Source: Streptomyces capitiformicae (GTDB lineage: Bacteria; Actinomycetota; Actinomycetes; Streptomycetales; Streptomycetaceae). Taken from it: a DNA stretch of 64,000 nt. The stretch is taken from NCBI RefSeq assembly GCF_002214185.1, contig NZ_CP022161.1, positions 6,021,486 through 6,085,485 of the forward strand, given 5' to 3'. The translations under genes and the position numbers were made by a program. Positions 1 to 64,000 of the stretch are shown here, in pieces. Every line of letters begins with the position of its first letter. The first letter of the stretch is position 1. A model generated the notes under the pieces. The model was given only the letters and a program-made list of their open reading frames with translations. It was not told where the DNA came from and ran no database searches.

Positions 1-658
1 CCCGGTATCCGAGTGACGAGGCGCGCGCGGCGAGGGCGAAGCGGGAGCGGAACGAGCCCCCGGTGAACTCCCGGACCTGGGTGGCCTTGGCGGCGAGGTC
101 GTCCGGCCGCCGCCAGATCGCCCGGTGTATCTGCTCGACGCGCTGCACGATGCCCAACTCGGCCGCGAACTCCCGCAGGTCGTCCAGGTCCGGCAGCAGC
201 ACCGGATGCGGCAGTGTCACCGTGCGCGGGGACAGCCGGACGGTCTCACCGTCGAGGTTGACGATCCGCAGCTCGCCGGAGTCGGTGGCACCCCGCAGGA
301 AACCGACCTCGTCCGGGTCGTCACCGACCACCGCCAGGTCGCGCAGCGCGGACTGCCACGCCTCGTCCGGCCACACCCGGGCCAGCAGGCCGGTGGGTAC
401 GGGCAGTGACGACACCATCCAGGCGTCGACCTGCGCGACGCACGCCGCGGCATGCCGATCCAGCCACTCGGCGAACCTCCGCAGCCGGTCCACCTCCGGG
501 TGGTCCTTGAGCGCGCGCGGCAGCGACTTCAACTGCCGCCCCGCCGACCGGCCCGAGGTGGCCCGTGCCGCCACCCGCCCCTCCACAAGGGCGACTTCAT
601 ACCCGTCACCCGCCGACAGCCAACCCACGACCCCCGCCTTCCGCGTCCAGAGCACCAT
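1..658 (-). CDS. DUF4132 domain protein, N-terminal part (runs off window)
   Basis: The leftward frame from an ATG (complement of 656-658) is open to the window edge, about 219 residues. It reads MVLWTRKAGVVGWLSAG and continues through KSLPRALKDHPEVDRL, a long helical stretch and LRIVNLDGETVRLSPRTV. From memory this pattern matches the DUF4132 (MolR-like) family of actinobacterial proteins, whose function is unknown. No signal peptide or membrane segment is visible, so a cytoplasmic protein is likely. The C-terminal part lies outside the window. Codon positions in this frame follow the high-GC third-position bias better than the competing forward frames over the same bases. Confidence 0.75.
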   Translation of the reverse strand, partial: MVLWTRKAGVVGWLSAGDGYEVALVEGRVAARATSGRSAGRQLKSLPRALKDHPEVDRLRRFAEWLDRHAAACVAQVDAWMVSSLPVPTGLLARVWPDEAWQSALRDLAVVGDDPDEVGFLRGATDSGELRIVNLDGETVRLSPRTVTLPHPVLLPDLDDLREFAAELGIVQRVEQIHRAIWRRPDDLAAKATQVREFTGGSFRSRFALAARASSLGYR

Positions 659-1002
659 GAAGAAAGCACAGTTCAGCCGGGGAAATCCCGGCCCAGTGCG
701 ACCATGTGCGGAACGCTAGCGGCGACCACTGACAATCGGCCCGGGGCCCTCTCGCGACAGGACCCGCCCGGTGGGCCGTTCGGCCCCGGCGACGAGCGGA
801 GACGCGAGGCGATCTTTCCGGCGTCCGGCAAGCCAAGCGGAGGAAGATCGCCGCCGCATCCGTAGAGCTACGTAAAGGGACTACGTACAACTGGCTAGTT
901 ACCGCCGATGCCGCGCCGATACACGGGCTCACGCTCGGTACGCGCCGACAAGCCGGGTCACCCTCCGTGCGCGCTGTTCGCGTGAACCTGGGGGCGGTCC
1001 CG
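659..1002. other. Intergenic region, no gene seen
   Basis: This 344-base stretch holds no convincing coding frame. It contains an inverted repeat with 9-base arms (GGCGATCTT at 808-816 and AAGATCGCC at 844-852, 27-base loop), a weak terminator-like or cruciform signal, and a short direct repeat of CTACGTA around 868-886 that may be part of the promoter of the DUF4132 gene. The forward ORF that covers part of it (452-865) has no family-like sequence. Confidence 0.4.
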
Positions 1003-1656
1003 TCACCGCGTCCAGTAGCGGATGTCGCGGAAGCGTGCCTCGACGCGGCCCGAACCGTGGTTGTACACGCCGTTCTTGAAGTAGCGGGTCGCGGGGCCCC
1101 GGTCGGCGACCGTCAGGACGAGCGAGTCGTCGAAGTACACCTTGATGGTCCCGGTCCCGCTGCTCGCCGAGTGGGCGATCTTCACATTGAACCAGGTGTC
1201 GTACGCCCCGGTCTTGAGCACCGTGCCGTCATAGCGCCGCACGGTGCCGCCGTTGGTGTCGTAGACGTTGAGCATGATGTCGGTGGCGGGGGTGCCCGAG
1301 GGGCGGACGCTGCGCAGGATCTGGACGAAGGAGGCGCCGTCGGAGCCGGACGGCAGATAGACGTCGGCGTCCCACATGCGGTCACCTGTCCTGTAGTCGT
1401 TCTTCCACCGCATCTCGGTGCGCGGGTCGGTGGAGCTGCCCTCCTCGAACGGCTCGTCGGCGGCGTACACCCACATGCGGTGGACGCCACCGCTGTAGCT
1501 GTGCCGGTCGCCGAGATCGAGGTTCCAGGGCTTCTGCCAGCTGTACGTGAACGAGGTCCGCGTCCAGCCGTCGGTCGGGTCGGCGAGGCGCGCCGCCGTC
1601 GTGGCGCCGGTGGCCAGCAGCACGGCCCCGGCCCGTAAGACCGATCTCCTGTTCAT
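1003..1656 (-). CDS. Tat-exported jelly-roll protein, possible polysaccharide lyase
   Basis: 217 residues. The ATG at 1656 is chosen because it follows GGAAGGA at good spacing and opens a twin-arginine leader (MNRRSVLRAGAVLLATGA). The mature part is beta-rich, with aromatic-rich strands (FTYSWQKPWNLDLG, HRMWVYAADEPFEEG) and a RTEMRW motif of the kind seen in concanavalin-like alginate/glucuronan lyases (PL7/PL20-type folds). The family assignment comes from memory of such folds, not from a search. The gene is divergent from a GH95-like gene and shares its 190-base intergenic region, so the two are probably co-regulated for extracellular polysaccharide attack. It could also be a non-catalytic binding protein. 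Confidence 0.6.
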   Translation of the reverse strand: MNRRSVLRAGAVLLATGATTAARLADPTDGWTRTSFTYSWQKPWNLDLGDRHSYSGGVHRMWVYAADEPFEEGSSTDPRTEMRWKNDYRTGDRMWDADVYLPSGSDGASFVQILRSVRPSGTPATDIMLNVYDTNGGTVRRYDGTVLKTGAYDTWFNVKIAHSASSGTGTIKVYFDDSLVLTVADRGPATRYFKNGVYNHGSGRVEARFRDIRYWTR

Positions 1657-1711
1657 CGTGTGTCCTTCCGGCGAGTGTGGGGAGGGGAAGTTCCTCGCAG
1701 GCAACCCCAAG

Positions 1712-1821
1712 ACATCGGATGAGTCAAGAGTCTGGACCTTTCTTCGTTCCTGCTCTCTCGCCACATGCGTCATTGACAGGCACACCACCTGTCCCTACGT
1801 TCGGCGATACACCCGATGTAT
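1712..1821. promoter_or_regulatory. Divergent promoter region with ACATCGGATG-type operator elements
   Basis: The intergenic region between the lyase-like and GH95-like genes carries ACATCGGATGA at 1712-1722 and the near-palindrome ATACACCCGATGTAT at 1807-1821. Both contain the same CATCSGATG half-site pattern. Such elements are typical operators of sugar-responsive GntR or LacI regulators in streptomycetes. The second lies about 30 bases ahead of the GH95 start codon. No regulator gene is adjacent, so the regulator is unknown. Confidence 0.4.
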
Positions 1822-1849
1822 TGAGGACCGTCAGGTCTGGAGGACGAAG

Positions 1850-4183
1850 ATGACCTCACAGCCGGGGAAACACTCACCGATGCCCCGCAGAGCGGTGATC
1901 GGCACCGCGCTGGGCGGCGCGGCAGCCGTGACCCTGTCCGGGACATCCCACGCCGCACCGCCCTTATCGGCGGAGCGGTCCGCCGAAGCCGCCCCAGTGA
2001 TCGGACGTGACAGACGTCCCTGGAAGCTCCGCGACACCATGACCACCGACGCCGCCTGGAACGCGTTCCTGCGCGGCCAGGACCTGCTGTGGACCAAACT
2101 GCCGACCCTCTGGCACGAGGGCCCGTTCCTCGGCGACGGGCTGCTCGGCAGCATGATCTACCGGGAGCCCGGCGCCAACCGGATCCGCTTCACCGTCCAG
2201 CACGGCCGAGTCCAGGACCACCGGCCCGAGTTCGGCAGCGGCTGGGGCACCTGCCGCCTCCCCGTCGGCCACCTCACCCTCGACCCGGTCGGCACCATCA
2301 CCGCCGTCGACTGGCGGCTGAGCCTGTGGAACGCCGAGCTCACCGGCACCGTCACCACCACCGCGGGCACCCTCACCCTCTCCGCGCTCATCCACGACGA
2401 GGTCCTGGCCGTACGCGTGACGGCCGGCGGCGACGAACAGGTCACCTGGACGTTCCACCCCGAGGAGGCCATCAGCCCCCGGAAGATCCAGGAGCCCCCG
2501 CCCGCCGGCTACACCGCCAACCCGCCCTGGACCACCCGCACCACCACCGACGGCACCGAGCAGGTTCTCCAACCCCTCACCGGCGGCCAGACCGCCACCG
2601 CGTACCGCCGCACCGGCGACGACCTGCTGCTCAGCGTCGGGCACAGCCACCCCTCCGACACCGCCGCCTCGGCCGCCTCCTTACGGAACCTCCGACGCGT
2701 GACCTCGTACGGCGCCCTCAGGCGGCGCCACACCCGCTGGTGGCACGCCTTCTACCGGAAGAGTTTCGTCTCGTTCCCCGACCAGCGGCTGCAGAGCTTC
2801 CACTGGATCCAGCTCTACAAGATCGCCTCCGCCAGCCGCGCGGGCGGCCCCGTCATGGCCACCTCCGGGCCCTGGCTGGAGCCCACACCCTGGCCCGCGG
2901 TCTGGTGGAACCTCAACGTCCAGCTGGAGTACTGGCTCATCCACGGCTCCAACCACCTGGAACTCGACTCGCTCGCCACCACGCTGCGCCAGAACCAGGA
3001 ACAGCTCATCGCCAACGTGCCCGCCCCCTACCGCAAGGACAGCTCCGGCGTCGGCCGCAGCTCCGACATGTTCGCCAACCGCGGTGTGGCGGTGCCGGGC
3101 GCCGGCAACGAGGCCGGCAACCTCACCTGGGCCCTGCACAACGTGTGGCTGTCCTACCGGCACACCATGGACAAGAGCCTCCTGCGCGACACGGTCTACC
3201 CGGTGCTGCGCCGGGCCGTCACCTACTACCTGCACTTCCTCACCCCTGGTAGCGACGGCAAGCTCCACCTCCCGAGCACGCTCTCGCCCGAGTACCCCGT
3301 CGTGCCGCCCCAGGACACCAACTACGACCTGGCCCTGATCCGCTGGGGTTGCCGAACGCTCATCGAGTCGGCCGAACTGCTCGGCCTCGACGACGAGTTG
3401 ATCCCGCGCTGGCAGGAGGTGCTGGCCAAGCTCACGCCGTACCCGGTCGACGACAACGGCTTCATGATCGGCGCCGACACCCCGTACGCCCAGTCCCACC
3501 GGCACTACTCGCACCTGCTGATGGTGTACCCGCTGTACCTCGTCAACTGGGAACAGCCCGAGAACCGCGAACTGATCGCCAAGTCGGTGGCCCACTGGCA
3601 GGCACTGAACAGCGCCCACCGGGGCTACAGCTACACCGGGGCCGCATCGATGTACGCGATGACCGGCGACGGCGACACCGCGATCACCTATCTGCGGAAG
3701 TTCTTCGACACCACCACCCGCTACCCCTGCCGCGCCAACACGCACTACACCGAGGCCGGTCCGGTCATCGAGACCCCGCTGTCCGCCTCGCAGTCCCTGC
3801 ACGACATGTTCTGCCAGAGCTGGGGCGGCGTGATCCGTGTCTTCCCGGCCGTTCCGTCCACCTGGGCGGACGTCACCCTGCACAACTTCCGCACCCAGGG
3901 CGCCTTCCTGCTCAGCGCCGTCCGCGAGGGCGGGAAGACCCGGTTCATCCGGATCAGGAGCGAGGCCGGCGAGCCCCTCAAGCTCCGGCACGGACTCAGC
4001 GGAACCCTCACCGTGCTGCTGGACGACGGCACACCGGCCCGCACCCGGGACCTGGGCGACGGCACCCTCGCCATCGACCTGCCCAGGGGCCGCGAGGTGC
4101 TCGTCCACGCCGGTGCCCGCCCCGACCTCGTCATCGCGCCCGTCGCCTTGAGCGAACCGGGCCCGGCCTGGGGCCTGCCGTAG
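1850..4183 (+). CDS. Secreted GH95-like glycoside hydrolase, two TTA codons
   Basis: 777 residues. The ATG at 1850 follows CTGGAGGACGA. A longer frame exists upstream but would read through the divergent promoter. The N-terminus MTSQPGKHSPMPRRAVIGTA is a Tat-type leader ending near SHAA. It is followed by a GH95-type N-terminal beta-sandwich (WHEGPFLGDGLLGSMIY) and an alpha/alpha barrel (WWNLNVQLEYWLIHGSNHLEL, GNEAGNLTWALHNVWLSYRH). GH95 enzymes act on alpha-L-fucosides or galactosides; substrate is inferred only. Two in-frame TTA codons (residues 39 and 278) make translation dependent on the bldA tRNA, so expression is likely delayed to development. The GH97 gene follows 28 bases later, suggesting one operon. 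Confidence 0.75.
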   Translation: MTSQPGKHSPMPRRAVIGTALGGAAAVTLSGTSHAAPPLSAERSAEAAPVIGRDRRPWKLRDTMTTDAAWNAFLRGQDLLWTKLPTLWHEGPFLGDGLLGSMIYREPGANRIRFTVQHGRVQDHRPEFGSGWGTCRLPVGHLTLDPVGTITAVDWRLSLWNAELTGTVTTTAGTLTLSALIHDEVLAVRVTAGGDEQVTWTFHPEEAISPRKIQEPPPAGYTANPPWTTRTTTDGTEQVLQPLTGGQTATAYRRTGDDLLLSVGHSHPSDTAASAASLRNLRRVTSYGALRRRHTRWWHAFYRKSFVSFPDQRLQSFHWIQLYKIASASRAGGPVMATSGPWLEPTPWPAVWWNLNVQLEYWLIHGSNHLELDSLATTLRQNQEQLIANVPAPYRKDSSGVGRSSDMFANRGVAVPGAGNEAGNLTWALHNVWLSYRHTMDKSLLRDTVYPVLRRAVTYYLHFLTPGSDGKLHLPSTLSPEYPVVPPQDTNYDLALIRWGCRTLIESAELLGLDDELIPRWQEVLAKLTPYPVDDNGFMIGADTPYAQSHRHYSHLLMVYPLYLVNWEQPENRELIAKSVAHWQALNSAHRGYSYTGAASMYAMTGDGDTAITYLRKFFDTTTRYPCRANTHYTEAGPVIETPLSASQSLHDMFCQSWGGVIRVFPAVPSTWADVTLHNFRTQGAFLLSAVREGGKTRFIRIRSEAGEPLKLRHGLSGTLTVLLDDGTPARTRDLGDGTLAIDLPRGREVLVHAGARPDLVIAPVALSEPGPAWGLP

Positions 4184-4211
4184 CCGCATACCGACAACAG
4201 GGAGGTTTCTC

Positions 4212-6116
4212 ATGGGGGTTGCTCGCAGAACCTCGGTCGCCGCGCTCTGCGCCGGGCTGGTGGCCACACTCTTCACGACCGGCCCCGCACGGGCCGAACA
4301 GGACGCACACGCATGGGCCGTGTCCGGCCCCGAACGCACGACGGCATCACCCGCACCGCGTGCCCGGGTGTCCCTGGACGACACCACCGGCAAGCTGAGC
4401 CTCGCGGTGTCCCGCGGCGGTCGTACGGTCATCGAACCGTCGCCCGTCGGCATCGTCACCGAACAGGCCGACTTCTCCCAGGACCTGCGCTTCCTGCACC
4501 GCAAGGACCGGATGGTCGACGAGCGGTACCGGACGAAGTCCGGCAAACGACTGGAACGCCGGGCCCTCATGAACGAGACCCGCCTGTCGTTCGCCACGCC
4601 CGAGGGCGCCCGGCTCGACCTCGTCGTCCGCGCCTCCGCCGACGGCGTCGCCTACCGCTACGTCCTGCCCGCCGCGTACGGCGACGTGCTCGGCGAGACC
4701 TCCGCGTTCCGACTGCCGTCGGACGCGAACGCATGGCTCGGCACCTACCGGGTCGACAACGAGGGCCAGTTCGCCCCGTACACGGCTGCCTCGGCACCCA
4801 CCGGCGAATACTCGGACCAGGCGCTCTTCGAGACCGACGGCGGCTACACCCTGCTCGCCGAATCCGACCTCACCGGCACCTACTCCGGCGCCCGACTCGC
4901 CCACGACCAGGGCACCGGCACCTATCGGATCAAGCTCGCCGACGACCGGGTCCGGACCGACGGCCCGCTCGCCACCCCCTGGCGGGCCATGGTCACCGGC
5001 GACCTCACCACCGTCACCCGCTCCACCTTCACCGACGACCTCGCCCGCGCCTCCAAGGTCGCCGACACCACCTGGGTACGGCCCGGAACCGTGTTGTGGA
5101 CCTGGCTCGCCGGCGGTCGCCCGGCCGGCCAGAGCCTCGCCGCGCAGAAGACGTACGTCGACTACGCGGCCGAACGGAACTGGCCCTACGAGGCCGTCGA
5201 CGCGGGCTGGTACTTCAAGGCCGACGCATGGGACACCACCGACCCCGACTGGCAGGCCAACAGCTGGCTGCCCGAACTCGTCGACCACGCACGCGCCAAG
5301 GGCGTCGGCATCATCGTCTGGATCCACCAGCGCGAACTCGACACCCCCGAGGAACGCGCCCAGTGGCTGCCCACCCTCGAACGGTGGGGCGTCAAAGGCG
5401 TCAAGATCGACTTCATGGACTCCGAGAAGCAGCCCATGCTCCAGTGGTACGACGCCATCCTGAAGGAGACCGCCGCCCACCACCTCATGGTCAACTTCCA
5501 CGGCTCCACCATCCCCAAGGGCATGCAACGCACCTGGCCCCACGTCATGACCCTGGAAGGCGTCGCCGGCGAGGAGAAGCGGACCAACACCGCCGTCCAC
5601 CTCACCACCCTGCCCTTCACCCGCAACGTCATCGGCTCCATGGACTTCACCCCCGGCGCCTTCCAACGCGTCGGCCTGCGCCCCAACTCCGACGCGGCCG
5701 AGGTCGGACTCGCCGTCACCTACGAGTCGGGCTTCCAGATGCTCGCGGGCACCCCCGAGTCGTACGACGCCCGGCCGCTCGCCCGGGCCTTCTTCGAGCA
5801 GATTCCCGCCGCCTGGGACGACACCCGGTTGCTCACCGGCCGACCGGGCCAGGAGGCCGTGCTCGCCCGGCGCGACGGCGACCGCTGGTTCCTGGGCGGC
5901 GTGTACGCCGGCGCCGCCCGCACGGCGGAGGTGCCGCTGTCCATCGGCCCCGGCCGCTGGCTCGTCGAGACGATCCGGGACGGCGCCGACGGCCTCGTCC
6001 AGGACCGCCAGGTGCTGCGCGGCGGCGACACCTTCACCGTCGACGTCGTCACCAACGGCGGCTTCGCCGCCATCGCCTGCCCCTGGAAACCGGGCGTCAC
6101 CACCTGCTACCGCTGA
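4212..6116 (+). CDS. Secreted GH97 alpha-glycosidase (retaining type)
   Basis: 634 residues with a Sec-type signal (MGVARRTSVAALCAGLVATL, cleavage near ARA-EQ). It has the GH97 architecture: an N-terminal beta-sandwich, a TIM barrel and a C-terminal beta domain. The barrel strand KGVKIDFMDSEKQ carries Asp400 at the position where retaining GH97 alpha-galactosidases have their nucleophile, and VMTLEGVAGEE supplies a candidate acid (Glu449). Inverting GH97 alpha-glucosidases lack that Asp, so alpha-galactosidase or a related retaining activity is the better guess. The ATG is preceded by GGGAGGTTT. The gene is 28 bases downstream of the GH95-like gene and probably shares its promoter. Confidence 0.85.
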   Translation: MGVARRTSVAALCAGLVATLFTTGPARAEQDAHAWAVSGPERTTASPAPRARVSLDDTTGKLSLAVSRGGRTVIEPSPVGIVTEQADFSQDLRFLHRKDRMVDERYRTKSGKRLERRALMNETRLSFATPEGARLDLVVRASADGVAYRYVLPAAYGDVLGETSAFRLPSDANAWLGTYRVDNEGQFAPYTAASAPTGEYSDQALFETDGGYTLLAESDLTGTYSGARLAHDQGTGTYRIKLADDRVRTDGPLATPWRAMVTGDLTTVTRSTFTDDLARASKVADTTWVRPGTVLWTWLAGGRPAGQSLAAQKTYVDYAAERNWPYEAVDAGWYFKADAWDTTDPDWQANSWLPELVDHARAKGVGIIVWIHQRELDTPEERAQWLPTLERWGVKGVKIDFMDSEKQPMLQWYDAILKETAAHHLMVNFHGSTIPKGMQRTWPHVMTLEGVAGEEKRTNTAVHLTTLPFTRNVIGSMDFTPGAFQRVGLRPNSDAAEVGLAVTYESGFQMLAGTPESYDARPLARAFFEQIPAAWDDTRLLTGRPGQEAVLARRDGDRWFLGGVYAGAARTAEVPLSIGPGRWLVETIRDGADGLVQDRQVLRGGDTFTVDVVTNGGFAAIACPWKPGVTTCYR

Positions 6117-6153
6117 CCGGCCACACGCACGGCGCGCCGAACCGCTCGCACCC

Positions 6154-6975
6154 TCAGGCGAAGCCGCCGTTGCTCAGCAGGAGTTGGCCGTTGATCCACT
6201 GCCCCTGGGGGGAACAGAGGAAGTCGACGAGGTGGGCGGCGTCCTGGGGGGTGCCGATACGGTTCAGCGGGGTGCGGCCAAGGATGTACTCGCGTCCCTC
6301 GTCGGTCATCCAACCGGTGTCCACCGGCCCCGGGTTGATGACGTTGGCGGTCACGCCCAGGTCGGCGAACTCGTGCGCGGCGGCCAGGGTGATGCGGTCC
6401 AGGGCCCCCTTGCTCGCGCCGTAGGGCAGGTTGCCGACGGTGTGGTCGCTGGTGAGGGCGATGATCCGGCCGCTGCCCGGGGAGGCCGCGAACCGTCGGC
6501 CGTACTCACGGATGAGCAGCCAGGTGGCGCGCGCGTTGACCGCGAAATGACGGTCGAAGCTCTCGACGGTGGTGTCCAGCAGACCGGAGTCGACCGATTC
6601 GCAGTGACACATGACGAGGGCCGTGATCTTTCCCAGCGCGCGTTCGACCTCGTCGAAGACACGGGCCGGGGTCTCCGGGTCGGCGAGGTCCGCTTCCACG
6701 GCCAGGGTGGCGGCGCCGCATTCGGTGAGGCCGGCGGTGATCGCCTCGGTCGCGCCGGACTCGACGCCCCAGCTCATGCGCTTGTCATAAGGGGTCCAGT
6801 AGGTGAAGGCGATGTCCCAGCCGGATGCCGCCAGTTGGCGGGCGATGCCCGCACCGATGCCGATCGTGCGGCCCACTCCGGTGAGCAGAGCCAGCGGGCG
6901 AGGGGTAGGAAGGGAAGCAGGGGAAGCAGGGGAGGGAACGGGGGTGGGTCGGCCGTGGTCGGAGTTCGTCGTCAC
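6154..6975 (-). CDS. SDR family oxidoreductase
   Basis: 273 residues starting at GTG, preceded by GGAAC. A Rossmann domain starts after a Pro/Ser-rich leader of about 27 residues. The nucleotide loop reads TGVGRTIGIGAGIA, a variant of TGxxxGxG closer to the spacing in enoyl-ACP-reductase-like SDRs. The catalytic YxxxK is PYGASKG, with a Ser in LTSDH upstream, and PGPVDTGWM closes the cofactor site. This is a classical NAD(P)-dependent dehydrogenase/reductase; the substrate is unknown. It converges on the GH97 gene, 37 bases away, and stands alone. Confidence 0.85.
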   Translation of the reverse strand: MTTNSDHGRPTPVPSPASPASLPTPRPLALLTGVGRTIGIGAGIARQLAASGWDIAFTYWTPYDKRMSWGVESGATEAITAGLTECGAATLAVEADLADPETPARVFDEVERALGKITALVMCHCESVDSGLLDTTVESFDRHFAVNARATWLLIREYGRRFAASPGSGRIIALTSDHTVGNLPYGASKGALDRITLAAAHEFADLGVTANVINPGPVDTGWMTDEGREYILGRTPLNRIGTPQDAAHLVDFLCSPQGQWINGQLLLSNGGFA

Positions 6976-7044
6976 GTTCCATGATCGTTCATGATCGGAA
7001 CCGGCTCGGCAACCGCGTTGATCGTGGCCGTGGTCCGTGGCGGC

Positions 7045-7302
7045 TCAGTGCCAGCCGAAGCGGCGGTCGACGACCGCGGCGAACTCCTCCAGGGTCAGTA
7101 CGGCGTCGCCGTTCTGGTCGGCGGCGTCGAAGAGGGCGGAGGAGGCGTCGGTGTCGCCGACCGCCCAGAACGGGAGATCCCCGGACGCGGCCAGGGACGG
7201 GCCTTTCGTACGCAGGGCGTTGATCACCTCCTCGCGGGTCAGCGTGCCGTTGTGGTCGAGGTCGAGTGCCTCGAACAGTCTTCGGGCCTTGTCGCTCGGC
7301 AT
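7045..7302 (-). CDS. Small EF-hand calcium-binding protein
   Basis: 85 residues. The ATG at 7302 is chosen over the longer frame because GAGGAAGGGGACGAG precedes it. Two canonical 12-residue EF-hand loops are visible: DLDHNGTLTREE near the N-terminus and DQNGDAVLTLEE near the C-terminus, each with acidic or Asn/Ser ligands at positions 1, 3, 5 and Glu at 12. The protein has no signal or membrane segment and is likely a cytoplasmic calcium sensor or buffer, like the calerythrin/CabB-type proteins of streptomycetes. Confidence 0.85.
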   Translation of the reverse strand: MPSDKARRLFEALDLDHNGTLTREEVINALRTKGPSLAASGDLPFWAVGDTDASSALFDAADQNGDAVLTLEEFAAVVDRRFGWH

Positions 7303-7410
7303 AGGGTTCTCGTCCCCTTCCTCGGCGGTGGGTGGGCGGGCGGGTCGGCCTGCCCGGCTCACGAACGACAACGATTGCTCGTACATCCTGGTTCCCCGCC
7401 GCCGTACGGC

Positions 7411-7790
7411 CTACAGGGCTCGGGCGACGAGAAGGGCGACGTCGTCGTGGTCGTCGGGGTGGCGCAGTCCGTACAGGAGCAGATCGCAGGTTTCCTCCAG
7501 GGAGCGGTGGGGTGCGTCAAGGTAGCCGAGCAGGACGTCGAGGCGGTCGTCGATGGAGTGGAGCCTGGTCTCCACGAGGCCGTCGGTGTAAAGGACCAGC
7601 AGGTCGCCGGGGTCGAGGCGGGGTCATGGTCATCTCGAAGGGGACGCCGCCGACGCCGAGCGGGGCGCCGGTGGGCAGTTCGAGCAGCGTGGGGGAGCGG
7701 CCGGAGCGGGCCAGCGCGGGCGGTACGTGCCCGGCGTTGGCCATGCGGCACTGTCTCGTGCCGGGGTCGTACACCGCGTACGGGGTCGGC
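7411..7790 (-). pseudogene. 3' fragment of a SpoIIE-type (PP2C) phosphatase, 5'-truncated and frameshifted
   Basis: Reading leftward, the frame AVYDPGTRQCRMANAGH and GAPLGVGGVPFEM matches the SpoIIE/PP2C core. At about 7614 one extra C in a CCGCC run shifts the frame. The next frame then continues DPGDLLVLYTDGLVETR, LDAPHRSLEETCDLL and DDHDDVALLVARAL to a stop at 7411. Sequence before AVYDP is missing: the 5' part is cut off at about 7785. The metal-binding first half of the phosphatase domain is absent, so the product would be dead even without the frameshift. It is joined head to head with another phosphatase fragment. Confidence 0.8.
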
Positions 7791-8333
7791 GGCGGACCGG
7801 GCCACCCGCTGCGCCTCCGCCGTGCGGCAACTCGTACCCGTGCCGCAACCCGACGACATCGCCCTCCTCCTGGCCCGCACCCATACGCTGGGCGCCGACC
7901 ACGTCGTCTCCTGGGACGTGCCCGTGGACCCGGCCGCCGTCGCCGTCGCCCGGGCCCGGGCGACCCGCCAGGTGGTGGCCTGGGGGCTGGGGGAGCTGGC
8001 CACGACGACGGAGCTCATCGTGAGCGAGCTGGTCACCAACGCGATCCGCTACGCCACCCCACCCCTACGGCTGCGCCTGCTCCGCAATGCCCGCCTGACC
8101 TGCGAGGTCTCCGACGCCAGCAGCACGGCCCCCGGCTGCGGCAGGCCCGGAGCATGGACGAAGGCGGCCGCGGCCTCTTCCTGGTGGTTCAGCTCAGCCA
8201 TCGATGGGGGTCCCGGTACACCGCGGACGGGAAGATCATCTGGGCCGAGCAGGAGATCGAGCAGGAGATCGAAAAGGAAGGCCGGTTCACGCCTCGGCGA
8301 GAAGGCCGTCCATCTGCCCGACCGCCTGCTTGA
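7785..8333 (+). pseudogene. 3' fragment of a SpoIIE phosphatase with HATPase domain, 5'-truncated and frameshifted
   Basis: The rightward frame starts abruptly at ASAVRQLVPVPQPDDIALLLA, the end of a PP2C domain, and runs into an RsbW-like ATPase (VAWGLGELATTTELIVSELV, TNAIRYATPPLRLRLL). After CEVSDASSTAP a missing C in a C5 run at about 8130 shifts the frame. The family sequence resumes as RSMDEGGRGLFLVVQLSHRW and IIWAEQEIEQEIEK. The usual PAS/GAF and PP2C parts are absent. The tail overlaps the end of the convergent SRPBCC gene by about 47 bases. This is a different paralogue from the leftward fragment, because that one lacks the HATPase domain. Confidence 0.8.
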
Positions 8334-8775
8334 GGCCTTCCTCCATGCCCATCTTCGCCAGCTGCTCCATCTGCTCCCGGGTGTCGAAGACGGACCGGAT
8401 CTCCATGCGGGTGCCGGTCTCGTGCCGGGTCAGCCGTACCTGCGTGGTGGTGGTCGGCATGGTGGCGCTCGGCGTGCCGTCCGCGTCGGCGAAGCCGTCG
8501 GTGAACTCCAGGGACGTCGGCGGGGCGATCGACGTGACACGCCACCAGCCACGGTGTTTGTCGCCCTCGGGGCCCGTCATGAAGTAGGTGACCTCGCCGC
8601 CCGGCGTGAGGTCGTGGGTCTCGACGGTGGCCGGGTAGGTCGGCGGTCCCCACCAACGCTCCAGCCGGCGCGGGTCCGCCCACAACTGCCACACCTTCTC
8701 GACCGGGGCCGCGAAGTCCGCGATCAGGGTGAGGGTGAGGTTGTCGAAATCCTTGTCCACGCTGGTCACACTCAT
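8287..8775 (-). CDS. SRPBCC (AHSA1-like) domain protein
   Basis: 162 residues. The ATG at 8775 overlaps the stop of the ArsR gene by four bases (ATGA), so the two are translationally coupled. FAAPVEKVWQLWADPRRLER and WWGPPTYPATVETHDLTPGG are diagnostic of the AHSA1 branch of the START-like helix-grip fold. The C-terminal helix (MEQLAKMGMEEGLKQAVGQM) matches the family. Such proteins bind hydrophobic small ligands and are very often encoded directly after an ArsR repressor, as here. No catalytic role can be read from the sequence. Confidence 0.9.
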   Translation of the reverse strand: MSVTSVDKDFDNLTLTLIADFAAPVEKVWQLWADPRRLERWWGPPTYPATVETHDLTPGGEVTYFMTGPEGDKHRGWWRVTSIAPPTSLEFTDGFADADGTPSATMPTTTTQVRLTRHETGTRMEIRSVFDTREQMEQLAKMGMEEGLKQAVGQMDGLLAEA

Positions 8776-9143
8776 CTGTCCTGTCCCTCTCTCGGGGTTT
8801 CTTCCGTACGGGGGTCGTGCGTGAGCAGATCGGCCATCCGCTCCACTCTGCCGCGCCACAGGGACTCCAGCTCGTCGAGCGCCCGCCGGGCCCGCGCCAC
8901 CGCGTCGGGTTCCGTGCGGACGAGCTGCTCCCGCCCCCGCCGCTGCTTGCTGACCAGTCCGGCCCGCTCCAGCACCGCCACGTGTTTCTGCACCGCGGCG
9001 AAGCTCATCGGGTAGGCGGCGGCCAGATGCGAGACCGACAGATCGCCCTGGAGGCAGCGCCGCAGTATGTCCCGGCGTGTCGTGTCCGCCAGGGCATGGA
9101 AGAGCCGGTCCAGGCTGCCGTCGGTTCCGTCATCTACAACCAT
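8772..9143 (-). CDS. ArsR family transcriptional repressor
   Basis: 123 residues from the ATG at 9143. It is a winged-helix protein: FHALADTTRRDILRRCLQGD, then LSVSHLAAAYPMSFAAVQKH as the recognition helix and VLERAGLVSKQRRGREQLV as the wing. No CxCxC metal motif is present, so this is the non-metal-sensing type that usually pairs with SRPBCC proteins. A 16-base palindrome covers its own start codon and predicted transcription start, which implies autorepression of the two-gene operon. Upstream in-frame GTG starts exist but would lie above the promoter. Confidence 0.9.
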   Translation of the reverse strand: MVVDDGTDGSLDRLFHALADTTRRDILRRCLQGDLSVSHLAAAYPMSFAAVQKHVAVLERAGLVSKQRRGREQLVRTEPDAVARARRALDELESLWRGRVERMADLLTHDPRTEETPREGQDR

Positions 9144-9180
9144 TTGGTTGTACGTTAGTGGTACGGGGGCACTCTGTAAA
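9136..9180 (-). promoter_or_regulatory. Promoter and ArsR operator over the start codon; probable leaderless mRNA
   Basis: On the minus strand TTTACA (9180-9175) and TAACGT (9157-9152) are separated by exactly 17 bases and look like -35 and -10 boxes. Transcription would start near 9145, one or two bases before the ATG at 9143, so the message is probably leaderless. The palindrome ACAACCA-TT-TGGTTGT (9136-9151) lies across that start and the ATG, an ideal autorepression operator for the ArsR protein. Confidence 0.6.
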
Positions 9181-9219
9181 CCGCTGAGGTCCACACCGCT
9201 GAGGTCCGCACCGCTGAAG
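9181..9219. repeat. 15-base tandem repeat, 2.6 copies
   Basis: CCGCTGAGGTCCACA, CCGCTGAGGTCCGCA and a partial CCGCTGAAG follow each other without a gap. On the minus strand each unit reads as five codons, ADLSG/VDLSG, the signature of a pentapeptide repeat. This may be a relic of a pentapeptide-repeat gene or chance. It lies between the ArsR promoter and the divergent GH3 gene. Confidence 0.5.
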
Positions 9220-9284
9220 GGTTCTTGAATGGCTCAGCCGTATGTCTGTTGACTTTCGGCTCGATGAACCAGAGGATTCGCGGG

Positions 9285-10754
9285 GTGACCCTTCCCTCCC
9301 ACGCCCTGGACGAGGCCGCACACCGCTGTCTGGTCGCCGGCTTCGACGGCACCACGACCGTCCCCGACACACTGAAGCGGCTCGTCGACCGCGGGCTGGG
9401 CGGGGTCATCCTGTTCACCCGCAATGTGCGGGACGCCGACCAGGTGCGCGAACTCACCGCCGCCCTCAGAGCGTTGCGCCCGGACCTGCTGGTGGCCATC
9501 GACAACGAGGGCGGCGGCATCGGCCACCTGGCCGGCGCGGGCGCCCCCGAGGTGCCCGGTTCCTGGGCCCTCGGCGTCGTCGACGACCCGGCGCTCACCA
9601 CGGCCTGCGCCGACGCACTCGCCGGGCACCTCGCCTCGCTCGGCATCACCGTCTCCTACGCCCCGGTCGCGGACCTCCAACGGCGCCCCGAGAACCCGAT
9701 CGTGCGTACCCGCGCCTTCGGCGCCGACCCCGAACCGGCCTCCCGGCATCTGCGCGCCTGGATCGCCGCCACCGAGGCACGCTCCATCGCCTCCTGCGCC
9801 AAGCACTTCCCCGGCCACGGCGGCACGGTCACCGACAGCCACCACGAACTCGCCGTCGACCCACGGCCGTACGCCGATCTCGACCTCGCCCCCTTTCGGG
9901 CGGCGATCTCCGCAGGCGTGCCGATGCTGATGAGCGCCCACGTCGTCTTCCCGGCCCTGGACCCCGACCGCCCCGCCACCCTCAGCCCCCGCATCCTGGG
10001 CGACCTGCTCCGGGGCGAACTCGGCTTCGACGGCGTGCTGGTGAGCGACGCGCTGGAGATGAAGGCCATCGCCGACCGCTACGGCGAGGCCGCCGGCGCC
10101 CGCCTCGCCCTCGCCGCCGGTGCCGACCAGGTCATCGTCGCCGTACCGGACCTCGGCACGACTCTCGCCTGCCGGGACGCCGTCCTCGACGCGCTGGCCT
10201 CCGGGGAACTGGCCGAGGAACGGGTCGCGCAGGCCGCCGCGCGCGTGCTGCGCCTCGCCGAGCGGTACGCGGTACCGACCGCACCGGATGTCGTGGCCCG
10301 CTGGGACGACGGCGCCGGGCTGGAGGCGGCGCGCCGGGCCGTACGCGGCGGGGGACCGCTACCGCCGCCCGTGCCCGGCGCCCACGTCGTCGACCTCTTC
10401 CCGCCGCCGCACCCCGCGCTCAACTGGGGCGGCGAGGACCTCCTGACCGAGCTGCGCGCCCTCGACCCGACAGCCACGGGGACGGCCGTCGCCGGGGAGC
10501 CGGGGGACACGGACGCCGTGGTGGCGGAGGCGCTGAGGGCGGCCGAGGAGCGCCCTCTCGTGGTCGCCGTCTGCGATGCCGGACTGCACCCCTGGCAGCG
10601 GCGACTGCGCACCGCGCTGCTGGCCGCACGGCCCGACGCGGTACGGGTGTCGACGGGTCTGCCGGAACCCGGGGACGAGGGCGCCGTCCACGCGTACGGG
10701 CGGGGCCGGGTCAATCTCCGGGCGGTCGCGGAGGTGTTGGCGGGGCTGCGGTGA
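9285..10754 (+). CDS. GH3 beta-N-acetylhexosaminidase (NagZ-like)
   Basis: 489 residues from a GTG preceded by AGAGGA at 8 bases; an ATG at 9264 in the same frame has no ribosome binding site. There is no signal peptide, so it acts in the cytoplasm. KHFPGHG at about 173-179 and DSH at 184-186 are the NagZ signature, in which an Asp-His pair replaces the usual acid/base. SDALEMKAI supplies the nucleophile (Asp255). The roughly 170-residue C-terminal extension resembles that of streptomycete GH3 N-acetylglucosaminidases. It would release terminal GlcNAc from imported oligosaccharides or from muropeptides. Its place beside the GlcNAc kinase and beta-mannosidase genes favours a role in glycan breakdown. 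Confidence 0.88.
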   Translation: MTLPSHALDEAAHRCLVAGFDGTTTVPDTLKRLVDRGLGGVILFTRNVRDADQVRELTAALRALRPDLLVAIDNEGGGIGHLAGAGAPEVPGSWALGVVDDPALTTACADALAGHLASLGITVSYAPVADLQRRPENPIVRTRAFGADPEPASRHLRAWIAATEARSIASCAKHFPGHGGTVTDSHHELAVDPRPYADLDLAPFRAAISAGVPMLMSAHVVFPALDPDRPATLSPRILGDLLRGELGFDGVLVSDALEMKAIADRYGEAAGARLALAAGADQVIVAVPDLGTTLACRDAVLDALASGELAEERVAQAAARVLRLAERYAVPTAPDVVARWDDGAGLEAARRAVRGGGPLPPPVPGAHVVDLFPPPHPALNWGGEDLLTELRALDPTATGTAVAGEPGDTDAVVAEALRAAEERPLVVAVCDAGLHPWQRRLRTALLAARPDAVRVSTGLPEPGDEGAVHAYGRGRVNLRAVAEVLAGLR

Positions 10755-10787
10755 CGGGGTGACCCGGGGGTGCTGACGGGATGCCCC

Positions 10788-12095
10788 TCACCCTGCCGAC
10801 ACCAGCTCCTTGATCCCCCGGGCCGCGAGATACTCCATGTCCTCCGCCCGGTCCGCCGGCACCACCGCCGGACGCGCCCCCTCCGTCCGCAGCCGCATCC
10901 ATGTCTCGAAGAAGGCGCCCCCCGGACCGGACACCGAGCGGGTCGCCGGGGTGCAGTCCAGGACCAGGGCGGTGTCTCGGACCGGCACCGAACGTGATGG
11001 TTCGGCGCGCAGTTCCGCCACCGTCTCGGCGAGGGCGTGCGCGATCGGCTTGGGGCGGCCCGTCGAGTCGAACAGGCCCAGCGTGTACTCCAGTTCGGGG
11101 AAGTCGGCGAGGGAGCGGTCCACGTCGTGGGAGCACCACCAGGTCACGCCCCACAGACCCGTGCAGTCCGCCGCGTTCAGCAGGGTCACGCGGGCGAAGC
11201 CGGGCGCGTCGGCCGCCGGGATGTGCGGCTCGGGGGCGCCGGTCTCCTGCACCCAGACCGGTCGGGCGGGGTCGGTGGCGTACGCCTTGGCCAGCTCGGT
11301 GCCGTACTCGGCGAGATGCCGCACCTGCGGGGAGCGAGGGCCGTAGCGGCGGGCGCAGTCGGCGGAGAACACCCAGGGGTGCACGGTGGTCACATCGCCC
11401 TTGCGGGCCGAGGCCTCGGGGGTGAAGGGGTGGTTGTCGCCGTACCAGGCGGCGTCGTACGCGGAGTGCGTGACCAGGCCGCCGCCCTCGCCCAGCCCGT
11501 CCCTGGCCGCCGCGAGCAGCGTGTCCAGGTAGTGGTCCACCTCGGCCGCCGTCACCGGGTTGTGCTCCACCAGGTTGTTGAGTTCGTTGCCGAGCTGGAG
11601 GCCGATGAGGTTCGGGCGGCCGGTCAGGGCACGGCCGAGTGTGCGCAGCAGGGCCCCCTGCGCCTCGATGGCCTCGGGGTCGGTGAACACATTGCGGTGG
11701 TGCCAGCTGCGCGTCCACTCCGGGTAGAAGTCGAAGCTGGACAGATGGCCCTGCACGCCGTCCACGACGACGTGCAGTCCGCACTCGGCTGCGATGTCCA
11801 CGAGCCGGCAGAGCTGGTCGACGGCGGTGGTACGGATCAGGGTGCGGTTGGGCTGGAGGAGCGGCCACAGGTGGAAGACGCGTACGTGGTCGAGGCCCAG
11901 CCCGGCGATCTGCGCCAGGTCCTCCCGCGCCTCCCGCGGGTCGAAGTCGTGCCATGCGTGAAACCAGCCGCGGCGCGGGGTGTAGTTGACGCCGAAGCGA
12001 AGTTCGGGAGCGGGCGGGGGCGTACTGATGGCGTCCTCCTCGGGGCGTCGGAAAACTCCTGGGACCTTGTCCGCGGCGAATGTATCAACCACCAT
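10788..12095 (-). CDS. GH5 family glycosidase, resembles subfamily 18 beta-mannosidase
   Basis: 435 residues, no signal peptide. A TIM barrel begins at RFGVNYTPRRGWFHAWHDFD. The acid/base is in IGLQLGNELNN (Glu171) and the nucleophile in VWVQETGAP (Glu284), the GH5 arrangement. The stretches WPLLQPNRT and LQGHLSSFDF-like VQGHLSSFDF recall the bifidobacterial GH5_18 enzymes that split Man-beta-1,4-GlcNAc, the core of N-glycans. That similarity is from memory. The start is uncertain: the ATG lacks a ribosome binding site and lies 8 bases from the divergent kinase start. A C-terminal beta domain follows the barrel. It is divergently transcribed from the kinase with a shared operator-like element. 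Confidence 0.8.
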   Translation of the reverse strand: MVVDTFAADKVPGVFRRPEEDAISTPPPAPELRFGVNYTPRRGWFHAWHDFDPREAREDLAQIAGLGLDHVRVFHLWPLLQPNRTLIRTTAVDQLCRLVDIAAECGLHVVVDGVQGHLSSFDFYPEWTRSWHHRNVFTDPEAIEAQGALLRTLGRALTGRPNLIGLQLGNELNNLVEHNPVTAAEVDHYLDTLLAAARDGLGEGGGLVTHSAYDAAWYGDNHPFTPEASARKGDVTTVHPWVFSADCARRYGPRSPQVRHLAEYGTELAKAYATDPARPVWVQETGAPEPHIPAADAPGFARVTLLNAADCTGLWGVTWWCSHDVDRSLADFPELEYTLGLFDSTGRPKPIAHALAETVAELRAEPSRSVPVRDTALVLDCTPATRSVSGPGGAFFETWMRLRTEGARPAVVPADRAEDMEYLAARGIKELVSAG

Positions 12096-12100
12096 GGGCA

Positions 12101-12122
12101 GCAATGAATAGTGATTTGAACC
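12101..12122. promoter_or_regulatory. Candidate RpiR operator between the GH5 and kinase genes
   Basis: GCAATGAATAGTGATTTGAACC read on the minus strand gives GGTTCAAATCACTATTC. It shares the 9-mer TCAAATCAC with the element ahead of the ABC transporter binding-protein gene, and resembles the GAATCAAT elements near the mannosidase, SIS and GH84 genes. It overlaps the kinase start codon, so binding would block both divergent transcripts. Confidence 0.4.
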
Positions 12123-13126
12123 AGTACCTAGAACCTGCCGCCCTCGTGGTCGGTCTTGACGCCGGCGGCACCCGTACCCGCGCCCTCCTGGCGGACGCGC
12201 GCGACGGTCGTCCACGGGGTGAGGGCACGGCCGGGCCGGGCAACGCCCTGACCGTCCCGGTTCCGGAGCTGACCGATCACCTCACCGAGGCGATCGGGCG
12301 GGCCGTGCCCGAGTCACTGCGCGGCCGGGTGGCGGCGGTGGCGGGCGGCTTCGCGGGCGCCGCGCGCAGTCCTGCGGACGAGCCGGGCCGGGTTCGGGCG
12401 CGGGCCGCCCTCGCCACCGCCCTGGGCCGACTCGGTATCGCCCCGCGTTCGGTCGAGACCTACAGCGACATCGAGACCGCGTTCGCCGGAGCGCCCGGTC
12501 ACCCTGCCGACGGGCTCGCTCTGGTCGCGGGTACGGGTGCCGTCGCGGCCCGGATCGCCGGGCGGGACCTCGTCGCGACCTCCGGTGGCGATGGGTGGCT
12601 TCTCGGGGACGACGGGGGTGGGTTCTGGATCGGGCGCGCTGCGGTACGCGCGGCGTTGCGGGCGGCGGACGGGCGGGGGCGGGCGACCGTACTGGCCGCG
12701 ATGGTCGGAGGGGCGCTGGAGCTGCCGGGCGACGTGCTCCCGCGGGAGGGGTACGGCGACGAGAGCGACCTTCGCTGGACTGCGGCTCAGCGTGCCGCCT
12801 ACCGTGCGCAGCTGCTTCCCGCCGTCATGGACCGTGCGCCGACCCATCTCGCCGCGTATGCGCCGCTGGTCAGTCGGGCCGCCGAGGAGAAGGACGGGGT
12901 TGCCGAGGAGATTCTTCGGGAGGCGGCCGACGCGCTGGTCGGCATGGTGGCCGCGTTGGCACCCCTGGAGGGGGAGCCGCTTGTTGTCACGGGTGGGCTG
13001 CTTGCCCCTGAGGGGCCACTGTTGACGTCTTTGAGTGAGCGAATGGCGCGTCTTGGACTCGTGATTGCCCCCGTGGTCGATGGCTGCGACGGCGCCGTTG
13101 CCCTGGCTCGGGAGGCGCTCGATTAG
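12104..13126 (+). CDS. N-acetylglucosamine kinase (BadF/BadG ATPase family)
   Basis: 340 residues. The fold is actin-like: VVGLDAGGTRTRALLADA is the phosphate-1 loop, ALVAGTGAVAARIAG the phosphate-2 region and GGDGWLLGDDGGGFWIG the strongly conserved BadF-type signature found in mammalian and bacterial GlcNAc kinases. It would phosphorylate GlcNAc (or a similar amino sugar) in the cytoplasm, feeding N-acetylglucosamine-6-phosphate to the Nag pathway. It sits between the GH5 and GH3 genes that would release such sugars. The start ATG at 12104 is used; one at 12080 would overlap the opposing gene. Glucosamine kinase is an alternative. Confidence 0.85.
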   Translation: MNSDLNQYLEPAALVVGLDAGGTRTRALLADARDGRPRGEGTAGPGNALTVPVPELTDHLTEAIGRAVPESLRGRVAAVAGGFAGAARSPADEPGRVRARAALATALGRLGIAPRSVETYSDIETAFAGAPGHPADGLALVAGTGAVAARIAGRDLVATSGGDGWLLGDDGGGFWIGRAAVRAALRAADGRGRATVLAAMVGGALELPGDVLPREGYGDESDLRWTAAQRAAYRAQLLPAVMDRAPTHLAAYAPLVSRAAEEKDGVAEEILREAADALVGMVAALAPLEGEPLVVTGGLLAPEGPLLTSLSERMARLGLVIAPVVDGCDGAVALAREALD

Positions 13127-13199
13127 GCCGTAGTTCGACTGCGGGTCCGTTGTGGCTGGTCGCGCCCAACGCGGCGGAGCCGCATATCGAAACAGCCCC

Positions 13200-13217
13200 G
13201 CGCCCCTTTCGGGGCGC
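13200..13217 (+). terminator. Terminator-like hairpin in a dispersed streptomycete repeat
   Basis: GCGCCCC-TTTC-GGGGCGC forms a 7-base-pair GC stem with a 4-base loop, 74 bases after the kinase stop. The surrounding bases (GGCTGGTCGCG and GCCCCGCGCCCC) belong to the same dispersed repeat type found complete at 51304-51411. Confidence 0.6.
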
Positions 13218-13277
13218 TGCGGTTGCCCCCCAGTTCGAAGCGCCCCGCCCCTCCAGTACTCGAAGGACTGCGCCCCC

Positions 13278-15503
13278 ATGACCGTCGCCGAGTCGACCAC
13301 CCCTCTCTACCGCACCCCCACCGCCCCCCTCCACACCCGCGTCGCCGATCTCCTCTCCCGTATGACCCTCCGCGAGAAAGTCGGCCAGCTCAACCAGCGC
13401 ATGTACGGCTGGGACGCCTACCGTCGCACCCGCGACGGCGGGTTCGAGCTCACCGAGGCCCTGTACGCCGAGACCGAGCGCTTCGCCGGGCTCGGGGCGC
13501 TGTACGGGCTGATGCGGGCCGATGCCTGGTCCGGTGTCGAGTACGGCACCGGACCCGATGCCGCGAGCAGCGCGGAGCTGGCCGACATGGTGCAGCGGCA
13601 TGTCGTCGAGCGCAGCCGGCTCGGCATTCCGGCGCTGTTCGTCGAGGAGGTTCCGCACGGGCACATGGCACTCGACGGCACGGTCCTCCCGGTCAACCTG
13701 GCTGTCGGTGCCACCTGGGACCCCGGCCTGTACGAGCGGGCCGCGGCGCATGCCGCCGCCGAACTGCGGGCCCGGGGCGGCCATGTGGCGCTCGTTTCCG
13801 CGCTGGACATCGTCCGGGACCCGCGCTGGGGACGTACGGAGGAGTGCTTCGGCGAGGATCCGTACCTCGCGGGGCGGCTCACCGAGGCGCTGGTCAGGGG
13901 GATGCAAGGGGAAGGGGAGCGGTTCGCCGCGGACAAGGCCGCCGTCGTCCTCAAGCACTTCGCCGGGCAGGGTGCCACCGTCGGCGGCCGAAACTCCACC
14001 GAGTCCGAACTCGGCCCGCGCGAACTGCACGAGATCCATCTCCCCGCCGCCCGCGCCGGGGTCCGCGCCGGGGCCGCCGCCGTCATGGCCGCGTACAACG
14101 AGGTCGACGGACTGCCCTGCTCCGGCAATCGCGCCTTGCTCACCGGGCTCCTGCGCGAACGCTGGGGGTTCGAGGGGCTGGTGATGGCCGACGGTCTCGC
14201 CGTGGACCGGCTGGCGCGCATCACCGGCGACAAGGTCTCCGCCGGTGCCCTCGCCCTCGACTCCGGTGTCGATCTGAGCCTTTGGGACGAGGGCTTCACC
14301 CATCTGGAGGAGGCGGTCGAGCGGGGGCTGGTGAGCGAGGAGGCGCTCGATGCCGCGGTCGGACGGGTGCTGTGGCTCAAGTTCCGCCTCGGGCTGTTCG
14401 AGCGGCACAGCGCGGTGATACCGCCGCCTTCGGGCCACGGCCGGGAGGTGAGCACCGCCCTCGCCCGGGCCGCCGTCACCCTCCTCCGCGACGACGGCGG
14501 CATCCTGCCGATCCCGGCGACGGTCGCCCGTATCGCCGTCCTCGGCCCGCAAGCCGCCACCGTCGCCCACCAGGCGGGCGACTACACCGCCCCGCAGTGC
14601 CCCGGCACCGGCGCCAGTGTGCTCGACGGGCTGCGGCGGCTCGCCCCGCCCGGCACCGACATCCGCCACGCGCGGGGCTGCACCCTCACCGGCGACGACA
14701 TCTCCGGCATCCCCGAGGCGGTCGCCGAGGCCGCTGCCTCCGACCTGGCCGTGCTGGTACTGGGCGGCAGCAGCGCTCGTACGCCCGACACGGAGTTCGA
14801 CGCCAACGGGGCCGCACGGACCGTCGTCTCGGAGATGACGTGCGGCGAGGGCGTCGACCTTGCCGCGCTGCGGCTCGGCGCCGCCCAGTACGCGCTCCTG
14901 GACGCCGTCGTCGCGACGGGTACGCCAACGGCGGTCGTCCTGGTCCAGGGCCGCCCGCACGTCGTCCCCGACACGACGGGCGCGCTGCTCACCGCCTGGT
15001 ATCCGGGGCCGTGGGGCGGCGACGCGATCGCCGAGGTGCTGCTGGGGCTCGCGGAGCCGACTGGACGGCTTCCGGTCTCCGTGCCGCGCTCCGTGGCCCA
15101 ACTCCCCGTCTACTACAACCACAAGGACACCGAGTACGGCGGCTACGTGGACGAAAGCGCCGAGCCCCGGTACTCCTTCGGGCACGGGCTGTCGTACACG
15201 AGCTTCGAGTTCGGCACGCCACGCCTGTCCGGACGTACCGTCGAGGTCGACGTCGCCAACACCGGGAAACGACACGGGCGTACGGTCGTCCAGGTGTATC
15301 TCCGCCCACTGCTCACCTCCGTATGGCCGCGCACCCTCGAACTGGTCGCGTTCGAGGGTGTCGGCCTCGCGCCGGGCGAGCGCCGCACGATCTCCCTGGC
15401 GTTCGAAGTGCCCCTCGGGGTGAGCACCGCCGAGATCCGGGTCGCCGAGTCGTCCCGGGCGGCGCTCACCGCCGAACCCGTCGTCCTGGACCTCAGAGTT
15501 TGA
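13278..15503 (+). CDS. GH3 family beta-glycosidase with C-terminal fibronectin-III-like domain
   Basis: 741 residues from the ATG at 13278, no signal peptide. The N-terminal (alpha/beta)8 domain has KHFAGQGATVGGRNS (a KHF motif) and LVMADGLAVDRL, with Asp305 as nucleophile in place of the usual SDW context. It is followed by the alpha/beta sandwich domain (VLVLGGSSARTPDTEFD) and a fibronectin-III-like end (YSFGHGLSYTSFEF). This is the architecture of beta-glucosidases, beta-xylosidases and some beta-mannosidases or N-acetylglucosaminidases. Specificity cannot be read from sequence. The gene converges on, and overlaps by 11 bases, the end of the ABC permease operon. Confidence 0.88.
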   Translation: MTVAESTTPLYRTPTAPLHTRVADLLSRMTLREKVGQLNQRMYGWDAYRRTRDGGFELTEALYAETERFAGLGALYGLMRADAWSGVEYGTGPDAASSAELADMVQRHVVERSRLGIPALFVEEVPHGHMALDGTVLPVNLAVGATWDPGLYERAAAHAAAELRARGGHVALVSALDIVRDPRWGRTEECFGEDPYLAGRLTEALVRGMQGEGERFAADKAAVVLKHFAGQGATVGGRNSTESELGPRELHEIHLPAARAGVRAGAAAVMAAYNEVDGLPCSGNRALLTGLLRERWGFEGLVMADGLAVDRLARITGDKVSAGALALDSGVDLSLWDEGFTHLEEAVERGLVSEEALDAAVGRVLWLKFRLGLFERHSAVIPPPSGHGREVSTALARAAVTLLRDDGGILPIPATVARIAVLGPQAATVAHQAGDYTAPQCPGTGASVLDGLRRLAPPGTDIRHARGCTLTGDDISGIPEAVAEAAASDLAVLVLGGSSARTPDTEFDANGAARTVVSEMTCGEGVDLAALRLGAAQYALLDAVVATGTPTAVVLVQGRPHVVPDTTGALLTAWYPGPWGGDAIAEVLLGLAEPTGRLPVSVPRSVAQLPVYYNHKDTEYGGYVDESAEPRYSFGHGLSYTSFEFGTPRLSGRTVEVDVANTGKRHGRTVVQVYLRPLLTSVWPRTLELVAFEGVGLAPGERRTISLAFEVPLGVSTAEIRVAESSRAALTAEPVVLDLRV

Positions 15504-16368
15504 CGGCCCCCGACGAGACGCCCTTGTAGAACCACCGTTGCGTGATCACGAACAGGATCAGCACCGGGATCACGGAGATCACCGAGCCCGCCATCACCAG
15601 CCGCTGGTCGTAGCCGAAGGACGAGGACTGGAGGCGGGCGAGGCCCAGTGTCAGCGTGAAGTGGTCCTCGGTGCGCAGCACGATCAGCGGCCACAGGAAG
15701 TCGTCCCAGGCGCTGATGAAGGTGTTGATCGTGACGACGAGAATGGCTCCCCACGCGGACGGCAGATACAGGTGGCGGAATCTCTTCCACTCGCCCGCGC
15801 CGTCCAGCATCGCCGCGTCCTCGATCTCGCGCGGGACGGCGAGGAACGCGGCCCGCATGATGAGGACGTTGATGGCGGCGACGAAGCCCGGCAGCCAGAC
15901 ACCGGCCAGGTTGTCGACCAGCCCCAGGTCGCGGATGCTCAGGAACAGCGACACCATGATCGACTCGAAGGGGAACATCATGGACGCCATCAGCAGCACC
16001 CACACCAGCTTCCGGCCCCTCCAGGAGGGCTTGGAGAGCATGTAGCCGGCGAGGGTGGAGAAGACCAGCTGGCTGCCGACCGACAGAATGACGACGATCG
16101 TGCTGTTGCGGATGTACGTCCACACCGGGACCTGGTCGAACACCTGCCGGTAGGCGTTCAGGGTCGGCTCCCGGGGGATCAGCGAGGCCCCCGCGCCGAA
16201 CACGTCCTCGCCGGCGCCCTTCAGGGACGACAGCAGCTGCCAGACGAGCGGGCCGATGGTGATGCCGAGGACGAACAGCAACAACAGGTAGCGGACGATC
16301 AGTTCGCGGGGGCGGCCGTAGTCGCGCCAGCGAGGCACGAACCGGCGTTTGGCGACAGCCGTCGTCAT
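15493..16368 (-). CDS. Carbohydrate ABC transporter permease, MalG type
   Basis: 291 residues with six predicted membrane helices, starting with LIVRYLLLLFVLGITIGPLVW. The cytoplasmic EAA loop reads EIEDAAMLDGAGEWKRFRHL, the contact site for the ATPase subunit. The C-terminus (ITQRWFYKGVSSGAVKL) is typical of MalG-type permeases. The ATG overlaps the upstream permease stop by four bases. There is no ATPase gene in the cluster, so the shared ATPase MsiK probably energises it, as for most streptomycete sugar importers. It moves oligosaccharides in CUT1 fashion. Confidence 0.93.
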   Translation of the reverse strand: MTTAVAKRRFVPRWRDYGRPRELIVRYLLLLFVLGITIGPLVWQLLSSLKGAGEDVFGAGASLIPREPTLNAYRQVFDQVPVWTYIRNSTIVVILSVGSQLVFSTLAGYMLSKPSWRGRKLVWVLLMASMMFPFESIMVSLFLSIRDLGLVDNLAGVWLPGFVAAINVLIMRAAFLAVPREIEDAAMLDGAGEWKRFRHLYLPSAWGAILVVTINTFISAWDDFLWPLIVLRTEDHFTLTLGLARLQSSSFGYDQRLVMAGSVISVIPVLILFVITQRWFYKGVSSGAVKL

Positions 16369-17381
16369 GCCTCGTCCTCCTTCGTCAGCCGCTGCGCGAG
16401 CAGCGTGAGGCCCAGGGTGAGTACGAAGAGGGCGACGCTGACCGCCGAGCCGTAGCCGGCGTTGCCGGTGAGCGGGTCGAGGGCGACGTCCCGGATGTAG
16501 AAGGGGAGGGTGCGGTCGGCGCCGCCGGGGCCGCCGGTGGCGCCGCCGAGCATGTAGATCTCGGTGAAGACGCGAAGCGAACCGATGCCGGTGAGGGTGC
16601 CGACCAGCATCATCGACGTACGTACGCCGGGCATGGTGACATGCCAGAAGCGGCGGATCGCGCCCGCGCCGTCCACCGCGGCCGCCTCGTGCAGTTCCTT
16701 CGGGACGTTTCCGAGCGCGGCCAGATAGAAGATCATGTACCAGCCGAGGCCCTTCCACAGCGTCAGGCCCATCGCGCAGAACAGGATCAGCCAGGAGTCG
16801 GAGAGGAAGGGGATGGCCTCGCGGATGATGTGGGCCTTCTGCAGCCAGGTGTTGACCAGGCCCTGGTCGCTCAGCAGCCACTGCCAGCTCAGGCCCACGA
16901 CGACGCTGGAGGCGAGGACCGGCGTGTAGAAGGCGGAGCGGAAGAAGCCGATGCCGGGCAGGTTCTTCTCCACCAGTACGGCCAGCACGAGTGGCAGCAG
17001 CACCATCAGCGGGACCACGATCAGCGCGTACAGCACGCTGTTGCGGGTGGCGAGCCAGAAGTCGGAGTCGCCCAGCATCCGCGTGTAGTTGTCCAGGCCC
17101 ACGAAGGACGCGGCGCCGCCGAGCGGTTTGGCGTCGGTGAAGGACAGCAGCAGCGTGTTGAGGAACGGGTAGACGCCGAAGACGGTGACGCCGATGATCG
17201 CCGGTGACATCCACAGCCAGGGCAGCCACCAGCGGCGGTACAGCGCGGCGCCGCCTGCATCGGCGGTGGGGCCAGGCTTGATGGCCCGCAACAGGCGGCG
17301 CCGGCCGCTCGGTTCCCCGGGCCGGGGGTCGCGGGGGAGCGCGACCCCCGATCCCTTGGTGGGGGGAGAGAGGGTGGTCAT
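16365..17381 (-). CDS. Carbohydrate ABC transporter permease, MalF type
   Basis: 338 residues. A 45-residue basic cytoplasmic leader precedes LYRRWWLPWLWMSPAIIGVT, the first of six membrane helices. The EAA loop is PKELHEAAAVDGAGAIRRFW. It is the second CUT1 permease and lies 2 bases after the binding-protein gene, with a four-base overlap into the MalG-type gene. It forms the heterodimeric channel with that protein. Confidence 0.93.
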   Translation of the reverse strand: MTTLSPPTKGSGVALPRDPRPGEPSGRRRLLRAIKPGPTADAGGAALYRRWWLPWLWMSPAIIGVTVFGVYPFLNTLLLSFTDAKPLGGAASFVGLDNYTRMLGDSDFWLATRNSVLYALIVVPLMVLLPLVLAVLVEKNLPGIGFFRSAFYTPVLASSVVVGLSWQWLLSDQGLVNTWLQKAHIIREAIPFLSDSWLILFCAMGLTLWKGLGWYMIFYLAALGNVPKELHEAAAVDGAGAIRRFWHVTMPGVRTSMMLVGTLTGIGSLRVFTEIYMLGGATGGPGGADRTLPFYIRDVALDPLTGNAGYGSAVSVALFVLTLGLTLLAQRLTKEDEA

Positions 17382-17383
17382 GC

Positions 17384-18757
17384 TCAGCTGCCCTGCTCGA
17401 TCAGCTCGTTGGCCTTCTTCTGGGCCTCGTCGAGGGCGTCCTGGGCGCTCTTCTTGCCCTGCATGGCCAACTGGATCTGGGCCGTGATGGCGTTCAACTC
17501 CCCGGGCGTGAGGGCGATTTCGTCGGCCGTGGCGGTCTTGCGGTCACTGGCCACGATCTTGCGGGCCTCGGCGAAGGGGTCACGGCCCTGGACCGACTGG
17601 AAGAACGGGTCGTTCAGCGACTCCGTGGTGGAGGGGAAGATGACCACATTCGGGTCCTTCGCCCACTCCAGCTGGTTCTCGGCGTTGGTCAGGAACTGCG
17701 CGAAGGACAGCGCGGTCGCGGCGTTCTTGCTGGTGGAGGCGACACCGATGTACTGCGGGGCGCCGACGGTGTGGCCCAGGTCGTCCAGCATGAAGCGGGC
17801 GACACCCGTCTCCTTGTAGACGCTCGGGTTGTTCTGCTGGATGAAGCGCAGGAAGTTGGGGTTCGTCGGGCCGTAGACCAGCTTGCCCTGACCGTAGACG
17901 TTGGCCGGGTCCTGGGTGGAGGACAGCGAGTCCCTGGGCATGCCCCCGGCCTTGTAGAGCTTCGTCATGGCCTCGACCCACTGCACGGTCTTCGGGTCGT
18001 CGGCGAAGGTGAACTTCTTGCCGTCGGCGGACAGGATCTGGATGTTCATCTGCTGCCAGTCGGCCGGGATGCGCAACTGCGGGTTGGCGAGGAACGCGTA
18101 GTACTTGCCGTCCGAGACCTCGGCTATCTTCTGGGCGTCCTCGAACAGACCGAGCACGGTCGTCGGAGGTTTGGCCGGATCCAGGCCCGCCTTCTTCATC
18201 AGCTCGGTGTTGAAGGTCTGCACGATTCCGCCGGAGTACCAGGGCAGCACACTGTGCACCTCCGTGCCGTCGGCCTCGGCGTACGTGCTCGACTTCCACA
18301 TCGCCTCGGTGAACGGCTTCCCGGCGTCCGGGGCCTTCTCGTCCAGGTTGAGCAGATAACCGCTCTTGGTCAGCGCGATCGCCGTGTTGACGTTGATGTT
18401 CACCACGTCCGGCAGCGTGCAGCCCTGCGCGTCCGCGACCAGCCGCTGGGTGAACGTGGCGTCGCCCGGGTCGTCGACCCACTTGACCTTCGTGTCGGGG
18501 TGGGCCTTCTCGAAGGCCTCGATGACGCCGTCGAAGTAGCCGCTGAAGTCCTTCTTCAAGTTGGTGGTCTGGAAGGTGATGCTGCCCTTCACCTCGCCGG
18601 TGAGTTCGCCGGACCCGACGTTGCCCTTGTCCACCTCGCAGCCGCCCGCCGTGGCGGAACCGTCGTCGGACCCGCCGCCGGACAGGCCGCAGCCGGCGGC
18701 CGTCAGTGACAGAACGACGAGACAGGCCAGGGAGCCGGACAGTCTTCTCACACGCAT
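17384..18757 (-). CDS. Extracellular sugar-binding lipoprotein of ABC importer
   Basis: 457 residues. The ATG at 18757 follows GCAGGAGGACACCC. The leader MRVRRLSGSLACLVVLSLTA ends in the lipobox TAAGC, so the protein is anchored outside the membrane. The mature part has the family-1 solute-binding fold: FEKAHPDTKVKWVDD, TLPDVVNINVNTA, LPWYSGGIVQTFN and a Trp-rich hinge. The size fits an oligosaccharide rather than a monosaccharide binder. It leads the three-gene importer operon, with a candidate RpiR operator immediately upstream. Confidence 0.93.
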   Translation of the reverse strand: MRVRRLSGSLACLVVLSLTAAGCGLSGGGSDDGSATAGGCEVDKGNVGSGELTGEVKGSITFQTTNLKKDFSGYFDGVIEAFEKAHPDTKVKWVDDPGDATFTQRLVADAQGCTLPDVVNINVNTAIALTKSGYLLNLDEKAPDAGKPFTEAMWKSSTYAEADGTEVHSVLPWYSGGIVQTFNTELMKKAGLDPAKPPTTVLGLFEDAQKIAEVSDGKYYAFLANPQLRIPADWQQMNIQILSADGKKFTFADDPKTVQWVEAMTKLYKAGGMPRDSLSSTQDPANVYGQGKLVYGPTNPNFLRFIQQNNPSVYKETGVARFMLDDLGHTVGAPQYIGVASTSKNAATALSFAQFLTNAENQLEWAKDPNVVIFPSTTESLNDPFFQSVQGRDPFAEARKIVASDRKTATADEIALTPGELNAITAQIQLAMQGKKSAQDALDEAQKKANELIEQGS

Positions 18758-18778
18758 GGGTGTCCTCCTGCGACCAGT

Positions 18779-18799
18779 GGTTGGAATCAAATCACCAAC
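18779..18799 (-). promoter_or_regulatory. Candidate RpiR operator ahead of the importer operon
   Basis: GGTTGGAATCAAATCACCAAC is an imperfect palindrome (GTTGG and CCAAC arms around AATCAAATCA) 22 bases upstream of the binding-protein start. It shares GAATCAA with the elements at the mannosidase, SIS and GH84 promoters. Confidence 0.45.
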
Positions 18800-18905
18800 T
18801 TGGACTCCGAATGATGAAAAGGTGGACCAGAATTCATCGGAGGTCAATGGGTCTTCGTGTTGCGTTTGGGTTCCGTATGCGGGAGCGCGACGTGGGACGT
18901 GCGGC

Positions 18906-19532
18906 TCAGTGCCGGTGCTCGTGGTCCGGATGCGTCGGATCGCCGGGGTGCTCGTGCCCATGGGCGTACACGACGTCGGCGCGGGCGGCGTCCAGCCAGT
19001 CGAAGAAGGCCCGCCGGCCCGTCGCCCGCCGCAACTCCCGCGCCACGTCGTCCCGCACCCGCTCGTACGGCAGGAAGTCGTCCGGCACCGCCCCGCCGTA
19101 CGGGTCGACACCGCGTCGTAGCGCGTCCCGGGTGAGGTACCGGTCGAGGTTGCGCTCGTAGTAGTCCCGTACGGCGGCCTCCGGTATTTTCCGCTCGGCC
19201 TCCAGTGCCGCCAGTAGGGTGCGCGCGGCCGGGGAGTGCGCGAGTGCGACGGCGACGATGCTGCCGAGGTCGGCGACATCGGTCCCCGCCACGTCGAGCA
19301 CCCGTGCCGGGGACACCTCTTCCGGCGGCGCCAGCCCCCGCTCCGCACAGGCCCGCCGGGCCAGCTCGTCGACGACCACGACCTGCGTCGCCCACCGCCT
19401 GCGCTGCCGCTCGGCCCGAGTGAACGCATCCGGCTGTGTCTGCCGGTCCCGCGCCGGTACGGCGTCCAGTACGGCGTCGACGCGTTCCTTCGGGACCGCC
19501 TCGCCGGCTACGACGGCGGCGTACTCGCTCAT
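18906..19532 (-). CDS. DUF7158-like protein with His-rich tail, coupled to alpha-mannosidase
   Basis: 208 residues. The ATG overlaps the mannosidase stop by four bases, so the two are translationally coupled. The middle resembles SurA/parvulin-type chaperone helices (IPEAAVRDYYERNLDRYLTR), with an alanine- and arginine-rich helical N-terminal half and no signal peptide. The C-terminus is a histidine-rich tail (YAHGHEHPGDPTHPDHEHRH) that looks metal-binding. I recall similar streptomycete proteins grouped as DUF7158 and sometimes mislabelled as malonyl transacylases, always next to GH38 genes. GH38 enzymes need a zinc ion, so a metal-delivery or folding helper is a reasonable guess but unproven. 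Confidence 0.65.
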   Translation of the reverse strand: MSEYAAVVAGEAVPKERVDAVLDAVPARDRQTQPDAFTRAERQRRRWATQVVVVDELARRACAERGLAPPEEVSPARVLDVAGTDVADLGSIVAVALAHSPAARTLLAALEAERKIPEAAVRDYYERNLDRYLTRDALRRGVDPYGGAVPDDFLPYERVRDDVARELRRATGRRAFFDWLDAARADVVYAHGHEHPGDPTHPDHEHRH

Positions 19533-22500
19533 GGCGTCACCTCCAGCACGACCGCCTCGGTGTAGGCGACACAGCCGTGCCAACCCACCTTCGCCATCAG
19601 CCAGTACGAGCCCGGCGGCACCGCCGAGCCGTCCACCTCCACCGCGCACTCCAGTGACTCCCCGGCCGCCACGGTGAACCCCTGGCAGCCCGGCGAGACC
19701 CCGGTCCAGGTGCCCCACGACGACACGGCCCACAAGGTCCCGTCGACGGGCCCCCGGGTGGTGTTCCGCAGGGTCACCGGGACGCTCACCCGCTCACCCC
19801 GGCGCACGCCGACCCGTTCGACGCCCAGCGTGGTCACGAGGCTCGGCCCGGTGCGCCCGTCCGGTTCCCCCTCCGGCACGGTCCCCGGCACATCCAGCGC
19901 CACGACGTCCTCGTACGTCTGCCCGCCGTACGTCAGCCGCGCGGCGAGCCGGTGCCGACCGGGCGCGGCGTCCGGTGGGGGCGTCACCGTGATGTCGGTG
20001 AGGGTGAAGCCGCCGGGGCCGAGCGTGTACGGCAGTTCGGCGGGCTCCGTGGACCACCCGGCCGGTACGTCCAGCCGGACCGTGCCGGAGACGGGCGCGT
20101 CGGTCAGCTCCGAGGAGACCCGGACGGTTGCGGTCACGGGCCCGGAGACGGTGAGCGCGGACGGTGAGACGTACACGGCCACCGGCATGTTCCCGCGTGG
20201 CGCGGGTCCGCAGTTGTGCAGCCAGTAGCGGGTGTGGACCGGCTGGGCGGGTTCGTGGGCGGCGGTTCCCGGACCATCGGCCGACCGCGCGTCCCACGGA
20301 GTGGCCAGCACGGTGGCGACCTCGAAGCCGGTGAGGCCGAGATCGACACCGCCGTCGGGGTCCAGCGTCTCGCCGGGCCGTTCCAGTACGTCCGCCCGCG
20401 TCGCGTCCGCCCAGGCCAGCGGCCCGGTGACACGCGCCCGCACCGGCCGCCCGTCCACCTCGTGCAGCCGTACGACGACCCCCTCGGCCGGGTCCACGGG
20501 CGCGGACCCACCCCCGGCGAGCGGCGAACCGGCCGGTTTGAGGGCGTCGAGCAGTACGCGTCCCTCGGGTTCCAGCGCCAACAGGGTGGCTGTGCGCGGC
20601 AGTTCGGCCGTCTCCTTGGCGGTGGGGCGCAGCCGGGCGGTGAGCGGATGGTTGAAGGCGTGCCCGGCCTGGGGCAGCCGCAGCTCGCGCCAGTCGCCCT
20701 CGCCCGCGACGACGGCGTATTCGAACGTGTGCGACCAGCGCTGGAGTTGGAAGCCCGAGCCGTCGGGGGCGGTGCGGCGGGGCGGGTCGACCCAGATGCC
20801 GGAGGGCCAGCCCGTGCACGACCGCATCAGGGACATGCAGAGGTCGCCGGAGGAGGTGACCACGCAGCCGGGCGTGCCCCGGTTGAGGATCGCGAAGCCA
20901 CGCCCGTCCCAGGCATCGCCCGGTGGCAGCGCCTCGCCGCCGCCCGCCGCCGTGGCCCGTACGGTCGCGTCGTCGAGGTCGGCGATGAGCGCGTCGACGG
21001 CCTTGGCGTCGTCCTCGGGGCCGGCGCCCGCGACCACCAGCAGCGGCAGCCGTTCGAGATCGCGCAGGTCGGCGCCGGGCACCCACTCCTCGCGCAGACT
21101 GGCGCGGGGCGCGACCCACACCGCCGCGACACCGTCCTCGGCCAGTTGCCGACGCAGTTCGCGTGCCGCCGCCGGATCCCAGCCGAGGGCCTCGGCGACC
21201 ACCGGGTTGCGGTCGGGGCCGCCGACGGCGATACGGATGTCGGGCAGGTTGGAGTCGACCTCCAGGTCGCCGTAGCGCGGACCGCCCGCGATGGTCGACG
21301 TCGCCGTGACACCGGCCCGCACCAGGGCGGCGGCGAGGGGCGTGCCCAGCTCACCGGCGGCGTCCCAGTCGGCGTGGATCAGCTCGGCGACACCGATCGA
21401 CCGGTGGCCGAGGAGTCGGCCGGAGTCGTCGTGCACGGCGACCCGGGCCGTGGAGCCGAGCCCGAACCAGGTGTTGGCCGGGTTGTCGAGCGTCCAGGGG
21501 AACCGCTCGCTGTCCACCTCCACGAACCCGAAACCGCGCCCGATCACCGCGTCGGCCACCTCGTGCACCGGCAGCCCGCCACGCACGTCCGACGGCCAGC
21601 GCACCCGGATCAGCCGGTCGGCGCCGTCGTAGCCGTCGATGGTCGTGGATATGTCGAGCCGGTCGACGCCCGCCCACAGCGTCAGCCGCTGGGTGTAGGT
21701 GAAGAGCCCCAGGTCGGCGCGGACGGTGATGCGGGAGCCGGCGGGGGAGTACTCGACATCGATGTCAGCGGTGACGTCCCGGCTGCGGGCGGCCGTCGTG
21801 CCGGTCGGTGTGAGGTGCCAGGGGCCCTCGCCGAAGCGGGGGTGGCGCGGATACTCCTCCTGCACGACGAGTTCGTTGCCGATGTCCCCGGCGCGCAGCA
21901 GCTCCCGGCCCCCCTCGGCGAGGGCGCGCAGGCTGCTGACCCCGCCGCCGCGCGCGGGGTCGACCGTCACCTCGTAGTACGCGTTGCGGATCGTGGTGCC
22001 CTCGCCCGGCGCCCACTCGGGCACCGGACCCTCGGCGAGGGAGAGGGCCTTGAGGCCCATGCCGGGCACGTCCGGGACCACGACCTTCAGCTCGCCGTCC
22101 TCGCGTACGGCGGGCAGGGGCAGTCCGGTGAGATCGAGTGGGACGAGCCCGGGGTCGTCGACCGTCAGCACGTCCCGCCGCTGCCAGGTCGCGGAGTTGA
22201 AGACGACCAGGTCCGGCGCGCCGCCGGGCAGCGGGACGACCCTGTGGGCGAGGGCGTCGGTGGCGTCGGCGTGCACGGTGCGGGCGAGGTCGTACAACTC
22301 CCGCCAACCGGTGAGCAGATCGATGTAGACCTGGTCCGACTCCGAGCCGGTGATGGCGTCGTGGTGGGCGCCGTAGATCAGCTGCCGCCACGCCTTGTCG
22401 AGGGCGGCGTCCGGGTAGGGGTGGCCGGTGGTGAGGGAGGCGAGGGTCGCCCAGGCCTCGGCGTCGGCGAGTAGCGTCTCGCCGTACCGCTGGGCCTGCT

Positions 22501-23794
22501 TGGTGTCGATGTAGGAGACGTCCTTGCCGGTGTAGACCGGGTTCATGTCCCGCGTCTGCGGCGACGCCGTGCGGCCCTCGGCCTCCAGTTCGGCGCGTAC
22601 GGCGGCGAAGAAGTCCTTCGGCAGGGCGCTGACGAAGCGCGGCCACACATACCGCTCGTTCCAGTCGCGGTGGATGGCCATGACCCAGCGGCACGGTGGC
22701 GCGTAGTCCCCGCCGACCGGCAGCAGCACGTTCCGGGTGAGGGCGACCTGCTTCAGCCCCTTGAACAGCTTGAGCGCGGCGGCCTCCGCCTCGGCCAGGG
22801 TCGGCGCGTTGTCGATCGCCCAGCCCGCGCCGTAGTGGTTGACCATGTACGCGGTCAGCAGTCCGTGCCCGGAGGGGGCGATCCAGCTGAACTCGGCCGG
22901 GAACTGCATCCGGTTCGGATCGCGCGGCTCCTCGCCGAACACGGACAGCGTCGGCCCCCACTGGTGGAACGGCCCGCGCGCCCATGAACTGGACGAGATC
23001 CCCGCGTCCGCCATCAGCCCCGGGAACTGCGGATCGTGCCCGAACGCGTCCAGCTGCCAGGCCGTTTCGGGGTCCGCGCCCATGATCCGGCGCTGGAAAC
23101 CGTCGCCGTACAGGGCGTTGCGTACGGTGGCCTCGGCGCCGGTGAGGTTGGTGTTGGGTTCGTTGTAGGTGCCGCCCATGATCTCGACGCGCCCGGTGCG
23201 GATCAGCTGCCGCAGGAAGGCCCGCTCCTCGGGGAAGGAGTCCCAGTAGGGCTTGAGGTAGTCGACCTCCGCGAGCACGAAGGTGTACGCCGGGTCGCGC
23301 CGCGCCAGGTCGCAGTGGGCCCGTACCAGGCTCATACCGGACTGGCCGCGCGAGTCGAAGGTACGGGCGGGCAACCCGGTGGTGGCGGGGTCGTCGGCCG
23401 CGTCCCAGGTCTCGGTGTAGGCGGCTTGCGTGTTCCACCAGACCGGGTCGTAGTGGAAGTGGCTGACCATGAACATGGTCCAGCCGGGCTCGGCGGCCGT
23501 GAACTCGGCGGCGTGGTGCACGAGTCGGCCCGCGCCCGCGTCCTCGGCGGTCACCGTGATGGCGCGCCGCTCACCGGGCGCGAGCCCCTCGGTAGTCACG
23601 GATATCTCGGCGCGTACGGTGCCGTCGTCACCCACGGTCGCGACGGTCTCTCCGACGCTGTGGACGCCCGGGCCCTTCACGGTCAGCACGACCGGACGGC
23701 CGGGGAGATGCTCGATCTCGACGGCCACGACCTGGTGCGGATGCTCGGCGCTACCGGTGAAGAGCTCGGTCGACTCGGCAGAGATGACGCGCAT
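19529..23794 (-). CDS. GH38 alpha-mannosidase, very large, with NEW3-type beta domains
   Basis: 1421 residues, no signal peptide. A beta-sandwich of about 100 residues precedes the GH38 catalytic domain. VSHFHYDPVWW carries zinc ligands (His112, Asp114 region and Asp116), AWQLDAFGHDPQFP the nucleophile Asp249, and YGAHHDAITGSESDQVY the conserved GH38 central motif. The long C-terminal beta part ends in a NEW3-like domain (LTVSGPVTATVRVSS). It releases alpha-linked mannose from oligosaccharides in the cytoplasm, as needed for high-mannose N-glycans. It is larger than usual bacterial GH38 enzymes (about 1000 residues). The start follows AGGAGCCCC. Confidence 0.92.
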   Translation of the reverse strand: MRVISAESTELFTGSAEHPHQVVAVEIEHLPGRPVVLTVKGPGVHSVGETVATVGDDGTVRAEISVTTEGLAPGERRAITVTAEDAGAGRLVHHAAEFTAAEPGWTMFMVSHFHYDPVWWNTQAAYTETWDAADDPATTGLPARTFDSRGQSGMSLVRAHCDLARRDPAYTFVLAEVDYLKPYWDSFPEERAFLRQLIRTGRVEIMGGTYNEPNTNLTGAEATVRNALYGDGFQRRIMGADPETAWQLDAFGHDPQFPGLMADAGISSSSWARGPFHQWGPTLSVFGEEPRDPNRMQFPAEFSWIAPSGHGLLTAYMVNHYGAGWAIDNAPTLAEAEAAALKLFKGLKQVALTRNVLLPVGGDYAPPCRWVMAIHRDWNERYVWPRFVSALPKDFFAAVRAELEAEGRTASPQTRDMNPVYTGKDVSYIDTKQAQRYGETLLADAEAWATLASLTTGHPYPDAALDKAWRQLIYGAHHDAITGSESDQVYIDLLTGWRELYDLARTVHADATDALAHRVVPLPGGAPDLVVFNSATWQRRDVLTVDDPGLVPLDLTGLPLPAVREDGELKVVVPDVPGMGLKALSLAEGPVPEWAPGEGTTIRNAYYEVTVDPARGGGVSSLRALAEGGRELLRAGDIGNELVVQEEYPRHPRFGEGPWHLTPTGTTAARSRDVTADIDVEYSPAGSRITVRADLGLFTYTQRLTLWAGVDRLDISTTIDGYDGADRLIRVRWPSDVRGGLPVHEVADAVIGRGFGFVEVDSERFPWTLDNPANTWFGLGSTARVAVHDDSGRLLGHRSIGVAELIHADWDAAGELGTPLAAALVRAGVTATSTIAGGPRYGDLEVDSNLPDIRIAVGGPDRNPVVAEALGWDPAAARELRRQLAEDGVAAVWVAPRASLREEWVPGADLRDLERLPLLVVAGAGPEDDAKAVDALIADLDDATVRATAAGGGEALPPGDAWDGRGFAILNRGTPGCVVTSSGDLCMSLMRSCTGWPSGIWVDPPRRTAPDGSGFQLQRWSHTFEYAVVAGEGDWRELRLPQAGHAFNHPLTARLRPTAKETAELPRTATLLALEPEGRVLLDALKPAGSPLAGGGSAPVDPAEGVVVRLHEVDGRPVRARVTGPLAWADATRADVLERPGETLDPDGGVDLGLTGFEVATVLATPWDARSADGPGTAAHEPAQPVHTRYWLHNCGPAPRGNMPVAVYVSPSALTVSGPVTATVRVSSELTDAPVSGTVRLDVPAGWSTEPAELPYTLGPGGFTLTDITVTPPPDAAPGRHRLAARLTYGGQTYEDVVALDVPGTVPEGEPDGRTGPSLVTTLGVERVGVRRGERVSVPVTLRNTTRGPVDGTLWAVSSWGTWTGVSPGCQGFTVAAGESLECAVEVDGSAVPPGSYWLMAKVGWHGCVAYTEAVVLEVTP

Positions 23795-23839
23795 GGGGCT
23801 CCTACGAGTGCTCGGCGGAGCCCCATCCTGGCATCGCGG

Positions 23840-23856
23840 AATGATTCAATCAACCA
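23840..23856 (-). promoter_or_regulatory. Candidate RpiR operator ahead of the alpha-mannosidase
   Basis: AATGATTCAATCAACC; the minus strand reads GGTTGATTGAATCATTCC. The core TGATTSAATCA is palindromic around one base. It lies about 50 bases upstream of the GH38 start and also directly downstream of the rpiR stop. Confidence 0.45.
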
Positions 23857-23905
23857 TCAGTTGTCATTCTGGGTGGTTCATTCATGCGCCCTCGGTGTGT
23901 CCGGG

Positions 23906-24790
23906 TCAGCGGGCCCGCCGGGACTTCACCGTGTGCTGTCCGGCGATGTGGTCGGTCAGCGCGAGGGAGGCGCTCGCCCGCTGGTAGGAAAGCTGGGCGA
24001 CCCGGACGTAGAGACAGTCGATGAGCGTCAGCACCGAGTGGCGCGCTCCGATGCCCTCGGGGCGGAAGCTGGTCTCCGCGGAGGAGGAGATGAGGCGGAT
24101 GTCGGCGGACCGGGCCAGCCGGGAGCGTGGGTCGGAGGTGAGGGCGACGGTGGTGGCGCCGCGCTCCTTGGCCAGCTGGAAGGGTTCGATGACCTCACGG
24201 GTCCCGCCGGAGTGGGAGATGCCGATGGCGACGTCCGCCGGTGTGAGCAGGGCGGCGGAGGTCGTCGCCGCGTGCACCTCGGTCCAGCCGCGCACGGCGC
24301 AGCCGATGCGGAACAGCCGGGTCTCGGTCTCCCAGGCGACCGCGCCGCTGCCGCCCACGCCGTAGACGTCGACACGCCGGGCGCGGGCCACGGCCTGGGC
24401 CGCGCGCTCGATGGCGTCCAGGTCGATCCGGTCGATGGTCTGCTGAACCGCCCGCAGGTCCGCGGTGCCGACGACCTGCACGACCCGCTCCAGGCTGTCG
24501 TCGGGGGAGATGTTCGGGCCGATCTCGGCCGTGCCCCAGTCGGAGGCCTCGCCCCTCCCGCGCTCCTGGGCCAGTTCGATCAGCAGATGCTGATAGGAAT
24601 CGAGGCCGATGGCACGGCAGAAGCGGGTCACGGTCGCCTGGGAGGTGCCGGTGCGGCGGCCCAGCTCGGCTGCCGAGCAGTGGGTGACGGCGGCGGGATC
24701 CTCGAGGATCAGCTCGCCCACCTTCCGCAGGGAGCCGGCCAGCCGGGGCAGCTCGGTGCGGATCAGGGTCGTGACGTCGGTGGAGGGCAT
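23906..24790 (-). CDS. MurR/RpiR family transcriptional regulator
   Basis: 294 residues. An N-terminal HTH_6 domain (CSAAELGRRTGTSQATVTRF) is followed by a SIS domain for a phosphosugar effector (VYGVGGSGAVAWETETRLFR, IGISHSGGTREVIEPFQLA). RpiR proteins respond to sugar phosphates such as GlcNAc-6-P or MurNAc-6-P. It lies inside the glycan locus, upstream of the mannosidase operon and divergent from the SIS gene, so it is the natural regulator of the locus. It may be autoregulated through the elements at 24874-24923. Confidence 0.93.
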   Translation of the reverse strand: MPSTDVTTLIRTELPRLAGSLRKVGELILEDPAAVTHCSAAELGRRTGTSQATVTRFCRAIGLDSYQHLLIELAQERGRGEASDWGTAEIGPNISPDDSLERVVQVVGTADLRAVQQTIDRIDLDAIERAAQAVARARRVDVYGVGGSGAVAWETETRLFRIGCAVRGWTEVHAATTSAALLTPADVAIGISHSGGTREVIEPFQLAKERGATTVALTSDPRSRLARSADIRLISSSAETSFRPEGIGARHSVLTLIDCLYVRVAQLSYQRASASLALTDHIAGQHTVKSRRAR

Positions 24791-24873
24791 ACAGAGAAGG
24801 TATCAGCCACCGATCTACCCACTCTGTGAATACCAGGACCGAGTAGACGGCTCATTGCCCGTGGCGCACGGTG

Positions 24874-24923
24874 TGTGATTTATTGATTCACAAGTGGAGA
24901 TGTATGAGGTGGTTCAATCCACC
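24874..24923. promoter_or_regulatory. Two candidate RpiR operators in the rpiR-SIS divergent region
   Basis: TGTGATTTATTGATTCACA (24874-24892) has TGTGA/TCACA arms and contains TGAATCAAT on its minus strand. GGTGG-TTCAAT-CCACC (24908-24923) is a perfect 5-base inverted repeat around TTCAAT. The second lies inside the frame of an upstream ATG (24894), one reason the later GTG is preferred as SIS start. Confidence 0.45.
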
Positions 24924-24938
24924 AGTGGGGAGTCCCAG

Positions 24939-25730
24939 GTGTCCGACGAGTCCGCCGCCGGCGAGCCAGTGATCGAGCCGGTGAACGCCGAACGCTTCGC
25001 GCGTGAAGGCCTGACCGTCCTCCACCGCCTCACCGAGTCGGCCCGCGCCGACGTGACCCGCGCCGCCGGACTCATCGCCGACTGCGTACGCGCCGACGGC
25101 GTTGTCCAGGCCTTCGGCACCGGCCACTCCCAGGCCCTCGTGCTCGAACTCGCCGGCCGCGCGGGGGGACTGGTCCCCACCAACCGCATCGGCATCGCCG
25201 ACCTGGTTCTCTACGGCGGCGACCACCCGAGCGTCCTCGACGACCCGCTCCTCGAACGCAAGCCGGGCATCGCCGCCCGCCTCTACGAACTCGCCGCGCC
25301 CCACCCCCAGGACCTCTTCGTCGTCATCTCCAACTCCGGCGTCAACAACGTGATCGTGGAGATGGCCCTCCACGCCAAGGAACAAGGCCACCGTCTCCTC
25401 GCGATCACCTCGCTCTCCCACACCCGCGCTGTCCCGGCCGGCCACCCGAGCGGCAAGAAGCTCGCCGACCTCGCGGACGTGATCCTCGACAACGCGGCCC
25501 CGAGTGGCGACGCGCTCCTCGAACTCCCCGGCGGCGGCGCGGTCTGCGCCCTGTCCACACTGACCGGCGTCCTGCTGGTGCAGATGGCGGTCGCGGAGGC
25601 CGCCGGACAACTCCTCGCCTCCGGCGACCGCCCCCCTGTCTACGTCTCCGCCAACGTGCCCGGCGGCTTCGAGGGCAACCTGGAGCTGGAGAAGCGGTAC
25701 GCCGGACGGATCCGGCGTACCGCGAGCTGA
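24939..25730 (+). CDS. SIS domain sugar-phosphate protein (UPF0309 type)
   Basis: 263 residues from a GTG with GGGGAG six bases upstream. The longer ATG start at 24894 has no spaced ribosome binding site and would cover an operator palindrome. One SIS domain: VQAFGTGHSQALVLELAGRA binds the phosphosugar and FVVISNSGVNNVIVEMALHA is the second conserved strand. It belongs to the UPF0309 group of streptomycete sugar isomerase-domain proteins with no proven reaction; isomerase or sensor roles on GlcNAc-6-P or mannose-6-P are likely. It ends one base before the convergent GH84 gene. Confidence 0.85.
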   Translation: MSDESAAGEPVIEPVNAERFAREGLTVLHRLTESARADVTRAAGLIADCVRADGVVQAFGTGHSQALVLELAGRAGGLVPTNRIGIADLVLYGGDHPSVLDDPLLERKPGIAARLYELAAPHPQDLFVVISNSGVNNVIVEMALHAKEQGHRLLAITSLSHTRAVPAGHPSGKKLADLADVILDNAAPSGDALLELPGGGAVCALSTLTGVLLVQMAVAEAAGQLLASGDRPPVYVSANVPGGFEGNLELEKRYAGRIRRTAS

Positions 25731-28700
25731 TCACTCCACGGGTACGGGCGTCAGTGCGACGGCCAGGGGATAGGCGCCCGTCTTCAGGGGCTCCTCGGCG
25801 GTGTTCGACGAGGTGTCGACCGGCACCAGGGTGTTTGCGTCCGCGGTGGTGACGTAGGCCGTGCCCCCGTTCCAGTCCAGGCCGACGTCGAAGGCGGACC
25901 TCCCGACCGTCACCTTGGTCCCGGGGGCGCCGGTCATGGTGTCGACCGGCGTGACGTGGTCCCCGGTACTGGGGCTGACCCACAGCGTCCGCCCGTCCGG
26001 CGACAGACCGAGCCCGTAGGCCTGGCCGGTGACCAGGAGGGTGGGCTCGGTGTCGTTCGTGGCGGTGTCGATCGGAGTGACCGTCGAACCGCCGGAGTTG
26101 GACACGTACACCCGCTTGCCGTCGGGCGCGGCCACGACGTTGAACGGGCGCGGTCCGACGGGGATCGCGGTGCCGGCCGTACGGTTCGCGAGGTCGACCG
26201 GACTGACCGTGTTGTCGTGGATGTTCGCCACGTACAGGGTGGTGCCGTCCGGTGTGATCGCCATGTTCTCGGGTCCCTTGCCGACCGCGATCGCCGTTCC
26301 CGCCGTGAGCGTCCCGGTGTCGATGGGCTGGACCGCGCCGTCGGTGTAGTTGGCGACCCAGAGCGTGGAGCCGTCGGGCGTGAGGGCGAGCCCGGCGGGG
26401 ACCCGGCCCACGGCGACGCTCCCCGTGACCTTTCCGCTCGCCACGTCGATCACGCTCACGGAGTTGGCGCCCTGGTTGGCGGCGTACGCGGTGCGCCCGT
26501 CCCGGCTCACGACCACCTCACCGGGGTTGGCGCCCACCTTGATCTCCGTGCTCTCACCGGAGGACAGGTCCACCGAACTGACGGAGGCCCCGCTGAAGTT
26601 GGCGGTGAGCGCCCGGAACGTGCCGCTGCCATCGGTGACCTGGACGGGGATCGCCCGGCCGAGGACGCCGTGGCCGCCCGACGCCACCACGGAACGGACC
26701 CCGTCCGAGGCGCCCGCGCCGGCCGTGAACGTGACGGTCGCGGTGGCGCTGCCCCCTGCCGGAACGGAGACGGTGCCGCTCTCGGGCGAGGCGGTGACAC
26801 CGTCCGGCACGGTCAGCTTCCAGGGGACCGAACGGGCGGACGCGGACCGCTCGTCGGAGAAGGTGAGGGTCACGGCCCGCGACTCGCCCGGTTTCAGGGA
26901 GACGGAGGCCGGGGTGAAGGACGCGTCGACACCGGGGTCGGGGGCGTTCTCCAGCATGGTCGTGTAGAGGAACTGCTCCATGACCCCCGGCGACACCTGC
27001 TGAGGTATGGCGTCCAGTGCCTTCCGCTCACCGCGCAGTCGCACGTAGTACCGCGACACCGCCTCGCTGTCGCCCTGCTTGTTGGCCAACAGCAGCTCGA
27101 CGGCTGTCAGCCCGGCGTTTCCGTACGCCCCCAGCTTGTCGAGCCATGCCGAAGTCTCCGTCAGAAATCCGGGGTTGGCGAGATGCGCGCGCAACTGCTC
27201 GGGGGTCGCGGCCATGTCGGTGAAGTACGCCTTGAGCGCGGCGGCGGCCCGGTCCAGCCCGCTGTCCTGCTCGTACGCCTTCCGGAAGTCGGCGATGAGA
27301 CGGGTGAGCGTGGGGGACTCGGTCGCGTCGAGCTGCGAGGAGTAGTTGTTCTCGGCGAAGATCCGCAGCCATTTCGCCGCCCGTGGTCCGGCGAGGTCGC
27401 GGACAGAGGCGAGGAACGCGGCGCGCGGGTCGTACGCCTCGGGGTTCCAGAGGTAGGTGGCTGAGGTGAACAGCGCCAGCCGGCTCGCCTGGCCCTGGAC
27501 CATGGGGTTGGCGGTCACACCGACGGCGGCGCTCGCCACGCCCGCTTCCCGGCCGGTGTAGGGGCCGAGCAGAAGACGGCTGGTGATGTAGTCGTTCACC
27601 GGGTAGTTGTCCCAGACCAGGATCGGGTGGCCGTACACCGCGCGGGCCTGCTCCACCTGCTCGGTGGTGATCCTGGGGGCGATGACACCGACGCCGGTCC
27701 ACTCCACGACCACATCCGGGTCCAGCTTCTCGCGCAGGGCCGTCTTGTACGGGGTGTCGGCGAGGTCGGAGTACTCGGTGGGGACCATTTCGAGGGGCTG
27801 GAGCCCGATGGGGGTCCCCCCGCTCGAGCGAAGCCGAGAGTGGGGGAGGCCGGCGGAGAAGGTCTGCCACGCCTCGTTGATCAGATGCGCCTGCGCGGTC
27901 CCGGCCGCGCCGCCCCCGCTGCCGAACCTCTCCTCGTCGGCGGCGCAGTTCCACTTCGTGTAGCTGATGTCGTCCAGCGGGATGGCGAAGGACCGCACCC
28001 CTATGTCGTACAGCGAGGCGAACTTGCGGACGAGCGCGGCGATGTCGTCGGCGGCGGAGTAGCAGACCGACAGACCGGGGGAGAGGGCGTAGGTGAGGCG
28101 GACGTGGTTGGCGTCGGCCCGGTCGACCAGTTCCGTGAGCTTCTTCAGCTCGGCGGCCGGGTACTCGTCCCGCCAGCGCTCCCGCAGATATGGGTCGTCC
28201 TTGGGGGAGTAGACGTACACGTTCTGCTTGGTGCGTCCGTAGAAGTCGAGTTGGCTCAGCCGCTCGGCGTGGGTCCAGGGGGTGCCGTAGAAGCCCTCGA
28301 CCACACCGCGCAGTCGGGCGGCCGGCCAGTCGCGGACGGAGACCTCCGGCAGGCGCCGTTTCGTGATGAGTTGGCGGAGGGTCTGGGCCGCGTAGAACGT
28401 GCCGGTCGGGTCGGAGCCGGACAGGGCGAGAAGGGGGCCGCCGGACGTGCGCCCGGAGGCGAGGACGTATCCGCCGGAGGGCAGCCCGGCGGGGGAGGCG
28501 GCACCGAGCCGCTTCAGGGCGCGGCCGGTGTCCGCGTTCTCCTTCGGGCCGCCGACGTAGACGGTGAGCCCGGCCGGGGGCGGCCGGTGACCGGCGGGCA
28601 CGGTGACGATCCGCTCGGCACCGGCCGCCCGCAACACGGCCTCGACGGCCCGGCGGGCGGCTGGGTCGGTGCCTTCGCCGACGACCTCGACCACCCGCTC

Positions 28701-28877
28701 GGGCACGGCCACGGACCCCCGGCCCGCCTCGAGGTGCCGAGGTGTCGGCCAGACCTTCGGCAACGGAGCCGACTCGGCCGCGGTCGCCAGGGGAGGAGGC
28801 GAGGTGAGGGAGAGGCCGAGAGCCAGCAACAGGGGCAAGGGCAGGCGTCTGCCCAGGACGTGGATGAATGAATTCAT
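25731..28877 (-). CDS. Secreted GH84 beta-N-acetylglucosaminidase with NEW3 and YVTN beta-propeller
   Basis: 1048 residues with a Sec signal (LPLPLLLALGLSL, cleavage near ATAAES). A GH20b-like N-domain is followed by the GH84 barrel: RGVVEGFYGTPWTHAERLSQ and the catalytic Asp pair in FAIPLDDISYTKWN (Asp302, Asp303), which uses the substrate acetamido group. A helical region, a NEW3 domain (SLKPGESRAVTLTF) and seven YVTN/YncE-type repeats (for example TPDGTTLYVANIHDNTV) fill the C-terminal third. GH84 enzymes of this size act on hyaluronan, mucin or N-glycan GlcNAc outside the cell. The propeller tail is an unusual addition, perhaps for surface or substrate binding. The start lacks a strong ribosome binding site. 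Confidence 0.9.
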   Translation of the reverse strand: MNSFIHVLGRRLPLPLLLALGLSLTSPPPLATAAESAPLPKVWPTPRHLEAGRGSVAVPERVVEVVGEGTDPAARRAVEAVLRAAGAERIVTVPAGHRPPPAGLTVYVGGPKENADTGRALKRLGAASPAGLPSGGYVLASGRTSGGPLLALSGSDPTGTFYAAQTLRQLITKRRLPEVSVRDWPAARLRGVVEGFYGTPWTHAERLSQLDFYGRTKQNVYVYSPKDDPYLRERWRDEYPAAELKKLTELVDRADANHVRLTYALSPGLSVCYSAADDIAALVRKFASLYDIGVRSFAIPLDDISYTKWNCAADEERFGSGGGAAGTAQAHLINEAWQTFSAGLPHSRLRSSGGTPIGLQPLEMVPTEYSDLADTPYKTALREKLDPDVVVEWTGVGVIAPRITTEQVEQARAVYGHPILVWDNYPVNDYITSRLLLGPYTGREAGVASAAVGVTANPMVQGQASRLALFTSATYLWNPEAYDPRAAFLASVRDLAGPRAAKWLRIFAENNYSSQLDATESPTLTRLIADFRKAYEQDSGLDRAAAALKAYFTDMAATPEQLRAHLANPGFLTETSAWLDKLGAYGNAGLTAVELLLANKQGDSEAVSRYYVRLRGERKALDAIPQQVSPGVMEQFLYTTMLENAPDPGVDASFTPASVSLKPGESRAVTLTFSDERSASARSVPWKLTVPDGVTASPESGTVSVPAGGSATATVTFTAGAGASDGVRSVVASGGHGVLGRAIPVQVTDGSGTFRALTANFSGASVSSVDLSSGESTEIKVGANPGEVVVSRDGRTAYAANQGANSVSVIDVASGKVTGSVAVGRVPAGLALTPDGSTLWVANYTDGAVQPIDTGTLTAGTAIAVGKGPENMAITPDGTTLYVANIHDNTVSPVDLANRTAGTAIPVGPRPFNVVAAPDGKRVYVSNSGGSTVTPIDTATNDTEPTLLVTGQAYGLGLSPDGRTLWVSPSTGDHVTPVDTMTGAPGTKVTVGRSAFDVGLDWNGGTAYVTTADANTLVPVDTSSNTAEEPLKTGAYPLAVALTPVPVE

Positions 28878-28897
28878 CGAAGCATGCTAGGGATGCC

Positions 28898-28910
28898 GAA
28901 TCAATCATTC
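28898..28910 (-). promoter_or_regulatory. Candidate RpiR operator ahead of the GH84 gene
   Basis: GAATCAATCATTC has GAAT/ATTC arms and lies 21 bases upstream of the GH84 start. Its GAATCAAT core matches the elements at the SIS and mannosidase promoters. Confidence 0.45.
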
Positions 28911-28953
28911 AACGGTGCCTGATACGGCCGGTGTGCGAGATGGGTCCGAGCCC

Positions 28954-29808
28954 TCAGCGACGCACCGCCCTGACGAGCCAGTAGCGGCCCAACAGCCGTA
29001 CACCGCCGTCGTGTTGATACGCGCGGAAGGCGCCCACCGCTGCCCGGTGGGCACGTTCCTCCGTGGCGGTGTCCGCGTCCGCCTCGCGCAGCCAGTGGCG
29101 CAGTGGGCCGATGCCGAAGAGGAAGTCGGCGGCGTCCTCGGCGTCCTCGCCCCAGTACTGGGGCGCTTCGAGGCCCTCGATGGTCACGTCGTCGAAGCCG
29201 GCGGCGGTCAGTACCCGGCGGGTGTGGTCGGGGTCGGCGAAGGCGAGCGGGCTCGGGCCGGTGGCCTTGGACAGATCCGGCAGCCGTACGTGCTCCCCGA
29301 TCGCCGCGAACACCGTGGACTGGTCCATGCGGTCGAACGACTGGGGGCAGACGAAGGCGAGCCGTCCGCCCGGCCGCAGCCCACGTCCGATGTTGCGGAA
29401 ACCCTCGACGGGGTCGGCGAAGAACATCACGCCGAAACGGCTGACGGCGACGTCGAACGAGGATTCCTGGAAGTCGTACACCTGTGCGTCGGCCTGGACG
29501 AAGTGCGCGTTGTCGAGGGATTCCGCGGCGGCGCTCGCGCGTGCCCGTTCCAGCATGGGCGCGGACAGATCGATGCCCAGCGCGTACGCGGCGCGTTCGG
29601 CGGCGAGACGGGTGATACGGCCGTTGCCACAGCCGATGTCGAGGACGCGGTCGGTCGGCGCGAGGGCCACCGCGTCGAGGAGCGGGGCGTTGGCCCCGTC
29701 GTTGATGGCGTCGTAGCGGCTCTGGTGGTCGGCCCAGTGCCGGCCCTCGTACCCGTTCCAGGCGGCGGCCTGCTGCGCGTTCACGGAGTTGTCCGTCGGA
29801 TTCGTCAT
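28954..29808 (-). CDS. Class I SAM-dependent methyltransferase
   Basis: 284 residues from the ATG at 29808 (an upstream GTG-type extension is unlikely). DRVLDIGCGNGRITRLAAER is the glycine-rich SAM loop, ALGIDLSAPMLERAR holds the acidic ribose-binding residue, and FDVAVSRFGVMFFADPVEGF is post-motif II. The C-terminal half (GLRPGGRLAFVCPQ) matches UbiE/type-11 enzymes. The substrate is unknown. It is a single gene, divergent from the VOC protein. Confidence 0.9.
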   Translation of the reverse strand: MTNPTDNSVNAQQAAAWNGYEGRHWADHQSRYDAINDGANAPLLDAVALAPTDRVLDIGCGNGRITRLAAERAAYALGIDLSAPMLERARASAAAESLDNAHFVQADAQVYDFQESSFDVAVSRFGVMFFADPVEGFRNIGRGLRPGGRLAFVCPQSFDRMDQSTVFAAIGEHVRLPDLSKATGPSPLAFADPDHTRRVLTAAGFDDVTIEGLEAPQYWGEDAEDAADFLFGIGPLRHWLREADADTATEERAHRAAVGAFRAYQHDGGVRLLGRYWLVRAVRR

Positions 29809-29924
29809 GCCTTCATGGTGCCGCCCGCGTGTGGTCATCGGTGCCGCCCTCGTGCGGCCGACGGGCGAGTGTCAGTGCCCGGTGTCACGCTGGGTTCATA
29901 CAGGATCAACGAAAGGCGACCGCC

Positions 29925-30722
29925 ATGATCACCACTGACCTCGCGCCCGGTTCCCCCTGCTGGCTCGACCTCGGAGCCCCCGACGTACGGGCCGCCGCGG
30001 CCTTCTACGGCGCGGTGCTCGGCTGGGAGTACGAGTCCATGGGCGGGGGCGAGGAGTTCGAGGGCGGGATGTTCAAGAAGGACGGCAAGACCGTCGCCGG
30101 GCTCGGCAAACTGACCGAGGAGGGCGCCCGCTCGGCGTGGATGATCTACTACACGGTCAACGACGCGGACGCCACGACCCAGGCTGTGGAGCGCGCGGGC
30201 GGCACGGTGCGCGTGGCGCCGCGCGACCTCGACGACTGGGGCCGGATGGCGCAGTTCAGCGACCCGCTGGGCGGCCAGTTCGCCGTCTGGCAGCCGGGGA
30301 AGGACAAGGGCTTCGAGCTGGCGGACCAGCCGGGCTCGCTGTCCTGGACCGAGCTGTACACGAGCGACGCCGCCGGCGCGAAGGACTTCTACGGCGAGGT
30401 CTTCGGCTGGCGGTTCAGCGACATGGAGCTGCCGGGCGGCGGAGGCACGTACTCCCTCATCACCCCCGCCGATCTGCCCGAGGAGCGCATGCACGGCGGC
30501 CTCATGGAACTCCCCGAGGAGCAGCTCACCCTGACGAACGGGCGGCCGTACTGGCACCCCGTCTTCAACGTCACGGACTGCGACGCGGCGGTCGCCAAGG
30601 TCACCGGGAACGGCGGCAGTGTGCAGATGGGGCCGGAGGACGCGCAGGGCGTCGGTCGCCTCGCCGTGTGCCTCGACCCGTCGAAGGCGGACTTCGTGGT
30701 GCTCACTCCGGAACGGAGTTGA
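29925..30722 (+). CDS. Two-domain VOC (glyoxalase-like) protein
   Basis: 265 residues. Two tandem vicinal-oxygen-chelate modules: PCWLDLGAPDVRAAAAFYGA opens the first and SWTELYTSDAAGAKDFYGEV the second, both with the betaalphabetabetabeta pattern and a CFP-29-like arrangement (FYGAVLGWEY, FYGEVFGWRF). Metal-ligand positions are not all canonical, so a binding role is as likely as a catalytic one. Related streptomycete proteins are annotated as hydroxylase or glyoxalase. The start ATG follows AAAGGCGACCGCC. Confidence 0.88.
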   Translation: MITTDLAPGSPCWLDLGAPDVRAAAAFYGAVLGWEYESMGGGEEFEGGMFKKDGKTVAGLGKLTEEGARSAWMIYYTVNDADATTQAVERAGGTVRVAPRDLDDWGRMAQFSDPLGGQFAVWQPGKDKGFELADQPGSLSWTELYTSDAAGAKDFYGEVFGWRFSDMELPGGGGTYSLITPADLPEERMHGGLMELPEEQLTLTNGRPYWHPVFNVTDCDAAVAKVTGNGGSVQMGPEDAQGVGRLAVCLDPSKADFVVLTPERS

Positions 30723-30734
30723 GCCGGGCCGACG

Positions 30735-30861
30735 TCCCAGGTGTCGGACGCACTCGGCCGTGCCGGAGAGGGGGGTGGACGCGGTCGACCACCGGGGAGA
30801 GTCTGTCCGCCTCGATGAGGGTGATGACGGCGAGCAGGTCGTCGCGGGTCGAAGTGCTCAC
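30735..30861 (-). pseudogene. 3' remnant of a zinc-type alcohol/quinone dehydrogenase
   Basis: The leftward frame STSTRDDLLAVITLIEADRL then SPVVDRVHPP matches the C-terminal end of MDR-family quinone oxidoreductases (usually LIEAGRLRPVVDRVYPL). After about 35 codons the sequence loses any resemblance, and nothing upstream continues the gene. It is a short relic in the 269-base gap before the PAS-SpoIIE gene. Confidence 0.45.
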
Positions 30862-30991
30862 CGGAGCCCCTCCGCATGACGCGGAGCCGCGCGTGACCTG
30901 CTGATTCCCCAGCGGTGACGGGACGCGCCGCAGTCGCCAGGGGCTCCTATGGTGGACTCAGGTACGGCGACGGACGCTGAGGCGGCGCACC

Positions 30992-32221
30992 ATGGCGGAT
31001 ACGGCGATCGACTACGCGGCGGTGTTCCAGGCGCTGCCGGGGATGGTGGCGCTGCTGACCCCGGAGCTCGTGTACGCGGACGCGAACGAGGAGTTCCTGC
31101 GGCTGTCCGGCCGGACCCGTGAGCAGGTCGTCGGCCGGTATCTCTTCGACGTGTTCCCCGACAACCCGACCGACCCGGCCGCCAGCGGCATGCGCAATCT
31201 CGCGGCCTCCCTGACTCGGGTGGTGGACAGCGGCGAACGTGACGCGATGGCGCTGCAGCGGTACGACGTGGAGTCGACGCAGCGGCCGGGGGAGTGGGAG
31301 GTGCGGTACTGGAGTCCGGTGAACGCGCCGGTCCTCGGCCCCGACGGCAGCGTGGTGCTGCTGATCCACAAGGTGGAGGAGATCACCGAACTGATCCGTG
31401 CCCGCTCCCGCCGACAGGGCGACCGGGCCCGGGTACTGGAAGCCGAGCTCTACACCCGGGCCCGTGAGCTGCAGGAGGTCAACGAACGGCTGCGCAGGGC
31501 GCACGCCCGGGAACGCGAGGTCGCGCTCGCGCTCCAGAAGGCGATGATGCCCTCGCCCAGCCCCGTCCGCCACCACCGTGCCGCAGTGCGCTACCGGCCG
31601 GCCGTCAGCGCGCTCAACGTGTGCGGCGACTGGTACGACCTCGTCGACCTGCCCGGTGAGGACCGGATCGGCGTAGCCGTGGGCGACGTCGTCGGGCACG
31701 GTCTGGCCGCCGCCTGCGCCATGGGCCAGCTGCGCAGCGCGCTCAGCGCCGCGTCCCTCGTCGCGGCCGGCCCCGCCCAGGCGCTGGACGCCCTCGGCCT
31801 CTACGCCGACTCCGTCGAGGGCGCCGAGAACACCACCGTCGTCCAGACCTGCATGGACTGGGCGACCCACACGATCACCTACAGCAGCGCCGGCCACCCA
31901 CCGCCCGCACTGCTGCGCCGCGACGGCACGGTCACCTTCCTCGACCAGGCCACCGATCCACCCCTCGGAGCCCGTCCCGAACACGTGCCCCGCCCTCAGG
32001 CCGCCGTCGGCTTCACCGAGGGCGACACCCTCGTCCTGTACACCGACGGACTCATCGAACGCCGCCACGAGGACATCGACACCGGCCTCACCCGCCTCGC
32101 CGCCGCCCTCACCCGCCACCGCCACACTGCCCCCGAACCCCTGGCCGACGCCCTCCTCCTCGACCTCCTCCCGCCGGACGGCGCCACCGACGACACAGCG
32201 CTCGTCATCATCCGGCTGTGA
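30992..32221 (+). CDS. PAS domain, coiled-coil and SpoIIE-type PP2C phosphatase
   Basis: 409 residues. The PAS domain covers about residues 5-130 (ALLTPELVYADANEEFLRLS, REQVVGRYLFDVFPDNP). A signalling helix or coiled coil follows (LEAELYTRARELQEVNERLR), then the SpoIIE phosphatase (NVCGDWYDLVDLPGEDRIGV, VGDVVGHGLAAACAMGQL, YSSAGHPPPALL, DTLVLYTDGLIERRHEDID) ending in DDTALVIIRL. The two Asp metal ligands (GDWYD and GDVVGHG) are intact. It probably dephosphorylates an anti-anti-sigma factor in response to a small-molecule or redox signal. Unlike the broken copies at 7.4-8.3 kb it has no HATPase tail. Its stop lies at the edge of a tandem array. Confidence 0.92.
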   Translation: MADTAIDYAAVFQALPGMVALLTPELVYADANEEFLRLSGRTREQVVGRYLFDVFPDNPTDPAASGMRNLAASLTRVVDSGERDAMALQRYDVESTQRPGEWEVRYWSPVNAPVLGPDGSVVLLIHKVEEITELIRARSRRQGDRARVLEAELYTRARELQEVNERLRRAHAREREVALALQKAMMPSPSPVRHHRAAVRYRPAVSALNVCGDWYDLVDLPGEDRIGVAVGDVVGHGLAAACAMGQLRSALSAASLVAAGPAQALDALGLYADSVEGAENTTVVQTCMDWATHTITYSSAGHPPPALLRRDGTVTFLDQATDPPLGARPEHVPRPQAAVGFTEGDTLVLYTDGLIERRHEDIDTGLTRLAAALTRHRHTAPEPLADALLLDLLPPDGATDDTALVIIRL

Positions 32222-32375
32222 CCCTGTGACCCTGTGACCCTGTGACCCTGTGAGCCCGTGACCCCGTGAGCCCGTGAGCCCGTGAGCCCGTGAGCCCGTG
32301 ACCCCGTGACCCCGTGACTCTGGGACTTCCCCGTGACCCCGTGAGCCCGTGACTCTGGGACTTCCCCGTGACCCC
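32217..32375. repeat. 9-base tandem repeat array (GTGACCCTG/GTGAGCCCG)
   Basis: About 14 degenerate copies of a 9-base unit run from the phosphatase stop codon. They begin as CTGTGACCC, drift to CGTGAGCCC and CGTGACCCC, and are followed by a longer duplicated block containing ACTCTGGGACTTCC. Most positions differ only by C/T or C/G exchanges. There are no spacers, so it is not a CRISPR. The array separates the phosphatase from a truncated glycosyltransferase and probably arose by slippage. Confidence 0.85.
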
Positions 32376-32399
32376 GGGGACACCGGCTGCCGAACGGGA

Positions 32400-33201
32400 C
32401 CCGGCCAACGCCCGGAACGGTGAGCCGCGGCGCCTCTCGTGCAGCGCTTCGAGCGCCTCGGTCGTGCCAGGGACGTCGCGCATGCGCCGACCGGCGAAGA
32501 CCGGATCCGTCGCGCCGGACGGGGTGCAGATACAGCCGGCAGCGGGCCATCGCCGGGTGCAGTTCGCCCTGCGGCAGGTCCCGGCCGCGGCAGCGTCCTG
32601 CGGGCAGCCCCAGATGGTCGGCGAGTCCGCGCGTGCGCATGCCGAAGACGTCCAGCGGCGCGATGCGCGCGAACCGCGGCAGCAGGTCCGTTCCCGTCGT
32701 CCGGCCGCGCCGCACCGGGTCGTTGACGACGACGGCCGTACGCGGTTCCGCACCGGTCCACAGCGGCCCCGGGTCGATGACGTCGTGCTCGATCACCTCG
32801 GTCGGAGCACGGCCGTTGTCCCACATCAGCCGATTGAAGTGGGTCACATGGACAAGGGTGACGTCGGTCCGGTCGGCGAGGGGGTGGCGGGTGCCGACGG
32901 CGGACTCGTGCGGGCTGTTGTGCTCGACGTACACGGCCGGTACGTCGACGCCGGGCCGGCGACCCGTCCACCGCTCGGGCAGTGCGAGCTCGTGCGGCCG
33001 CTGAAGCACCATCAGGTCGATGTCCGCCTCGCGCAACCCGGCCGGGCTCACCTCGCGCACCGTCTCCGGCCACCGCCAGGTCCGCGCCCGGCCCAGCCCG
33101 TCCGGACCGCGGTCGGGCGTCACGGGCACCAGAAAGGTGTACGGGCCCTGGACGAACGACGTCAGCCATGAGACGTGCACATGCCAGACAAGGATGTCCA
33201 T
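32400..33201 (-). pseudogene. GT4 glycosyltransferase, 3'-truncated
   Basis: From the ATG at 33201 (after CAGGAGAGCCC) the frame has family-like sequence for about 230 residues: MDILVWHVHVSWLTSFVQG, PAVYVEHNSPHESAV and DVFGMRTRGLADHLG, up to CRLYLHPV. GT4 enzymes then continue with the nucleotide-binding E-x7-E region; here that is missing and the frame runs into arginine-rich nonsense and finally the 9-base repeat array. Another frame shows faint remnants (GTTEALEALHERRRG). It overlaps the end of the GT9 fragment by 40 bases, as in an intact operon. Confidence 0.75.
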
Positions 33202-33895
33202 GGGCTCTCCTGAATCAGTTTCCGCACCGCGAGCACCACGTCATGGCCCGTGACCTCGGCGAGGCACGGATGACCCGGCACGGGACAGTGCCGGGCCCTG
33301 CTGTCCGCGCACGGGGCGTGCTGGGCACCGAGGACCACGCTCGGCACGCCGTACGGCGCCCACCGCTCCGCCGGGACGACCGGCGCGAACAGGGACACCA
33401 CTGGGGTCCCGACGGCCGCCGCCAGATGAGCGGGACCGGTGTTGCCGCACACCACGACATCGACGCGGTGACCTTCGTCGGCGAGCGACGCGACGGCCTC
33501 GGCGCAGCGTTCGGGGCTCCAGACCCGAGCCGGTGCGCTGGCGCCGGGGTGGACGACCACGCACGGGCCGTTCCCCGTCAGGGAGATGGTGTCCGGCGGC
33601 GGTACGACCCGCAGCAGGCCCGAGTCCCCGGGACGCGGCAGGAAGCCCATGGCCGCCGCTGTGTCGAGCGCGGCCTCGACCTCGTGCCGGCCGGGCAGCC
33701 GCCGATGGCGTACGTCGAGGAGGCGGCCGGGCTGGTCGACGCTGTCGGCGCACCGATCCGCCCGACGCCGGCCAGCCGCAGCAGCAGGGCGGTGGGCAGC
33801 GGGCTCTGATGGAACGACGTGAGGATCAGGGCGACGTCGAACGCCGCTGCCCGCAGCCGCTCCACCAGCCCGCCACCGCCCACGCCAGACATGGC
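33162..33895 (-). pseudogene. GT9 (heptosyltransferase-like) gene, deleted and frameshifted
   Basis: One frame has the N-terminal part LVERLRAAAFDVALILTSFH and LPTALLLRLAGVGRIGA. Near 33720 it shifts to a frame reading VDQPGRLLDVRHRRLPG, then CVVVHPGASAPARVWSPERC. At GHRVDVVVCGNTGPAHLAAA about 45 residues that normally lie between the two strands (including the GGxxE/DLxGxT region) are absent. The C-terminus continues GTPVVSLFAPVVPAERW to a stop inside the GT4 start. Three separate lesions (5' loss, frameshift, internal deletion) make this a clear pseudogene. Confidence 0.75.
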
Positions 33896-34029
33896 GCCAG
33901 CGCGGCCTTGCCGGCCCGCACCACCAGATCCCGCTCGCGCCCCGGCGCCGCCCACGCCCGCCGAACCGCCCTGCGGACAGCCCGACCGTCCCGCCGCACC
34001 GCTGCTGTCGCTCGCCTCGCCCAGTCCAT
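33880..34029 (-). pseudogene. 5' remnant, possibly an aromatic-acid exporter (FUSC-like) gene
   Basis: The ATG at 34029 opens about 48 codons, MDWARRATAAVRRDGRAVRR and AWAAPGRERDLVVRAGKAAL, then LAWAVAGWW, the start of a membrane segment. From memory this resembles the N-terminus of streptomycete aromatic acid exporter family proteins, which have six helices. The frame then runs directly into GT9 sequence in another frame, marking a deletion junction near 33885. Identification is tentative. Confidence 0.4.
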
Positions 34030-34059
34030 GGGACAGCAAGTGCCACATGGCGGGCGACG

Positions 34060-36165
34060 TCACTCCAGGAAATCGGCGACGAGGGTGGCGAACTCGTCCG
34101 GGGCGGCGAGGCGGATGCCCAGGGACTCGGCCTTGGCCCGCTTGGATCCGGCGTTGTCACCGGCGACGACCAGGGAGGTCTTCTTGGAGACGCTGGAAGA
34201 GGCGCGGCCGCCGGCGCGTTCGATGAGTTCGTTCATCTGGTTGCGGCTGAGCTTCTCCAGTACGCCGGTCATCGCCCCCGTGACCACCACTGCCATCCCG
34301 GCGAGCGGCCCACCCACCGGCGCGGCGTTCTCCGCGTCGGAGTCGGAGTCGGAGCCGGAGCCGGAGTCGGCGGTCGCCGGGGCGGGCGGCGTGGCGCCCG
34401 GCTCGGTCATGTTCACCCCGGCCGCGGCGAGCTTGTCGATGAGCGGGGCCAGTTCGGCGAGCTCCGCGACGATCGACGGGGCCTTCTCGGTGCCGATGCC
34501 CTCGACCTGCTGTATCGCGGCGGTGTCGGCGGCGCGGATGTTGTCCATCGTGGCGAAGTACCGGGCGATACGGCGGGACATGGAGCGCCCGGTGCCGCGG
34601 ACGCCCAGCGCGCACAGCACCCGTGACAGAGGCCGCCCACGGGCCGTGTCGAGCGCGGCGAGGAGGTTGTCGGTGCTGGTCTCACCCATCCGCTCCAGTC
34701 CGAGGAGCTGCTCGCGGGTGAGGGCGAACAGGTCGGCGAGATCGGCGACCAGACCGGCCTCGACGAGCTGCACGATACGGGTGTGGCCGAGCCCTTCGAC
34801 GTCCAGCTGGTCGCGGCCGACGGCGTACGAGAGGGAGGCGACCAGGTGGCAGTTGCGGCCGTTCTCGCAGCGCCAGCGCTGCTCGCCGGTGTCGATGCCG
34901 GAGCCGCAGCGCGGGCACACCTCCGGGAAGACGATGGGCTGTTCCTCACCGGTGCGCAGGTGGGCGACGGGGGCCTCGACGCGGGGGATGACGTCACCGG
35001 CGCGATGCACCATGACGTGGTCGCCGAGGCGCAGATCGCGGCGGGTGATGTCGGCCGGGTTGTGCAGCGTGGCGTAGGTGATGGTGGAGCCGTCGATCTC
35101 GACCGGCTCCAGCACGCCACGCGGTGCGATGATGCCCGTGCGGCCGACGTTCCACTGCACCTCCAGCAGCCGGGTGATCTTCTCCACGGCCGGCAGTTTG
35201 TAGGCGATTGCCCAGCGCGGGGCGCGTGAACCGGATCCGGCGGCCCGCTGGTCGGCGGCCAGGTCGGCCTTGATGACGATTCCGTCTATCCCGAAGGGCA
35301 GTTCGGCGCGCAGCGCGGCGATCTCCTTCACCCGGGCGAGGACCTGCTCGACCGAGTCGGCGGTGACACCGGGCACCGCCGTACTGGCGGTGGTGTTCAC
35401 GCCGAGTTCGGCGGCCCGCGCCATCAGGTCGCTGTGGGCGAGCTCCCCCAACTGCCCGGCGAATTCCTCCTCCGTGCCGGGCAGCGCCAGCAGCCCGTAG
35501 CCGAAGAACGTCATCGGCACGGTGTAGGCCCGCTCCCGGGCCCGCAGGGTGCCCGCCGCGGCGTTGCGCGGATTGGCGAACGGCTGCCCGCCGTGCGCGG
35601 TGCGCACCTCGTTGGCGTACTCGAACTGGGCGGTGGTCATGAGGACCTCGCCCCGCACCTCCACGGTGACCGGCTCGGCCAGCTCGCCGGGCAGGCCCTC
35701 GATGGTGCCGATCGCGTGCGAGACGTCCTCCCCGGCCGTCCCGTCGCCGCGAGTGATCAGCCGCGTGAGACGGCCGTGGGTGTAGCGGGCGGCGACCGCC
35801 AGGCCGTCGAGCTTCGGCTCGACGCCGAACCGCTCCACGTCATGCCCGATCCGCCGCGCCAACGACGCGGTCCACGCGGTGAACTCCTCGGCCGAGAACA
35901 CATTGTCCAGGCTCAGCATCGCCACCGTGTGCGGGACGTCCCCCTCCACCGCACCGCCGGCCACTTTTCCGGTCGGTGACCCGGGCAGTATCTGGTCGGG
36001 ATGCGCGGCCTCCCACTCCGCGATGCCGCGCACCAGCCGGTCGTAGGCGTCGTCGTCCAGTACCGATGTGCCCCCCGTGTAGTAGGCGGCCGAGGCCTTC
36101 ACCGCGTCCTCGACCGCCTGCGCGTAGGCGGCGGCATCCGCGATCACTGCTGCTGATGTCGTCAT
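34060..36165 (-). CDS. ligA: NAD-dependent DNA ligase
   Basis: 701 residues from the ATG at 36165. It has all LigA domains: Ia ([18 protein letters not shown]), adenylation with catalytic Lys in [15 protein letters not shown], an OB fold ([18 protein letters not shown]), a four-cysteine zinc finger (CPRCGSG and [11 protein letters not shown]), helix-hairpin-helix repeats and a C-terminal BRCT ([20 protein letters not shown]). A Ser/Asp/Glu-rich linker ([15 protein letters not shown]) precedes the BRCT. Streptomycetes have an essential ligA elsewhere with a longer, more standard sequence; this copy next to pseudogenes may be an accessory paralogue. It seals nicks in duplex DNA using NAD. Confidence 0.93.
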
Positions 36166-36200
36166 GCCGATCATCTTGCACGCCACCACTGACAACGGCT

Positions 36201-36222
36201 CTGACCTGCGAAAACAGGTCAG
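36201..36222 (-). terminator. Hairpin between VOC gene and ligA
   Basis: CTGACCTG-CGAAAA-CAGGTCAG, perfect 8-base arms, lies 26 bases after the VOC stop and 36 bases before the ligA start. It could be a factor-independent terminator without a T tract, or an operator for ligA. Confidence 0.5.
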
Positions 36223-36248
36223 GGCCGGGAGAAGTGGGGCGGGTTTGC

Positions 36249-36659
36249 TCAGCCCCTCGGCTGGGTGAACCGGATGCTGTTGCCGAACGGGTCACGCAGC
36301 CCGCAGTCGATGCCGTACGGGCGCTCGGTGGGCTCCTCGGTGAACTCGACTCCGAGGCCCCGCAGGTGCTCGTAGGTCTTGCGGCAGTCATCCGTGCTGA
36401 AGATGAGGTGGCCGCCCATGGCGCCCTTCGTCAACAGCCCGCGGACCTGCTCGGCCGTCTCCTCGGACAGCGCGGGCGGACCCGGCCTCTCCAGCAGGAT
36501 CTGGCGCTCCGGATGGCCGGGCACATTGACGGTCAGCCAGCGCATGAAACCCAGGTCGGCATCGGTGTTGACCTCCAGGCCGAGCTTGCCGACGTAGAAG
36601 TCGAGGGCCTCGTCCTGGTCGAGAACGTAGATCTGCGAGTGCGTGATGGCGGTGAACAT
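36249..36659 (-). CDS. VOC family (glyoxalase-like) protein
   Basis: 136 residues from the ATG at 36659. A single VOC unit: [40 protein letters not shown] and [18 protein letters not shown]. It probably dimerises to form a metal or ligand site. The adjacent AraC gene ends 48 bases upstream on the same strand, a common pairing in streptomycetes in which the AraC protein drives the VOC gene. Confidence 0.88.
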
Positions 36660-36707
36660 GTGCCTCACGCTATCGAGTGGGCCGGAAGAAAACTTATCCA
36701 AAACTGC

Positions 36708-37100
36708 TCAGCCGTTCGGTCGCATCCACGCCTTGGCGAAACAGGTCGGCACGGCCACGGGCAACGCCTCCTTGCGGTACTCCCTTGGGGACCGGCCGAC
36801 GATCTCGCGGAACGTGCGGCTGAAGGTGCCCGGGCTGCCGAAGCCCACCTCGAAGCAGATGTCCGTCACACCGCGGTCGGTCTCCCGCAACAGGAACATC
36901 GCCCGTTCGACGCGGCGGCGCTGAAGGTAGCGGTGCGGTGTCTCGCCGAACGTGGCCCGGAAGGTGCGGGTGAAGTGTGCTTCGGACACATGCGCGATCC
37001 GGGCCAGGGACGGAACGTCCAACGGCTGGGCGTAGGAGCGATCCATGGCGTCCCTGGCCCGGAGCATGCGGCGGTTGGACTCTTCTGCGGCGCGACTCAC
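36708..37100 (-). CDS. AraC family transcriptional regulator
   Basis: 130 residues from GTG (VSRAAEESNRRMLRARD). An ATG 11 codons upstream is possible but lies next to repeated bases. The protein consists almost only of the two AraC helix-turn-helix units: LDVPSLARIAHVSEAHFTRT and VTDICFEVGFGSPGTFSRTF, with the FREIVGRSPREYR signature. There is no separate ligand domain, as in SoxS/MarA-size regulators. It probably controls itself and the following VOC gene. Confidence 0.88.
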   Translation of the reverse strand: MSRAAEESNRRMLRARDAMDRSYAQPLDVPSLARIAHVSEAHFTRTFRATFGETPHRYLQRRRVERAMFLLRETDRGVTDICFEVGFGSPGTFSRTFREIVGRSPREYRKEALPVAVPTCFAKAWMRPNG

Positions 37101-37122
37101 GGCGTCATCACACCACGTTTCT

Positions 37123-37158
37123 CCAACTGCCAACTGCCAACCGCCAACTGCAGTTGCC
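37123..37158. repeat. 7-base tandem repeat (CCAACTG) ending in a 12-base palindrome
   Basis: CCAACTG, CCAACTG, CCAACCG and CCAACTG follow in tandem, and the last merges into the perfect palindrome CAACTGCAGTTG (37145-37156). It lies exactly between the gap stop codon and the AraC gene start and could serve as terminator or operator. Confidence 0.5.
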
Positions 37159-37160
37159 GA

Positions 37161-38606
37161 TCAGACCGCCGGAGACGGGTACGTCGGGTACTCCACCCCG
37201 GAGACGTGCTGCACGACGCGGATGACCTGGCAGGAGTAGCCGAACTCGTTGTCGTACCAGAGGTAGAGGATCGCGTTGTCGCCGTCGACCTTGGTGGCGC
37301 CGGCGTCGACGATCGAGGCGTGGCGGGAGCCGATGAAGTCGCTGGAGACCGCGTCCGGGGCCGTGGTGAAGTCGATCTGACGCTTCAGCGGCGAGGTCAG
37401 CGAGACACCCCGCAGATAGTCGAGGACCTCCTCGCGGCTGGTCTCCCGGCCGAGGCGCAGGCTGAGGATGGCGATCGAGACGTCCGGCACCGGGACGCGG
37501 ATGGAGCTGCCGGTGATCGGGGCCTTGAGGTCCGGCAGCGCCTTGGCCACGGCCGACGCGGCACCGGTCTCGGTGATGACCATGTTGAGCGGCGCGGAGC
37601 GGCCGCGGCGCTCGGACTTGTGGTAGTTGTCCAGCAGGTTCTGGTCGTTGGTGAACGAGTGGACGGTCTCCACGTGGCCGCGCAGCACGCCGTACTCGTC
37701 CGCCATCGCCTTCAGCGGCGGCACGATCGCGTTGGTGGTGCAGGACGCGCAGGACAGGATCTGCTCGTCCGGCTTGATCGTGTCGTGGTTGACGCCGTGC
37801 ACGATGTTCGGGATGTCGCCCTTGCCCGGCGCGGTCAGGACGACCTTGTCGATACCGGGGCGCAGATGCTGCGACAGGCCCTCGCGGTCGCGCCACTTGC
37901 CCGTGTTGTCGATGAGGATGGCGTCCTTGATGCCGTACGCCGTGTAGTCGACCTCGGACGGGTCGCCCGCGTAGATCACCTTGATCTCGTTGCCGTTGGC
38001 GACGATCGTACTGTTCGCCTCGTCGACGGTGATCGTGCCCTGGAACTGGCCGTGGATGGAGTCCCGGCGCAGCAGCGAGGCACGCTTCACGATGTCCTGA
38101 TCGCCGCCCCCGCGGACGACGATGGCGCGCAGCCGCAGACCATTGCCGGAACCGGACTTCTCGATGAGGAGGCGCGCGACGAGGCGGCCGATGCGGCCGA
38201 AGCCGTAGAGGACGACGTCGCGTCCCTCGCCGCCCTCGATCTTGTTGACGCCGGTGGCGCCGGCGACGGCCTCGGCGGTGAACGCCTCCACCGTCAGACC
38301 GCGGTCGTCGGCCTTGTGGAGCGCGGCGAGCATGCCGATGTCGATCTGCGAAGGGCCGAGGTCGAGCGTGGTGAGGGCCTGCAGGAACGGCAGCGTGTCG
38401 GTGACCGACAGCTCCTCCCCGGCGATCTGCCGGGCGAACCGGTGGGTCTTCAGGATGCTGACCACCGACTTGTTCACCAAGGAGCGGCTGTGCAGCAGGA
38501 CGGTGACATCCCGCTCACGATGCAGCTTCCCGATGATCGGGATCATCGATTCCGCGATCTCTTCGCGGTTCTTCCAGTTGGTGAACGAGTCCTCGTTGAC
38601 AGTCAC
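37161..38606 (-). CDS. gap2: Glyceraldehyde-3-phosphate dehydrogenase, 481-residue actinobacterial type
   Basis: 481 residues. A helical N-terminal extension of about 125 residues (WKNREEIAESMIPIIGKLHR) precedes the Rossmann domain (VVLYGFGRIGRLVARLLIEK). The catalytic cysteine is in LSCASCTTNAIVPPL, and HSFTNDQNLLDNYHK and WYDNEFGYSCQVIRV match the catalytic domain. Standard GAPDHs have about 335 residues; the long type is a known second isozyme in streptomycetes, possibly gluconeogenic. It interconverts glyceraldehyde-3-phosphate and 1,3-bisphosphoglycerate. Confidence 0.93.
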   Translation of the reverse strand: MTVNEDSFTNWKNREEIAESMIPIIGKLHRERDVTVLLHSRSLVNKSVVSILKTHRFARQIAGEELSVTDTLPFLQALTTLDLGPSQIDIGMLAALHKADDRGLTVEAFTAEAVAGATGVNKIEGGEGRDVVLYGFGRIGRLVARLLIEKSGSGNGLRLRAIVVRGGGDQDIVKRASLLRRDSIHGQFQGTITVDEANSTIVANGNEIKVIYAGDPSEVDYTAYGIKDAILIDNTGKWRDREGLSQHLRPGIDKVVLTAPGKGDIPNIVHGVNHDTIKPDEQILSCASCTTNAIVPPLKAMADEYGVLRGHVETVHSFTNDQNLLDNYHKSERRGRSAPLNMVITETGAASAVAKALPDLKAPITGSSIRVPVPDVSIAILSLRLGRETSREEVLDYLRGVSLTSPLKRQIDFTTAPDAVSSDFIGSRHASIVDAGATKVDGDNAILYLWYDNEFGYSCQVIRVVQHVSGVEYPTYPSPAV

Positions 38607-38657
38607 AGATTTATCTTTCGAGCTAGGCGGCGCTCATATGCTAAGCGCTCACCGTTC

Positions 38658-38698
38658 GGATCACGCCACCGGGGTACCCGGTCCCGGTGGCGTGATCC
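38658..38698 (-). terminator. Strong hairpin terminator after the protease-nuclease operon
   Basis: Perfect 15-base arms (GGATCACGCCACCGG and CCGGTGGCGTGATCC) around an 11-base loop, 89 bases beyond the stop of the protease-endonuclease gene and upstream of gap. It would insulate the gap promoter from the large operon. Confidence 0.75.
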
Positions 38699-38786
38699 TC
38701 CGGCGATGCTCAGGAGAGGCGCCAAGCCACGGCGTAGGGCTGGAGGGCGATGACAGGTCTGCCGGAGCCTCGGCAGATCAGGGACC

Positions 38787-41003
38787 TCAGGGCCAGACGC
38801 CGGAGAAGTCGATCTTCTCGATCCATTCCGGGTGGTCTATCAGGGGATTGCGATTGCCCTGCAGCTCGGCGATGGCGGCATTGCGGTGCAACTCGTACTC
38901 GCTCACGGGCTCGTTGCCGTGCCAGGCCAGGAGCGTGGGCAGGCGGTTCTCGGGGAACTCGATGGACCTGTCGCCGATCAACCCCGGGTAGCGCAGCAGG
39001 AAGTAGAGAGTGGCTCGGGCTACCGCTCCCTTTCCTTCCTCGGGTTCGAACCCCACGGCCGTGTCACGCGCCCCGCACTCGCCCCGTATCGCCAGCTCGA
39101 ATTCGGGGAAATCGGCGAACGAGTAGTTGTTGCGGAAGCTGTTGCACCCGCTCTCGCAGGCGAACAGATGGTGGAGGTCGCCCCGCATGGGCTCCCGCCC
39201 GTCGAACCACGACTGCGGCACCACGTGTTCGCAGTTGAACGGCATCGACGCCTCCAGAGAGGCGAACTCGGCGGCGAACTCGGCCGGACCGGCAGTGCCC
39301 TCGTGGAGGATCAGCTCCTGCACGCGTGCCAGCCGCGCTTCTTCCACGGCGGCGTCCAACCGTATGAACTCCTCGGCGGAGAAGTCCTTTCCGGAGTAGA
39401 TGCTGCGCAGCCGGCCGTCCCGGTGCAGGTCGACCCACGGATAGACGAGCCGGATCGGCTTGTACTTGGGCCGGGGCCTGTGTGTCTCCGTCAGCAGTTC
39501 GGTGAGGGCGCGGCGCATTGCGTCCCCGTCGTCGGTGCCGATGTCCGCGTAGTAGGCGTCGCGTGCGGCGGTGTCGCCGGGCCGGTCGTAGTACGGCCGT
39601 TCCCGCGCGAGGCGGTGGTTGACCAGGGCGGCGTTCACGTCCCGCTGGACGGCGGAGGCCACGTCGGGCGGCCCGGCCGGGGGCGGTGCCGTGGGCGCGA
39701 GCACGGGCGGCGGGGTGGTGACGGTCGCCACCGGGAGTGCCGGCGAGTCGACTCCGATGCTGATCCGCAGCGGGACGGTGAGGTGGGCGGTGCCGTCGGC
39801 CACGTACGCCTGCGCCCCGGTGGGCCTCGGCAGGTTCGACGCACCGTCGGTCGAGGGCGCGGGTGTGGGCGGGGTGCTCTCGACCGGGGCCGGAGGTGTC
39901 CCGGCGGGCGTGCCGGCAGCCGGTCCGGAAGAGGGCCCGGGGGTGAACACCTCGTCGCGGAGCCGGGCGGCCGCACCGGTCAGGGTGATCTCGTGCAGGG
40001 CGCGCAGCACACGGCTGATCCGCACCCCCTCGTTGGCCTTCCACGCCAGTCGGTCATCGCCCATGTCCGGCGTCCAGGGCGTTCCGTCGACGCTCAGGGG
40101 GCGGCCCTCGGCGTCGGTCTTCGGGACGGCCGAGTGATGCAGCGCGACGACCTCCCACTGGTCGTTGAAGACCGGCGAACCCGACGAACCCTCACGGGTG
40201 TCGGACTCGTAGTGCATGAAGCGGTCGAGTATGTCGACGATCTGGTTCTCGCGCAGCGCGAGCTGCTTGGGCTCGCCCCGGGGGTGCTGAATGATGTTGA
40301 CGTACTCCCCGATGACGACCATGCCCTGCGCCTCGCTGAGCGTCAGCCGGCCGAACGACGAGAGTTCCTCGCCCCCCGCACCGCGTTCGGCCACCGCGAC
40401 GATGCTGAAGTCCAGAGCGCGGTCGGTGACGAAGAACCTGTGCGGCTCCAGCTGGAAGACCGCGGGTGTGAGCGGCTGCCCGTCGAGCCCGGCCTGCAGC
40501 GCGAACGCGACCACGCTGCGACGGGCCTCCTCCTGGCTGCGCAGCACATGGTTGTTGGTGAGCAGCAGGGCGGGTGACACCATGAAGCCGGTGCCGTGAC
40601 CGCCACCGGGTCCGCTGATGGTGATCCGGCCGACCGCGCGCGAGACCAGGGCACCCTCCTCCAGGAACGCGACCGGGGTGAGGTTGTTGCGCCCGATGAG
40701 GCGTTCCAGGCCCAGCACGTCGCTGCCGAAGCTCTCCGGCGGCAGCCGGAGGGTGCTTCCCGCCGCGGTGACGGGCTCCGACGGCTCCCGTTCGATCGCC
40801 CTGGCCAGCGACCAGTCGGCGCCCAGACGGGCCAGCCTCTTCTCGACCCGTTCCGGTTCGTCGGCGTACAGCACGCCACGCGTCTGGAGCAGCTCCCGGT
40901 TTCTCTCCCGCTGCCCGGTCCGGTGCGCATAGCGTTCCGCGGCCCGCGTCAGCTGGGACAGGTAGTCGGATTCGGTGAGGGAGAAGAGTTCCGCCGTTGT
41001 CAT
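38787..41003 (-). CDS. Trypsin-like serine protease fused to endonuclease I domain
   Basis: 738 residues; the ATG follows GGGAGGCGGACCC. The N-terminal 90 residues are helical. An S1-type protease covers about 100-330: LLLTNNHVL (His152), ALDFSIVAV (Asp198) and EGSSGSPVFN (Ser284), a full catalytic triad. A Pro/Thr-rich linker (roughly 380-470) leads to an endonuclease I-like (EndoI, PF04231 type) domain with NCEHVVPQSWF (His593) and GDLHHLFACESGCNSFRNNY. No signal peptide is visible. It is the last gene of a five-gene operon. The fusion of a protease with a DNase suggests an effector whose nuclease could be released or guided by proteolysis. Confidence 0.9.
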   Translation of the reverse strand: MTTAELFSLTESDYLSQLTRAAERYAHRTGQRERNRELLQTRGVLYADEPERVEKRLARLGADWSLARAIEREPSEPVTAAGSTLRLPPESFGSDVLGLERLIGRNNLTPVAFLEEGALVSRAVGRITISGPGGGHGTGFMVSPALLLTNNHVLRSQEEARRSVVAFALQAGLDGQPLTPAVFQLEPHRFFVTDRALDFSIVAVAERGAGGEELSSFGRLTLSEAQGMVVIGEYVNIIQHPRGEPKQLALRENQIVDILDRFMHYESDTREGSSGSPVFNDQWEVVALHHSAVPKTDAEGRPLSVDGTPWTPDMGDDRLAWKANEGVRISRVLRALHEITLTGAAARLRDEVFTPGPSSGPAAGTPAGTPPAPVESTPPTPAPSTDGASNLPRPTGAQAYVADGTAHLTVPLRISIGVDSPALPVATVTTPPPVLAPTAPPPAGPPDVASAVQRDVNAALVNHRLARERPYYDRPGDTAARDAYYADIGTDDGDAMRRALTELLTETHRPRPKYKPIRLVYPWVDLHRDGRLRSIYSGKDFSAEEFIRLDAAVEEARLARVQELILHEGTAGPAEFAAEFASLEASMPFNCEHVVPQSWFDGREPMRGDLHHLFACESGCNSFRNNYSFADFPEFELAIRGECGARDTAVGFEPEEGKGAVARATLYFLLRYPGLIGDRSIEFPENRLPTLLAWHGNEPVSEYELHRNAAIAELQGNRNPLIDHPEWIEKIDFSGVWP

Positions 41004-41044
41004 GGGTCCGCCTCCCGTGTGTGGCGGTGTGGTGGTGCGGCGCG

Positions 41045-42193
41045 CTACGCCACGAGTCGTGTGCTGCGTGATGCCTGGTCGGGGTGGGTCCCGAGGTAGC
41101 CGTGCGCGGAGAACGCGCCGGGTGCGAAGGCGCCCGGCGTGACGTCGTCGCCCGCCGCGAGCTCCACGCAGGCGGTCTGCGGCCGGGCCGTGCTCAGGCC
41201 GAGCCGGCAGGCGGTGGCCGTGAGCCTCACGGTGACGAAGTCGGCGATCTGGGCGCCGAACTCGATGGGCCTGCCGCCGATGGTGATGTCGCCCACGGCG
41301 AAGCCCCGGCCCGCGGGCACCTCGTAGACGGCACGTACCGGGAAGCCGGTGTCGCCGCGTTCCACGGTCCAGAAGCTCTTCGGGTCGGAGCCGTCGGGAG
41401 TGCTCCACCCGTCGGTGGCCAGGTCGTCGAAGTAGATGCCCACGGGGTCGCTGAGCGCGATGTCCGCCTTCTGCCGGGCGATCGAGTTGACCACTTCGCC
41501 GATGTGCGGGTCGCTGTTGCGGTCGGGTACGCCGTACTTGGCACAGGCGATGAGTTCCTGCGCGCCGGTGAGTTCCCGGCCGCCGATGACCCGCCGGATG
41601 GTCGCGGCGGCGGCGAGTTCGATCTCCGCGCCGAGGGTGTTGGACTGCTGGATGAGGTGCATCGCCCCCTGCGTCGTGGAGTCGTTCCACTTGTTGCGCC
41701 GTATGTACCGGCCGTTGGGGGCGAAGAGGTCGCTCCGTCGCACGGCCGGGCCGATGTGGGCGCGGTAGATGTCGAGGGCCTTGTCCGGGTTGGTCTGCGC
41801 CAGCACGTCCCAGTACTCGGGGCCCTCGCAGGTGAAGGTGGCGCGGGTGATCTTCCCGGTGCCGTCGCGGGTCACGCTCCACTCGCAGTACTCGTCCTGT
41901 ACGTCGCGGCTGGCGTCGGCGCGTTGCCAGCGCTGCCGGTCCGAGATCGCTGCCTTGAGGCGGTTGGGGAACGCTGTCCAGGTGACGGCCGCCTGGACAG
42001 CGTCCGCCGCGGTGTCCGTCTTGGTGAGGTTGTAGAACTGCGGCCGGGGGCTGTCGTGCAGCACCTCGGCGGGGTCCGGCCCGGTGATCGCCTGGTCGAC
42101 ACTGTCGCTGATGAAGACGTGCCACGCCTTCTTGCCGACGTCGTCGAGGTCGGTGAGTCGGCCGGGAGGCCCGTACGCGTTGATGGTGGTCAT
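41045..42193 (-). CDS. Protein of unknown function in the protease-nuclease operon (382 aa)
   Basis: 382 residues, not recognised. The ATG at 42193 overlaps the upstream stop by four bases. Conserved-looking blocks are QDEYCEWSVTRDGTGKI, TFTCEGPEYWDVLAQTNPDK, NKWNDSTTQGAMHLIQQSNT and YGVPDRNSDPHIGEVVNSIA. The density of Trp, Cys, His, Asp and Asn in them suggests a catalytic or metal site. A small beta-rich domain (TGFPVRAVYEVPAGRGFAVG) closes the protein. There is no signal, membrane segment or ATP-binding motif. The tight coupling to its neighbours says it works with the 533-residue protein and the proteases. Confidence 0.8.
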   Translation of the reverse strand: MTTINAYGPPGRLTDLDDVGKKAWHVFISDSVDQAITGPDPAEVLHDSPRPQFYNLTKTDTAADAVQAAVTWTAFPNRLKAAISDRQRWQRADASRDVQDEYCEWSVTRDGTGKITRATFTCEGPEYWDVLAQTNPDKALDIYRAHIGPAVRRSDLFAPNGRYIRRNKWNDSTTQGAMHLIQQSNTLGAEIELAAAATIRRVIGGRELTGAQELIACAKYGVPDRNSDPHIGEVVNSIARQKADIALSDPVGIYFDDLATDGWSTPDGSDPKSFWTVERGDTGFPVRAVYEVPAGRGFAVGDITIGGRPIEFGAQIADFVTVRLTATACRLGLSTARPQTACVELAAGDDVTPGAFAPGAFSAHGYLGTHPDQASRSTRLVA

Positions 42194-43791
42194 GGAGAAC
42201 CTCCGGTGGTCACGACACCGACGGTGCCGTCCTCGTTCATGCGCAGCCGTGGTGCGTCGGCGGGGATGTCGGTGGTCGGCAGGGTGAGCGCGAATTCGTT
42301 GAGCCTCATCTCCCTGAATGCGCGGCGGCGTGATTCCGTCAGCCGGACGCAGTCGTCGAATCCCGACGCCGTACGGATCCGTGCCGTGACCTTCTCCAGG
42401 TACACGTCCACCCGCTGGGCGAAGACACCGGGCCAATCGGCCTCGGGGACCGCCCAGTTGCGTGCGAACTCGGCCTCGGGGCTGTCGGCGGGCAGGGTCC
42501 GCGCGGTGGCGACGACGGCCGAGGCGATGTCGTCGCACCAGGTCGAGGCGGGTACGGGCGCGGTGGGCACGTAGCGCATCAGATGGGCACGGACCGGGCT
42601 GAATACCGGGTTGGTGAAGTCCACCATCAGCGCACAGGCCGCGAACCTGGCCGGCACGAGGCCCTGCTTCACCGACTGCCGCACCACGTCGTTGTCCTCG
42701 TACGCGGGCTCCGGGACGACGAAGGCGAAGAACGTGTCACCCGGCTGCGAGAAGGCGCTCACCTGTTCCTCCAGCCGGAAGCCGAAAGCCGTGAGGCTGT
42801 CCGCGTACAGGGACGCCGGCGCGGTGGGCACGGTCTCCATGCCCACCGGCAGGCCGAGATCGTTGAGCAGGGCGTCGGCGTTCAGCCAGAAGCCCAGGGG
42901 CAGGGGCAGATCCCTGCCGCCGGACGTGACCGTCGCGCTCTGCGTCGACGTACTGGCGAGGTTGACCGTGGTGCTCGTGAACAACTGCCGCAGCAGATGG
43001 TCGGGGTGCGCCACCATGCCGTCGGCGACGACCGCCGAGAGGCGCGCTGTGGTCCACCGGGAGACGAGGCCCTTCACCGTGAGCTCCAGGCGCTCGGCGC
43101 CGATCACTTGACGGTAGAGCGGGTTGTCGCGCAACGGGTCATCCGGGGCGAGCTGGATCGTCGCGGACATGGACTGCCAGTTGCTCCAGGGCTGCTTGAG
43201 CTCCTTCATGACGACGCTGCCGTTGACGTGACTGTCGAAGCAGCCCTTTCCCCGGGACTCGGGTGCCAACGACGACCAGGAATCGCCCGTCCAGATCCAG
43301 GCCGGCGAGATCCGCATGTAGTAGTTGAAGACCCGGGCGACCGGGTCCCAGGCGGCGACCTGGAGGAAGACCGAGCCGGGGTCGCTGCTGACCAGCAGGT
43401 CGGGGTCCCTGCCCGGTGCCGCGCGGGAGATCGCAAAACGGAAGTCGCGGCGGAGCCCGGGGGCCTCGTCCGGCGGGATCTGCCCGGCCTCACTGATCAG
43501 ATACACGGACTGCGCCGTGAGCTCGCCCGCCGCGGTGAGCCCGTCCAGCACCTCTTCCAGCGTCATGGGCCAACGGCCCTGCCGGAAGAAGACCGTGGCC
43601 ATCGGGTCCCGCAGCCCGGCGAACTGCCCGGCGGGCATGGGCGCCGGTCCGCGATCCACGCCGCTCACGCCTCGGTACAGCGTCCCCGGTCTTAGTCCTC
43701 CGCCTTCGTCCGCGGCCGCGACGGCTGCCGTCGCGGCCGCAGGCCAGGCGGTCGTCCGTCGGCGTTCAGGAGTGCGGTCCCACAGCGACAT
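42190..43791 (-). CDS. Protein of unknown function in the protease-nuclease operon (533 aa)
   Basis: 533 residues, not recognised. The N-terminal 35 residues are Ala/Arg-rich and disordered. The rest is mixed alpha/beta with notable blocks YYMRISPAWIWTGDSWSSLA, GCFDSHVNGSVVMKELKQPW and CALMVDFTNPVFSPVRAHLM, and an acidic C-terminus. No signal peptide, membrane helix, Walker motif or nuclease/protease signature is visible. It starts 27 bases after the subtilase gene and overlaps the 382-residue gene by four bases, so it is co-translated with it. The two may form a complex. Confidence 0.8.
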   Translation of the reverse strand: MSLWDRTPERRRTTAWPAAATAAVAAADEGGGLRPGTLYRGVSGVDRGPAPMPAGQFAGLRDPMATVFFRQGRWPMTLEEVLDGLTAAGELTAQSVYLISEAGQIPPDEAPGLRRDFRFAISRAAPGRDPDLLVSSDPGSVFLQVAAWDPVARVFNYYMRISPAWIWTGDSWSSLAPESRGKGCFDSHVNGSVVMKELKQPWSNWQSMSATIQLAPDDPLRDNPLYRQVIGAERLELTVKGLVSRWTTARLSAVVADGMVAHPDHLLRQLFTSTTVNLASTSTQSATVTSGGRDLPLPLGFWLNADALLNDLGLPVGMETVPTAPASLYADSLTAFGFRLEEQVSAFSQPGDTFFAFVVPEPAYEDNDVVRQSVKQGLVPARFAACALMVDFTNPVFSPVRAHLMRYVPTAPVPASTWCDDIASAVVATARTLPADSPEAEFARNWAVPEADWPGVFAQRVDVYLEKVTARIRTASGFDDCVRLTESRRRAFREMRLNEFALTLPTTDIPADAPRLRMNEDGTVGVVTTGGSP

Positions 43792-43818
43792 GGTTTTTCC
43801 ACCCTCCGTCGCGCACTG

Positions 43819-45327
43819 TCAGGGGATCTGGTCGAGGACGAAGGACAGGGCGGCGTCGACGTTCACCAGACCCGCGCCTGTGGCCTCGTCGGGTCCGATC
43901 CGCGCCGGACGGTTGAATCTCGGATGGTTCGCGCCGATGGTGACGTCGACCGCCGTCTTGGTGAGGGCCTTGATGACCTGGTGGGGCGTGAGCTTCGGCC
44001 GGGCTCCGAGCAGTACGGCCGCCGCTCCCGCGACCTGCGGCGCCGCCGCCGACGTGCCGGAGAACAGCGCCCACCCGTCATCCTCCGCCGTACCGTCGCC
44101 GCGGTCGGGCAGCTGCCCGTCGGCCTGGGCCCGGCTCTCGGACACGTCGAGCGCGCAGCCGGGCGGCACCGGCAGCATGAGGTACTGCGCCCGGGGTCGC
44201 ATGCCGACCAGACCGGACACCACGGGCACGACGACGCCGTCGAACCACGGGCTGGCGTAGCCGCTCGCGTAGTCGGAGGCCCGCAGCTCCAGCCCCGGTC
44301 CCACGAACACGCCACCGACGGACAGCACTCCGGGAACCTGCGGTTCCATGGCGAACTGTCCGTTCATGGCCGAGAAGACGACGGTGATGCCCCGCTCCAC
44401 CGCGTCCCTGATCTCCAGTGCGAACACGTTGTCGTTCTCCGTGGGCGGACCCACGGGAGGGAACGTCCGCGACCCGCCCCAGGAGTTGGTGAGCACCTGC
44501 GGGCCCTCGGCCTTCGCGCCCAAACAGTCGGCCTTCGCACGGATGAAGGCCGTGAAGGCGCCGGTCAGGTTGCCGGAATTGTCACTCGCCCGGTAGGCGT
44601 GGAGGCCGGCTCCGGGTGCCACGGCGAAGACGTTCGCCGATTCGCCGGTCCCGTGTCCGATGGGATCGTGCACGGGACTGGTGCCCGGCAGGACCGCGAC
44701 CGTGGGCGAGACCTGGTAGCCGTGTGCGGCGAAGTAGGTGTGCGGGAACTGCCCGGTGTCCACCATGGCGACCCGGACCCCGGCACCCACCGCACCCCGG
44801 GCATGGGCCCGGGTGGCGCCCAGCAGCATGGCGACGTCACCCGGCAGCCTGAGGTGGAACCTGTCGACGTTGGGCGGCTGGGCGGACGGCACGAGGCGCG
44901 CCGGTGTACGCGGTGACTCCAGGGCCACGGCCTCGATCGCGTCGGTCCCCGGCACATCGCCCACCCCACGGGCCTCGGGCTGCCGCTCGCCCACGATGTC
45001 CAGCTGCGTCACATAGCGGATGTGGTCCATCTCGACCTGGCGCAGCGCCTCGTAGGTCTCGACCCTGCCGCCGGTCAGCTCCTCGTACGCCGCGGGCGGT
45101 CCGCTGACCGTGAAGCCCAGCCGGCTCTCGGCCGTGATGGTCAGTCCGGCCGCGAGGGCGTAGTCCTCGGCACGCTGCTGGCTCTCCGGGTCGGTCCGGA
45201 ACGGCTCGGCCGAGTCCCAGAGAGTGGCCCGGGTCATCGGTGTCCCGCCCCGTGACCGGGCCGACACATAGCCGTACACCTGTTCTGGAGCGGGTTGCCC
45301 GTACTGGGGCGTCATGGGGAGCGTCAT
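43819..45327 (-). CDS. Subtilisin-like (S8) serine protease without export signal
   Basis: 502 residues; the ATG follows TGGAGGACCG. Residues 50-100 look like a propeptide (YALAAGLTITAESRLGFTVS, YEELTGGRVETYEAL). The S8 catalytic domain has Asp190 in RVAMVDTGQFP, His225 in PIGHGTGESA and Ser426 in ALFSGTSAAAPQ, with NSWGG and a VFSAMNG oxyanion strand. The C-terminal helix LTPHQVIKALTKTAVDV is standard. No signal peptide, Tat motif or membrane anchor is visible, unusual for a streptomycete subtilase, so it may act inside the cell or leave by a leaderless route. It follows the small propeptide-like gene by 49 bases. Confidence 0.9.
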   Translation of the reverse strand: MTLPMTPQYGQPAPEQVYGYVSARSRGGTPMTRATLWDSAEPFRTDPESQQRAEDYALAAGLTITAESRLGFTVSGPPAAYEELTGGRVETYEALRQVEMDHIRYVTQLDIVGERQPEARGVGDVPGTDAIEAVALESPRTPARLVPSAQPPNVDRFHLRLPGDVAMLLGATRAHARGAVGAGVRVAMVDTGQFPHTYFAAHGYQVSPTVAVLPGTSPVHDPIGHGTGESANVFAVAPGAGLHAYRASDNSGNLTGAFTAFIRAKADCLGAKAEGPQVLTNSWGGSRTFPPVGPPTENDNVFALEIRDAVERGITVVFSAMNGQFAMEPQVPGVLSVGGVFVGPGLELRASDYASGYASPWFDGVVVPVVSGLVGMRPRAQYLMLPVPPGCALDVSESRAQADGQLPDRGDGTAEDDGWALFSGTSAAAPQVAGAAAVLLGARPKLTPHQVIKALTKTAVDVTIGANHPRFNRPARIGPDEATGAGLVNVDAALSFVLDQIP

Positions 45328-45376
45328 CGGTCCTCCAGTCGTCGCCGGGGCGAGGGGCGACCGGGACGGTCGTCGC

Positions 45377-45685
45377 TCAGTCCGGGGAGGCGGTGTCGGC
45401 GCCGAGAGCGGGGAGCGGCAGGACGGTGACGGACCGCGTGGTGTCCCGGAGCGCCGGTGGGACCGGAAGTGACCGAGGCTGTGCGCGATCGCCCGGGGGC
45501 TCGCCGAAGGCCTCGGCGAACCGGTCGGCGGGTCCCGTGAGAAGGGCACCGGCGGTCATGGGGGACACGTCGATTCCGTGCTCGGCGCACCACTCGACCA
45601 GTTCGCCCACCGGTGCGTCGGCGTGCAGTTGCACGAGGGCCTCGACGAACTCCTCCCCGGAGCCGTCGCTTTGCTCCGCTGCCAC
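45377..45685 (-). CDS. Small protein resembling a protease propeptide or inhibitor
   Basis: 102 residues from GTG with GGAGACACC ahead. The core EALVQLHADAPVGELVEWCA, EHGIDVSPMTAGALLTGP and ADRFAEAFGEPP has the alpha-beta-beta-alpha logic and end motif (GP..F..AFG) of S53/S8 propeptides, and it resembles residues 50-90 of the subtilase next door. The C-terminal 35 residues are Pro/Arg-rich and unstructured. It is the first gene of the operon and may be a free-standing inhibitor or chaperone for the subtilase. The identification is by pattern only. Confidence 0.65.
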   Translation of the reverse strand: MAAEQSDGSGEEFVEALVQLHADAPVGELVEWCAEHGIDVSPMTAGALLTGPADRFAEAFGEPPGDRAQPRSLPVPPALRDTTRSVTVLPLPALGADTASPD

Positions 45686-45790
45686 GGTGTCTCCGGTCTC
45701 TCCTTGAAGTTGGCTCTCCCCCTTTCGATGCTGACAGGTGCGGCAAATATGTGCAAAAGGGTCCCAAGTCCCTGTGTTTACCGGCGTTCA

Positions 45791-45815
45791 GTATTCTGCT
45801 CGGTGTTCGGAATAC
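45791..45815. promoter_or_regulatory. Inverted repeat upstream of the protease-nuclease operon
   Basis: GTATTC and GAATAC arms are separated by 13 bases, about 105 bases before the operon start and just beyond the stop of the lipoprotein gene. The region 45700-45833 is AT-richer than its surroundings (for example GCACATATTTGCC on the minus strand) and holds the only plausible promoter for the operon. No -10/-35 pair is convincing. Confidence 0.35.
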
Positions 45816-45833
45816 CGAATTCCTGCCGGTCCG

Positions 45834-46790
45834 CTAGCCGAAGCTGGGGCTGGGCACGAGCAGGTCTTCGAGATCTTCGACGAAGTCGGTGGGGAGAGGA
45901 GTGGGGGCGTAGGGCTCGGGCTCGGCCGTGGGGGAGGGCACGTCGTCGGGATCGGCCGTCGGCGTGCCGTCCGGACCGCAGACATGTGCCGCCTCCGGAC
46001 GGGTCAGATGGTTGGTGGCCACGCGCTCGGTCCGGAAGTCCACGTCGTCGATCTCGCCGAGACCGCTGTCGCGCAGGTGGATCGTCTCCGGCAGCTCCTT
46101 CTCGGTGAGCGGTTTGCCGACGGTCACGGTTGCCAGCGCACCCACGCACACGCTTCGGTCGTCGGCGTACAGCTTCTTGGGCGCGGCGACCTCCTGGAGC
46201 TTCCGGCCGTCGTGGCGCAGCCGGGTCTGCTGCGCGCGCTCCATCGAGAAGTAGAAGTCCGGGTTCCCCGCGGGGTCGGACGGCTTGTCACCTTCCGCCG
46301 GTGAGCCGTAGGTGAGCTTCCAGTACTCCACTGTCACGTCGATGGGCTCGCACAGCGGGCCGTCGTAGCCGGGTTCGCTCTGCGACAGAGTGACGGCCTT
46401 GATCTCCTCGACGTCGGTCTGTGCGGAGTGCAGGATCAGCCAGGTCCTGGTCTTCTCGACCGACCAACCGCTGTTGTCATGGCATCCCGCGGGGCCGGTG
46501 GGATAGAGAGGGGTACGCGACGGTGTGGGCGAAGCCGTCGACTCCGTCGCCGAAGGAGTGCTCCCGGCCGCCGTCTCGGTGTCGTCACCGCCGGAGCAAC
46601 CGGCCGTGAGCAGGACACTCCCGACCACGAGAGCGGCGAGCGGCCTCCCCTTCCACGCGCCGCGTCGGCGACGCCCCGGTGCCCTGGCCCTGCCGCCCCC
46701 TCCGCGGCAGCGACTCGGGTCCGTAGTGCCCACCGTCGCGTGCGTGGCAACCGTGGCATCCGACTCCGGTACGACCGACCCGGCCCGCAT
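45834..46790 (-). CDS. Lipoprotein of unknown function
   Basis: 318 residues. A 45-residue Arg/Gly-rich leader precedes the hydrophobic stretch PLAALVVGSVLLTAGC, whose LTAGC is a lipobox; a start nearer the hydrophobic segment is possible, though GGGGGACGAGT precedes the used ATG. After a Thr/Ser/Pro-rich spacer the globular part (WSVEKTRTWLILHSAQTDVE, IDVTVEYWKLTYGSPAEGD, SMERAQQTRLRHDGRKLQEV) matches no family I know. Four cysteines could form two disulfides. It ends in a Pro-rich acidic tail. A 12-base palindrome lies upstream. Confidence 0.7.
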   Translation of the reverse strand: MRAGSVVPESDATVATHATVGTTDPSRCRGGGGRARAPGRRRRGAWKGRPLAALVVGSVLLTAGCSGGDDTETAAGSTPSATESTASPTPSRTPLYPTGPAGCHDNSGWSVEKTRTWLILHSAQTDVEEIKAVTLSQSEPGYDGPLCEPIDVTVEYWKLTYGSPAEGDKPSDPAGNPDFYFSMERAQQTRLRHDGRKLQEVAAPKKLYADDRSVCVGALATVTVGKPLTEKELPETIHLRDSGLGEIDDVDFRTERVATNHLTRPEAAHVCGPDGTPTADPDDVPSPTAEPEPYAPTPLPTDFVEDLEDLLVPSPSFG

Positions 46791-46858
46791 ACTCGTCCCC
46801 CGCTCTCGTGGCCTCAGAACTGATCGTTCCGGATGGGGGACGGGGCCGGTATCAGGGA

Positions 46859-46870
46859 AATTACGTAATT
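46859..46870. promoter_or_regulatory. Palindrome AATTACGTAATT ahead of the lipoprotein gene
   Basis: A perfect 12-base AT-rich palindrome in a very GC-rich context, 69 bases upstream of the lipoprotein start and 44 bases beyond the LuxR gene stop. This spacing fits an operator in the lipoprotein promoter. Confidence 0.5.
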
Positions 46871-46913
46871 ACGCGCTGCGGCCACGGAGCCCATGAGCCT
46901 TCGTCACCACGTA

Positions 46914-49790
46914 TCACGTGCCGCCCTCACGGAGTTCGTCGCGAAGTTCATCACGGACCTGGAGGGCGGCCAGCGCGGCCCTGGAGGTGACGCCTGTCTT
47001 GCGGTAGATGCGGGAGAGGTGGGTCTCGACCGTGCGCGGGCTGAGAAAGAGGCGTTCGGCGATGGCGGGGCTGGTCAGGCCCTCCGCGACGAGGGCGGCG
47101 ATCTCGCGTTCGCGCGGCGACAGCGTGGACAGCTCCAAGGGCGCCTGCCCCCGCGAGGGCGAGGACGAGGGCGTCCCCGGGGTCGCGTCCGGGCCCACGC
47201 CCGTGCCCGGGGACGCCTCGGATGCCGGCTCGGTGAAGACGGCCGGGCGGATCGCCTCCGCGAGGCCGACCAGCAACTGGGCGTCGGCTTCCGCGCTCAG
47301 CCACCGGGCGCGCTCCCACATGGCGCGGGCCCGGGCCGGCCGCCCGGCGGACGCGGTCAGCGGTGCGCCCAGCAACAGGGTCAGCGTCTCCCACAGGGGT
47401 GTCCCGCCGCACAGTGCCTCCTCGGCGGCCTGTTCGAAGAGGTCGGCGGCGGCGCCCACATCGCTGTCGGCGAGCGGGATGTGCGCCGAGCTGCGCAGCG
47501 CGGACGCCCGCTGTGCCGCGAGACCCAGCCGCTCGGCCTCCTTGCGGGCGCGTTCCGCCCAGCGCCGGGCCTCGTCGTGGTCCCCGGCGGTGACGGCGGC
47601 GGTGACGAGGATCTCCAGGAACAGCGGTCGCATGCTCGGCTGCAGACCGCTGAGATCCTCTCCGCCCGCTCGCAGCACGGCCGCCCGGGCCCGTGCCGTG
47701 TCACCGGCGTAGATGGCCGCGTACCCGAGCATGCACCAGGCGATGGACGCCCACCAGCGGGTGCCCGACCCGGCCCGGGCGACGGCCTCCTCGGCCACGG
47801 TCAACGCGGTCCCGTCGCCCGGCGGAAGCGCGGGGATCAGCGCCTGGGCCTTGGACGCCAGCACGAAGGCGAGCAACTCGTCGCTGCCGATGCCCCGGGC
47901 GATCGTCTCCGCCTCCTCGGCGAGTTCGATGGCCGACCCCAGGCGCAGCGTCAGGATGTGGACGTGGGACGTGCAGAGCAGCAGATGCGGCACCACATAG
48001 AGCAGGCCGCCCCGGCGGGCGACGGCCAGGCCGCGTGCGGCGTGCCGCTCGGCGTCGGCGTACCGTTCCAGGAACGCCTCCGCCCAGCTGAGCCGGGCCA
48101 GCGGCTCGCACAGGCCTGCGAGATCCTGGTCGGTGAGCGAGTCCACGAGCGCGGCGGCACGGTCGGCGGCCTCGGCGGCGGCCCTCGTGTTGCCCTCGTA
48201 CGACTCCCCGAGCGCGGTGATCGCGAGCGCGCCCGCCTCCGCCACCTCGTCACCCAGCGACCGGGCCAGCTCAAGGGTGCGGGCCACATCGTCGTGTACG
48301 TCGGGGTAGGAGCTGGCGTGCGGGGCGGACGAGCCCAGTTCCAGGCCGAGTTGAACGGTCTCGGCGGGGGACAGGCCGGAACCCCGGGCCAGTTCACGGC
48401 GGAGCAGGGCAACGGCTTCGGCGTAGCGGCCGAGGTGGCGTTCCATCACGGCGCACAGGGCGACCGCCGAGGCCCGTACGCCGTCGTCGGTGCCCGGCGG
48501 CGACAGGCTGATCACCTCGTGCAGCAGGTCTCGGCTCTCCCGCAGCCCGCCGCAGACGCCGAGCGCCTCGGCCCGGCGCAGCATCAGGTCGCGCCGCAAC
48601 GCGCCGTACGCCGACTGGTCCGGCAGATGCGCGAGCGCCACGCCCAGCCAGTGCGCGCTGCTCGCGGGTGCGGTGGCGGCGGCCTGCTCGGCGGCCTTGG
48701 TCAGGACGGCCACGGCGGGCGGGTCCCAGCCGGTCAGCGACCGCTCGACGTGGTGCGCCCGCTCGGTCACCGGCGCCCCGAGGCGGGCGAGTTCGGCGGC
48801 GGCGAGCCGGTGCATCAGGGTACGCAGCGTCGGATCAGTGGTGTCGTGCACGAGCGCCCGCAGCACAGGATGGCGCAGCGTCCAACGGCCGTCGGGCCCC
48901 GGCCCCGCCAGATCCCGGGCGGCCAACTCCCGGAAATCCGCGTCGAGTTCGCTCTCCTGCCGTCCCGTGACAGCGGCCACCAGAGCGGGCGTCGCGTGAT
49001 CACCCAGCACGGCCACGGCCTGGGCCGTCCTGCGCTGGGCGTCGCTGAGCGGCGTCAGCTCGTCGAGCAGCAGCGAACTGAGGCCCGCGGGACGCCCGGC
49101 CTGGAGCAGCGCCAGGAAGTACAGCGGATTGCCCTCACTGGCCGCGTACAGCTCCGCCGCGAGACCGGACGGCAGCCCGGGCGCCAGCGCCGCGAGACAG
49201 GCACTCTCATCGAGCGGCCCGAGCTCCAGCCGTAGCACCGTTCCGGCCTCCACCCCCCGGAAGAGGGAGGCGGCGAGCGGGGCCGAGGTCTGCCGCTCGC
49301 GGCGGGCGACGACGATGACGACGGGCGCGCGGCGCGGCGGATGCCGTACGAGATGGTCCAGCAGCTCCAGGGACGCCGGATCCGCCCAGTGCACGTCGTC
49401 CAGGGCGACCACGAGGCCGCCGCCCGCCTCCGCGATCCGTACGAGATGATCGGCGACGGAGCGCTGGAGGGCGAAGCGGTCCGTGGAGTGGGCGTCGGCG
49501 AACGGGGACGCGTCCTCGTGCCCGTTGTCGAGATCCGCGAGAGCGTCGGCGAGGGGCCGGTACGGCAGATGCCGCTCGTACTCGGTGGCCCGGCCGCGCA
49601 ACACGGTCATGCCCCGCTCCCGCGCCCGCCCGCAGAACTCGGACACCAGTCGGCTCTTGCCGATCCCCGCGGCCCCGGTGACATCGACGACGGCGGGGCC
49701 ACGGCCCCGGTCGGCCAGCCGGTCGAGAACCTCGTCGAGCCGTGCCAGCTCACCCTCCCGGCCCACCAGCGGAGCCACGTCCCACGGCAC
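46914..49790 (-). CDS. LAL-type LuxR family transcriptional regulator
   Basis: 958 residues from a GTG at 49790 behind a GGGGGG run. An ATG at 49862 is in frame, but TATAAT, a plausible -10 box, lies between it and the GTG. An AAA-type ATPase domain starts at once (PLVGREGELARLDEV; Walker A GAAGIGKSRLV; Walker B LVVALDDVHWAD). About 500 residues of TPR-like helices follow, and a C-terminal LuxR helix-turn-helix (LSPREREIAALVAEGLTSPA, FLSPRTVETHLSRIYRKTGV). These large ATP-dependent activators are pathway-specific switches in streptomycetes; its target is unknown but may be the adjacent fucosidase or lipoprotein gene. Confidence 0.92.
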   Translation of the reverse strand: MPWDVAPLVGREGELARLDEVLDRLADRGRGPAVVDVTGAAGIGKSRLVSEFCGRARERGMTVLRGRATEYERHLPYRPLADALADLDNGHEDASPFADAHSTDRFALQRSVADHLVRIAEAGGGLVVALDDVHWADPASLELLDHLVRHPPRRAPVVIVVARRERQTSAPLAASLFRGVEAGTVLRLELGPLDESACLAALAPGLPSGLAAELYAASEGNPLYFLALLQAGRPAGLSSLLLDELTPLSDAQRRTAQAVAVLGDHATPALVAAVTGRQESELDADFRELAARDLAGPGPDGRWTLRHPVLRALVHDTTDPTLRTLMHRLAAAELARLGAPVTERAHHVERSLTGWDPPAVAVLTKAAEQAAATAPASSAHWLGVALAHLPDQSAYGALRRDLMLRRAEALGVCGGLRESRDLLHEVISLSPPGTDDGVRASAVALCAVMERHLGRYAEAVALLRRELARGSGLSPAETVQLGLELGSSAPHASSYPDVHDDVARTLELARSLGDEVAEAGALAITALGESYEGNTRAAAEAADRAAALVDSLTDQDLAGLCEPLARLSWAEAFLERYADAERHAARGLAVARRGGLLYVVPHLLLCTSHVHILTLRLGSAIELAEEAETIARGIGSDELLAFVLASKAQALIPALPPGDGTALTVAEEAVARAGSGTRWWASIAWCMLGYAAIYAGDTARARAAVLRAGGEDLSGLQPSMRPLFLEILVTAAVTAGDHDEARRWAERARKEAERLGLAAQRASALRSSAHIPLADSDVGAAADLFEQAAEEALCGGTPLWETLTLLLGAPLTASAGRPARARAMWERARWLSAEADAQLLVGLAEAIRPAVFTEPASEASPGTGVGPDATPGTPSSSPSRGQAPLELSTLSPREREIAALVAEGLTSPAIAERLFLSPRTVETHLSRIYRKTGVTSRAALAALQVRDELRDELREGGT

Positions 49791-49903
49791 TGCGCCCCCC
49801 CGAATGCCCCGATGTGTCGAACCTCCGGTCGAATGCTGGCGATTATACGTACCACTCGACATGCCGCCGGGCGTGCGGCTCGGCGCGGACGTGGGCGGCC
49901 CGA

Positions 49904-51169
49904 TCAGTTCCGACCCGCACCCCGATAGAGGTCCAACTCCCCCTCCAATTCCACGGCAAGCACTGTCGCGTACGGGTCGAGGTCGGCCTGTGCCGGCGCG
50001 TCGATCCAGGTCACACCCGGTACGGCGCCCAGGCCGCCGGTGACGTGGTGGCTCAGCTCGGTGCCCGTGCCGAGGACCGTGACGCGCTTGACCTGGTTGC
50101 ACAGGCCCCGTATGGACACGGTCTCGCGCGGGGTGTCGAAGCACATCAGATACAGGGTGCGCCGGTCGGCGGAGAGGGTGCTCGGGCCGTAGTGGTGCTC
50201 GGCGGGCAGACCGGCAACGGTGTCGTACACGGCGTCCGAATGCCGGGCGATCCAGGCGCCGAGGCCCTCCATCCGCTCGATCTGCTCCTCGGGGATCGTC
50301 CCGTCCTCGCGCGGCCCGGCGCCGAGCAGCAGGTTGCCGCCCATGCCGATGGTCTCGGCGAAGTACCGGACCAGTTGTCGTACTGACTTGAAGTCGTGGT
50401 CGTGCGGACGGTAGCTCCACGAGTCGTTGATGGTGAGGCACAGCTCCCACGGGCCGTCGGGGGCCTGCAGAGGGGCGCCCTGTTCCGGCGTGGCGTAGTC
50501 GCCGTAGCTGAGCATGCGGCCGTTGAGGATGGTGTCCGGGTTGCCCGAGAGGATGAGATCGGCGAGGTCACGCATCCGCCACTGCTCCTCGGTCCGTTCC
50601 CACTCGCCGTCGAACCAGAGGATGTCGGGGCGGAAACGCTCGACGAGTTCCCGGACCTGGCCGTCGCGGTACGTCAGATAGCGCGCCCAGGCCTCCGGGT
50701 CCTCCCGGCCGGGCTCGGCGTGTGAGTAGCTGGTGGCCGGGACGATGTGAGGGCCCGGATGCCGTTCGGTCGCGTAGTCGGGGTGGTTCCAGTCCGAGTG
50801 CGAGTAGTACAGGCCGACCTTGAGGTTCCGGGCGCGCAGCGCGTCGACGAAGCCGGTGACCAGGTCACGGCCGGCGGGTGTGTCCCGGACCACGTCGAGA
50901 TTGCGGTGGTCGGTGTCCCACAGGGCGACGCCGTCGTGGTGCTTGGTGGTGAGCACCGCGTACCGGGCGCCCACGCGGGCGAACAACTCGGCCCAGGAGT
51001 CCGGGTCGTAGTGCGCAGCGGTGAAGCCGCCGAGCTGTTTCATGTACTGGTCGTGCGTCATCTCGCCCGTGTAGAAGGACCAGGACTCGGCGGCCCCACC
51101 CACGGCGTACACCCCGTAGTGGATGAAGATGCCCAGCTTGGCGTCGGGAAACCAGGGTTGCATCGGCAT
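49904..51169 (-). CDS. GH29 alpha-L-fucosidase, cytoplasmic
   Basis: 421 residues, no signal peptide. FPDAKLGIFIHYGVYAVGG and YAVLTTKHHDGVALWDT are the GH29 substrate-binding motifs, and DILWFDGEWE carries the nucleophile Asp187. The acid/base of GH29 is not conserved in sequence, and the beta-sandwich C-terminal part follows at about 320. It would release fucose from small oligosaccharides imported into the cell. It is separate from the 9-29 kb glycan locus but chemically related to it. Confidence 0.9.
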   Translation of the reverse strand: MPMQPWFPDAKLGIFIHYGVYAVGGAAESWSFYTGEMTHDQYMKQLGGFTAAHYDPDSWAELFARVGARYAVLTTKHHDGVALWDTDHRNLDVVRDTPAGRDLVTGFVDALRARNLKVGLYYSHSDWNHPDYATERHPGPHIVPATSYSHAEPGREDPEAWARYLTYRDGQVRELVERFRPDILWFDGEWERTEEQWRMRDLADLILSGNPDTILNGRMLSYGDYATPEQGAPLQAPDGPWELCLTINDSWSYRPHDHDFKSVRQLVRYFAETIGMGGNLLLGAGPREDGTIPEEQIERMEGLGAWIARHSDAVYDTVAGLPAEHHYGPSTLSADRRTLYLMCFDTPRETVSIRGLCNQVKRVTVLGTGTELSHHVTGGLGAVPGVTWIDAPAQADLDPYATVLAVELEGELDLYRGAGRN

Positions 51170-51303
51170 GCGCCCACGCTAGGCGCCGAGCCCCGGCGCG
51201 CGCGTGGGCGCCGGTCACCACTACTGGTCCGTTTTCACCACGCGCGAAGCGGGCTGGGGCTTGCGACGGGATGTCTTTCGCCCCGCCGCCCCTACAGGTG
51301 GGG

Positions 51304-51411
51304 GGCTGGTCGCGCAGTTCCCCGCGCCCCTGAAAAGCACGGGGTGCGCCCAGGCTTTCAGGGGCACGGGGCAGCATCGATGTGCGGCTCCGCCGCGGGG
51401 CGCGACCAGCC
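51304..51411. repeat. Dispersed streptomycete inverted-repeat element
   Basis: Nested inverted repeats: outer arms GGCTGGTCGCG (51304-51314) and CGCGACCAGCC (51401-51411), inner arms CCCCGCGCCCCTGAAA (51320-51335) and TTTCAGGGGCACGGGG (51356-51371, one mismatch). From memory this GGCTGGTCGCGCAGTTCCCC sequence occurs many times in streptomycete intergenic regions; a half copy is at about 13155-13217 here. It fills the 372-base gap between the fucosidase and SseB-like genes, with no coding frame. Confidence 0.8.
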
Positions 51412-51541
51412 TCACTCACCCGCACCCATCAGACAACTGACGGCACAGGAATGGCCTCGCCCTGATCGGGTACGCGATCGGCGTTGCGCCCAAGACGGAT
51501 CTTGTCCTGGGCGGCCCGTCCGCCACTACCAGGGATCTTTC

Positions 51542-51961
51542 ATGGACATACCATCGAATAACCACGACGCCGCCCGGGCCGCCTCGCCGGCCCAGCAGGC
51601 GTTGACCGCACTCGCCCTCGACACCGGCGACACGGCCGCGCTGGACACCCTGGCCGGCAGTGACGTCCTGGTGCCCGTACCGGACGACGCCGACGAGGCG
51701 GCCGTGAACGATCCGACGGCCGTGGCGCTGCCCGTCCTGGAGCAGCCGGGCGGCGAACAGGTCGTACCGGTCTTCACCTCGGAACCGGCGATGGCCGAGC
51801 TGCTGCCGTTCGTGTCCCGCTACCGACTGGTGCCACTGGGTGCCCTCGCCTCCCAGTGGCCGGACAGCGACCTGTCCCTCACCATCGACGCCGGCTCACC
51901 GCACGGCCTGACGCTCGACGCGCACGACGTGGGCACCCTGCTGGGGCGGCGCGGGATCTGA
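51542..51961 (+). CDS. SseB domain protein
   Basis: 139 residues from an ATG with AGGGAT ahead. The pattern AVALPVLEQPGGEQVVPVFT, SEPAMAELLPF and GLTLDAHDVGTLLG is that of SseB-like proteins (PF07179), small alpha/beta proteins of uncertain function sometimes linked to secretion chaperones. Here the N-terminus QQALTALALDTGDTAALDTL is an extra helix pair. It is a single gene convergent with marR. Confidence 0.75.
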   Translation: MDIPSNNHDAARAASPAQQALTALALDTGDTAALDTLAGSDVLVPVPDDADEAAVNDPTAVALPVLEQPGGEQVVPVFTSEPAMAELLPFVSRYRLVPLGALASQWPDSDLSLTIDAGSPHGLTLDAHDVGTLLGRRGI

Positions 51962-51979
51962 CCTGCGCCGACCCGGTGA

Positions 51980-52381
51980 TCACCCCCGCTGCAGCATGCG
52001 GGCCAGGACCTCGCGCTGCAGCGGCAGCACCTCGGCGTGCAGGTCGCGGCCCTTCGCGGTGAGGGTGACATACACGCCGCGCCGGTCCTCCGCGCAGACC
52101 GACCGCTCCACCAGGCCGTCCTTCTCCAGCCGCCCGATCAGCCGGGACAGTGCGCTCTGGCTGAGATGGACCTTCTCGGCGATGTTCTGCACCCGGCAGA
52201 GATCACCGGCGTCCGCGGCGGCGGCCATGCCTGACGCGAGGATGTCGAGCACCTCGAAGTCGCTGGCGCCGAGGCCGTGCGGATGCAGCACCCGGTCGAT
52301 CTCGCACATCGTCCGGGCGTGTACCGACAGGATGTCCCGCCACTGCTCCTCGAGCCGGGCACCGGCCGTGTTCGCTGCCAT
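51980..52381 (-). CDS. MarR family transcriptional regulator
   Basis: 133 residues. Winged helix: VQNIAEKVHLSQSALSRLIG is the recognition unit and DGLVERSVCAEDRRGVYVTL the wing with its conserved DRR. A lone Cys in the wing (VCAED) could be redox-sensing, but this is speculative. It is followed upstream by a VOC gene on the same strand across a 96-base region containing a MarR-like operator. Confidence 0.9.
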   Translation of the reverse strand: MAANTAGARLEEQWRDILSVHARTMCEIDRVLHPHGLGASDFEVLDILASGMAAAADAGDLCRVQNIAEKVHLSQSALSRLIGRLEKDGLVERSVCAEDRRGVYVTLTAKGRDLHAEVLPLQREVLARMLQRG

Positions 52382-52419
52382 ATGTGCACGGTAACAGAGG
52401 ACGGGACGGTCGTTTCCCG

Positions 52420-52469
52420 TGCAACTAGTGCAGGCGCATCCACCGTAACCAGTGCAGGCGCATCCACTG
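52420..52469. promoter_or_regulatory. MarR-type operator and 17-base direct repeat
   Basis: TGCAACTAGTGCA (52420-52432) is a near-palindrome of the type bound by MarR proteins, 39 bases ahead of marR. AGTGCAGGCGCATCCAC occurs twice, 25 bases apart (52427 and 52452), so the operator half GTGCA is duplicated. The layout fits autoregulation. Confidence 0.5.
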
Positions 52470-52477
52470 TCCGCGCA

Positions 52478-52831
52478 CTACTCGGCGGCGGTGTCCTGGA
52501 GCAGCCCGATCAGGTTCCCGTCCGTGTCCTTCGCCGAGGCGATCAGCCGACCGCCGCCGACGTCGTGGACGTCCTCCAGCGTCTCCGCCCCCGCCGTGAG
52601 CAGCGCCGCCAGCGTCGACCGGATGTCGGCGACGTGCCAGTACGGCACCGGACCCGTCATGCCCTTCGCGTGACCGTTGGGGTCCAGGCCCACGTCCTGC
52701 CCGGCGTCCTTGAACCCGACGTAGTACGGGGTGTCCGCGTAGGGTTCGACCTCCAGCAGGGCGCTGAACAGGGCCTTCGCCTGGGCGAGGTCCTTGACGG
52801 GGTAGATGATGGTCTTCAGTCCGGCGGTCAT
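52478..52831 (-). CDS. VOC family protein
   Basis: 117 residues, a single VOC unit: LKTIIYPVKDLAQAKALFSA, PYYVGFKDAGQDVGLDPNGH and ASAKDTDGNLIGLLQDTA. It is close to the small streptomycete glyoxalase/bleomycin-resistance-like proteins. It probably forms a dimer with a ligand cleft. It precedes the marR gene on the same strand and may be its target. Confidence 0.88.
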   Translation of the reverse strand: MTAGLKTIIYPVKDLAQAKALFSALLEVEPYADTPYYVGFKDAGQDVGLDPNGHAKGMTGPVPYWHVADIRSTLAALLTAGAETLEDVHDVGGGRLIASAKDTDGNLIGLLQDTAAE

Positions 52832-52943
52832 GGCGTACTCCTCCGTGAGTTTTTTCCGGCTGTTCGGGATCTGTCGACCACGCTAGGGCGGGAGAGAGGC
52901 GGGCGGCTTCTCCGATCCTGACCGGTCGCCTTCGCACCGCGGC

Positions 52944-55181
52944 TCATGCGGGCCGGAGCCAGGTGGTGGCGAGCGGGGGCAGCGTGAGGCGGATGCTCGC
53001 GGGGCGGCCGTCACAGGGGTGGGACTCGCTCTTCACCGGCTCGGGGTTCGTCACGTCGCCACCGCCGTAACGGGCGGCGTCCGTGTTCAGCACCTCGTGC
53101 CACACCGGGATGCCCTCGGGCACCCCGAGGCGGTAGTCCTCGCGGACCACGGGACTGAGATGGGACACGGCCAGCAGTGGGGTGCCGTCCGCGTCGTAGC
53201 GCAGGAACGCGAAGACGTTGTCCTCGGCCGCGTCCCCGCGCACCCACTGGAAGCCGCCCGGATCGCTGTCCCGTTGCCAGAGAGCGGGCGTGCGCCGGTA
53301 GACGGTGTTGAGGTCGCGGACGAGGTCCTGGACGCCCCGGTGGTCGGCTTCGACGCAGTACGCGGGATCGAGCAGCCACCACTCCGGGCCCTGTCCCTCG
53401 GACCACTCCGCCCCCTGGGCGAACTCCTGCCCCATGAAGAGGAGTTGCTTGCCGGGATGGGCCCACATGAACCCCAGATAGGCACGGTGATTCGCCCGCC
53501 GCTGCCACCAGTCGCCCGGCATCTTCGACACCAGCGCCTGTTTCCCGTGTACCACCTCGTCGTGGGAGATGGGCAGGACGTAGTTCTCGCTGTAGGCGTA
53601 CACCATCGAGAACGTCATCTCGTTGTGGTGGTACTTGCGGTGCACCGGCTCGTGTTCCATGTAGCCGAGCGAGTCGTGCATCCAGCCCATGTTCCACTTC
53701 AGCCCGAAGCCCAGCCCGCCGCTGTCGGTGGGCCGGGTCACGCCGTTCCACGCCGTGGACTCCTCCGCGATGGTCACCACGCCCGGCGCCCGCCGGTACA
53801 CCGTCGCGTTCATCTCCTGGAGGAAGGAGACCGCGCCCAGGTCCTCCCGCCCGCCGAACGCATTGGGAGCCCACTGACCGGGGTCACGCGAGTAGTCGAG
53901 GTAGAGCATCGACGCCACCGCGTCCACCCGCAGGCCGTCGACGTGGAACTCCTCGCACCAGTAGACGGCGTTCGCCACAAGGAAGTTGCGGACCTCGGTG
54001 CGCCCGTAGTCGAACTCGTACGTCCCCCAGTCCGGGTGCTCGGCACGCCGTGAGTCCCCGGGCTCGTACAGGGGGTCCCCGTCGAAGCGGGCCAGCGCCC
54101 AGTCGTCCTTGGGGAAATGGGCCGGCACCCAGTCCATGATCACGCCGATGCCGGCCCGGTGCAGGGAGTCGATGAGATACCGGAGGTCGTCGGGGGTGCC
54201 GAGCCGGGCGGTGGGCGCGTAGAACCCGGTGACCTGGTAACCCCAGGAGCCGCTGAACGGATGCTGGGCCACCGGCATGAACTCGACATGCGTGAAGCCG
54301 AGGTCCTTCACGTACGCCGGGAGCCGCTCGGCGAGTTGACGATACGTCAGACCTGGTCGCCAGGACGGCAGATGGACCTCGTACACCGAGAACGGCGCCT
54401 CGTGCACCGGGGTGTCCCCGCGTCTCGCCATCCACTCCTCGTCGCCCCATCGGTAGTGCGAGGCCGTCACCACGGAGGCCGTCGCGGGCGGCACTTCGGC
54501 GCGGCGGGCCATCGGGTCGGCCTTGAGGAAGCGGCCGCCGTAGCGGGAGGTGATCTCGAACTTGTACCGGGCCTCCTCGCCGACGCCGGGCAGGAACAGC
54601 TCCCACACCCCGGACGAACCGAGTGAGCGCATCGGGAACGCCGTACCGTCCCAGCAGCCGAAGTCCCCGGCGACACGTACCCCTTGCGCGTTCGGCGCCC
54701 ACACCGTGAAGCGGGTACCGGTGACGCCCTGGTGGCACATCGGCTCGGCGCCGAGGGCCTTCCAGAGCTGTTCGTGGCGGCCCTCGCGGATGAGGTGGAG
54801 GTCGAACTCGCCGAGCGCGGGCAGGAAGCGGTACGGGTCGTGGACCTCGTGGTCGGCGTCCTCGTACGAGACGAGCAGCGTGTACTCGGGGATGGCGTCG
54901 AGCGGCAGTACGCCGGAGAAGAGGCCGTCTCCCTCCGCGGTGAGGTAACTGCGCTCACCGTCGATCACGACGCGCACCGCGTGGGCGTACGGGCGCAGTG
55001 CCCGGAAGGCGATCCCGCCCGGCACGGGGTGGGCACCGAGCAGTGCGTGCGGGTCGTGGTGGGCGCCGGCCAGCAGGCGCCCGCGGTCGGTGGGGGAGAG
55101 GGGAGGCGCTTTTGCGCAGGAGCCGGGCGGGCGCGGTGGCGGACCGGCCGCCTCGGGGGGAAGGGTGTCGCGCAGTGCCAC
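52944..55181 (-). CDS. glgB: 1,4-alpha-glucan branching enzyme
   Basis: 745 residues from a GTG with GAGGAGG nine bases ahead; longer frames overlap the maltokinase gene. Two CBM48-type N-terminal domains precede the GH13 barrel. The barrel carries GLRVDAVASMLYLDYSR (nucleophile Asp), VVTIAEESTAWNGV (acid Glu) and LPISHDEVVHGK (third carboxylate). It makes alpha-1,6 branches in alpha-glucan. Next to maltokinase it belongs to the GlgE (maltosyl-phosphate) route from trehalose to glycogen. The gap to the maltokinase stop is four bases. Confidence 0.95.
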   Translation of the reverse strand: MALRDTLPPEAAGPPPRPPGSCAKAPPLSPTDRGRLLAGAHHDPHALLGAHPVPGGIAFRALRPYAHAVRVVIDGERSYLTAEGDGLFSGVLPLDAIPEYTLLVSYEDADHEVHDPYRFLPALGEFDLHLIREGRHEQLWKALGAEPMCHQGVTGTRFTVWAPNAQGVRVAGDFGCWDGTAFPMRSLGSSGVWELFLPGVGEEARYKFEITSRYGGRFLKADPMARRAEVPPATASVVTASHYRWGDEEWMARRGDTPVHEAPFSVYEVHLPSWRPGLTYRQLAERLPAYVKDLGFTHVEFMPVAQHPFSGSWGYQVTGFYAPTARLGTPDDLRYLIDSLHRAGIGVIMDWVPAHFPKDDWALARFDGDPLYEPGDSRRAEHPDWGTYEFDYGRTEVRNFLVANAVYWCEEFHVDGLRVDAVASMLYLDYSRDPGQWAPNAFGGREDLGAVSFLQEMNATVYRRAPGVVTIAEESTAWNGVTRPTDSGGLGFGLKWNMGWMHDSLGYMEHEPVHRKYHHNEMTFSMVYAYSENYVLPISHDEVVHGKQALVSKMPGDWWQRRANHRAYLGFMWAHPGKQLLFMGQEFAQGAEWSEGQGPEWWLLDPAYCVEADHRGVQDLVRDLNTVYRRTPALWQRDSDPGGFQWVRGDAAEDNVFAFLRYDADGTPLLAVSHLSPVVREDYRLGVPEGIPVWHEVLNTDAARYGGGDVTNPEPVKSESHPCDGRPASIRLTLPPLATTWLRPA

Positions 55182-55185
55182 GGTT

Positions 55186-56568
55186 TCAGCCTCCTCGTAC
55201 GGCGAGACGTTCGATCGCCGCCATCGGTACGGGCAGCCAGTCGGGCCGGTGCCGCGCTTCGTACAGAACCTCGTAGACCGCCCGGTCCGTCTCGTAGGCG
55301 CGCAGCAGACCGTGCTTCTCACGCGGGTCCCAGTCGGCCCGGGCGGCATAGCCCGCGCAGTAGGCCTCCCGGCAACGGCGTGCCCACTCCGGGCGCCAGG
55401 GGTGGCGCTGCCGGGCCGCGTAGTCGAAGGAGCGCAGCATTCCGGCGATGTCCCGCACCGGGGACTGGGTACCGCACCGCTCGGAGAGCGAACGGGACGG
55501 CTCGCCCTCGAAGTCGATGACGAACCACTCCCGGTCCGCCCGCAGCACCTGCCCCAGGTGCAGATCGCCGTGGACGCGCTGGGCGGGCGGCCCGACATCG
55601 CAGGACAGCAGCGCGCGGAAGGCGGTGCGCAGACCGGGGACGAACGGCTGGAGCGACGGTACGCAGCGGGCGGCGGCCTCCAGCCGCTCGGTCATCGCCG
55701 CCGCCGTCCGCGCGTTCTCGTCATGGGGCCCGACGGGGAAGGCCGACGCCAGCGCGAGATGCACCTCCGCGGTGGCCTGCCCCAGCTCGCGGGCCTCGGC
55801 GGTGAAGCCGTGGCCGGCGGCGAGCGCGCCCAGCGCCAGCGTCCAGCCGTCCGACGCGTCGGGCAGGAACGGCTGCAGCACACCGAGCGTCGCCGCGAAC
55901 GGATCCGTCGTCCGGAACCAGGCCACCGGAGCCGGCACCCGACCACAGCCCTGCCCCGCCAGCGCGCCCGGCACCTCCAGATCGGGATTGACCCCGGGCT
56001 GGATGCGCCGGAACACCTTCAGGATGAAGGCGTCGCCGTACACCAGCGAGGAGTTGGACTGCTCGGCGTCCAGCAGCCGCGGCGCCAGCCCGGCGGGCAC
56101 CCGTACGGACGGATCCGCCTCGAAGCGCAGCGGGCCCGCCGTGCCGGGATGCCGCAGCCGCTCCAGGAGCAACTGCGCCGACCGGGCGTCGTACAGCGCG
56201 TCGTACACCGTCAGACCGGCCAGCGGGCCGTCGTGCGCCTGCCCGATGAGGGCCCGGCCGAGGCGCGGGGGCAGCTGTTCGCGTACTCCGAGCAGCAGCT
56301 GGTAGCAGTCGCCGGAGGCGGGAGCGCCACCGGGCGCGGGCACCCCGCAGAGACCGGCATGGCTCGGGTGACCGGTGTAGACGAGCAGGTGCAGACAGCC
56401 CGGGGACAGCTCCTTCATGGACAACAGGGCGAGGTCCGTGACGGGCCGGTCCTTTCCGGCGAACCAGCGTTGCCGCGGCAGCCACTCACGCAGCAACCCG
56501 GCGAGCGAGGTCATCAGGTCGGCGGCGACCCCGTCGCTGGTCGGCCGGAGCAATGCGGTCTTCGGCAT
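55186..56568 (-). CDS. mak: Maltokinase
   Basis: 460 residues from the ATG at 56568. The N-terminal cap (LREWLPRQRWFAGKDRPVTD) is typical of Mak/Pep2. The kinase core has HGDLHLGQVL (catalytic loop, Asp and Gln) and WFVIDFEGEPSRSL (the DFEGEP metal site). It phosphorylates maltose to maltose-1-phosphate, the GlgE donor substrate. In related streptomycetes treS lies directly upstream, as here, but that gene is broken. Confidence 0.93.
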   Translation of the reverse strand: MPKTALLRPTSDGVAADLMTSLAGLLREWLPRQRWFAGKDRPVTDLALLSMKELSPGCLHLLVYTGHPSHAGLCGVPAPGGAPASGDCYQLLLGVREQLPPRLGRALIGQAHDGPLAGLTVYDALYDARSAQLLLERLRHPGTAGPLRFEADPSVRVPAGLAPRLLDAEQSNSSLVYGDAFILKVFRRIQPGVNPDLEVPGALAGQGCGRVPAPVAWFRTTDPFAATLGVLQPFLPDASDGWTLALGALAAGHGFTAEARELGQATAEVHLALASAFPVGPHDENARTAAAMTERLEAAARCVPSLQPFVPGLRTAFRALLSCDVGPPAQRVHGDLHLGQVLRADREWFVIDFEGEPSRSLSERCGTQSPVRDIAGMLRSFDYAARQRHPWRPEWARRCREAYCAGYAARADWDPREKHGLLRAYETDRAVYEVLYEARHRPDWLPVPMAAIERLAVRGG

Positions 56569-56597
56569 GGTGACGCGTCCTTTCGCCGGCCCACGCT

Positions 56598-57278
<681 letters not shown>

Positions 57279-57391
57279 ACCACAGTCCTACCGGACCGGC
57301 ACTCATCCCGGGTTTGATCACAACTGAAGACAGGCTCTAGTTCCCCCGCCAGTGCGGCACGTGACGAGGCGGAGTACCGCACACCGAGCGC

Positions 57392-57430
57392 GGGGCAAGG
57401 AAGGGCCCTTTCAGGGCCCTTCCTTGCCCC
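57392..57430. terminator. Perfect 18-base-pair hairpin
   Basis: GGGGCAAGGAAGGGCCCT and AGGGCCCTTCCTTGCCCC around TTC, with no mismatch. It has the look of a rho-independent terminator but no gene precedes it within 110 bases on either strand. It lies in the 350-base gap between the treS remnant and the transpeptidase gene, which otherwise has no coding frame or tRNA that I can see. It may be left from a gene removed when the island formed. Confidence 0.75.
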
Positions 57431-57628
57431 ATGTCGGTCTCTCAGGAGATCTCCCGCCCTTCGGTCGATACTCACGGTCAGCTCCTCGACTCGATGCGGG
57501 CGAGGCCCGGTGCAGGCGCAGAGTGATCTCTCTCCCCCCACTCACACGGGTTGAACGGTGACTGCTCACCCTCGCTCTCACCAGTGCGATGTCCCAGCCC
57601 ACGGCAAGCTCTCGAACTGAGGACCCAC

Positions 57629-58393
57629 ATGTCCTTGTGTACAAGACGGCTCCCGGCCGTAGCCTTGGTGATCGCCGCCGACGTGCTCCTCAGCGGCTGC
57701 ACCGGCGGCCGCGCGCCTGCGGCGCCGCACAACTCCGCGAACGCTGAGGCCCATGCAGGCAGCCCCGGACGGCCCGCGCCCCAGCCGCAGATCGTCCGGC
57801 CGATGGAAATACCCGCGCTCGGCCCCAAGACCCGCGCTCAGCTCACGACCAGCAACCGGCAGGCGGTCGTGGTGACCGGCGACAACCGGAACTCCAACCA
57901 GGCCACCGTCATGCTGTACGAGCGAGACGCTGCCCAGGCTTGGCATGCCGTCTCGGGCCCCTGGCGCGCACACAACGCTCTGCTCGGCTGGACCGACGAC
58001 CACCGCCAGGGCGACCTGCGCTCCCCGATCGGCGTGTTCGGCCTCACAGACGCGGGCGGGCGGCTGCCCGATCCTGGCACAAGACTTCCCTACGAACAGG
58101 AGTCCGCGTTCACCGCTAGCGGCACCGGCTTCGAGGGAGAACCGCTCACCGGAGCCTTCGACTATGTGGTAGCCATCAACTACAACCGCACGCCTCGCAC
58201 CACCCCACGGGACCAGACTCGGCCGCTCGGCGCGGACAAGGGCGGCGGCATCTGGATCCATGTAGACCACGGCGGCCCGACACAGGGCTGCATCTCACTG
58301 CCGAAAGGCCGGATGAAGGAACTACTGCGCTGGCTAGACCCAACGAAGAAGCCAGTCGTGGCCATGGGACACGAAACCGCCCTGGCAAAGTGA
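57629..58393 (+). CDS. L,D-transpeptidase-like lipoprotein
   Basis: 254 residues from the ATG at 57629. The leader MSLCTRRLPAVALVIAADVL ends in LLSGC, a lipobox. The YkuD-type catalytic region is at about 160-245: GGIWIHVDHGGPTQGCISLP contains the HxxxxxGC pair (His and Cys), and the upstream SPIGVFGLTDAGG matches the family start. It would make 3-3 cross-links in peptidoglycan or attach proteins. At 254 residues it lacks the immunoglobulin-like domains of typical actinobacterial Ldt enzymes, so it is a minimal form. It is the first gene to the right of the treS break. Confidence 0.85.
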   Translation: MSLCTRRLPAVALVIAADVLLSGCTGGRAPAAPHNSANAEAHAGSPGRPAPQPQIVRPMEIPALGPKTRAQLTTSNRQAVVVTGDNRNSNQATVMLYERDAAQAWHAVSGPWRAHNALLGWTDDHRQGDLRSPIGVFGLTDAGGRLPDPGTRLPYEQESAFTASGTGFEGEPLTGAFDYVVAINYNRTPRTTPRDQTRPLGADKGGGIWIHVDHGGPTQGCISLPKGRMKELLRWLDPTKKPVVAMGHETALAK

Positions 58394-59037
<644 letters not shown>

Positions 59038-59066
59038 CCCATAAGCCGTCCGCGACGGCTTATGGG
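59038..59066. terminator. Hairpin terminator
   Basis: CCCATAAGCCGTC-CGC-GACGGCTTATGGG, perfect 13-base arms. It lies 54 bases beyond the stop of the small membrane protein gene on the minus strand and probably terminates it; it could also serve decayed genes on the plus strand. Confidence 0.7.
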
Positions 59067-59119
59067 CCTCGGGCTCCTGTTGTCCTGTGGCGGTAGCTGG
59101 AGGCTCGGGCTCCGCGTGG

Positions 59120-59326
59120 CTACCGGCCGGTCAGGGCGGCCAGCGCCGCGGTCGCGGCAGCCACCACCGTCAGCGTGGCCGCGAGCGCCGCCCCCGCCCG
59201 GGTCACGGCCGCCGGGTAGGAAGCGCCGTCCCGGCGGGCCAGGTAGCCGGCCCCGGCAGCGATCATCGAGGCCGCTACCAGGACCAGGCCCACGCCCAGC
59301 ACGATTACGGCCATCTCGTTGGTCAC
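59120..59326 (-). CDS. Small two-helix membrane protein
   Basis: 68 residues from GTG with AAGGA ahead. Two hydrophobic helices (MAVIVLGVGLVLVAASMIAA and ALAATLTVVAAATAALAAL) flank a short loop ARRDGASYPAAVTRAG. It is divergent from the HTH-NTPase gene, with 127 bases between. No family is recognised. It could be a holin-like or regulatory membrane peptide. Confidence 0.7.
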   Translation of the reverse strand: MTNEMAVIVLGVGLVLVAASMIAAGAGYLARRDGASYPAAVTRAGAALAATLTVVAAATAALAALTGR

Positions 59327-59453
59327 GGTGTATCAGTCCTTCACGTCGAGGGGAGTTGATGCAGCCGACTCTCGTCAAGGACGTGTGCGCCGTGGTGCGC
59401 TCGCACGAAGATGAACACTGACGTACACCAGCACTGCGGGGGGACGGCGCACC

Positions 59454-61616
59454 ATGGACACCGGGGACACGAGCGCGGCGGAGTCCGGGCCCGCTGAGGC
59501 GCTCGCCGAGCTGCGCCGTCGACTGGCCGACGGCCTCGCCCACCGAGGGCTGGACCAGACCCAGGTTGCTCGCGCCACCGGGCTGAGCCGCGGCACCGTC
59601 AACCGCGCCCTGAGCGCGAACGCCGCCCCGCCCTCCAAATCCACCGTCAGTGCCCTTGCCCGTGCGCTGGGCATGGATCCGCAGCCGCTGCTGGACCTCC
59701 TCACCGCCTCCGCCGGGGGAGGCGGTGACCGCCTGAGCAGGTCGCTGGGGCGGCCGGTCGCAGAGTGGGACCCTCTCGACCTCGAGGTCCGCCCTGCCGC
59801 CGTCCCACACACAACGGCGGGCGAGGCTCCGGGCGCGCCCGGGATGCTGCCCGGCTATGTGTGCCGCCCGCACGACGAGGCGCTGGCCCGGCTGGTGGCA
59901 GACGCGGCGGCCGGGCGCAGCCGGATGGCGGTGCTCGTCGGCTCCTCCTCCACCGGCAAGACGCGTGCCTGCTGGGAGGCCGTCCAGCCGCTGGCCGCCG
60001 CAGGGTGGCGGCTGTGGCAACCCGTCGATCCCACGCGCGCAGAGGCGGCTCTGGACGAGCTGGCACGGGTCGGTCCGCAGACGGTGGTGTGGCTGGACGA
60101 AGCCCAGCACTACCTCGGTGCCGGTAGGGGGCGCGGTGAACGCGTGGCCGCTGCCCTGACCACCCTGCTCACCGACCCGTCACGAGGCCCGGTCCTCGTT
60201 CTGGGCACGCTGTGGAACGAGTACGCTGGCGCCTTTACCGCCCTGCCGCACCCTGGCCAGCACGATGCGCACCCGAACGTGCGGGCGTTGCTCGCCCATC
60301 GGCGTATCAGGGTCCCCGAGAAGTTCGACACGGTCGCGCTCGGCGCCGCGCAGGCGCTCGCCGAGGCCGGCGACCGGCAACTCGCCGCCGCCCTCGAGCG
60401 AGCAGAAGACGGGCGTCTGGCGCAGGAGCTGGCTGGAGGGCCCGAGCTGCTGCACCGGTATTACACCGCTTCTCCCCCTGCCCGTGCGATCCTGGAGGCC
60501 GCCATGGACGCCCGCCGCCTCGGCGTAGGCCTCCACCTCCCCCTGGCCTTCCTCGAAGCGGCAGTCGAGGACTACCTCACCGACAGCGAGCTCGACGCCC
60601 TGGACGACAACTGGCTCGAGCAGGCCCTGGCCGAACTCGGGCAGCCGGTCCACGGCAAGCTCGCGCCCCTGCGCCGTGTCCGGCCGCGCCGCGCCCCTCG
60701 CGCCCCCGGCACACCTGCTCCTGCCGTGGAACGGCCCGGACCGGTGTATCGGCTGGCGGACTACCTCGAGCAGCATGGCCGCCACGAACGGAGCCTGCTG
60801 TGCCCGCCGGCCTCGTTCTGGCAGGCCGCCGCCGATCACCTCACCTACATCCCTGACGAGCTCGCCCGTCTGTCGCGGGCCGCGCTGGACCGGCTCCGCC
60901 TTGGCTGGGCGTTCCATCTGCTCATGCAAGCCGTATGCGGCGATGGCAGCGACAGCGCCCAGGAGGTGGTGGTGCTCGCTCACTACAGGGCAGCGGCGAG
61001 CGGAGAGAGCGCTGGCGAGGCTGTCGTCCAGAAGGCCGCCGGTGCCGGCCATCGTTGGGCTCTTCAGGCTCTCGGCGTTGCCGCCGATCCCGGAGCGGAA
61101 GGCGGCGTTGTTGGCATCAGCGATGCAGGCGGCAACTCGCTCATCGACCTCGCCGAACGTGCCATGGCCGCTGGAGATCTACTTGTTGCCGAGGATCTCG
61201 CCTTGAGCGTCGCCAGTACTGGCGATCCGCAGGGGGCCCGGCTGCTCGCCCGGCTGCAGGAGGAATCCGGCAGACTGCCGGATCCGTCGCCTCGGTCCCA
61301 AGAGCCTCTCAGCCTGGCCGACACTGAGTTCCTGCGCCGCGCGCTCCTGCGTGCCGAAGAGGAGAGACATCAAGATCCGGAAACCCTCGCCGCCCGAGCC
61401 CTCGAAATGGGAAACCCCCAGGCACTCCTGAGGCTCGCCGAGCTCGTGTACGAGGGCGGCGATGCTGCGACAGCCCGCGATTTCATCCACCGGGCAGCCG
61501 ACGCAGGCGCCACCGCGATGCTCTCTTACCTCCTTACGAAGGCTCTGTACGCGCAGGTCACGTCCTGGTGGCCGTACGGGCTCGACCCGGACGGCACACC
61601 GTCCGCACCCTGGTGA
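59454..61616 (+). CDS. HTH domain, P-loop NTPase and Sel1/TPR-like repeat protein
   Basis: 720 residues. An XRE-type helix-turn-helix lies at about 30-80 (LDQTQVARATGLSRGTVNRA). A P-loop NTPase follows with Walker A GSSSTGKT (163-170) and Walker B VVWLDEAQHY (211-220), then helical regions. The last 200 residues are repeats of Sel1/TPR character (AGAGHRWALQALGVAADPGA, DPETLAARALEMGNPQALLR). HTH plus STAND-like NTPase plus helical repeats is the plan of many signalling or phage-response proteins in actinobacteria. Its place on an apparently mobile segment fits such a role, but no effector domain is visible. Confidence 0.8.
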   Translation: MDTGDTSAAESGPAEALAELRRRLADGLAHRGLDQTQVARATGLSRGTVNRALSANAAPPSKSTVSALARALGMDPQPLLDLLTASAGGGGDRLSRSLGRPVAEWDPLDLEVRPAAVPHTTAGEAPGAPGMLPGYVCRPHDEALARLVADAAAGRSRMAVLVGSSSTGKTRACWEAVQPLAAAGWRLWQPVDPTRAEAALDELARVGPQTVVWLDEAQHYLGAGRGRGERVAAALTTLLTDPSRGPVLVLGTLWNEYAGAFTALPHPGQHDAHPNVRALLAHRRIRVPEKFDTVALGAAQALAEAGDRQLAAALERAEDGRLAQELAGGPELLHRYYTASPPARAILEAAMDARRLGVGLHLPLAFLEAAVEDYLTDSELDALDDNWLEQALAELGQPVHGKLAPLRRVRPRRAPRAPGTPAPAVERPGPVYRLADYLEQHGRHERSLLCPPASFWQAAADHLTYIPDELARLSRAALDRLRLGWAFHLLMQAVCGDGSDSAQEVVVLAHYRAAASGESAGEAVVQKAAGAGHRWALQALGVAADPGAEGGVVGISDAGGNSLIDLAERAMAAGDLLVAEDLALSVASTGDPQGARLLARLQEESGRLPDPSPRSQEPLSLADTEFLRRALLRAEEERHQDPETLAARALEMGNPQALLRLAELVYEGGDAATARDFIHRAADAGATAMLSYLLTKALYAQVTSWWPYGLDPDGTPSAPW

Positions 61617-61639
61617 GCCACATTGGCGGGCATCCCTGG

Positions 61640-62102
61640 GCTCGTTGAGGCCTCAACGGGCCTGTGCAATGGTGGACGGCGGGCGCGGTCGGTGGAGTGG
61701 TCGAGAGCTGCTCGAACAGCGGCCGCGCGGGTGCTCATCTCGGCCCGGTCGGCGGCGCGGTGCATGGTGTTGGCGTCCTTGAGGATCTGGCGGGCCATGG
61801 CGACGAGTTCGGCGTCCCCCGATGGAGAACAGCAGCCCGTTGATCGCCTGGCGGGCTATGCCGCGCACGCGTTGCCCTTCGATGCGTGCGGCCTTGTGCT
61901 CGGGGCTGTCGGGCTGTTCGTGTTTGCGCCACCACCAGTCCTGCTGGGCGCGGATGAACTCGGTTACGGCTGCGGTGTAGGCGAGGACGGCGGCACGGCG
62001 TTCGGCGCGGTTGCCTGCGTGACGTTGGAGGAGGTAGCCCAGACAGCCGCCGAGCAGAGTGCCAGCGACGGCGATGAGGCTGGTCAGTACTTGGGGCATC
62101 AC
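61640..62102 (-). pseudogene. Membrane-anchored mobile-element protein, frameshifted
   Basis: The leftward frame MPQVLTSLIAVAGTLLGGCL has one N-terminal membrane helix, then AERRAAVLAYTAAVTEFIRA and ARQAINGLLFSIGG. At about 61818 an extra G in a G5 run shifts the frame. The family-like sequence goes on in another frame as DAELVAMARQILKDANTMHR then AADRAEMSTRAAAVRAALDH. Removal of one G restores a protein of roughly 150 residues. Similar small proteins occur on streptomycete integrative elements. The shift could be real or a sequencing error. Confidence 0.6.
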
Positions 62103-62124
62103 GTCGAAGGGGCTGAGGCGCCGG

Positions 62125-62526
62125 TTACAGGGGGAGTTGTATGCCGAGTTCCTGCATGGCGGCCGAGGGCGGGCCCCCTTCGGAGCGTTCGGTCTTGTAG
62201 CCCTTGACGCGGGGTTCGAGGGTGCGGGGATCGATAGCCTCGGCGGGGGCGCTCTTGGCGTACAGCCCGTCGGGCTCGGTGTCGCGGTCGTGGGGCAGGA
62301 GCCAGAAGACGCGGCGGCGGAAGGTGCCGGAGGCGCGGGAGGGCTTAGCGTCGGGGCCGAGGATCGCGTAGCCGACCATGCGGCCGTCGCGGTGGTAGGC
62401 GGGTTTGCCCTTGCGGGTGGGCAGCCGGTCCAGGCTCTGGCGGACGTAGTCGAGCTGCTCGAAGTCCTCCAGCCACACGAAGTCGGTCTCGTGGCTGATC
62501 TCGTCCGCGTCGATCAGGGAACTCAT
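62125..62526 (-). CDS. Hypothetical protein coupled to the primase gene
   Basis: 133 residues. Its ATG overlaps the primase stop by four bases. It reads DADEISHETDFVWLEDFEQL, GRMVGYAILGPDAKPSRASG and FRRRVFWLLPHDRDTEPDGL. I do not recognise a family. There is no signal or membrane segment. Tight coupling to the primase/helicase suggests a replication or copy-control partner on the mobile element. Confidence 0.75.
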   Translation of the reverse strand: MSSLIDADEISHETDFVWLEDFEQLDYVRQSLDRLPTRKGKPAYHRDGRMVGYAILGPDAKPSRASGTFRRRVFWLLPHDRDTEPDGLYAKSAPAEAIDPRTLEPRVKGYKTERSEGGPPSAAMQELGIQLPL

Positions 62527-63977
62527 GCGCCGGTGTCCCTCTCCTGGTCGGTGAGCAGTCCGATACCCGGGTAGTACTTGCGCGAGTTGGACAGGATCAT
62601 CTCCTTGGGTGAGGTGAGCCCGACCAGTTCCCGGGTGCGGGCGGCGAACGCGCGCGAGGAGACGACCTTCACGCCTTCATTCTGGCACCACGCCGTGTAG
62701 ACGTTGTAGAGCGCCGTCTGCTCGGCGCGCAGGTCGGGCCCGAGTCGGCAGCATTCCGCGTAGAACCGCCCGGCGTTGTCCTCGGTCTCGGCGTACGCGG
62801 TCGTCGCGATCCGCACGCGCTCGGGGCCGGTGAGGTCGCGGTCGCCGCCGAGATAGCGGCGGGCGCCCTCGATGAGCCAGGCAAGGATGCCGGGGCCTTC
62901 CTCCATGACGAGGAGATCGGCCAGGTTGTCGATCTTCCGATCGTCGGAGACGATCCGTTCGAACGGGATCAGACGCATGCGCCGCCAGAACGCGAAGCCA
63001 CCCGTGCCAACCTCGGGCTTGTGGTTGCCCAACAGCCAGAGTTTGTGAGTCGGTTCGAAGCTGAAGGGGTCCTGGCGCATGCGGCGCGCCTTGATGCGGT
63101 CGCCGCCCGTCAGGAGCTTGACCCGGGCCTCGTCGAACTTGTCGTCAGGTTTGATCTCCGAGCAGACGTAGACGCGCCGGCCGTGAAGCTCGGCGAGGTC
63201 GGTGGGGTGGCCCTCGAACGGCTTGGCCATCAGGAAGCCAGGCGGAGCCGCGTCCGCGTAGTCGCCGAGCAGCTTCATCAGCACGTCCAGCAGGACGCTC
63301 TTGCCGTTCTTTCCCTTGCCCCACAAGAAGGGCAGGATCTGGGCGCCGACGTCGCCGGTGATCGAGTACCCGAGCAGCAGCTGCAGGTAGTCGATCATCT
63401 CCCGGCCTACCGGGTCGTCGCCGAAGGTGTCGGTCAAGAACCGGATCCACCGGATGATGCGCATCGGCTTGGGGCCGACGGTGGTCGAGCGGGAGTGGAA
63501 GTCCTTGTTCGGGTCGGGGGCAGTGAGCAGTCCGGTGCGCAGGTCGACGATCCCCTGCGGGGTGCACAGGGCGTAGGGGTCGGCGTCCAGGCGGTCGGGC
63601 TTGAGGACCATGCCGGGTGCGGACTTGGCCTGGGAGAGCATGGCGTGCATGCCGGCGGTCGACATGGCGCGGGTGCGGTGCTTGTGCAGGGCTGTGTTGG
63701 TGAACAGACCACGGGGGTCGTGGGCGGCGATGTGCTCGGCGAGGTCTCCGGCCGCCCAGAGGACGGTGTCGTCTTCGTCGAGCTGCCAGCGGGTGGTGTC
63801 CCACCGGTACCAGCCGATCTTGGAGACGTGCCGGTAGTCGTTGGCGTAGAGCTTGACGAACAGCTTGGCGTTGCCGCGGTCGGTCAGGGTGTCGGGCAGC
63901 AGACCGTGGGCGGTTGCCTCTCCGGCAGGCCGCTCGGTGGGCGGGCGTTCGCCGACCGCTTGGGCGGGTAGCGGCAC
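62523..63977 (-). CDS. Phage/plasmid primase-helicase, P4 (D5_N) family
   Basis: 484 residues from GTG; the frame is open to the window edge, so the true start may lie outside. A D5_N domain (ANDYRHVSKIGWYRWDTTRW) precedes the SF3 helicase, with Walker A LWGKGKNGKSVLLDVLMKL, Walker B region VYVCSEIKPDD and the motif C-like HKLWLLGNHKPEV with its Asn. The C-terminal region (CRLGPDLRAEQTALYNVYTA) is a winged-helix-type tail. It would open the origin and unwind DNA of an integrative element, plasmid or phage. No N-terminal prim-pol part is visible in the window. Confidence 0.9.
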   Translation of the reverse strand: MPLPAQAVGERPPTERPAGEATAHGLLPDTLTDRGNAKLFVKLYANDYRHVSKIGWYRWDTTRWQLDEDDTVLWAAGDLAEHIAAHDPRGLFTNTALHKHRTRAMSTAGMHAMLSQAKSAPGMVLKPDRLDADPYALCTPQGIVDLRTGLLTAPDPNKDFHSRSTTVGPKPMRIIRWIRFLTDTFGDDPVGREMIDYLQLLLGYSITGDVGAQILPFLWGKGKNGKSVLLDVLMKLLGDYADAAPPGFLMAKPFEGHPTDLAELHGRRVYVCSEIKPDDKFDEARVKLLTGGDRIKARRMRQDPFSFEPTHKLWLLGNHKPEVGTGGFAFWRRMRLIPFERIVSDDRKIDNLADLLVMEEGPGILAWLIEGARRYLGGDRDLTGPERVRIATTAYAETEDNAGRFYAECCRLGPDLRAEQTALYNVYTAWCQNEGVKVVSSRAFAARTRELVGLTSPKEMILSNSRKYYPGIGLLTDQERDTGA

Positions 63978-64000
63978 GGCGGCGGCCTGGCCTCGGATCT

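Follow-up and report, generated by a model that had tools for sequence, protein, structure and literature searches.

The window, meaning the whole stretch of DNA analysed here (64,000 nucleotides from Streptomyces capitiformicae), carries five closely spaced genes on its minus strand: a 102-aa ORF with a GTG start (g1, 45377-45685), a 502-aa subtilase of the S8 family (g2, 43819-45327), a 533-aa protein (g3, 42190-43791), a 382-aa protein whose gene overlaps g3 at an ATGA (g4, 41045-42193), and a 738-aa fusion of a Trypsin_2 peptidase with Endonuclease I (g5, 38787-41003). The ORF coordinates agree with the same-strand arrangement and the successive gaps of 49, 27, -4 and 41 bases given in the original prediction. 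The hairpin it had placed downstream of g5 is also present, although as a perfect 16-bp inverted repeat with a 9-nt loop (38658-38673/38683-38698) rather than one of 15 bp; it folds with z = -6.5, was not called by a terminator scan requiring a T run, and is followed by a minus-strand gene with glyceraldehyde-3-phosphate dehydrogenase domains (37161-38606). No sigma-70-type promoter was found on scanning 38400-46000. All five proteins lack a hydrophobic N-terminal segment, as had been claimed: the highest Kyte-Doolittle 15-residue mean within the first 70 residues, which stands in for signal-peptide prediction, was 0.27-1.05, whereas three related proteins regarded as exported reached 2.1-2.5.

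The hydrolase assignments proposed earlier were borne out by Pfam. Peptidase_S8 (PF00082) matched g2 (E = 9.3e-18), with the motifs VDTG, GHGT and GTSAAAP intact, while g5 matched both Trypsin_2 (E = 1.1e-23) and Endonuclease_1 (E = 1.7e-29) in a single polypeptide, where the peptidase is followed by a long proline/alanine-rich linker and then by the nuclease. The S1 motifs TNNHVL, LDFSIV and GSSGSP are present in g5, as are NCEHVVPQSWF, corresponding to the HEHVVPQ-like motif noted previously, and GDLHHLF; these motifs of g2 and g5 contain the residues that we take to be catalytic. Sequence matches of g5 in the PDB were Endonuclease I and V8/Spl proteases, which resemble its catalytic domains. 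Those are separate proteins, secreted or periplasmic, whereas g5 is one fusion without a visible export segment. The remaining proteins (g1, g3 and g4) had no Pfam family above the cut-off, and the description of g1 as 'propeptide-like', which came from reading the sequence alone, found no backing in either the profile libraries, where no family exceeded the cut-off, or BLASTP, which gave no significant match to g2.

The complete five-gene set was found in the window and in five of 78 related loci, all from Streptomyces, so the co-conservation that the original prediction called for largely failed for the operon as a unit. It did hold for the 533-382 pair, which travels together across many bacterial phyla: a 533 gene adjoins a 382 gene in 60 of the 78 genome loci and, once plasmid loci are added, in 67 of 91, a pairing beyond chance. 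The 91-locus counts use six-frame translations, a simple gene caller having missed 382 in 10 of the 78 loci and the S8 gene of one (L032). Three modules, namely g1-g2, the trypsin-nuclease fusion and the 533-382 pair, each occur without the others. Loci with g1-g2 or g5 but without the pair are L097, L115 and L116, 533 being absent from all five such genomes checked, and in one of them (L097, genome G102) a g1 relative adjoins a g2 relative. Judged by sequence, the operon has a composite build: to the broadly distributed and apparently non-exported 533-382 unit, one Streptomyces clade has added g1-g2 and g5.

At the site where one branch of the 533 family reads CFDCH or CFACH, a heme-type motif, g3 reads CFDSH and, with no hydrophobic N-terminus either, does not resemble a heme-c (CxxCH) protein. 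All seven members of that branch combine CxxCH with a hydrophobic N-terminus (export segment), and the motif is missing from the remaining 48 of 55 full-length members. In a tree of 58 proteins, which takes in four plasmid 533s but neither the L034 fusion nor pieces below 450 aa, the CxxCH group forms one side of a single branch (support 100/100); the 7/7 covariation of motif and export segment thus represents one evolutionary event, and its Fisher p of 4e-8 is for that reason too strong. Three loci have a broken 533 reading frame (L040, L061 and L122, with 382 also broken in L061), leaving the motif region unreadable in one frame. One member reading CFDSH (L013) also lies over the hydropathy cut-off (1.62 against 1.6), probably owing to a mis-called start. 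Overall, 533 looks like a dedicated partner of 382, related to CxxCH-bearing forms that carry an export segment and may bind heme.

Relatives of g4 listed in the searches bear the precomputed label PF26676, on which no literature was found among open-access sources. Residues invariant across 75 aligned 382 sequences include E101, E104, E123, N170, N185, R225, D228 and R279, a pattern that makes 382 look like a putative enzyme. It occurs without 533 in 24 of the 91 loci; a DyP peroxidase lies within 2.5 kb in 13 of these, and eight more contain a partner family with CxxCH in 11/11 members, so that a DyP or CxxCH protein is near 382 in 21 of the 24. In the 382 proteins whose sequences were read, an export segment is absent even if the CxxCH partner beside them has one. 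These loci resemble the window in that a 382-family gene adjoins the gene of a peroxidase or heme-type partner, and differ from it in that the partner in the window is a 533 protein with CFDSH and the operon is without DyP. A homologous relationship between 533 and either the CxxCH partner family or DyP was considered and rejected: the profile comparison was not significant (probability 4.5% at best), and the likeness between CFDSH and CLGCH is therefore a local resemblance only.

Hydrolases recur beside the pair. Among 21 non-actinobacterial 533-bearing loci without CxxCH, a set including L029 (Dormiibacterota), an S8 gene directly adjoins the pair in seven (L032, L034, L035, L037, L039, L095 and L121), lying upstream of it three times and downstream four times; the window's own genome, for comparison of scale, holds 22 S8 genes in 10.99 Mb. 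Fusions to PLD are found in three loci, as 382-PLD in L032 and L095 and as 533-382-PLD in L034. A 382-Trypsin_2-Exo_endo_phos-Endonuclease_NS fusion in L033 is followed by EAD1-Trypsin_2 and EAD1 proteins, and in L035 relatives of the pair lie 4 kb from a Trypsin_2-Endonuclease_NS gene. No near excess around the pair was seen for M4 or LodA in the 91-locus count. The hydrolase neighbour counts come from related loci that are not independent, and the near/far contrast is biased because the families counted were picked after being seen near the pair.

Phage-defence neighbours, another check set by the original prediction, turned up on one plasmid and not around the operon in the window. On Rhizobium pR132503 a multi-protease array runs S53, heme-binding protein, 533, 382, S8, small protein, PLD and one unknown protein, then PtuA/PtuB, with GajB/GajA 5 kb beyond on the opposite strand; Septu is 6.5 kb and Gabija 14 kb from this copy of the pair. 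In the window, the five operon proteins gave weak trypsin/subtilase-type matches to PADLOC-DB 2.0.0 (best 27.6 bits) and no complete system, and the 25 flanking ORFs supplied one member each to nine of its models, with no recognisable defence set. Viral contigs yielded three pattern matches, none confirmed, and phage records yielded none, which is uninformative either way on defence; a phage origin, hinted at by the names 'minor tail protein' and 'portal protein' on single relatives, is unsupported. No description of the pair was found in the open-access literature searched with combinations of the partner families.

NucA and Endonuclease I are both nucleases of the His-Me/HNH type. According to section 32 of Kaur et al. 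(2020; PMC7159879), the NucA-trypsin loci termed 'System 3' combine trypsin with a nuclease, in some members with S8 and in a subset with EAD1 on a trypsin paralog, and were proposed to be conflict systems activated by proteolysis. Compared with that description, the window has Trypsin_2 and a nuclease in one g5 polypeptide and an S8 protease alongside, encoded by a separate gene (g2), and a locus of the System 3 kind, L033 with its Endonuclease_NS and EAD1-trypsin, contains relatives of the pair. The operon differs in that g5 carries Endonuclease_1, with no Endonuclease_NS (NucA) match listed at E <= 1, in that EAD1 is unmatched in the five window proteins at the same threshold, and in that section 32 mentions no partners recognisable as 533 or 382.

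By analogy with these loci, we propose that the operon is an intracellular module for conflict or self-destruction, in which proteases and a nuclease are arranged around a redox-related 533-382 pair, a reading to which we give a probability of about 0.38. A stress or invader signal would be sensed, perhaps through 533-382, whereupon the S8 (g2) and S1 (g5) proteases would become active; proteolysis within the linker of g5 could then free its nuclease, which would degrade DNA. The conflict or programmed-death role of the original prediction is thereby retained in part: the pair's recurrence next to proteases, nucleases and PLD, or in fusion with them, together with the published proposal, speaks for it, and the narrow five-gene set, the operon flanks with no recognisable defence set, the loci whose examined flanks show no hydrolase match and the company of oxidases speak against it.

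A strong rival, itself possible, holds that 533-382 is an ordinary two-subunit redox or cofactor enzyme, which the proteases joined in one Streptomyces clade incidentally or through shared regulation. The flanks examined in 24 of 39 actinobacterial 533-bearing loci contain no match to S8, trypsin, M4 or PLD, the DyP and CxxCH partners of 382 and the exported CxxCH forms of 533 suit such an enzyme, and further neighbours of the pair (LodA, tyrosinase and radical SAM proteins of the quinone-cofactor type) fit metabolism or extracellular redox chemistry. The DtpA/GlxA case, in which a DyP is needed to mature a Tyr-Cys cofactor enzyme (PMC4736821), offers a precedent. However, chance hardly accounts for 382 being fused to PLD and to a protease-nuclease module, or for S8 adjoining the pair in several lineages and in differing arrangements, and the 533 of the window lacks CxxCH. 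There is a bolder form of the conflict reading, which we consider unlikely: a modular conflict system so far unrecognised would be built around 533-382, in which 382, an enzyme of a new family coupled elsewhere to heme-type or peroxidase partners, would act inside the cell as trigger or effector together with a partner devoid of the heme motif, recruiting by adjacency or fusion interchangeable hydrolases (S8, trypsin-nuclease, M4, PLD) or oxidases (LodA, tyrosinase).

It is rather improbable that the operon breaks down protein and DNA during programmed mycelial autolysis, with no invader conflict. The Streptomyces hosts, the intact motifs without export segments and the many g5-type proteins of Streptomyces (120 matches listed of 2791, all labelled Trypsin_2 and Endonuclease_1) would suit such developmental recycling, but the operon's patchiness in sampled Streptomycetaceae genomes (382 family in 5/297, strong g5 relatives in 3/200 and strong g2 relatives at E < 1e-60 in 7/294, own genome included) is unlike a developmental core function, and the pair is also plasmid-borne, with a conjugative type assigned to 14 of the 25 plasmid records that matched. 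Least probable is export of antibacterial or digestive enzymes by a signal-less route, with the pair as their delivery or maturation factor: among the S8, M4, PLD and DyP partners whose N-termini were read, several do not begin with an obvious hydrophobic stretch, and 382 has none even beside an exported-type partner, yet in the Rhizobium array the N-termini of the caspase and of two S1 proteases are hydrophobic.

If the conflict module is right, the nuclease systems under peptidase control that have been proposed for multicellular bacteria would gain an Endonuclease I variant, two unstudied and widely shared protein families would be named as a partner of such systems, and heme/peroxidase chemistry would be linked to protease-type conflict loci. 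The 533-382 genes provide a testable pair in Streptomyces, one that shares its neighbourhood with Septu and Gabija in the single Rhizobium plasmid.

The operon (window 38787..45685; the window spans 6,021,486-6,085,485 of a 10.99-Mb chromosome) comprises five minus-strand genes: g1, for a 102-aa small protein; g2, a subtilase; g3 and g4, for proteins of 533 and 382 residues (533 and 382, together the pair); and g5, in which a Trypsin_2 peptidase is joined through a Pro/Ala-rich linker to an Endonuclease I domain. Open reading frame and motif readings bore out exactly the layout of the original prediction (gaps of 49, 27, -4 and 41) and its intact catalytic motifs in the proteases and the nuclease, and hydropathy agreed with the absence of visible export signals, as 0/5 proteins had a hydrophobic N-terminus; the observation as a whole was confirmed. 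No above-cut-off match was obtained for g1, g3 or g4 in Pfam or NCBIfam. The best named relatives of g4 are from Streptomyces (84-91% identical), which makes this the most likely genus of the chromosome. Downstream of g5, before the following gene, is a perfect 16-bp inverted repeat; the terminator and promoter scans returned nothing in the operon region.

The pair is conserved well beyond the operon. The survey covered 78 genome loci with a g4 relative (a sample, as the best 80 of 192 confirmed stretches were kept), and in 60 of them a g3 relative adjoined, mostly upstream and on the same strand. With plasmid loci added (13 examined of 25 matching records), 533 stood beside 382 in 67/91 loci. 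The complete five-gene set was found only in the window and in five of the 78 genome loci (L006, L008, L009, L010 and L025). Two others (L007, L011) had g3-g4-g5, with g1-g2 absent from the flanks examined, and L031 had g3-g4 with a Trypsin_2 protein devoid of Endonuclease I. The co-conservation asked for in the original prediction held for the pair and largely failed for the full set of five, which does not constitute a conserved system. Directly downstream of the operon is a glyceraldehyde-3-phosphate dehydrogenase-domain gene (window 37161-38606); a gene of this type, 94-96% identical to the window's, follows the cassette in 6/78 loci (L006-L010, L025), a common neighbour indicating that the clade has one shared insertion place.

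Within Streptomycetaceae, the modules occur separately. In samples that were not identical sets, and always counting the window's own genome, g4 was present in 5/297 genomes, strong g2 relatives (E<1e-60) in 7/294, and the nuclease part of g5 had strong relatives (E<1e-100) in 3/200. Stretches of 16-17 kb contained g1+g2 (G102), g5 (G164, G186) or g3+g4 (G069, G087), each without the other operon genes; g2 was also found without g1 in the fetched stretches of G189, G083 and three more distant cases. When the 533 profile was run against the whole genomes of G083, G102, G164, G186 and G189, none of the five gave a match. The operon has thus been put together from three cassettes, and their separability makes the case for a single machine of five parts weaker.

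Outside actinobacteria, the neighbours of the pair were surveyed at 21 loci whose 533 lacks CxxCH (L029, L032-L037, L039-L042, L046, L054, L061, L092, L093, L095, L119-L122), including near-copies (97-99% in 382) of L093 (L040, L122) and L041 (L119). S8 was the next gene in seven (L032, L034, L035, L037, L039, L095, L121), and these, together with L033, L042, L046 and L092, made up the 11/21 with S8, trypsin, M4 or PLD fused or within about 2.7 kb. LodA lay within about 3.1 kb in 5/21 (L033, also a hydrolase locus, L041, L054, L119, L120), and six had none of these families so near (L029, L036, L040, L061, L093, L122), the Rhizobium copies L093 and L122 having VapBC and rhi genes instead. The fusions included 382-PLD (L032, L095), 533-382-PLD (L034) and, in L033, 382-Trypsin_2-Exo_endo_phos-Endonuclease_NS, after which come EAD1-Trypsin_2 and EAD1 proteins. 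Loci with a match near (<=2.5 kb) versus far (>4.5 kb) numbered 12 vs 3 for S8, 9 vs 3 for trypsin, 17 vs 1 for DyP, 3 vs 0 for PLD and 4 vs 0 for tyrosinase, with no near excess for M4 (3 vs 3) or LodA (2 vs 4), in a contrast whose families were picked for having been seen near the pair and in which the Streptomyces clade enters repeatedly. Evidence against such company comes from actinobacteria, where 24/39 loci with 533 lacked any match to S8, trypsin, M4 or PLD in flanks of mostly 8-10 kb per side, shorter at contig ends.

Near some 382-family genes, a LodA_N-like protein, a QhpD-like radical SAM protein and a LodA_C/ferritin-like protein stand in a row (L030:3252-7961, Arthrobacter sp. 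Leaf337; L054:2627-6691, with the domain scan covering the LodA_N-like protein only and radical SAM assigned by cluster; L126:470-5311), the Nostoc plasmid version being annotated ferritin-like, radical SAM, ferritin-like. The row is possibly a split LodA-like enzyme with a radical SAM maturase.

The intact protease and nuclease motifs without visible export signals, the operon-like layout and the recurrent linkage of 533-382 to hydrolases are shown, and a conflict role is plausible: a signal would activate the operon's proteases, g5 would be cut within its linker and its nuclease released, with 533-382 acting as sensor, regulator or further effector. A mechanism of this kind has been proposed for the NucA-trypsin loci (PMC7159879, PMC8195603); because the window nuclease is not NucA, the operon is not classed with them. 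Circumstantial support for the predicted conflict role is now better than from sequence alone, although the five genes do not form a conserved system.

A redox-enzyme role for 533-382 explains some of the observations roughly as well. In 24/91 loci 382 occurs without 533; in 13 of these a DyP-type peroxidase lies no more than 2.5 kb away (12 times on the same strand and downstream), and eight have a partner of the c1 family, which bears CxxCH in 11/11 members and a hydrophobic N-terminus in the two checked. Seven of 55 full-length 533 members, from cyanobacteria, Enhygromyxa and a Pseudoalteromonas MAG, combine CFDCH or CFACH with an N-terminal hydrophobic segment; the others have CxxSH (29) or PFDSH-like forms (19), and L013, among these 48, exceeds the hydropathy cut-off. 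As the CxxCH group forms one side of a single branch in the 533 tree, the difference is a single event, either a gain or a loss. Among the 382 rows listed, two exceed the same cut-off (L083 and the second copy in L071, whose start may be mis-called). Across 75 aligned 382 sequences, E101, Y102, E104, E123, Y127, N170, N185, R225, D228, P229, P250, G252 and R279 are invariant and C103 is found in 71/75, a pattern suggestive of an active site.

Further neighbours were recorded at individual loci. In the Acaryochloris plasmid pREC1 (L125:2588-9677), a 382-DyP pair is immediately preceded, on its own strand, by an annotated NB-ARC domain protein. In Sinorhizobium meliloti pSmeSM11b, a 3525-base gene annotated 'peroxidase' and matching the DyP profile (L124:8316-11840) directly follows a 382-family gene; two radical SAM genes are close by. 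An annotated 'heme-binding protein' precedes 533-382 in Rhizobium (L121:3911-4945), and in a Dormiibacterota MAG a 46% relative of this protein (L029:14262-15089) follows the pair at a distance of about 3.2 kb.

The Rhizobium leguminosarum plasmid pR132503 carries a single-strand array (L128:8258-31892 and 36543-40750) of two S1 proteases, a caspase, S53, a heme-binding protein, 533, 382, S8, PLD and Septu, with a reverse transcriptase, like Gabija, nearby on the other strand. The gene order is S53, 'heme-binding', 533, 382, S8, small, PLD, unknown, PtuA, PtuB, with GajB/GajA on the other strand about 5 kb beyond PtuA/PtuB; from the pair it is 6.5 kb to the PtuA start and 14 kb to the GajB start. 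PADLOC matched PtuA/PtuB and GajB/GajA at 1.4e-115 or better, and at 1e-6 the Septu/Gabija genes had no match in the other loci compared, save a partial PtuA-like match in L067. The caspase gene and both trypsin genes possibly form a group apart from the rest of the array, since they lie upstream of an insertion-element gene and their products read with hydrophobic N-termini.
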